Origin: a virus
DNA length: 24,324 nt
IMG/VR virus record: IMGVR_UViG_3300007072_000043
Location: 1 to 24,324 of that record
Direction: 5' to 3' (one strand)
In this document: piece by piece, positions 1-24,324 of the stretch
How positions within the stretch are numbered: position 1 is the first letter of the stretch
How the letters are laid out: each line of letters starts with the position of its first letter
Position numbers and translations under genes: made by a program
Notes under the pieces: generated by a model
Told to the model about the DNA's origin: nothing
Database searches by the model: none
Seen by the model: the letters and a program-made list of their open reading frames with translations, nothing else

Positions 1-306
1 CCGACGCCGACTGATCCGATTGAGCCGCCGCCGAGCGAGATTCGGCATTATGACCGCGTGGTGCATTTGCTGCCGCAGGCTACCACGTACGACCGTCTGC
101 TGATCGTGGCGAACGAAGCCTATCCGCGGCGGGAGACGCTGACGTTCAGCGCCGACGATGCGTTTATCAACGCGCCCGGGCTTGATTCCCGCAAAGTCTA
201 CGTGTGGCATGTAGACGCATTCGGCGGGCGAGAGTATTTCGAGGCGTGGGTGGATGCGTGGTATGCACCGCGGCCGGAGATTATCTATCGGGAGTGGCCG
301 GTATGA
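1..306 (+). CDS. C-terminal part of an unidentified protein (5' end outside window)
   Basis: The frame is open from base 1 and ends with TGA at 304-306, giving about 101 residues of a longer protein. It starts with a proline-rich stretch (PTPTDPIEPPPSE), which looks like an interdomain linker. A compact domain of about 85 residues follows, with many Trp, Tyr and Phe (for example KVYVWHVDAFGG and WVDAWYAPRPEI). The stop overlaps the ATG of the M23 peptidase gene (ATGA), so the two are probably translated together. A linker followed by a small aromatic domain next to a peptidase would suit a cell-wall-acting or secreted multidomain protein, but that is inference. I recognise no catalytic motif in the visible part. 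Confidence 0.6.
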   Translation, partial: PTPTDPIEPPPSEIRHYDRVVHLLPQATTYDRLLIVANEAYPRRETLTFSADDAFINAPGLDSRKVYVWHVDAFGGREYFEAWVDAWYAPRPEIIYREWPV

Positions 307-947
307 CGACCTCGCCCGCTCAAATTCAGCGCATTCGCGATCTGGCGTTTCAACTCTACGCAGAGCTAGCTGATTTTCAAACGTTACTGAGTGTGCCTGA
401 TGTGCCGATGGCGCCGGCGCGCGTGCGATTTGACGCGCCCGTTGGGACCGCTGAGGAGCGAGCGGCCGCGCAGTTATGGCCCGGCCACTGGGTGGACGCG
501 AATCCCTACCTCTCACGGTACAACACGACAGGGCAGTGGGCCATCCACACGGGATGCGATCTAAATCTGAATTTTCCGCACTGGAACGCGGATGCGCACG
601 CGCCGGTGTATGCGCCGGCGGACGGCGTGGTCGTCGTTGCGGATCTGCTGCCCGTGTGGGGGAAAGTAATCGTTATTGAGGTCACACTTGAAGATGGGTC
701 GAAACGGTGGCCGCGTCTGGCTCACCTGGAAAAATTTATTGCGGTCAAGGGGCAGATGGTGCAGCGCGGCACACTGCTGGGCGCTGTGGGTAATGCCGAG
801 GGGCGATACGCATGGCATCTGCACTATGACATCGGGAAGGTCGATTTAGGCGTGAAGCCGACCGACTGGCCGGGCGACGACGTGGCAGCCGTCAAGGCGC
901 GCTACGAGGACCCATTGGCGTTTACACGTGAGAGGCATGGACCATGA
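303..947 (+). CDS. M23-family metallopeptidase (LytM-like), probable phage endolysin
   Basis: This 214-residue protein has the zinc-site pattern of M23 endopeptidases, which cut peptide cross-bridges in peptidoglycan. HxxxD is at H82-D86 (HTGCD), an H-L motif at H141 (RLAHL), and HxH at H172/H174 (WHLHYD). The core also shows the usual VYAPADGVV and G-N-x-G-R beta-hairpin signatures. The N-terminal 75 residues have no recognised domain. No signal peptide is visible, so release would need a holin or a virion route; no holin was seen. The ATG at 303 was chosen because it overlaps the upstream stop as ATGA; an in-frame start at 204 would overlap the upstream gene by 100 bp. The position just before the terminase genes suggests a lysis role. 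Confidence 0.85.
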   Translation: MTTSPAQIQRIRDLAFQLYAELADFQTLLSVPDVPMAPARVRFDAPVGTAEERAAAQLWPGHWVDANPYLSRYNTTGQWAIHTGCDLNLNFPHWNADAHAPVYAPADGVVVVADLLPVWGKVIVIEVTLEDGSKRWPRLAHLEKFIAVKGQMVQRGTLLGAVGNAEGRYAWHLHYDIGKVDLGVKPTDWPGDDVAAVKARYEDPLAFTRERHGP

Positions 948-1123
948 TTCAGCGGCCGCCGACGCTGGGGGATGCGGTGCAGCATTTAGCCGTGCGCAGG
1001 GAACGCGATGAGCGCTGGGCGCGGCGGGTGATTTTGCGCGAGCGGCAGAAACGATTGCTGTGCCGGGCGTGCGAGGCGGCAATTAAGACGCTGCGCCAGA
1101 TTGTGATCATTCCGACGCGATGA
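944..1123 (+). CDS. small basic protein, function unknown
   Basis: This 59-residue frame starts with an ATG that overlaps the peptidase stop (ATGA) and ends in a TGA that overlaps the next ATG (ATGA). That double coupling is the main reason to call it a gene. The product is very rich in Arg (RRERDERWARRVILRERQKR) and has a CRAC pair near residues 43-46, followed by a short hydrophobic C-terminus (IKTLRQIVIIPTR). It is probably mostly helical. I recognise no family. A small accessory of lysis or packaging is possible from its position only. Confidence 0.55.
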   Translation: MIQRPPTLGDAVQHLAVRRERDERWARRVILRERQKRLLCRACEAAIKTLRQIVIIPTR

Positions 1124-1425
1124 CGCGCAAAGGCGAGCGGCGCGCCCGGCCGCACGTGTGCCAGACATGCGGCCGAGCCTACACCGGCTGGCACTGCCCG
1201 AGATGCTGCAAACGCAAGTGCGGCGGGCGTGGTGGGGCATCTGGCGGGCGGCGCGGCAGCCGGTATCGGATGCAGTCGATTTTGAGCAGGGACGTGATCG
1301 TGGCTCATCCGATTGAGGACGCTGACCAGTTGGTCAGTGAGGACGGCCCCCTCCCGACCTCCCCCGTTGCGGAGAAGATGGCAACAGGGGAGGAGGCTGG
1401 AGAAAGCGCAGCTAATGACGCTTAG
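1120..1425 (+). CDS. small zinc-ribbon protein with a repeat-derived C-terminus
   Basis: The 101-residue product is strongly basic at its N-terminus and carries CxxC...CxxC-type cysteines at about residues 14-33 (CQTCGRAY, CPRCCKRKC), so it probably binds zinc and perhaps nucleic acid. A Gly/Arg-rich stretch follows. The last 35 residues (LPTSPVAEKMATGEEAGE) are not typical protein sequence. They are the translation of a palindromic repeat at 1358-1393, and a second palindrome (1322-1337) encodes DQLVS. The stop TAG lies in a third small hairpin. The start overlaps the previous stop (ATGA). Its place just before terminase could fit an HNH-less packaging accessory, but nothing visible confirms that. 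Confidence 0.6.
   Translation: MTRKGERRARPHVCQTCGRAYTGWHCPRCCKRKCGGRGGASGGRRGSRYRMQSILSRDVIVAHPIEDADQLVSEDGPLPTSPVAEKMATGEEAGESAANDA
1322..1337. repeat. palindrome CTGACCAGTTGGTCAG
   Basis: A near-perfect 16-bp dyad lies inside the zinc-ribbon gene. A closely related perfect dyad, TGACCAATTGGTCA, occurs at 12858-12871 in the gap before the tape measure gene. The two share the GACCARTTGGTCAG core. It could be a protein-binding operator or part of the palindromic repeat families that fill the gaps of this region. Confidence 0.5.
1358..1393. repeat. palindromic repeat, family A (CCTCCCC...GGGGAGG), in frame in a gene
   Basis: Arms CCTCCCCCGTTGC (1358-1370) and GCAACAGGGGAGG (1381-1393) pair around a 10-nt loop with one C-A mismatch. 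The right part, CAACAGGGGAGGAGG (1382-1396), occurs again exactly at 11363-11377. Both copies are translated in the same frame (TGEE). Other family members are at 5351, 8958, 9565, 11337 and 17349. Confidence 0.75.
1411..1425. repeat. family C hairpin GCTAAT...TTAG containing a stop codon
   Basis: GCTAA at 1411-1415 and TTAG at 1422-1425 form a short dyad, and the TAG is the stop of the zinc-ribbon gene. Similar elements lie at or after the ends of genes at 3872-3887, 12819-12834 and 17311-17324. Confidence 0.45.
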
Positions 1426-1533
1426 GCGCGCAATTATATCGCATAGGCAAGGCGCTATCGAGATTGGGAAAAAGCGGCTGGGACGTATTTGATCGCTTTT
1501 TTCGCATTTGGCGGGCATACGAGCGTGAGTGAG
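1426..1533 (+). promoter_or_regulatory. gap before the terminase genes with a possible weak terminator
   Basis: The 108-nt gap holds AAAAAGCG (1469-1476) and CGCTTTTT (1494-1501), which can pair across a 17-nt loop and end in a T-run (1497-1502). This could be a weak intrinsic terminator or attenuator separating the lysis-like genes from the packaging genes. An AT-rich stretch, AATTATATCGCATA (1432-1445), could include a -10 element, but I find no convincing -35 partner. The start codon of the next gene is therefore placed after this structure. Confidence 0.3.
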
Positions 1534-2304
1534 ATGGAAGAAGACAAAGATGGTTTCCCGCCAGAAGCGCGCGGGAATGACATTGACGACGAGGCGACGG
1601 CGTTTCCGGCGAGCGATAACACGCCGGGTCAGGCCGAGAGCCGCAGCGCGTACGATGTTTTCGCGGCGGAGTTGGAGCAGTGTCCGTGGCGCAAGGACTA
1701 TGTGCAGCTGAGGGCCGAGGGCTGGGACTGGCGGAAAGCGGCTTACATCGCCTGGGCGTCCAGTCCGGCGAAAGAGCGCAAACCTGAGACGCAGGCAGAA
1801 CTGGCGACGACGGTGCTGGGCCTGAAGAGCGCGCGGACGATCCAGAAGTGGCGAGAGAACGATCCGCGCATCGATGAGCGGGTGGCACAGTTGCAGGTGG
1901 AGCCACTGCTGCGGCATCGCGCGGATGTAATCAATGCGCTGGTGGACGTGGCGAGCCGGGCCGATGCGAACGCGCACGCCGACCGGAAGTTGTATCTGGA
2001 GATGGTGGGCGATTACCGGCCGAAGATGGGCTTGACGGGGCCGAATGGCGGACCGATACAGACGCTGAATGCGACTGATCTGGCCGGGCTAAGTGACGAG
2101 GAACTTGACCAACTCATTGCAAATCTTGAAGCAATCTCGCGCGCGACAGGCTCGGCAGCAGCAGGCCAAGGCGCTGATCGAACGGGCGCGGCGGATGGGG
2201 ACGGGCAGTCAGGGCAGACACATGGGTCTGCCCCAACAGTGTCTGCCCCTGCTGACGTGGACGACGCTGCACCGGCGGATGCTGATTCCGGGCCGGCCGC
2301 TTGA
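1534..2304 (+). CDS. terS: terminase small subunit
   Basis: This 256-residue protein precedes the large terminase subunit, as is usual, and is predicted to recognise the phage DNA and hand it to the motor. Residues about 45-125 look like a helix-turn-helix type region (YVQLRAEGWDWRKAAYIAW, then TVLGLKSARTIQKWREN), followed by a helical region (LRHRADVINALVDVASRADA) and YLEMVGDYRPKMGLTGPNG, an end typical of small terminase proteins. The tail after residue 200 is low complexity (Ala, Gly, Asp). ATG 1534 was chosen over TTG 1489 because the extra residues overlap the terminator-like hairpin. The last 212 bp overlap the large subunit frame. Codon third positions favour the other frame from about 2135, so the TerS tail may be extra. 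Confidence 0.75.
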   Translation: MEEDKDGFPPEARGNDIDDEATAFPASDNTPGQAESRSAYDVFAAELEQCPWRKDYVQLRAEGWDWRKAAYIAWASSPAKERKPETQAELATTVLGLKSARTIQKWRENDPRIDERVAQLQVEPLLRHRADVINALVDVASRADANAHADRKLYLEMVGDYRPKMGLTGPNGGPIQTLNATDLAGLSDEELDQLIANLEAISRATGSAAAGQGADRTGAADGDGQSGQTHGSAPTVSAPADVDDAAPADADSGPAA

Positions 2305-3856
2305 TTTTACACGGCACGCGTTTTTGATTGGGTTGTATGAATGCACGGCGCGCGAAGTGGTGGTGTTTAAGGCGAGCCAGTTGGGCGTGAGCGAGTATCT
2401 GGTGAGTTACGCGCTCCACGCTGCAGACGAGCGCAAGGCGACGGTGATGTACGTGTTTCCAACCGACGGTCACGTGAGCGATTTTTCAAGCGCGCGGATT
2501 GGGCCGGCGATTGAGGCCAGCCCGTATCTGGCGTCGATCGTCGTCGAGGGCGCGGCGGCCGGCGGGAAGCGCGGGGCGGATCGGGTGACGCTGAAGCGCG
2601 TGGGCGATCGATTTGTGTATTTTCGCGGCGCGCAGGTCGATCCGAATGGCAATGCGAAACAGCTGAAGTCAGTAGACGCGGATGTGTTGATCTTTGACGA
2701 AGAAGATGAGATGGATCCGCGCGCGGTGAGTATTGCGGAGAAACGGCTGGGCCACAGCGCGATCGCGGAGATCCGCAAGGCGAGCACGCCGACGTATGCG
2801 GGGACGGGCATCCACGCGGAGTGGCTGCGCAGCGATATGCGTGAATGGCACGTGGCGTGCGGACACTGCGGCGAATGGCAGCCGATTACGATCGACAACA
2901 TCGTGCTGGAGTCCGATCAGTTTGGGCGGCCGATCAAGTGGCACGGCGATGCCACCGACGCCTGGGCCGCGTGCCGGAAATGCGGCAAGCCGATCGATCG
3001 GGCAGGACATGGAGAATGGGTGGCGGCCCGCCCTGACGTTGATGTCGCCGGTTTTCACATGCCGAAGCTGATTAGCCCGAGCGTGAAGTTGATCGAGATC
3101 GTGAAGAATCTGGACACGGTCGACGAGACGAAGCGCAAGGAGACGTTCAATCAGGATTTGGCGCTGCCGTATACGCCGCGCGGCGGGCAGATGACGGACG
3201 AGATGCTGGATGCGTGCCGGCGCGATTACGCGCACGGACCGGTCAAGGTGGTCGACAGCGCGGGCAATGCCCGGGACGAAGAGACGGTGATGGGCGTGGA
3301 CGTGGGGCGCGTGATGCATGTGGTGATTCGCGGGGCGGTGCAGCCTGAGACGGGCGAGCGACCACAACGCTGGGCGGGCGAGGTGGAGAGTTGGGAGCGG
3401 CTGGAGGCGATGGCGCGCCTGTATCACGCGGAGCGGATTGTGATCGACGCGCTGCCCGAGACGACGAAGGCGCGCGAGTTTCAGGCGAAGTTCAAGCCGG
3501 GGCGCGTGTGGCTGGCGTACTACGTGAACCAGCGCACGGGAACGAAGAAGGAAGATCCACGCGATTGGAACTGGAACGAGGGCGTGGTTAATCTCGATCG
3601 AACGCGGACGCTGGACGAAATGTACGCGGCCTTGGTGGCCAAGACGCACACGCTGCCCGGCCATGCGCGCGACGTGCGCGACTATTACGCGCACCTGAAA
3701 GCGCCGGTGCGAGTGGTTGAGCATGGCGCGAACGGCACGCCGATGGCGCAGTATGTGGAGGGGTCTAACCCCGATCACTTAGCGCACGCGGAGAACTATT
3801 GCACGATTGCCATGCACGCGCCGAAAGCGCCCGAAGTGAAGATGCGGTGGCTGTAG
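2093..3856 (+). CDS. terL: terminase large subunit, GpA-like
   Basis: This packaging ATPase-nuclease pumps DNA into the prohead through the portal. It carries the variant Walker A of GpA-type terminases (FKASQLGVSE, residues 92-101), Walker B and catalytic acids (VLIFDEEDEMD, about 198-208), and two CxxC pairs (CGHC at 256-259, CRKC near 294) that suggest a zinc knuckle as in the GpA family. An RNase H-like nuclease core follows (MGVDVGR near residue 402, IVIDALPE near 450). The start is uncertain: GTG 2093 gives 587 residues, and ATG 2195 or 2222 would shorten a helical, basic leader. It overlaps terS by up to 212 bp in another frame. The product is somewhat shorter than lambda gpA (641). 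Confidence 0.93.
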   Translation: MTRNLTNSLQILKQSRARQARQQQAKALIERARRMGTGSQGRHMGLPQQCLPLLTWTTLHRRMLIPGRPLDFTRHAFLIGLYECTAREVVVFKASQLGVSEYLVSYALHAADERKATVMYVFPTDGHVSDFSSARIGPAIEASPYLASIVVEGAAAGGKRGADRVTLKRVGDRFVYFRGAQVDPNGNAKQLKSVDADVLIFDEEDEMDPRAVSIAEKRLGHSAIAEIRKASTPTYAGTGIHAEWLRSDMREWHVACGHCGEWQPITIDNIVLESDQFGRPIKWHGDATDAWAACRKCGKPIDRAGHGEWVAARPDVDVAGFHMPKLISPSVKLIEIVKNLDTVDETKRKETFNQDLALPYTPRGGQMTDEMLDACRRDYAHGPVKVVDSAGNARDEETVMGVDVGRVMHVVIRGAVQPETGERPQRWAGEVESWERLEAMARLYHAERIVIDALPETTKAREFQAKFKPGRVWLAYYVNQRTGTKKEDPRDWNWNEGVVNLDRTRTLDEMYAALVAKTHTLPGHARDVRDYYAHLKAPVRVVEHGANGTPMAQYVEGSNPDHLAHAENYCTIAMHAPKAPEVKMRWL

Positions 3857-3863
3857 TGTGATA

Positions 3864-3895
3864 GTTGCATAGCTAATGTGTGTTAGCAACGCAAC
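3864..3895. repeat. nested palindrome in the terL-portal gap (family C)
   Basis: GCTAA (3872-3876) and TTAGC (3883-3887) pair around TGTGTG, with outer arms GTTGC (3864-3868) and GCAAC (3891-3895). The segment AGCTAATG...GTTAGC..ACGCA is nearly the same as at 12818-12840. A GTG at 3880 lies in the loop and could be read as an upstream start of the portal gene. Confidence 0.6.
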
Positions 3896-3915
3896 GGACT
3901 AAAAAGGCAAAGTTG

Positions 3916-5967
3916 ATGGGTGTGATTGATCGGGTACAGCGATGGATGGCGCGAGGGCTGGTGAAGGCGGCGGCGCTGCCGATTTTTCCAGAGTGGATGC
4001 GCTATTCCTTCAGCACGCCGACCTTCCAGGCATTGACGAAGGAAGGCTACAAGGGAAACGGCGCGGTCTTCGGATGCATCAGCGCGCTGGCGTTTGCGTT
4101 TCCAGAGCCGCCGCTGCTAGTGTGGCAGGAATCGGCTGGCGGTCAAACACCGCTGCGATCACACGGACTGTCGAAGTTATTGAAGCGGCCCAATCCGCAG
4201 ATGGGCATGGCGGAATTATTGCAGTACACGATCGTGTACATGGCGGTGGGCGGCAATTGCTACTGGTACAAGGTCCGCAGCGATGCGGGCCGGGTGGTGC
4301 AGTTGTGGCCACTGCACGACGGGCAGATTACGCCCGTGCCGGGCAAGACGCAGTTGATCGATCATTACACGTTGAACACGGGCGAAGGCGTGAGCGTGCC
4401 GATCGACGCGGCCGACGTGGTGCACCACAAGTGGATGCCCGACCCGATGGCTCCGCACAAAGGACTGGCGCCGCTGCTGGCCGTGGCGCGCGAGGTGGAC
4501 ACGGACAACGAGGCCACGCGGTATCTGTTTTCGCTGCTGAAGAATGATGCGATGCCGAGGCTGGGGCTGATAGTTCCGCCGGGCGTGGAACTGACCGACG
4601 ATCAATTCAAGCGGATGAAGAACCAGTGGAACGATGAACACGGCGAGGAGAAGCGCGGCGGGGTGGCCGTGCTGGAAGGTGGGTTGGACATCAAGACGAT
4701 TGCGACCAACCTGAAGGATCTGGAATTCAACGCGCTGCGGCGCGTGCCTGAAGCGCGCATTTCCGGGGCGTTCCGCGTGCCGGCCATCATCGCGCAGTTG
4801 TACGTTGGCCTGGAGCGCAGCACGCTGGCGAACTATGGCGAGGCGCGGATGCAGTTTGCCGAGGACACGCTGGTGCCGCTGTGGTCAAACGTCGCAGACG
4901 AAGTGACGGCCGATCTGTTGCCCGATTTTGCCGGACGCGATGACGAGGTTGTGGAGTTCGACCTGAATCGCGTAGTGGCGCTGCAGGCGCGCCTGAAAGA
5001 ACGGCGATCGTTTGCGCTGGACGGTTTCAAGTCGTACGGGATGACGCGGAATGAGTTCCGCGCTGCGGCTGAGTTGCCGCCAGACGCGGACGGCGATGTG
5101 TACGTGATGCCGCTGTCGATGGTGCAAGTGCCGGCGTCGATCAAGAGCGCGACGGGGCGCAAGATGCACCTGAGCCCGGCGACGGCGAAGCTGATGGCCG
5201 TGAAGGACAAGCGGCGCGATCAGGCGCAAATTATTGAGATGCAGCGCGCCGAGCGGCGCCTGGTGTTCGGGCGGATGGAGGCGGACCTTGAGCGCTATTT
5301 TGCAGAGTTGGCCGATCGGGTGGTGAGACGAGCGAGAGAGTTTGGGAAAGCCCTCGCCCCCAGCCCCGCTCCCATAGGGCGAGGGGAGGCAAAGGATTTG
5401 CCGCCCGCGGATCAATTGCTAACGGCCGCCGACAGCGCGGAACTGGGCGAGATCTTGAAGCGGTTCACGATCGAACTGGTGAATTTGTCCTGGGGGACGT
5501 GGAACGCGGCGCTAGGCGTTGAGGCGGCGTTTGATCTGAACGATCCGGCGGTGACGGAGTTGTTGGCCGACGCCGGTAAGCGCATCAAGCAGATCTCTGA
5601 CACGACGCTGAAAGCCGTGCAGGATTTGCTGCAAGAGGGAAGCGACGCCGGCTGGAGCATCGACCATTTGGTCAGAGGAGATCCGGCCACAGGCACACCC
5701 GGCCTGCGCGACATCGTACTGGAGACGTACAAGGGCCGGGCACAGACGATCGCGCGGACGGAACTGGGCAATGCCCAAAATAAGGCGGCGTATCACCGCT
5801 TTTTCGGCGCGGGCGTGACGAAGGTGTATGTGCTGGATGACGGGATCGGCGATGAGGACGAGCCGTGCGTGGCGGTGAACCAGTCGGTGAAGCCGATCGC
5901 GTGGATGAAAGAGCATCCGCTGGAGCATCCGAACTGCACACGGGCGTTTGCGCCGGAGTTCGAGTGA
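3916..5967 (+). CDS. portal protein fused to a Mu F / SPP1 gp7-like head morphogenesis domain
   Basis: This 683-residue protein seems to join two head proteins. Residues 1 to about 400 match the HK97-type portal layout: a ring at the capsid vertex through which DNA is packaged (GNGAVFGCISALAFAFPEPP, then AADVVHHKW, then RRVPEARISGAFRVPAIIA). Residues about 575-683 have the Mu F/gp7 signature: RAQTIARTELGNAQNKAAY, a DDGIGDEDEPC segment, then HPNCTRAFAPEF, which may be ejected or bind the capsid inside. Between them, residues about 478-495 (ALAPSPAPIGRGEA) are the translation of a family A palindrome, so the linker has taken in a repeat. ATG 3916 is preferred; GTG 3880 lies in a hairpin. It is followed after 25 nt by the protease gene. 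Confidence 0.9.
   Translation: MGVIDRVQRWMARGLVKAAALPIFPEWMRYSFSTPTFQALTKEGYKGNGAVFGCISALAFAFPEPPLLVWQESAGGQTPLRSHGLSKLLKRPNPQMGMAELLQYTIVYMAVGGNCYWYKVRSDAGRVVQLWPLHDGQITPVPGKTQLIDHYTLNTGEGVSVPIDAADVVHHKWMPDPMAPHKGLAPLLAVAREVDTDNEATRYLFSLLKNDAMPRLGLIVPPGVELTDDQFKRMKNQWNDEHGEEKRGGVAVLEGGLDIKTIATNLKDLEFNALRRVPEARISGAFRVPAIIAQLYVGLERSTLANYGEARMQFAEDTLVPLWSNVADEVTADLLPDFAGRDDEVVEFDLNRVVALQARLKERRSFALDGFKSYGMTRNEFRAAAELPPDADGDVYVMPLSMVQVPASIKSATGRKMHLSPATAKLMAVKDKRRDQAQIIEMQRAERRLVFGRMEADLERYFAELADRVVRRAREFGKALAPSPAPIGRGEAKDLPPADQLLTAADSAELGEILKRFTIELVNLSWGTWNAALGVEAAFDLNDPAVTELLADAGKRIKQISDTTLKAVQDLLQEGSDAGWSIDHLVRGDPATGTPGLRDIVLETYKGRAQTIARTELGNAQNKAAYHRFFGAGVTKVYVLDDGIGDEDEPCVAVNQSVKPIAWMKEHPLEHPNCTRAFAPEFE
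5351..5385. repeat. palindromic repeat, family A, inside the portal gene
   Basis: CCCTCGCCC (5351-5359) is exactly complementary to GGGCGAGGG (5377-5385) across a 17-nt loop. It is read in frame as ALAPSPAPIGRGEA, in the linker between the portal and Mu F-like parts, where an insertion would be tolerated. Confidence 0.75.
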
Positions 5968-5992
5968 TGGGCGGCGACGCGCATAGGAGGAA

Positions 5993-7066
5993 ATGATGGA
6001 CGAGGCGATGGAGTTTAAGGCGTGCCCGATCGAATTTAAAGCGGTAGGTGATAAGGGCGAGTACGAGGGGCATTTTAGTGTCTTTGGCAACGTCGACGAC
6101 GGCAACGACATGATGCACGAGGGTGCATTTGCAAAGACGCTCGCCGAGCGCGGCAATCGGGTGAAGGTATTCTATATGCACGACTGGACAAAGCTGATCG
6201 GACCATCGCCGAAGACGCTGAAAGAAGATGCGATTGGGCTATTTGCTGCAGGTCGGCTAACGCTGAACTCGTTCTGGGGTAATGAGACATTTGCGTTGTT
6301 GAGAGATGGCGCGCTTAATGAGGGGTCGATCGGCTATGAGGCGGTGAAGTGGGACATTGAGAGCGTATCTGACGGCCGGCCGATTCGCCATTTGCGCGAG
6401 GTGAGGTTGTACGAAATTTCGCCAGTACCGCTGGGGATGAACGCATTGACCCAGATCCGAGCAGTCAAGAGCGCGGCGCTTCAAGCCGTGAAGCGATCGT
6501 TGCCGCCGAAGGAGACGCCGAAGGCAGACGTTGATACGGAATGGGACGCGGCGGCTGTGCTGAAAGACGCGAGAGGCGCAAAGCAATTGCGAATGATCCA
6601 CGCGTGGGTCGATCCAGACGGCGATCCGGATGCGCAGTCATCTTACAAATTGCCGCATCATTTGGCCGACGGGCGCGTGGTCTGGAAGGGCGTATCGGCA
6701 GCCGGGGCGACGCTGATGGGCAGCCGGGGGGGGGTGGATATCCCGGAGGCAGATGTACCGGGGGTACAGCGTCATCTGAATTTGCACTATCGGCAGTTCA
6801 ATCAGACTCCGCCGTGGGAGAAAGGCGCGAGTCTGGATGTATATGTGCCTGTACTGGCGCAGATTTTCGAGGAGTTGAAGGCGGGTCAGATGCTGATGAC
6901 TGCGTCACGAGAGAAGCAGGTCGAAGTACGCGATCTGGTGCAGTCCGCATTAGATGAATTGAGCCGAACGATCGCAGCCGCCGAGCCGAAACAAATGGTT
7001 GCTCACTCGGCACTGCTGGTCAAGCGATTGCGAGCCGCCGAACTGGCACTCGTGCGGATGAAGTGA
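5993..7066 (+). CDS. HK97-family prohead protease with an extra C-terminal domain
   Basis: This is a 357-residue maturation protease. Residues 1-150 show the U35/HK97 protease fold: a conserved start (GEYEGHFSVFGNVDDGND), the catalytic His at H63 (FYMHDW), the catalytic Ser at S112 (LNEGSIGYE) and the closing EISPVPLGMN. It should cleave the scaffold-like delta region of the capsid protein and then itself. Residues about 185-275 form a second domain (WVDPDGDPDAQSSYKLPHH, GGVDIPEADVPGVQRHL), which I know only as a conserved unit attached to some phage proteases and capsid-related proteins. A helical tail follows. AGGAGG at 5985-5990 supports ATG 5993 or 5996. A run of nine G lies at 6726-6734. 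Confidence 0.92.
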   Translation: MMDEAMEFKACPIEFKAVGDKGEYEGHFSVFGNVDDGNDMMHEGAFAKTLAERGNRVKVFYMHDWTKLIGPSPKTLKEDAIGLFAAGRLTLNSFWGNETFALLRDGALNEGSIGYEAVKWDIESVSDGRPIRHLREVRLYEISPVPLGMNALTQIRAVKSAALQAVKRSLPPKETPKADVDTEWDAAAVLKDARGAKQLRMIHAWVDPDGDPDAQSSYKLPHHLADGRVVWKGVSAAGATLMGSRGGVDIPEADVPGVQRHLNLHYRQFNQTPPWEKGASLDVYVPVLAQIFEELKAGQMLMTASREKQVEVRDLVQSALDELSRTIAAAEPKQMVAHSALLVKRLRAAELALVRMK

Positions 7067-7090
7067 TTTTTATACTGCCAAAACACACGA

Positions 7091-7112
7091 GAATGACACG
7101 AGGAGCATGGAG
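7091..7112 (+). promoter_or_regulatory. ribosome binding site of the capsid gene, from a shared 13-mer
   Basis: GAATGACACGAGG (7091-7103) is also found exactly at 16348-16360, before the fibre-like gene. AGGAG at 7101-7105 lies 7 nt before ATG 7113 but only 1 nt before ATG 7107, so 7113 is the better start. In the second copy the 13-mer is the end of a family B repeat. Confidence 0.6.
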
Positions 7113-8420
7113 ATGAAACAGCGAATCAATGAACTGTACGATGAGGCTAACGCGCTGCACGCGCAGGCGAAGGCGATTCTGACCGAATTTGACGGCAAGG
7201 AAATGCCGGCCGAGAAGAGCGTCGAGGTCGACAAGTTGCTCGACCAGGTGGAAGCGAAGACCACCGAGGCGAAGCGGCTGGAGCGCGCGATGGAGCAAAA
7301 TGCGTTCTTGAACGAGCCGGCCAACCCGAAGGGCATCTTCGGCGCGAATCAAGACACGCCGGAAATCAAGGTGCAGTGGGGCGGCCGCACGCTGGACCGG
7401 GATGAGGTGAAGGAACTGCAGACGGCCGCGCAGTTCGGCGCGTTTGTGAACGTGCTGAATCCGGAGTACCAGAAGGCGCTGAAGCGCTACATGCGCTTTG
7501 GCGCGAGCGAGCTGAGCGCCGACGAGCGCAAGGCGCTGGCCGCGGGTGAGGGCCCGGCGGGCGGGTATCTGGTGCAGGATACATTCTGGAACGGTCTGAT
7601 CGTTAAGGCGGGCGAGATGAGTGCGATGCGGCGCATTGCAACCGTGCTGCCGCCGGTGCCGTCTGGCAGCGTGATTGCGCCGGCCGAGGACAGCGTGTTC
7701 AGTGATGCGACCTGGACGACCGAGGTGCAGACGGGCGCGGAGGAGACGCTCAATCCGTTTGGCCAGCGCAAGTTGCAGCCGCACCCGCTGGCGAAGCGCA
7801 TCAAGGTGAGTAACCAATTGATGCGCGTGCCGACGTTCGATGTGGAGGGTTACATTCGCGATCGACTGGCTTATAAGTTCGGCGTGACGCAGGAAAACGC
7901 CTTCATCAACGGCAGCGGCGCGCAGCAACCGCGCGGCCTGCTGAATACTCCGAGCCTGCCGACGTGGACGACGGCCGCCTCGAACACCGTTGATTCGGAT
8001 GATGTGATCAACTGGGTGTATAGCCTGCCGGCGGCCTATGCGGCCAGTCCGAAGTGCCGCATCCTGAGCAACCGAGCGTTCATCCGCAAGGTGCGCCAGA
8101 TGAAGAGCGGCCTGGGCGAGTACGTGTGGCAACCCGGTCTGCAACTGGGCAGCCCGAATCGCATTCTGGATGTGCCGTACGAAGTGAGTGATCGCTTTGA
8201 CGATGGTCTGGACGCGAGCGATGCTTGGGAGGATAACGCGGTGATCGCGGTGATCGGCGATTTCTCCTACTACTGGATCGTTGACGCGTTACAGATGAGT
8301 ATCCAGCGGCTGGTGGAGTTGTACGCCGAAACGAATCAGACGGGCTTCATCGGCCGGATGGAGAGCGACGGGCAAGCCGTGCTGGCCGAGGCGTTTTACG
8401 CGCTGAAGGTCAAGGCCTAA
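7113..8420 (+). CDS. major capsid protein, HK97 family
   Basis: This 435-residue protein has the HK97 layout. Residues 1 to about 70 are a charged coiled-coil scaffold (delta) region (INELYDEANALHAQAKAIL) and are expected to be removed by the protease encoded just upstream. The shell domain follows, with GPAGGYLVQDTFWNGLI, a P-domain strand-rich part (VSNQLMRVPTFDVEGYIRD), FGVTQENAFINGSGAQQPRG and the C-terminal VELYAETNQTGFIGRMESDG, which is typical of HK97-like capsids. I did not identify a crosslinking Lys/Asn pair with confidence. It lies directly after portal and protease and before the decoration-like protein, the normal order. Confidence 0.95.
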   Translation: MKQRINELYDEANALHAQAKAILTEFDGKEMPAEKSVEVDKLLDQVEAKTTEAKRLERAMEQNAFLNEPANPKGIFGANQDTPEIKVQWGGRTLDRDEVKELQTAAQFGAFVNVLNPEYQKALKRYMRFGASELSADERKALAAGEGPAGGYLVQDTFWNGLIVKAGEMSAMRRIATVLPPVPSGSVIAPAEDSVFSDATWTTEVQTGAEETLNPFGQRKLQPHPLAKRIKVSNQLMRVPTFDVEGYIRDRLAYKFGVTQENAFINGSGAQQPRGLLNTPSLPTWTTAASNTVDSDDVINWVYSLPAAYAASPKCRILSNRAFIRKVRQMKSGLGEYVWQPGLQLGSPNRILDVPYEVSDRFDDGLDASDAWEDNAVIAVIGDFSYYWIVDALQMSIQRLVELYAETNQTGFIGRMESDGQAVLAEAFYALKVKA

Positions 8421-8430
8421 CAATTAGCAA

Positions 8431-8477
8431 TGCTCAATGCTCAATGCTCACTGACAGCCGTCAACGGGCATTGAGCA
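8431..8477. repeat. tandem and inverted AATGCTC repeats after the capsid gene
   Basis: TGCTCAATGC at 8431-8440 is followed by a partial tandem copy (TCAATGCTCA), and its exact reverse complement GCATTGAGCA lies at 8468-8477. A long hairpin is possible between the capsid gene and the decoration-like gene. No T-run follows, so it is not a standard terminator; it might tune how much downstream mRNA is made or kept. Confidence 0.6.
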
Positions 8478-8501
8478 CTGACCATGATCTGGAGACCCAA
8501 C

Positions 8502-8939
8502 ATGAAAAGCATCTATCACGATGTGAAAGCGGTGCTGGTGGCCGAGAAAATCAACGGCGATAACGAGACGATCAGCACCTCGGTCGTCGATACCGCCGGC
8601 TACGAGGGCTGCGCATTTTTGATCGGTGCGAGCAAGGGCGAAGTGGCCGCGCTGACGGCGAAGGCCCGACAGGACACCGACGCGGCCGGCGGGACGATGG
8701 CCGATCTGGAAGGGACGAGCATCGCGATTCCGACAGCGGTGGCGACTCCGGCCAGCGGGATCATCGATGTGTATCAGCCGCGCGAGCGATACCTGCAATG
8801 CCAGGTGGTGGTGCCGAATGTGACCATTCCGATTGCGGTGCAGGTGTGGGCGCTGCTGTACGGCGCGCACAGCGTGCCCGTGACGCAGACCGCGACCGCG
8901 AGCGAGTTCCACCAGAGCCCGGCGGAAGGGACAGCGTAA
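8502..8939 (+). CDS. small structural protein after the capsid gene, probable head decoration-like
   Basis: This 145-residue protein lies directly after the capsid gene. It has a beta-rich pattern (STSVVDTAGYEGCAFLIGASKG, then IIDVYQPRERYLQCQVVV, then IPIAVQVWALLYG) resembling small structural proteins that follow capsid genes in many siphoviruses and are thought to cover or stabilise the shell. ATG 8502 is preferred to ATG 8484 because GGAG (8491-8494) lies 7 nt before it. A free-standing tail-side role is also possible. The assignment rests on position and general fold pattern, not on a motif. Confidence 0.65.
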   Translation: MKSIYHDVKAVLVAEKINGDNETISTSVVDTAGYEGCAFLIGASKGEVAALTAKARQDTDAAGGTMADLEGTSIAIPTAVATPASGIIDVYQPRERYLQCQVVVPNVTIPIAVQVWALLYGAHSVPVTQTATASEFHQSPAEGTA

Positions 8940-8957
8940 CAGAACCCCCACCCTGAC

Positions 8958-8989
8958 CCTCCCCCGCGCGAAAGCGCAGGGGAGGGGAA
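8958..8989. repeat. family A hairpin supplying a Shine-Dalgarno sequence
   Basis: CCCTCCCC (8958-8965) pairs with GGGGAGGG (8980-8987), and GCGC pairs with GCGC around a GAAA loop, with the same single C-A mismatch as the copy at 1358. Its purine-rich right arm ends about 10 nt before ATG 8997, so the repeat seems to act as the ribosome binding site. Confidence 0.7.
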
Positions 8990-8996
8990 GTGAGGA

Positions 8997-9512
8997 ATGA
9001 TGACGAGTCTGGTGTCGGTGGATGAAGCGCGGGCGATGATCAGCACGGGGCTGACGGATGCCCAGTTGCAGGCGGTGATCGATCGCGAGGAGGCGTGGGT
9101 TATTCGTACGCTCGGACCGCACTACGCGGTCGCGCTGACGGTGACGGAGACGTTGAGCGGAGATCGAAACAAAAACCTGTATCTGAAGCGGCGCGCCAGC
9201 AGTGTCAGCAGTGTAATCGAGGATGAAACGACGCTAGACTCAGACAATTACCGGTTGTGGGGGGACGAGGGGCGCATTGAGCGGTTGCCAGATGGAGCGA
9301 GGTGGCTAGATGCGCCGGTGACGGTGACGTATGCGCCACAGGATGACAATCTGGAACGTAAGGCGCTCATTATCGATCTGATCCGGCTGGTGGTGAACCG
9401 CACCGGATTGAAGAGCGAAAGCGTGGCCGGCGAGTATGCGTACACGGCGCTGGAGAACACGGATGAGGAACGGGGCCGCGTGCTGCGGCGATTAAAGTTT
9501 GTGAACGTGTGA
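8997..9512 (+). CDS. head-tail connector, gp6-like adaptor
   Basis: This 171-residue protein matches the gp6-like connector pattern: an N-terminal helical start (SVDEARAMISTGLTDAQLQAVIDREEAWV), a beta part with a Y/W-rich turn (DNYRLWGDEGRIERLPDG), a VTVTYAP strand and a C-terminal helix (KALIIDLIRLVVNRTG). Such proteins form a ring below the portal and join head to tail. Two ATGs occur in tandem (8997 and 9000). The next genes fit the rest of the connector set. Confidence 0.82.
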   Translation: MMTSLVSVDEARAMISTGLTDAQLQAVIDREEAWVIRTLGPHYAVALTVTETLSGDRNKNLYLKRRASSVSSVIEDETTLDSDNYRLWGDEGRIERLPDGARWLDAPVTVTYAPQDDNLERKALIIDLIRLVVNRTGLKSESVAGEYAYTALENTDEERGRVLRRLKFVNV

Positions 9513-9531
9513 GCGCGCCCATCCCCCTGAG

Positions 9532-9583
9532 CCGCCACGCTTCGCAGGCGTGCGGAATCTTAGCCCCCTCCCAGAGCGAGGGG
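9532..9583. repeat. two neighbouring palindromes, one of family A
   Basis: CCGCCACGC (9532-9540) pairs with GCGTGCGG (9548-9555), and CCCCTC (9565-9570) pairs with GAGGGG (9578-9583). They fill the 87-nt gap before the next gene, whose GGAGG (9590-9594) follows directly. Confidence 0.6.
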
Positions 9584-9599
9584 AACTTTGGAGGTTAGC

Positions 9600-9935
9600 A
9601 TGGCGGATGTAACGCTGACGGTGCATGACGTGTCGCGGGCCGGGCTGGATTTGACGGCGAACCTGACGATGGTGGTGCCGGCGAACACCTATTACTTCCC
9701 CAACGACGGCCAAACGAAACTATTCATAAACGCCACTGAGATTGGAACGATTGTGGTCACCTTTGACACACCCAACGACGTAGACGGTCTGGCGATTGCC
9801 AACAGAACAGTCAACGTCGAAAGCGGGAAATACTTTGTGGTGGGGCCGTGGCCTAAAAACTGGTACAACGACGGCGCCGGGCGGGTGAAAGTGACTTTTA
9901 GTCTCGCCTGCCAGATTGTAGCGTTCCGAGGTTAG
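9600..9935 (+). CDS. small all-beta phage structural protein
   Basis: This 111-residue protein lies in the connector region. It shows alternating hydrophobic strands (VTLTVHDVSRAGLDL, IVVTFDTPNDVDGLAI) and a conserved-looking NWYNDGAGRVKVTFS segment, typical of small phage proteins with a beta-sandwich fold. ATG 9600 is chosen because GGAGG lies 5 nt before it; the TTG at 9588 would remove that site. Codon third positions are less GC-rich in the middle (AACGAAACTATTCATAAACG), which may mean separate gain. I do not recognise a named family. Confidence 0.6.
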   Translation: MADVTLTVHDVSRAGLDLTANLTMVVPANTYYFPNDGQTKLFINATEIGTIVVTFDTPNDVDGLAIANRTVNVESGKYFVVGPWPKNWYNDGAGRVKVTFSLACQIVAFRG

Positions 9936-9938
9936 CGC

Positions 9939-10268
9939 ATGGCACTGACCGATCACTTCATTCACCGCTGCACGATTCAACGGGCCACGATGACGCTGGA
10001 CGAGTATAACAATGCAAAGCCGGCGTGGGCGAATGTGGCGACGGCTGTGGCGTGCCGCCTGGTGGAGAAAGAGGAACGAAGGTTCACGAACGAGCGCGCC
10101 GAGGACGCAATCAGCACGAAGTATAAGCTGATGCTGGCTGCGAACGCGGACGTGCTGGAACGCGATCGGGTTATCGTCGAGGGGCGGACGTTTACGGTGG
10201 AGGCGCTGCTGAGGCGCAATGCGCGCGCGGCGCATCACGTGACGGCGCTGCTGAGCGTGGTGGTGTGA
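9939..10268 (+). CDS. head-tail joining / closure protein (SPP1 gp16-like)
   Basis: This 109-residue protein has the pattern of the head-tail joining family: an N-terminal strand with a cysteine (FIHRCTIQRAT), a WANVATAVACRL segment, KLMLAANADVLERDRVIVEG and a final VTALLSVVV strand. These proteins close the head after packaging and dock the tail. The next gene overlaps its stop as TGATG. Confidence 0.8.
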   Translation: MALTDHFIHRCTIQRATMTLDEYNNAKPAWANVATAVACRLVEKEERRFTNERAEDAISTKYKLMLAANADVLERDRVIVEGRTFTVEALLRRNARAAHHVTALLSVVV

Positions 10269-10714
10269 TGGCGAAGGGTAAACGCGGCAAGGGTTTCCGG
10301 CTGAAATGGTCGGGCGACGTGGCGCTGGCGCACGCGCAAGAGGCCACGGTTAAGGCCATGATGGAGATTGGCCTGCGCATCGAGGGCGAGTCTAAGAAGG
10401 AATTGTACAAGGGGCACGGTGTTATCACGGGGACGCTGCGCCGATCGATTCACACGGCGACACCGGGCTATACGTGGCGAGACGATGATGTGAAGCCTGC
10501 GCCCGGCACACCGGAACGTGGCGGACAAATGGCGTTGCCAACGATGAAGCATAATCGAATCGTGGTGCAGGTGGGCAGCGGATTGGAATACGCGATCTGG
10601 GTGCACCAGGGACATCGCTCGTTCGAGGGGTATCACTTTATCCGCAATGGCGTCGATAAGGTCAGGCCGCTGGTGCCCGGCATTGTGAGAAAGCACGCGA
10701 AGGCGCGGCAGTAG
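10268..10714 (+). CDS. HK97 gp10-like tail-completion protein
   Basis: This 148-residue protein starts inside the previous stop (TGATG at 10266-10270). It has the usual opening amphipathic helix (VKAMMEIGLRIEGESKKELY), then TGTLRRSIHTATPGY and VQVGSGLEYAIWVHQGHRSFEG, the G..Y...VE.G-like core of the gp10/minor tail family, and a basic C-terminus. It is expected at the head-tail interface. The next gap holds a family B repeat. Confidence 0.82.
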   Translation: MAKGKRGKGFRLKWSGDVALAHAQEATVKAMMEIGLRIEGESKKELYKGHGVITGTLRRSIHTATPGYTWRDDDVKPAPGTPERGGQMALPTMKHNRIVVQVGSGLEYAIWVHQGHRSFEGYHFIRNGVDKVRPLVPGIVRKHAKARQ

Positions 10715-10756
10715 ACGCGGTGCGCAGTAGGCGCGGTGCGGAAGTAGCGCGGAGAT

Positions 10757-10809
10757 CCTTCGACTGCGCAGCATCGCCCGTAGGGCGTGCTGCTCCGCTC
10801 AGGATGACA
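10757..10809. repeat. palindromic repeat, family B (CTTCGACT...CCGCTCAGGATGACA)
   Basis: The inner stem GCAGCATCGCCC (10768-10779) pairs with GGGCGTGCTGC (10783-10793) with one bulged T. The flanks CCTTCGACT and CCGCTCAGGATGACA are shared with the element at 16302-16355. This element type is seen scattered in many GC-rich genomes. AGGATGA lies just before the GTG start at 10814. Confidence 0.75.
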
Positions 10810-10813
10810 AAGC

Positions 10814-11233
10814 GTGATTGATCCACAAGAGGCCGTGATCCGATTTTTGAGCAACGACGCCGAGTTGAAGGCGATCGTCGATACACGAGTGGCGGCGAAG
10901 CATCGCTACGGCGTGGGCTGGACGGTCGGCACGGCCGGGTTGATGGTGCGGCTCGACGGCGGTCCGGTTGATCTGTACGTGCCGATGCAGGCGCTGCGCT
11001 ATGAGGTGCGGTGCTACGCAGCCAGCCCGGTGGAGGCGATGCGCATCTGGAAACGGCTGGTGGCGGTTAGCCGTGAAACACAGCGCGTGCGAGTGACGGT
11101 GTCCGACGGAACGGCGCTGCTGTATCGGTTTATTCAGGACTCCGGGCCGTCGCAACTGTACGACGACGACATCAAGATGGACTGCGTGCTGAGTTTTTTC
11201 TCGGCGGCGGTGGCGGAAGAAAGTTGCCAGTGA
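10814..11233 (+). CDS. tail terminator-like protein
   Basis: This 139-residue protein follows the gp10-like gene, where siphoviruses usually place the tail terminator that caps the tube. It has a helical start (PQEAVIRFLSNDAELKAIVD), a strand carrying VDLYVPMQALRYEVRCYA (with the R.EVRCYA pattern of such proteins), PVEAMRIWKRLVAV and a C-terminal strand (MDCVLSFFSAAV). It uses GTG as start. The family call rests on position and pattern. Confidence 0.72.
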   Translation: MIDPQEAVIRFLSNDAELKAIVDTRVAAKHRYGVGWTVGTAGLMVRLDGGPVDLYVPMQALRYEVRCYAASPVEAMRIWKRLVAVSRETQRVRVTVSDGTALLYRFIQDSGPSQLYDDDIKMDCVLSFFSAAVAEESCQ

Positions 11234-11283
11234 TCGGTAATTGGTGATCAGTAACCGGTGATCGGCGATTAGCGATCGGGAGT
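11234..11283. repeat. degenerate GGTGATCAGTAAC-type tandem repeat
   Basis: The gap is made of altered copies of a GGTGATC / GCGATTAGCGATC unit (GGTGATCAGTAACC, GGTGATCGGCGATTAG, GCGATCGGGAG). Such text-like degenerate repeats are common between genes in some bacteria. GGGAG at the end lies just before the next ATG at 11290. Confidence 0.55.
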
Positions 11284-11289
11284 TGGAAG

Positions 11290-11511
11290 ATGCGTAAGAA
11301 GACGAAAGAGATTGAGGATAAGGGTCTCACCCCCGTCCCCTCTCCCAGTGGAGAGGGGAGTACAACAGGGGAGGAGGAACGCACGATCGAGATGCGGCGG
11401 GGACGAGCGTGGCAGCTGGGCACGCGCACGCTGCAAGCGGGTGAGACGGTGACGCTGGATGCGGCGACGGCGGCGAAAATCGTGGCGGCCGGGTACGCGG
11501 ATTACGTGTAA
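11290..11511 (+). CDS. small protein built partly from a palindromic repeat
   Basis: This 73-residue frame lies between tail terminator and tail tube genes. Residues 12-30 (GLTPVPSPSGEGSTTGEEE) are the in-frame translation of a family A repeat. The C-terminal 38 residues (RAWQLGTRTLQAGETVTLD, then ATAAKIVAAGYADYV) look like a real small domain, similar in feel to short head-tail proteins whose end reads A..L...GYA. If the repeat were an insertion, the ancestral protein would be about 55 residues. The gene is likely real because its C-terminus is protein-like and the tail tube RBS follows at once. Confidence 0.6.
   Translation: MRKKTKEIEDKGLTPVPSPSGEGSTTGEEERTIEMRRGRAWQLGTRTLQAGETVTLDAATAAKIVAAGYADYV
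11337..11377. repeat. family A repeat plus CAACAGGGGAGGAGG copy
   Basis: CCCCTCTCC (11337-11345) pairs exactly with GGAGAGGGG (11350-11358) around CAGT. It is followed by CAACAGGGGAGGAGG (11363-11377), a 15-nt exact match to 1382-1396, read in the same frame in both genes. Confidence 0.75.
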
Positions 11512-11532
11512 CACCACAAGGAGGCATGAGCG

Positions 11533-12105
11533 ATGATTGCACAAGAGATTTTGACGGGTGTTGGTCGGTTGTATATAGCGGCGGTCGGCACAGCGTTTCC
11601 GGCGGTGAACGAAGCGCCAGGCGCGAGTTGGCGCGACGTGGGTGAGACGGTGGACGGTGTGACAGTGACGCTGGACCAGACGATCAATGAGTTCACCACC
11701 GATCAGCGCACCGGGCCGGTGAAGGCGACGCGCAGCGAAGAGTCGTTGACGATCGAAACGAAGCTGGCGCAGGGCACACTTGAGAATCTGGCGGACGCAT
11801 TGGGGAACACGGTGACGGACACGCCGCCTGGCGCAGGCACGATCGGTACGCGGAAGCTTGCTCTGACGCGCGGTTTCGCCGTGGCCGAGTATGCGCTGCT
11901 GTTCCGGGGAAGTTCGCCGTACGGGGACTGGAATGCGCAATACGAAGTGCCGCGCGGGTACTTCGGCGGCAGCCAGGCGATGGAACACACGAAGGACGGC
12001 CAGACGGCGATTCCGGTGGAGTTTCACGCGCTCGAAGACCTGACCGCATCCACCGAGTACGAGAAGTTTGGCCGGCTGATCGAGCAGGACGCTGCGGCTC
12101 TGTAA
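11533..12105 (+). CDS. major tail tube protein
   Basis: This 190-residue, beta-rich protein sits just before the tail chaperone pair, the normal place for the tail tube protein that forms the inner tube. It has GVGRLYIAAVGTAFP, ASWRDVGETVDGVTVTLDQT and KLALTRGFAVAEYALLF, with acidic pI features typical of tube subunits. AAGGAGG (11518-11524) lies 8 nt before the ATG. A different ATG at 11526 is out of frame. Confidence 0.82.
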   Translation: MIAQEILTGVGRLYIAAVGTAFPAVNEAPGASWRDVGETVDGVTVTLDQTINEFTTDQRTGPVKATRSEESLTIETKLAQGTLENLADALGNTVTDTPPGAGTIGTRKLALTRGFAVAEYALLFRGSSPYGDWNAQYEVPRGYFGGSQAMEHTKDGQTAIPVEFHALEDLTASTEYEKFGRLIEQDAAAL

Positions 12106-12106
12106 A

Positions 12107-12136
12107 GGATGAAGGCGGAAGGATGAAGGATGAAAA
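12107..12136. repeat. tandem GGATGAAGG repeat containing a start codon
   Basis: GGATGAAGG occurs at 12107-12115 and 12121-12129, followed by GGATGAAAA. The ATG of the tail chaperone gene lies in the second unit, and its ribosome binding purines come from the same repeat. Confidence 0.6.
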
Positions 12137-12545
12137 GAAGGTCCTGAATCTGGACGAGTTGTTTGGCGCGCAGCAGCCGATCGCGGTGATGTGGGCCGGA
12201 CAAAAGCATTACCTGCGGCGGATCGAAGAGATGGGACCGCGAGATCTGGTGCAGTATGACCGGATCAATGCGCTGCTGAATGAAGTGCGCGGCGCGGCCG
12301 CGGCCGACGATAGAGGCATCGAAGCGCAGGCGCAGACGTGGGAGCAGACGATCGATCAGATGCTACGGCTGGTTGGACCGACGCTGCTGGAGGTGACGCC
12401 GCCGGTGCCGTTTGTGGCCAAGGCGAAGGTGCTGGAGTTTTACACGGCGCAGATTATGCCAGAGCACGACGGCGCGGACGGCGCGGACGGAGAGAAACCC
12501 GAAAAAAAAGGGGTATCGACTGGGGCTTTGTCTTCAGCCGATTGA
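12123..12545 (+). CDS. tail assembly chaperone G (unshifted product)
   Basis: This 140-residue protein lies between tail tube and tape measure genes, like lambda gpG. Such chaperones bind the tape measure and help the tube form. It is helical (LRRIEEMGPRDLVQYDRINA; WEQTIDQMLRLVGPTLLEV) with an acidic DGADGADGE repeat near the end. The last residues after the slip site (GVSTGALSSAD) are a short non-shifted tail before TGA 12543-12545. The slippery run at 12501-12513 sends a fraction of ribosomes into the T frame. Confidence 0.85.
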   Translation: MKDEKKVLNLDELFGAQQPIAVMWAGQKHYLRRIEEMGPRDLVQYDRINALLNEVRGAAAADDRGIEAQAQTWEQTIDQMLRLVGPTLLEVTPPVPFVAKAKVLEFYTAQIMPEHDGADGADGEKPEKKGVSTGALSSAD

Positions 12546-12823
12546 CGTTCTGGTACGGGCTGAGTTTTGAGGACATTGCGACTATGCCGACGGCGGCAAT
12601 CTGGGCGTATCTGGAACGTCTGCCCGGGCTGCAGGCAGAAGCGCGATGGCAGGCGATTGAGGCGGCGATGGCGCCGCACGTGAAGGATCGCGACCGACGG
12701 GCGATGTTCAGACGACTGGAGCGAATGATGCAGGAGATCCAGGAGCCGGGCGGGCGGATGAAGCCCTCGCGGGCGCAGTTGGCGCTCATCGGGATTGGAT
12801 ACCGCGGTAATCAGCGCAGCTAA
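12123..12823 (+). CDS. tail assembly chaperone G-T fusion made by -1 frameshift
   Basis: Ribosomes reading GAA AAA AAA GGG at 12501-12512 can slip back one base on the all-A heptamer and continue at AGG 12509. The shifted frame then gives RGIDWGFVFSRLTFWYGLSF and LERLPGLQAEARWQAIEAAM, to the stop TAA at 12821-12823. The fused product is 233 residues (129 + 104). The T part has no start codon of its own in a good place, and its sequence (W and L rich, ending LALIGIGYRG) is like T domains of other siphoviruses. G and G-T are known to recruit tape measure and tube proteins in lambda. Confidence 0.85.
12501..12513 (+). promoter_or_regulatory. programmed -1 ribosomal frameshift site
   Basis: GAAAAAAAAGGGG is read as GAA AAA AAA GGG in the first frame. 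Both P- and A-site tRNALys can re-pair after a -1 step, which is the X XXY YYZ rule. The position near the end of G and the good T-like frame just after it fit the lambda G/GT model. I see only a weak hairpin downstream (GGCT...AGCC, around 12524-12538). Confidence 0.85.
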
Positions 12824-12871
12824 TGGTGGTTAGCGACGCAGGACATCATAGCGGCCGTGACCAATTGGTCA
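12819..12871. repeat. family C hairpin plus TGACCAATTGGTCA palindrome
   Basis: GCTAA (12819-12823) and TTAGC (12830-12834) form a hairpin whose TAA is the stop of the T frame. The element closely copies the one after terL (3871-3900). The perfect dyad TGACCAATTGGTCA lies at 12858-12871. Together they fill most of the 94-nt gap before the tape measure gene. Confidence 0.65.
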
Positions 12872-12917
12872 GCGACCAACGCAAGCCAATCTTCCGCCGC
12901 TGGGATGGACGACAACG

Positions 12918-15362
12918 ATGACAGGCTCATTAGGCGAAGCGGTATTGGATTTGGTGGGCGATACCACCGGGCTGGCGCGCGATCTGGAGGAGGCCGGGCG
13001 GATGGCCGAGTCGCGGCTGATGAGGATCGGCGACAAGATGCAGCGGGCCGGAGCAACGCTGACGCGCAGCCTGACGCTGCCGATCCTGGGCGTGGGCGTG
13101 GCCGCCGGGAAGATGAGCATGGACTTTGAGACGTCCATGCAGCACATCGTGGGACTCGTTGGTATCAGCCAGAAGCAAGTGGACGTGTGGGCTAAAGACC
13201 TGATGCGGCTTGGCCCAGAACTGGGCAAGAGTCCAAAGGAACTGGCCGAGGCGCTGTACTTTGTGGCGTCGTCCGGCATCGACACGAGCAAGGCGATCGA
13301 CGTGGTGGTGGCCAGCGCGAAAGCGGCCAGCGCGGGCCTGGGCGATACGCAGGTGGTGGCAGATGCGGTCTCGTCGGCGCTGAATGCGTATGCGGGATCC
13401 AACCTGACGGCCGCGCAGGCGACAGCCATTCTGGTGTCGACGGTGCGCGAAGGCAAGGGCGAGGCGAGTGAGATTGCGCCGGCGCTGGGCCGGGTGATTC
13501 CGATCGCGGCGCAGATGGGCATTTCGTTCGATCAAGTTGGCGCAGCGATGGCGGGCATGACGCTGGTGGGATTTGATGCGGCGGAGAGCGCGACGAACCT
13601 GAGCGGCATCATGAGCGCATTCTTGAAGCCCAGCAAGCAAGCCAAAGACGCGCTGGCGGCGTACGGTCTGAGCGCCGAGGGTGTGCGGGATTCGATCCAG
13701 AAGAAGGGGCTGCTGAGCGCGCTGGATATGCTGCGCGTGAAGATCGGCGACGACGATGAAGCGCTGGCGGCGATCTTCCCCAACATTCGCGGGTTCCGGG
13801 GGCTGCTGAGCCTGACGGGCGAGAATGCGGAACAGACGGCGCAGATTTTTGCAGCTTTGGCCGGGACAACCGAGGCCGACCTGAACAGCGCGTTTGAGGC
13901 GGTGACGACTACCGGGGCGTTTCAATTTCAACAGGCGATGGCTCAGATGCAGGACCTGTTGATTGTGCTGGGCAATGCGGTGATTCCGGCGGTGCTGCCC
14001 GTGCTGCGCGATTTAAGCGGGACGGTGAAGACGATTGCGGACTGGTTTACGGCGCTGCCGGCGCCGGTGCAGAATTCGATTGTGGTGGTGGCCGCGCTGG
14101 TGGCGGCGCTGGGTCCGCTGCTGACGGTGGGTGGAAACGTCCTGACGTTGATCGGCGGGATTGCGGGCATCATGACGGGGCCGTTTGCGCTGGCGATCGC
14201 AGCGGTGATGGCAGGCATCGCGCTGCTGGCGGCGAACTGGGATACGATCTGGCCGCAGATTCAGGGGACGGTGCAGAACGTGATCGCGGTGATTCAGGGC
14301 GTGCTGCAGGGCTTTGTGCAGGGTGCGCAGGATCTGTGGAACCGCTTCGGGGCGCAAATCATGGCGCAGGCATCGCTGGTCTGGAACTCGATCCAAACGA
14401 TTATCAATACGGTGCTGGCCGCGGTGGCGGAATTTATAGCACTACATGGTGAGGAAATTCGCGCCTTCTTCCAGAGCGCGTGGGAGCGGATTCAGGGCAT
14501 CATCCAAACCGTGCTAAATATCATCAACGCGACGATTGTGCCGGCACTTAGTGCGATTGCGACGTTCATCGCGCAGCACAAGACCACGATCGTGACGATC
14601 CTCGATACGGCGTGGAACACGATTCGCACCATCATCGACACGGTGATCAACGTGATCAGCGGCATACTGAACACGGTAATGGCGATCATCAAGGGTGACT
14701 GGGAAGGGGCGTGGAATTCGATCCGCACGACGGTGGAGAACATCTGGAATAGTATTAAGACGTTGTGGGACACGTTTTGGAGAAATATCGAAACGATCTT
14801 GAAATCACTTGGTTTGGACGTTCAAAAAGCATGGGATAACTTCTGGCGCGGACTGCGCAATGCGCTGGAAGGAATATGGAACGATCTGAAGCGAGGCTGG
14901 GAGGCGTTCTGGGGGGCGCTGGTGGGCGCGATCGGCCGGCTGAAGGCGGCGGTCGAGACGGCATGGAACAATTTTTGGGGCGGAATTCGTGATGCGGCAC
15001 TGAGCATCATCAATCCAATTAAAGACGCGATCGAAAGCATCAAGCGTGCGTGGGACAATTTCTGGGGGTCGTTTCAGGGTCAATCGGCGCAAGTAGTAGC
15101 GGCCACCGGGAATGGAACAAATGGCACGAGTGCCGGGCCAGGCCGCGCGATCGGTGGACGGGTATGGCCGGGACTGTCGTACATTGTGGGCGAGCGACGG
15201 CCGGAATTGTTTGAGCCGGACGTGCCGGGGCGCATTGTGCCGAATGTGCGGAATGCGACGAGCGCGGTGACGAACCAGTATTACCTGACGGCGAACTATG
15301 CGGTGCAGGAAGAGCGCAGCCTGCGCGACGACGTGCGAATGATGCAGATGTTGAGTGGATGA
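12918..15362 (+). CDS. tail tape measure protein
   Basis: This 814-residue protein sets tail length; at the usual scale of about 0.15 nm per residue the tail would be near 120 nm (estimate). Residues about 65-330 match the TP901-type core (MDFETSMQHIVGLVGISQKQ, then ALYFVASSGIDTSKAID). Hydrophobic segments at about 388-455 (IVVVAALVAALGPLLTVGG, FALAIAAVMAGIALLAA) fit a membrane-crossing part used in DNA entry. The rest is a long helical region with regularly spaced Trp (WNSIQTI, WERIQGI, WNTIRTI, WNSIRTT, WDNFWRG). The C-terminus has GGRVWPGLSYIVGERRPELF. No lysozyme or peptidase domain is visible. ATG 12918 is the first start in frame; its RBS is weak. Confidence 0.93.
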   Translation: MTGSLGEAVLDLVGDTTGLARDLEEAGRMAESRLMRIGDKMQRAGATLTRSLTLPILGVGVAAGKMSMDFETSMQHIVGLVGISQKQVDVWAKDLMRLGPELGKSPKELAEALYFVASSGIDTSKAIDVVVASAKAASAGLGDTQVVADAVSSALNAYAGSNLTAAQATAILVSTVREGKGEASEIAPALGRVIPIAAQMGISFDQVGAAMAGMTLVGFDAAESATNLSGIMSAFLKPSKQAKDALAAYGLSAEGVRDSIQKKGLLSALDMLRVKIGDDDEALAAIFPNIRGFRGLLSLTGENAEQTAQIFAALAGTTEADLNSAFEAVTTTGAFQFQQAMAQMQDLLIVLGNAVIPAVLPVLRDLSGTVKTIADWFTALPAPVQNSIVVVAALVAALGPLLTVGGNVLTLIGGIAGIMTGPFALAIAAVMAGIALLAANWDTIWPQIQGTVQNVIAVIQGVLQGFVQGAQDLWNRFGAQIMAQASLVWNSIQTIINTVLAAVAEFIALHGEEIRAFFQSAWERIQGIIQTVLNIINATIVPALSAIATFIAQHKTTIVTILDTAWNTIRTIIDTVINVISGILNTVMAIIKGDWEGAWNSIRTTVENIWNSIKTLWDTFWRNIETILKSLGLDVQKAWDNFWRGLRNALEGIWNDLKRGWEAFWGALVGAIGRLKAAVETAWNNFWGGIRDAALSIINPIKDAIESIKRAWDNFWGSFQGQSAQVVAATGNGTNGTSAGPGRAIGGRVWPGLSYIVGERRPELFEPDVPGRIVPNVRNATSAVTNQYYLTANYAVQEERSLRDDVRMMQMLSG

Positions 15363-15417
15363 ACAATCACCCGAACGGGGCAGGAAGTGCACATCTGATG
15401 ATTGAAGTGAGTGACGA

Positions 15418-16299
15418 ATGACGATTGAAGCGATTGTGGCCGGGGTGGCTTACGAATTGAGCAATACTACTGAGTTCATTTTCCAGGAGGAGAGCGACTT
15501 CGGTATGCCGGACGTGCGGCGCCTGACGGAGGCCGGGCCGCTGCAACACGGTCTGACGGATGTAGGTTTTCGGATGGGGGCGCGCAAATTGCGGCTGAAG
15601 TTGGCGTGCAATGCAGACAACGCCGCGACGTTGGATGCACAGCGCGCCAAGTTGCTGAGCATTTTTAGGCCGCGCAATGCATCGCTGTCAATTCGCAAGA
15701 CGCTGGATAGTGGCGCACGGCGTCAGATCGATTGCCATTTTAATGGTGGCTTGTCGTTTCGGACGAGCGATCGGAAGGGGATGGTGCAAGTGGAGGTGAT
15801 TGAACTACTTGCGCCGGATCCAACATTCTATGATCCGACGGCAGTAGCAGTGCCGTTTGGCTTGACGGGCGGCGGTGGGGCGTTCAACGTTCCATTGGCG
15901 ATTCCGTGGAACGTGGGGTCGAGCGTGCTTGACCAGGTAAAGGCGATTGAATACGTGGGTACCTGGAAGGCAGACCCGATTATCACAATTTACGGACCGA
16001 TCACGGATGCGGTTATCACAAACGAAACGACTGGTATGAAGTTGGATTTCACGGGCACAACAATCGACGCAGGGTCATATTATGTGATCGATACTCGGTA
16101 CGGACACAAAACCGTCCGTGAGGACGACGGAACGAATCGCATTGCGGCGTTGACGGACGACAGCGATCTGGCGACGTTTGGGCTGGAGGCGGATCCGGAC
16201 GCGCCGGGCGGCGTGAACAGCGTGCGCGTAACGGGTTCGGGAGTTACGGAGGCGACGCAGGTGTACATGAGTTATTACACGCGGTATGTGGGGATTTGA
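15418..16299 (+). CDS. distal tail (Dit)-like protein
   Basis: This 293-residue protein directly after the tape measure fits the Dit family that forms the ring joining tube and baseplate. The N-terminus has a beta pattern with an early ESDFGMPDVRRLTEAGPLQHG loop and VGFRMGARKLRLKLAC, and VEVIELLAPDPTFYDPT closes the first domain, as in siphovirus tail proteins. The C-terminal half (IEYVGTWKADPIITIYGPIT; SYYVIDTRYGHKTV) is a second beta domain seen in larger Dit proteins. The region 15395-15435 has near-repeated GATTGAAG text around the start. Confidence 0.83.
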   Translation: MTIEAIVAGVAYELSNTTEFIFQEESDFGMPDVRRLTEAGPLQHGLTDVGFRMGARKLRLKLACNADNAATLDAQRAKLLSIFRPRNASLSIRKTLDSGARRQIDCHFNGGLSFRTSDRKGMVQVEVIELLAPDPTFYDPTAVAVPFGLTGGGGAFNVPLAIPWNVGSSVLDQVKAIEYVGTWKADPIITIYGPITDAVITNETTGMKLDFTGTTIDAGSYYVIDTRYGHKTVREDDGTNRIAALTDDSDLATFGLEADPDAPGGVNSVRVTGSGVTEATQVYMSYYTRYVGI

Positions 16300-16301
16300 G
16301 A

Positions 16302-16355
16302 TTCTTCGACTCCGCGGCGCGCCATACAGGCTGCGCCGCTCCGCTCAGAATGACA
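16302..16355. repeat. palindromic repeat, family B
   Basis: Flanks TTCTTCGACT and CCGCTCAGAATGACA match the element at 10757-10809. The inner stem is GCGGCGC (16314-16320) with GCGCCGC (16333-16339). It sits in the gap before the fibre-like gene and its end, GAATGACACGAGG, supplies the ribosome binding site. Confidence 0.75.
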
Positions 16356-16366
16356 CGAGGTGACTG

Positions 16367-17305
16367 ATGGCTGAATCATCGATTTTTTGGACGACGGGGA
16401 GCACGGGCGACGGTGCAAGTCCGTATACACAAGCGCAAATTTTTGATTGGTTGCTGCGGACGTTTGTGAATGCGCCGGCGACGGAGGGCATTCTGAAGGG
16501 ATACGCCAACGAACTGGCTCCGAGCGGTACGGCAAGTCCGGTGACGATTGCAACCGGGGCGGCCATGGTGTACGGCATTCCATATGAGAACACGGCGCCG
16601 GTGAATGTGGTGGTGCCGACGCCGGTGATCGGGACGACGGGACACCGGATTGTGCTACGGGCGAGTTGGGCCGCACAGACGGTGCGTGTGGTGCTGTTGT
16701 CGTCGAGTGACGGCGTGGCGGCGATTCCGGCGATGACGCAGACGCCGGGCACGACGTACGATCTGACACTGGCGACGCTGACGATTACAACGGGCGGGGT
16801 GATTACGCTGACGGACACGCGGGGCTATCTGCATCCGAACATCAAGGTGGCCACGCAGAACATCGACGACAATGCGATCACGAACGCAAAGATGGCCGAC
16901 AATGCGGTTGGCACGGCGGAGTTGATCGCAGATGCGGTGGACGATACGAAGGTTGGCAACCGGGTGCCGCAGATGTATCGGCGACAGGGCGGAGACGCCA
17001 ATAGCTGGGCGGTCTATGGGACAACGACGTACACGCCGGGCATGGTGCGAATGCAGGCTGGATCGGCGCGCATTACGATCAAGGCTGGAAATACACTCGG
17101 ACAGTCTGCGGTTACGTTTCCCGTGGCGTTTTCGCAAGTTCCGATTGTGGTGGGCGGGATCTATTTGGGACTGGGCGAGGGCGAGGAGTTGCTGGAACTG
17201 TCGTTTGAGCCGAGCGCCACGCAACCGCTGCCGACGCTGAAACGACTGGGCACGACGGGGACGATTACGGTGGATGTGTTCTGGTTGGCGATTGGGACGG
17301 AATAG
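16367..17305 (+). CDS. minor tail / fibre-like protein with a possible H-type lectin domain
   Basis: This 312-residue protein lies between the Dit-like and Gp37-like genes. The first 165 residues are beta-rich (FWTTGSTGDGASPYTQAQIF; GAAMVYGIPYENTAPVNVVV; TLATLTITTGGVITLTDTRG). A short low-complexity spacer follows with the N-A-x-x-x-A-K/E repeat (NIDDNAITNAKMADNAVGTA) typical of fibre trunks. The last 85 residues (QSAVTFPVAFSQVPIVVGGI) resemble H-type lectin or fibre tip domains that bind sugars. A receptor-binding or baseplate role is therefore likely, but the lectin call is tentative. GAGG of the shared 13-mer lies before ATG 16367. Confidence 0.7.
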   Translation: MAESSIFWTTGSTGDGASPYTQAQIFDWLLRTFVNAPATEGILKGYANELAPSGTASPVTIATGAAMVYGIPYENTAPVNVVVPTPVIGTTGHRIVLRASWAAQTVRVVLLSSSDGVAAIPAMTQTPGTTYDLTLATLTITTGGVITLTDTRGYLHPNIKVATQNIDDNAITNAKMADNAVGTAELIADAVDDTKVGNRVPQMYRRQGGDANSWAVYGTTTYTPGMVRMQAGSARITIKAGNTLGQSAVTFPVAFSQVPIVVGGIYLGLGEGEELLELSFEPSATQPLPTLKRLGTTGTITVDVFWLAIGTE

Positions 17306-17310
17306 CGCCG

Positions 17311-17371
17311 CTAATAGTGATTAGAGAGGCAAGTACCCTCACCCCTAACCCCTATTCCAAGAGGATAGGGG
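17311..17371. repeat. family C then family A palindromes before the Gp37-like gene
   Basis: CTAAT (17311-17315) pairs with ATTAG (17320-17324). CCCCTAT (17349-17355) pairs with ATAGGGG (17365-17371), with CC/GG inside past a bulge. The right arm AGGGGAAAGAG lies about 10 nt before ATG 17385 and probably serves as its ribosome binding site. Confidence 0.7.
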
Positions 17372-17384
17372 AAAGAGTCGAGCG

Positions 17385-18470
17385 ATGGCGAGCGAGCATA
17401 AATTGATTGTGCGGACGGCGGCGGGTGTGAAGGTCGCGGAGGTGAGCGACTACCTGTGGCTGTCGTATACGCGCGAGGTAAATGAGCCAGGCTTGCTGCG
17501 CTTTGGGCTGAACGGGTCTCATGCGGCGATCGGGCTGTTGGAGGATAAGGGACAGGTTGAGGTCTGGCGGCGCAACGTTGAGATGGGGCTGGACTGGACA
17601 CGCGAGATGGTGGCGCTGTATCGCAAGCAGAAGCGCGGATTCAGCGATCGCGTGACGTTTGAGGCGACGTGCCAGGGTCTGCTGGTGAAGTTGAAGTGGC
17701 GTCATGTGCTGTGGTTTGCCGGGACGGCGAATCGGAGTCAGTTTACGGACGCGAAGGCCGAGACGATCATGAAGACGCTGGTGAGTTATAACGCGGCGGC
17801 CAGCGCGACGGTGGCCAACGGCCGGCAGCGGGAAGGCGCGATACCGGGCTTGACGGTTGAGGCGGATGGTGCGCGTGGCAATACGATTGCCAGTTACGGC
17901 TGCGCGTGGGCGAATTTGCTGGAGGCGCTGCAGGAATTGAGCGCGATTGGCGGGGGTGATTTTGACCTGGTCAAGACCGGCGCTGACGCGGTTGAGTTCC
18001 GCTGGTACACGGGGCAATTGGGGACGGATCGCAGCGACACGGTGAAGTTCGCGGTGAACCTGGGGAACATGGCGCGTCCAGAATATCTGGACGATCGACT
18101 GAATGAGGCGACCGTGGCCATAGTTGGCGGGCAGGGCGAGGAGTCTGAGCGCGAGGTGGTGGTGCGGACCGGGCCAGATTTTGCGGCGAGCAACGACATT
18201 GAGGTGTTTGTGAACGCGGCCGGGTTAACGACGACGAGCGGGCTGGAAACGAACGGGGACAGCGCACTGCAGGAGCGCAGGCGCAGAACCAGTTTTACGT
18301 TTGAGCCGGTGCAGACGCCGGGCACATTTTACGGGGTGCATTATGCGCTGGGCGACCTGGTGAGCGCTCGCTACGACGACCTGGCGGCGACGTTCAAGGT
18401 GCAGGCGGTGACGATCGCGGCACAGGCCGGGCGGAATGAAGATGTGGGTATCGAACTACAGGCCGTGTGA
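17385..18470 (+). CDS. Gp37-like siphovirus tail (baseplate) protein
   Basis: This 361-residue protein has the layout of the ReqiPepy6 Gp37-like family, a tail-tip protein related to baseplate hub and Tal-type N-termini. Visible features are an opening with REVNEPGLLRFGLNG, DWTREMVALYRKQKRGFSDR, VTFEATCQGLLVKLKWR and a central ANLLEALQELSAIGGGDFDL. Later it has YLDDRLNEATVAIVGGQGEE, and it ends with HYALGDLVSARYDDLAATF. This order is what siphovirus hub-like proteins show. Its gene ends in TGA that overlaps the next ATG. Confidence 0.83.
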   Translation: MASEHKLIVRTAAGVKVAEVSDYLWLSYTREVNEPGLLRFGLNGSHAAIGLLEDKGQVEVWRRNVEMGLDWTREMVALYRKQKRGFSDRVTFEATCQGLLVKLKWRHVLWFAGTANRSQFTDAKAETIMKTLVSYNAAASATVANGRQREGAIPGLTVEADGARGNTIASYGCAWANLLEALQELSAIGGGDFDLVKTGADAVEFRWYTGQLGTDRSDTVKFAVNLGNMARPEYLDDRLNEATVAIVGGQGEESEREVVVRTGPDFAASNDIEVFVNAAGLTTTSGLETNGDSALQERRRRTSFTFEPVQTPGTFYGVHYALGDLVSARYDDLAATFKVQAVTIAAQAGRNEDVGIELQAV

Positions 18471-18685
18471 TGACTGACCTCGATAAGCAGTTGATTGCCG
18501 AACTAACCCGCCTGCGCAAACAAGTGGCGCGGATGGAAACGCGGGAGCCAGGTAGTCCGCTTCGGTGGCGAGGCAGCGCGGCGACGGCTCCCAGCGCGCC
18601 GGCCGAGGGCGATGTGTGGAATGACACGTCGAGCGGGAACGTAGTCAAGATCTATGCCAACGGCGGCTGGCGGACGTTGAATTAG
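18470..18685 (+). CDS. small tail-tip protein with coiled coil and GW-type end
   Basis: This 71-residue protein starts inside the previous stop (TGATG). Residues 1-27 form a charged coiled coil (DKQLIAELTRLRKQVARMET). The remaining part has APAEGDVWNDTSSGNVVKIY and ANGGWRTLN, the pattern A.P..GDVW....G..K.Y..G.W that is common at the tips of phage fibres. A tip or fibre-anchoring role is likely. It is the last virion gene before the terminator. Confidence 0.7.
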   Translation: MTDLDKQLIAELTRLRKQVARMETREPGSPLRWRGSAATAPSAPAEGDVWNDTSSGNVVKIYANGGWRTLN

Positions 18686-18701
18686 CAGCCGATCAAGTGT
18701 T

Positions 18702-18791
18702 GGGCCGGACCGAGAGCGGTGGTGGATTTATCGCGCGCTGAAGTGGTAGAGAAACGTTCCGGCCCCAGCGCTCGATGAGCGGCGGGGCCGG
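18702..18791 (+). ncRNA. GC-rich structured segment with competing helices (candidate RNA)
   Basis: GGGCCGG (18702-18708) can pair with CCGGCCC (18759-18765). The same strand CCGGCCCC (18759-18766) can instead pair with GGGGCCGG (18784-18791), with an inner stem CGCTC/GAGCG (18769-18773, 18777-18781) and a GAT loop. ACCG-AGAG-CGGT (18709-18720) is a third small hairpin. Two mutually exclusive folds in front of a strong terminator look like a switch or a small RNA. No known riboswitch or tRNA pattern fits, and no promoter was identified. Confidence 0.4.
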
Positions 18792-18799
18792 GTGTTCGT

Positions 18800-18840
18800 A
18801 GCGGCATGTGGGGTACCTCCTACGTGCCGCTTTTTATTTT
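18800..18840 (+). terminator. Rho-independent terminator of the virion operon
   Basis: AGCGGCATGT (18800-18809) pairs with ACGTGCCGCT (18822-18831) with one G-T pair, and is followed by TTTTTATTTT. The loop contains GGGGTACCTCCT, so CCTCC is exposed, the complement of a Shine-Dalgarno. It ends the plus-strand operon before the convergent integrase gene. Confidence 0.88.
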
Positions 18841-18983
18841 ACACGGTAACGGATGCGGTTACAATCCCCAGTTTTTGACGGGCGAAGCGGGCCGGTAGGC
18901 GTTTTCCACATCGGCCTGCGCGATCTCCAGGTAACTTGGCGTGCTTTGCCGGGGGTTTAGCGGTTGGTTTCAACCGGGTGCGC
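18841..18983. other. gap between convergent operons; possible attachment region
   Basis: This 143-nt stretch lies just past the integrase 3' end, a common place for attP. I see GTAAC...GTTAC (18846-18862) and an exact hairpin CGGTTG-GTTT-CAACCG (18961-18976). No tRNA fragment or recognisable core site is visible. The second hairpin has a T-rich run (18984-18995) after it on the plus strand, so it might add to termination. Confidence 0.35.
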
Positions 18984-19943
18984 TTATTTCTTTTTCTCAC
19001 CGAATGCGGCGCGGACAGCGCCCGCTGCACCCAGCCCGGCATCTTGAATGTAGCCCCGCATCACCGCTTCGCTTTTATGGCCGGTCTGCGCCATAATGTC
19101 ACGCGATTCAACGCCGGCGTTGGCGGCTTCAGTGATGAAGCCCGAGCGCAGTGAGTGTCCGGCAAAGTCCATGTCTGCCAAGCCGGCGCGTTTGGCCGAC
19201 TTCTTCACAATCAACGCGACCGACTTATCGGATAGCCTGCCATGCACATGCCCGTGGCGATCGATACTGCGAAAGAGCGGTCCGCCGTGAATCTGGCTCT
19301 GTGAAAGCCACGCTTTGAGCGCTCGCGCCGGGCAGATCTGTGCGTCATCGAGCACGGGAATGATCTTGACCAGACCTTTGCCTTCTTGATCGGTTTTGCT
19401 GCGCCTGACTGTAACTGTGATCTTGTCGGTGAGGCGCACATCGGCGACATCGAGGGCGACCAATTCAGAGCGTCGGAACGCGCCTGCCCAGCCGACGAGC
19501 AGCAGTGCTTTGTCTCGCAGGCCGATTAAGCCAGGCGGAAGTTTTGCGACCATCTTTTTAAGTTCGTCGCGAGTGACGGGTGCTTTCTTGCGCGGCGCGG
19601 TACCCAGCCGGCGTCGGATGCCGGCCATGATGGTTTTTACATCCGCATCAGTTGTGGGGTCGGGCTGGTGTGACATGCGATGAGCTTCGGCGATGGCAGC
19701 CAAACGAACCTGAAGCGTTGAGACCTTCAGATTGCGCGCCAGGACGGTCAGATACTCGATCACGGTTGCGGGCCTGGCCGGCAGCGCTGTGGCATGATGG
19801 TCGTCACAATATTCTGTGAAGTCTTGCCAGGCGATTCTGTAGGCGGCGATGGTGCGCGGCGCTTTGGACGATCTGGCGAACTTGAGCGCTTCGTCGCTGA
19901 TGACGATAGATCGAGATTCTACGGCTTGAAGTGTGTGTGTCAT
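18984..19943 (-). CDS. int: tyrosine recombinase / phage integrase
   Basis: This 319-residue integrase would cut and join the element at attP and attB. The N-terminal part (about 20-110) is a core-binding domain (APRTIAAYRIAWQDFTEYC). The catalytic set is visible: R157 in GAFRRSEL, K183 in RRSKTDQEG, H263 and R266 in GHSLRSGF, H289 in TGHKSEAV and Tyr298 in MRGYIQ. The start ATG overlaps the stop of the small upstream gene (ATGA). In the same frame, codons before the ATG stay open to a TGA at 20058, and read like protein (see findings). No excisionase was recognised beside it. Confidence 0.94.
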   Translation of the reverse strand: MTHTLQAVESRSIVISDEALKFARSSKAPRTIAAYRIAWQDFTEYCDDHHATALPARPATVIEYLTVLARNLKVSTLQVRLAAIAEAHRMSHQPDPTTDADVKTIMAGIRRRLGTAPRKKAPVTRDELKKMVAKLPPGLIGLRDKALLLVGWAGAFRRSELVALDVADVRLTDKITVTVRRSKTDQEGKGLVKIIPVLDDAQICPARALKAWLSQSQIHGGPLFRSIDRHGHVHGRLSDKSVALIVKKSAKRAGLADMDFAGHSLRSGFITEAANAGVESRDIMAQTGHKSEAVMRGYIQDAGLGAAGAVRAAFGEKKK

Positions 19944-20071
19944 GGCCGCCTCATGTTCCGATAAGTGTGCTTCGCGGAAGTCAGGATCGGCAAAAATGTT
20001 ATACGGATCGTGATCAGGCGTGGCACGTCTTCGGCCAACTGTTCTTCCGTGAGCATCTCAGTCGTCGTCAT
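19940..20071 (-). CDS. small protein before the integrase, overlapping
   Basis: This 43-residue frame (ATG at 20071; an in-frame ATG at 20080) overlaps the end of the gene before it and ends in TGA overlapping the integrase ATG (ATGA). Its first half (MTTTEMLTEEQLAEDVPR) looks like real protein. The second half (LITIRITFLPILTSAKHTYR) looks less so, while another frame there looks better. It may be a leader used for coupling, or a gene broken by a frameshift. Confidence 0.4.
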   Translation of the reverse strand: MTTTEMLTEEQLAEDVPRLITIRITFLPILTSAKHTYRNMRRP

Positions 20072-20213
20072 CGTTATCATCCTCGTCGCCAAACTCTTCG
20101 CCGGCGCGATCGATTGGCCGGAGATTCGCTCCAGTTCGCTCAGGCAACGCGCGCAGGTCGGCAATGCGCTTGCGGTACTCGTCCTGCATCCGCTCGAATT
20201 GTTCGCTGGTCAC
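20058..20213 (-). CDS. small acidic-tailed protein
   Basis: This 51-residue protein starts with GTG that overlaps the stop of the gene before it (GTGA). It has a helical start (SEQFERMQDEYRKRIADLRA), then a linker, and ends in a run of acidic residues (EEFGDEDDNDDDD). Such an acidic tail could mimic DNA or bind a basic partner; that is inference only. No family recognised. It is too short for most gene-calling filters. Confidence 0.6.
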   Translation of the reverse strand: MTSEQFERMQDEYRKRIADLRALPERTGANLRPIDRAGEEFGDEDDNDDDD

Positions 20214-20398
20214 CAGGTGGTGATGCTGTAGATCGCGCCCGGCCCATATTCGGCGGTGAACTCGGGCGCGACTTCGGTAGCCGGCACGTCGATGCGCAAG
20301 AGCGGAAACAGCGACGTGTCTTTGGTGACGCGGCCGGCCAGTGTTTTGTGGCCGAAGAGTTCAACGATTGCCCAGGTGCTGCTTTGCTGCTCGTCCAC
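20210..20398 (-). CDS. small conserved-type phage protein (WAIVELFGH motif)
   Basis: This 62-residue protein has the pattern W.IVEL.GH..LAGRV...LLRIDVP...FTAEYGPGAIYSIT. I know this pattern from small proteins in many phages and prophages, and its function is not established. GGAG at 20407-20410 lies 8 nt before the GTG start, which supports the call. It follows the HerA-like gene by 12 nt, in the same operon. Confidence 0.75.
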   Translation of the reverse strand: MDEQQSSTWAIVELFGHKTLAGRVTKDTSLFPLLRIDVPATEVAPEFTAEYGPGAIYSITTW

Positions 20399-20410
20399 GA
20401 TTTTATCTCC

Positions 20411-21892
20411 TTATAGCATTTCCGGGTTGATGGACACGATCGCGTTGTCGCCCGTGCCGGCGACGACGATGTAGCGGCGCGACTTCAAATCGGCGAGCGG
20501 TGTATTGAAACCACCCCCGCTGGTGGCCTTGACCTTGCACAATGCGGCCAATTTCATTTTGGAGATTCCCTGTGGAAAGTCGGGATACTCGGCGACCAAC
20601 ATGCGGAAGATCTTCTTGGCGCTACCGGTGATGCGCGGGTTCTCTTCGACCTGCATCTCCAGTTTCTTGATCCGGTTGATTGGTGCGAACACCTGGGCCG
20701 GCCCCGCACCGGAAGCGGCACTGCCATCCACCAACGCCTGACCCTGCTTCACGATAGTGACCACATAGGATTCCAATTGCGCCAGGCGTGAACGGGCTTC
20801 GGCGGTGGCATTCTGGACTGCCAGCTGCACCCGATGCTCGATCTCATCGTCAGTCACGGCCTGCGCCTGGGCCGTCTCCAGCGCATTCGTCAGATCTTCG
20901 ATCTGGCGTTCGAGAGCGGCGACCTTCGCGCCGTCTTTTGTGGAGGCCGGCCGCGCTTCACCACGGGTCGCCGTGAAGTGCGAGAAGGACTTGATCAATT
21001 CGTCTGTGTTGACGGCCTGCGCGATCGCGCCGGTGGGCGCGCCGGCGGATTCAGCCATCCGATCGGCATCATAGTGGAAGGTCTGGCGTGCCGCAAAATC
21101 GACCTGCTCGAATTTCTCCAACCACTCTGGAGACCATACGAACCCGGAGCCATTCTTCAAAGTGGTCAGCGCATTGACAAAGTCGTCGGCGTGTTCCTCT
21201 TCACCCTTGGCCATCACCCACTCGCGCGCAGCTTTCTTGCCTTGCGGATCGACCAGGCGCATCACGATCAGCGCATCGACCTGCGACACGGTATCTTTGT
21301 TGGTGGTCTGCAAGCGCTGCCCGATCGCCGTGACGCCGATGCCGTGATTGCGGCCCAGCCGCACCAGGCGATCGACGGCACCGAAGACGGTAGCATTCTC
21401 GCCGAAGATGCGCTGCGGAATAAATTCTGGCGCTTCCTCGATGACGACGTGCACCGGAAGCCGATTGATCTTAAAGAGCTCATCGCAGAAGTCGGCAACA
21501 ATTTTGCGCCACGTGCCCTTACTCTCGAAAGACAAATCGACGACGGTGGGCACGTGCTTATCAGCGACGTAGCGCGCGATCGCGGTGCCCATATCGGGCG
21601 TTAGTGAGACCTGACCATGTTGGCCGCCCAGGATGGCGATCGGGAAGCCGGCACCCTGCCCATCGGGGCTGAGACCGAGATCAAACCAGCGGCCGACAGG
21701 ATCGAGAATGACGACGGGTACTTTGTGCTGAAGCAGCTGCTCAACCCATAATGCCGCGGTCCATGTTTTGCCGCTGCCCTTTTTGCCAAAGATACCCAGC
21801 GTCTTGGTGGCCGCGCCGGCAAGCGGGATAGTGAAGGGTTGCTGCGTGTTGGTGGCCAAGCCGAGGGTCAAGTTACGATCAGACGGTTTCAT
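20411..21892 (-). CDS. HerA/FtsK-superfamily ATPase with coiled coil and winged-helix end
   Basis: This 493-residue ATPase has Walker A at residues 36-43 (GKKGSGKT), Walker B with Glu pair at about 147-153 (HVVIEEAPEF) and a GVTAIGQRL sensor-like segment near 186-194. The layout fits HerA-type proteins, which act as hexameric DNA pumps or tethers. A coiled coil spans about 320-390 and the C-terminus (about 425-490, ISKMKLAALCKVKATSGGG) looks like a winged helix. HerA proteins normally work with a nuclease such as NurA; no such partner is visible here. AGGAG about 9 nt upstream supports ATG 21892. The role (DNA transfer, replication restart or defence) is open. Confidence 0.85.
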   Translation of the reverse strand: MKPSDRNLTLGLATNTQQPFTIPLAGAATKTLGIFGKKGSGKTWTAALWVEQLLQHKVPVVILDPVGRWFDLGLSPDGQGAGFPIAILGGQHGQVSLTPDMGTAIARYVADKHVPTVVDLSFESKGTWRKIVADFCDELFKINRLPVHVVIEEAPEFIPQRIFGENATVFGAVDRLVRLGRNHGIGVTAIGQRLQTTNKDTVSQVDALIVMRLVDPQGKKAAREWVMAKGEEEHADDFVNALTTLKNGSGFVWSPEWLEKFEQVDFAARQTFHYDADRMAESAGAPTGAIAQAVNTDELIKSFSHFTATRGEARPASTKDGAKVAALERQIEDLTNALETAQAQAVTDDEIEHRVQLAVQNATAEARSRLAQLESYVVTIVKQGQALVDGSAASGAGPAQVFAPINRIKKLEMQVEENPRITGSAKKIFRMLVAEYPDFPQGISKMKLAALCKVKATSGGGFNTPLADLKSRRYIVVAGTGDNAIVSINPEML

Positions 21893-21907
21893 GATGAATT
21901 GCTCCTG

Positions 21908-22363
21908 TTAATGTGATGAAGTTTCATCAGATTGCCCGGCACGCTTGCGCACCAGGCCGATCAATTGCTTTAGCGCGAGGTCCATCTGACTGCGGGCCTC
22001 GACGACTTCAAGTAGCAGTATCAACGCTTCAGAGTCTATCGATTGATCGGCTTGCATGATTTCATAGAGTCGCTGTACATTGGTCAGATCTGCATGGTTA
22101 GGCGCGACGCGGTTTCGCTTTCCAGCGCCAACCTGTTGCCACCAGCCGTGGACGCGACCGGTGTATTTGGCGAGCCAGCGATAGCCGCGACGTTCGCGCA
22201 GCCATAAAACCATGCCCTGCAACCGCTTAAATTCACGCGAATTCAGGCGCGATACTGCGACAGCAGCGACAGCAGGGTGCTGTCGCTGCTGTCGCTTGAC
22301 AGTCCGATGTGCGATGTGGCTTTTTGACGATCGCTTCACCGTGGGCTTCCTGTGCGTTTTCAT
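21908..22363 (-). CDS. basic 151-residue protein, function unknown
   Basis: The first 45 residues are strongly basic (KTHRKPTVKRSSKSHIAHRT), followed by a helical middle (LNSREFKRLQGMVLWLRERR; RGYRWLAKYTGRVHGWWQQV) and a C-terminal helical domain (LILLLEVVEARSQMDLALKQ). This fits a nucleic-acid binding protein. It lies just after the 9-mer array and could be the protein that binds it, though that is guesswork. The start overlaps a small upstream frame (ATGA). It is followed by the HerA gene after 15 nt. Confidence 0.7.
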   Translation of the reverse strand: MKTHRKPTVKRSSKSHIAHRTVKRQQRQHPAVAAVAVSRLNSREFKRLQGMVLWLRERRGYRWLAKYTGRVHGWWQQVGAGKRNRVAPNHADLTNVQRLYEIMQADQSIDSEALILLLEVVEARSQMDLALKQLIGLVRKRAGQSDETSSH

Positions 22364-22461
22364 GATCTCTGCCTCTTATTCTTCAGGCTCTTCTCCAGCA
22401 TAAGCAACCGATTGAAGTAACTGTCCTGGTCTCCTTGCGTGTGCGGCGTGTGTCGAATCAC
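22360..22461 (-). CDS. possible 33-residue protein reading into the next gene
   Basis: This open frame (GTG at 22461; earlier GTGs to 22500 are possible) ends in TGA overlapping the ATG of the 151-residue gene (ATGA). Its end, DQDSYFNRLLMLEKSLKNKR, looks like real helical protein. No convincing Shine-Dalgarno was seen. The frame runs through part of the 9-mer array, so repeats and coding overlap. Confidence 0.35.
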   Translation of the reverse strand: MIRHTPHTQGDQDSYFNRLLMLEKSLKNKRQRS

Positions 22462-22566
22462 GCGCGACACACGAGAATTCTCAAGCGACACACGGCACAC
22501 GGACGAGGCGCGTGTGTCGCATAGTTTTAAGGACTTTCCGTCGTGTGTCGCGTGATCCGTGTGTCG
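22447..22566. repeat. array of six exact CGTGTGTCG 9-mers
   Basis: Exact copies are at 22447-22455, 22511-22519, 22542-22550 and 22558-22566 (plus), and at 22465-22473 and 22486-22494 (reverse complement). Degenerate ones include GCGTGTGCGG (22437-22446) and CACACGG (22496-22502). Spacings of 21 and 31 bp are near whole helical turns. A perfect palindrome, GAGAATTCTC (22473-22482), lies inside. The copies fall in different reading frames and both directions, so selection seems to act on DNA. A binding array, origin iterons, or a clt-like site is plausible. Confidence 0.85.
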
Positions 22567-22570
22567 TCAT
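22481..22570 (-). CDS. possible 29-residue basic peptide after the FtsK-like gene
   Basis: ATG at 22568-22570 overlaps the FtsK-like stop (ATGA). The product (MTTHGSRDTRRKVLKTMRHT...) is very basic. The frame runs over three copies of the 9-mer array. It may only be a by-product of the array, as its codons repeat the CGACACACG text. Confidence 0.25.
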   Translation of the reverse strand: MTTHGSRDTRRKVLKTMRHTRLVRVPCVA

Positions 22571-23997
22571 TTCGGCTGCTCAACCCATCCCACCGCTTCA
22601 CGCAACCCACGGCTGATCCGCCGAGAGGTATTGACGGCCGCGGCCGGCAACAACAGCCCAGACTTTTCCCACTGATTCGCCAGATCGCGCAATTCCTTGC
22701 GTGGCGTCTGCGTACCGTAAAACTCCCGTGAGAGTTCGCGCAGCTTGAAGTAGCCTCCCAGATGTTGCAGCGAATACAGCACCAGCTGCTTTTGATCAGG
22801 CGTCAGGTCAAGCCCGTGCCCGTGCTCGGCAGGCGTCCAGCGGCGCGCGAGATTGACGGTGGCCGCGGCCAACTGCGCGTCGTCGACGTAGTAGCCCTGC
22901 GCCTCAATCGCTTCACCAGCCAGAACGGCCAGCAGCCGGCCGGGTCCGGCCAGGCCGACCCCGCCCCGCTGGCCGTCGCCCAGGATGGCTTCGGACTGAT
23001 AGCGATCGGTGCAGCGGAAAGCGATTCGCAGATCGCACTGCTGGCGCAGGACGGAGTCGATCACGTCGGTTTTGGTGGAGGTGGCCGACATGATCAACCG
23101 GATGCCATACGAGGCCGCTTTGCTGCTGAGCGACTTTAGCAGCGGGATGAAGTTGCGCTTGCCGCCGGTGGCGGCGAGATCGACAAATTCATCGACGATC
23201 ACGACGATGACGGGCAGCGGCTGGGTGGTCTGCGCGTTGTAGCCGGCCAGGTTGCGGCACAGCGCCGATTCGAATAAGCCGCGCCGGCGCGTGAGTTCGT
23301 CGGTCAGCGTGGCCAACAGCCGGACGGCGCTGTCGATGTCGCGGGCGACCGGCGCGAACAGGTGCGGCGACTGATACCAGTGCACGAACTCGCCCTTGGG
23401 ATCGACAATTGCGAACTGGACGCGCGCGGGCGAGGCCGCCGACGCGATCGAGAGCAGTGCGGCCTGTTCAAACGAGCTCTTGCCATGCTGGGTCAGGCCG
23501 CCGATCAAAATATGCATAGGCTTGCCCAGATCGATCCAGCGCGGACCTGACAGTGTGACCCCCAGCGGAATGTACAGATCGCCGGCGGGGCGCGTCGAGA
23601 GATCGAGCGAGACCCGCTCAGGCAGACGAGCGGCGACGGGCGCGCTACTGGCCGGGCGGGCGGCGAGCTGCACAACGTACATGAAGCCCAGAGCCGGATC
23701 GCGCAGCGCGAACACGGGCTTGCGCACGGCCAGCGCCAACCGGTCGGTGTAGCGCTTCGACGACAACACGTCGAGGTCGAGATGATAAAGCCGAGCCTCG
23801 TCAAGCCAGAAACCCAGGTAGCGCGCGGCGTTGGCTTCGCCAAAGACGGCCCAGTCACGGAAGCGCAGCATCTGCGGCGCGCGGGCGTTGGTGGCCGTGA
23901 GCTGATCAAGCGTGGCAAGCATGATCTTGCCGTAGCCGCGTAGCCGATCGAGCGCGACGGGCAGGGGCGGCTGAGCCTGTCGGGTGATGGCGGTCAT
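22567..23997 (-). CDS. FtsK/SpoIIIE-type DNA translocase
   Basis: This 476-residue ATPase has Walker A at 166-174 (GGLTQHGKS), Walker B near 263-270 (VIVVIVDE), and the FtsK-type segments SATSTKTDVIDSVLRQQCDL, RIAFRCTDRYQSEAILGDGQ and GLAGPGRLL, which mark the motor domain. There are no membrane segments in it; the protein encoded just upstream could anchor it. The C-terminal region (about 400-460, QKQLVLYSLQHLGG...LRELSREF) looks like a winged helix, as in FtsK gamma, which reads DNA motifs. The start at 23997 overlaps the previous stop (ATGA). A 9-mer array begins right after the stop. TraB-like conjugative or segregation role is possible. Confidence 0.88.
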   Translation of the reverse strand: MTAITRQAQPPLPVALDRLRGYGKIMLATLDQLTATNARAPQMLRFRDWAVFGEANAARYLGFWLDEARLYHLDLDVLSSKRYTDRLALAVRKPVFALRDPALGFMYVVQLAARPASSAPVAARLPERVSLDLSTRPAGDLYIPLGVTLSGPRWIDLGKPMHILIGGLTQHGKSSFEQAALLSIASAASPARVQFAIVDPKGEFVHWYQSPHLFAPVARDIDSAVRLLATLTDELTRRRGLFESALCRNLAGYNAQTTQPLPVIVVIVDEFVDLAATGGKRNFIPLLKSLSSKAASYGIRLIMSATSTKTDVIDSVLRQQCDLRIAFRCTDRYQSEAILGDGQRGGVGLAGPGRLLAVLAGEAIEAQGYYVDDAQLAAATVNLARRWTPAEHGHGLDLTPDQKQLVLYSLQHLGGYFKLRELSREFYGTQTPRKELRDLANQWEKSGLLLPAAAVNTSRRISRGLREAVGWVEQPK

Positions 23998-24324
23998 AGT
24001 GCACCCTCGGCCAAGTCGTCGAGCCGATCGAGCACGCTTGGGTCCGTGACGATGCGCGGCGCAGCGGGCAGACGGACCTCGTCGCGAGCGGGCGCGCCAG
24101 GCTCGCCGGCGGTCTCCACGATGACGGTTTGATAGCGCTTCAGCCGGAAGGTCAGCATTACCAGCACGCACAGCGCCAGTAGCAGCGCACAGAGCAACGC
24201 GCCGGCCGCCACACGGGTGCTGTAGAGCTGGCTGGTGAGCGACTCAATTAACGTGCGCTTAGTCGCCTGCTCGATGGCGAGGTCTGATCGCAATTGCGCA
24301 GCGGTCAAATCGGCACGCAAGGCC
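23994..24324 (-). CDS. single-pass membrane protein, 5' end possibly outside window
   Basis: The frame is open to the window edge; a TTG at 24320 could be its start (108 residues). An N-terminal helix (DLTAAQLRSDLAIEQATKRT) comes before one membrane segment (GALLCALLLALCVLVMLTF), then a charged tail with KRYQTVIVETAGEPG. Its stop overlaps the FtsK-like start (ATGA), so the two are co-translated. It may anchor the translocase at the membrane, standing in for the missing transmembrane part. Confidence 0.65.
   Translation of the reverse strand, partial: ALRADLTAAQLRSDLAIEQATKRTLIESLTSQLYSTRVAAGALLCALLLALCVLVMLTFRLKRYQTVIVETAGEPGAPARDEVRLPAAPRIVTDPSVLDRLDDLAEGAL

Follow-up and report, generated by a model that had tools for sequence, protein, structure and literature searches.

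A compact repeat array conserved between two phage elements that encode an FtsK-like motor is very probably a cis-acting site

To our knowledge, FtsK-like motors are commonly encoded by phages, but the DNA sites of these motors are for the most part not known. KOPS, which are polar, occur dispersed over the chromosome. The clt loci of Streptomyces plasmids comprise short repeats and inverted repeats that are read by the FtsK-like proteins TraB/TraA (PMC3583192). The clt of pJV1 has nine 9-bp repeats, CCGCACA[C/G][C/G]; that of pWTY27 spans 175 bp at the 3' end of tra, with 16 bp inside traA, and that of pIJ101 is a 54-bp stretch near korB, away from tra (all PMC3583192). In TraB, a C-terminal winged helix reads 8-bp repeats (PMC3583192; PMC4170104). 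Two further types of repeat are described in such plasmids. The pWTY27 iterons consist of five GTGGGAAC and five TTCCCAC units on both strands, with AT-rich parts (PMC3583192), and in Streptomyces pIJ101 the small DNA-binding protein SpdA2, from a family of 117–163 aa, binds to palindromes located within the gene that encodes it and makes the plasmid more stable (PMC4170104). In temperate phages, one of them Chloroflexus-associated, FtsK/SpoIIIE genes have been reported as accessory genes (PMC8597652).

The window analysed here is the entire 24,324-base IMG/VR virus record IMGVR_UViG_3300007072_000043. Its plus strand carries tail, capsid, portal, terminase and lysis-type genes. The first gene on the minus strand, for a membrane protein, is truncated by the end of the record; then come, in order, an FtsK/SpoIIIE-like motor, the array gap, a 151-aa protein, a HerA-like ATPase, a small gene and a tyrosine recombinase (Table 1). 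The array gap is the longest in this otherwise tight operon and lies just upstream of the 151-aa gene. The most likely ftsK start is the ATG at 23997, whose ATGA overlaps the membrane-protein stop, and the small membrane protein is likely the anchor of the motor. The small gene (20061–20398) appears frameshifted and shortened compared with its counterpart in a related element (4648–5079), to which it shows 70% identity over 64 aa and then similarity in another frame.

The 151-aa gene starts behind a ribosome-binding-like AGAGG and shows weak coding statistics in its first 60 codons. Searches of Pfam and other family collections gave no match to its product, and a low-confidence structure model (pLDDT 54.5) gave none in Foldseek. 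The gene also holds a palindrome, GCGACAGCAGCGACAGCA/TGCTGTCGCTGCTGTCGC, which has GCGACA in common with the array units and is not conserved in the relative; it is a possible accessory site.

Table 1. Positions of the array, its component sites and the neighbouring genes in the window
Feature	Position	Strand	Remarks
Tyrosine recombinase (integrase), only one in window	18984–19943	-	2.5 kb from array, several genes between
HerA-like ATPase, 493 aa	20411–21892	-	Pfam DUF87, E 1.5e-9
Basic 151-aa protein, predicted all-helical	21908–22363	-	Family: none found
Perfect 18-bp inverted repeat, 3-nt loop	22257–22295		Each arm two GCGACAGCA units; first third of 151-aa frame
Degenerate site CGTGTGCGG	22438–22446	+	Two mismatches; just left of array
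Six exact CGTGTGTCG sites	22447(+), 22465(-), 22486(-), 22511(+), 22542(+), 22558(+)	+ - - + + +	Exact search
Block homologous to relative 8457–8584	22467–22594	+	71/100 identical in BLAST core; BLAST E 6e-8 in 28.7-kb record
Degenerate site CGTGTGCCG	22493–22501	-	One mismatch; 2-bp overlap with third exact site (22486)
AT-rich TTTTAAGGACTTT	22525–22537	+	Between plus sites; counterpart in relative is TTTTAAGCACTTT
FtsK/SpoIIIE-like motor, 476 aa, candidate array reader	22567–23997	-	Pfam PF01580, E 5.6e-24
Small membrane protein, cut by record end	23994–24323	-	Stop overlaps ftsK start (ATGA)

A preliminary description of this DNA had reported six exact 9-mers within 120 bp, in both directions and in different reading frames, and exact searching bore this out. 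CGTGTGTCG occurs six times in 22447–22566, four times on the plus strand and twice on the minus strand, and nowhere else in the 24.3-kb record, rather than being equally dense throughout it. The last copy adjoins the stop codon of the FtsK-like gene (22567–22569), as had also been stated. The start-to-start spacings are 18, 21, 25, 31 and 16 bp, so that the two values given earlier, 21 and 31 bp, both occur as part of a longer series. Shuffling of the whole window gave an expectation of 0.58 copies, and six copies were reached in none of 100 shuffles. Over all 9-mers, the densest 120-bp cluster held six copies in the window as against two to three in 100 Markov-shuffled windows. Allowing one mismatch adds a single copy in the region, the CGTGTGCCG site at 22493(-). 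With this and the CGTGTGCGG site counted in, the relaxed pattern YGTGTGY has eight sites in 200 bp where 0.13 would be expected.

On the minus strand, one frame of the gap stays open for 68 codons, and its end overlaps the start of the 151-aa gene in an ATGA. However, a protein repeat was rejected as the source of the copies, which occur on both strands and in each of the three phases of this frame. The RNA fold of the array has a z-score of only -1.9, which does not favour an RNA element either, and a search of the array against Rfam gave no match. Comparison of the array DNA with a plasmid collection likewise returned no match.

Protein scans of viral contigs identified one close relative, the 28.7-kb record IMGVR_UViG_3300021090_000085; searches of these contigs with FtsK, HerA and the 151-aa protein returned the same relative alone, or nothing. 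The comparison thus covers two elements, both possibly fragments. They share a set of non-structural proteins: the HerA-like ATPase (80–81% identity), the FtsK-like motor (47–48%), a small protein, the membrane protein (33%, to a 280-aa membrane/coiled-coil protein of the relative) and an integrase (27%). The 151-aa protein has no counterpart in the relative. In the relative, the ftsK stop (2308) is followed 22 bp on by a 78-aa ORF, so that the suggestion that relatives might lack repeats in this gap is literally true, there being no gap behind its ftsK, but a homologous array lies about 6 kb away.

This displaced array was flagged by a k-mer scan as ACACACAG repeats, and close reading of the place identified it as a diverged array. 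It occupies 8433–8556, in a 350-bp intergenic stretch (8244–8600) holding 16 YGTGTGY sites against 0.34 expected, and is inverted relative to ftsK, with array and ftsK on opposite sides of HerA. The relative has two tyrosine recombinases (5894–6940 and 7310–8239), the second of which directly precedes the array; the array starts about 10 bp past its stop, and the next gene follows about 400 bp further. A search of the relative's array DNA against phages gave no match.

Alignment of the two arrays over 128 bp scored 61, compared with a maximum of 31 in 500 dinucleotide shuffles. Because both arrays are repeat-rich, we also used a harder null, in which the window's repeat units were kept while spacers and strands were permuted and shuffled; this gave a mean of 29.7 and a maximum of 41, and again none of 500 reached 61. 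The geometry is retained along with the sequence. Measured from 22486 in the window and 8477 in the relative, the corresponding sites lie at -21(-), 0(-), +7(-), +25(+), +56/+55(+) and +72/+71(+). Six of the eight window sites therefore match in strand and in position to within 1 bp, and none of 500 random placements reached six. The conserved core reads - - - + + +, three minus sites and then three plus sites. It includes the overlapping pair 22486/22493, kept at 8477/8484, and in both elements the AT-rich TTTTAAGSACTTT lies between its first two plus sites. An alignment above both nulls, together with the kept strand and spacing, indicates that the relative's array is, as judged by sequence, homologous to that of the window with its geometry preserved.

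Beyond this pair, the 9-mer pair was found at 53 places in viral contigs. Judged by repeat layout, and by a close view of L010, L014 and IMGVR_UViG_3300000116_000581, these were rejected, being repeats in tandem, repeats within coding sequence or phages that are unrelated and lack this FtsK. In L010, a 56.6-kb phage contig, 12-bp CGTGTGTCGCTT repeats at 3169–3257 fall within a 226-aa minus-strand frame (2782–3462) and are likely protein repeats. IMGVR_UViG_3300000116_000581, an unrelated phage, carries at 11215–11325, just behind a 614-aa primase/helicase-like ORF, an array rich in GTGTCG whose sites oppose one another. This was rejected as a homologue of the window array (score 30, shuffles up to 35) and is possibly an origin. 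The core pattern GTGTGTCN{3,9}TTTTAAGNACTTT recovered the relative, one chance match in an AT-rich phage and no others. Ten other phage records with a HerA-like protein (34–45% identity) have no FtsK in the whole record and no comparable array. Control FtsK-like genes in other phages and in a chromosome-like plasmid have no array nearby, and therefore such arrays are not a general companion of FtsK-like genes. In the spring podovirus MW202482.1 (12485–16869), an SMC-like 'chromosome segregation protein' is followed by two small genes and then, as the third gene, a HerA-like helicase; the layout resembles the FtsK-x-HerA order of the window, but without FtsK.

Taken together, the array is very probably a functional cis-acting site. 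Rather than having arisen by chance or belonging to a neighbouring gene, the repeats probably form a docking site for a DNA-binding machine. Since the geometry of the array is kept while its place and direction have changed, it does not look like a single gene's operator but resembles an origin, a partition or loading site or an attachment site. The best fit is a cis site that is independent of position and orientation, of the loading/transfer, origin or partition type; an operator of the neighbouring gene fits worse. The earlier placement of the array directly behind ftsK is thus a feature of the window and is not conserved, and the idea of a self-coded recognition site, proposed on that basis, survives in part: the array exists, occurs once in the element and, as would be expected for a recognition site encoded by the element, keeps its arrangement in the only other element found with this FtsK, whereas its place behind ftsK is not kept.

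Our tentative preference, which falls short of an even chance, is a conserved non-coding cis site that loads several copies of one putative DNA-binding protein, likeliest the FtsK-like motor, for transfer or segregation. On this model, copies of the protein would assemble on the array, which would serve not as the promoter of a single gene but as a mark of the element's own DNA. The motor itself would be the reader, by way of its conserved C-terminal domain, and would be anchored by the membrane protein whose gene directly precedes ftsK. Once loaded on the array, the motor may pump or segregate the element's dsDNA, much as a clt locus works with TraB. Between window and relative, the C-terminal core of FtsK (414–445) is 75% identical, whereas the motor reaches 52% and the N-terminus 37%; this segment was chosen after the alignment was seen, and the difference is suggestive only. 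A structure model of the protein (pLDDT 32.5) was too poor to judge its fold. In favour of FtsK as reader, array and FtsK co-occur, and the ten HerA-only phages lack both. Against it, with two elements the co-occurrence amounts to one evolutionary event, HerA is equally shared and even more conserved than FtsK, and sites of mixed orientation do not resemble KOPS, which are directional, or TRS, which are direct repeats. From the sequences, FtsK is a plausible reader. The 151-residue protein, put forward earlier as another candidate, is a poor one: an element-coded reader should be common to both elements, and this protein is not shared, which makes it unlikely. A self-coded recognition site of the FtsK-like motor would be the single most likely mechanism, well below even odds, with an origin of replication close behind.

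For the origin, a serious contender although itself rather unlikely, the repeats would be iterons for an initiator coded outside both fragments, and the AT-rich TTTTAAGSACTTT would aid strand opening. Iterons typically combine repeats in mixed orientation with AT-rich stretches, as in pWTY27 (PMC3583192); here the AT-rich element is conserved at a fixed distance and the array is independent of position. The GTGTCG-rich array behind the primase/helicase-like gene of the unrelated phage points the same way. However, no replication initiator was recognised near the array in the window or in the relative, both of which may be fragments, and GC skew shows no sharp switch at the array, falling to about zero across the whole minus-strand block. 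The array could alternatively be a centromere-like partition site, with a small protein of the element or of the host as its reader. Such sites are typically clustered and independent of position, and SpdA2 offers a precedent (PMC4170104), given the perfect palindrome in the 151-aa gene; but neither ParA nor ParB was recognised and the 151-aa protein is absent from the relative, and we regard partition as very unlikely.

Explanations that tie the array to a neighbouring gene fare differently in the two elements. An operator cluster, through which a repressor or activator controls transcription from the gap (with the 151-aa gene and HerA downstream in the window), is improbable: the array does fill the longest gap of a tight operon, upstream of a gene with an AGAGG, and the relative has a weak HTH protein at the equivalent gene position, but there the array lies behind a recombinase, some 400 bp before the next gene and inverted to the ftsK-HerA operon. 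Moreover, the 151-aa protein is not common to both elements, a promoter scan of the array gap in the window was empty, and 8 to 16 sites are many for an operator. Arm-type sites of a tyrosine recombinase attP are also short repeats in both orientations, and the relative's array begins just past a recombinase stop, the classical place for attP. This adjacency is not kept in both members, the window's integrase standing apart from the array (Table 1); the relative's adjoining recombinase has no window homologue at E 1e-3, and the corresponding integrases are 27% alike as against 71% for the arrays. An attachment site is accordingly quite unlikely. Slippage can create repeats, and the array might be a functionless remnant of slippage or recombination, but it is not tandem, runs in both orientations and keeps its spacing across 29% divergence, leaving this the least credible explanation by far.

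A compact, conserved candidate site in an element with an FtsK-like motor makes the question of its reader directly testable. If the reader is the motor, phages would use plasmid-type dsDNA transfer or segregation; should the array be an origin, it would locate the replication site for an uncharacterised group of phages. A bolder form of the motor reading, which we consider doubtful, is a tailed-phage element with a complete dsDNA transfer or segregation module of the clt/TraB kind, in which a conserved loading array, with several sites in divergent symmetry, would act together with an FtsK-like motor and a membrane anchor to move the phage genome, or to partition it, by a route separate from virion packaging.

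Compared with KOPS and FtsK gamma, the locus has in common a short DNA motif for which the C-terminal domain of an FtsK-like motor is a possible reader. It differs in having all six copies in one 120-bp cluster, and the analogy drawn earlier is not supported: the sites point both ways, and the last 91 residues of the motor match no Pfam family at E<=10, FtsK_gamma included. SpdA2/sps is similar in pairing a protein family of 117–163 aa with a palindrome in its own gene, as the 151-aa gene does here, but no homology was found as far as tested, and its palindrome is a 12-bp CGTCACGTGACG rather than the non-conserved one of the window. The iteron origin of pWTY27, of the theta-plasmid type, also has a repeat on both strands, AT-rich parts and a compact non-coding locus, and it fits the mixed orientation of the array better than clt/TraB sites do; it differs in that no Rep gene was recognised beside the array in either element. 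From clt, the array is set apart by its orientations, clt repeats being direct whereas here the order is + - - + + + (conserved core - - - + + +), and by its setting in an element that carries the structural genes of a phage (terminase, portal and tail). The motor itself matched the NCBIfam plasmid_TraB model far below cut-off (E 0.09), with FtsK and EssC models scoring better. The degenerate site at 22438 and that at 8330 in the relative contain CCGCACACG on one strand, which fits the pJV1 unit; given that the plasmid search returned no similar DNA, we take this to be coincidental. In their overall plan, the clt loci of pJV1, pIJ101, pWTY27 and pSVH1 are alike, with clustered short repeats (7–9 bp) and inverted repeats within ~50–175 bp on the same element as an FtsK-like gene, beside it or away from it, and a repeat cluster on the same element as the FtsK-like gene is likewise present in both elements that carry this FtsK.
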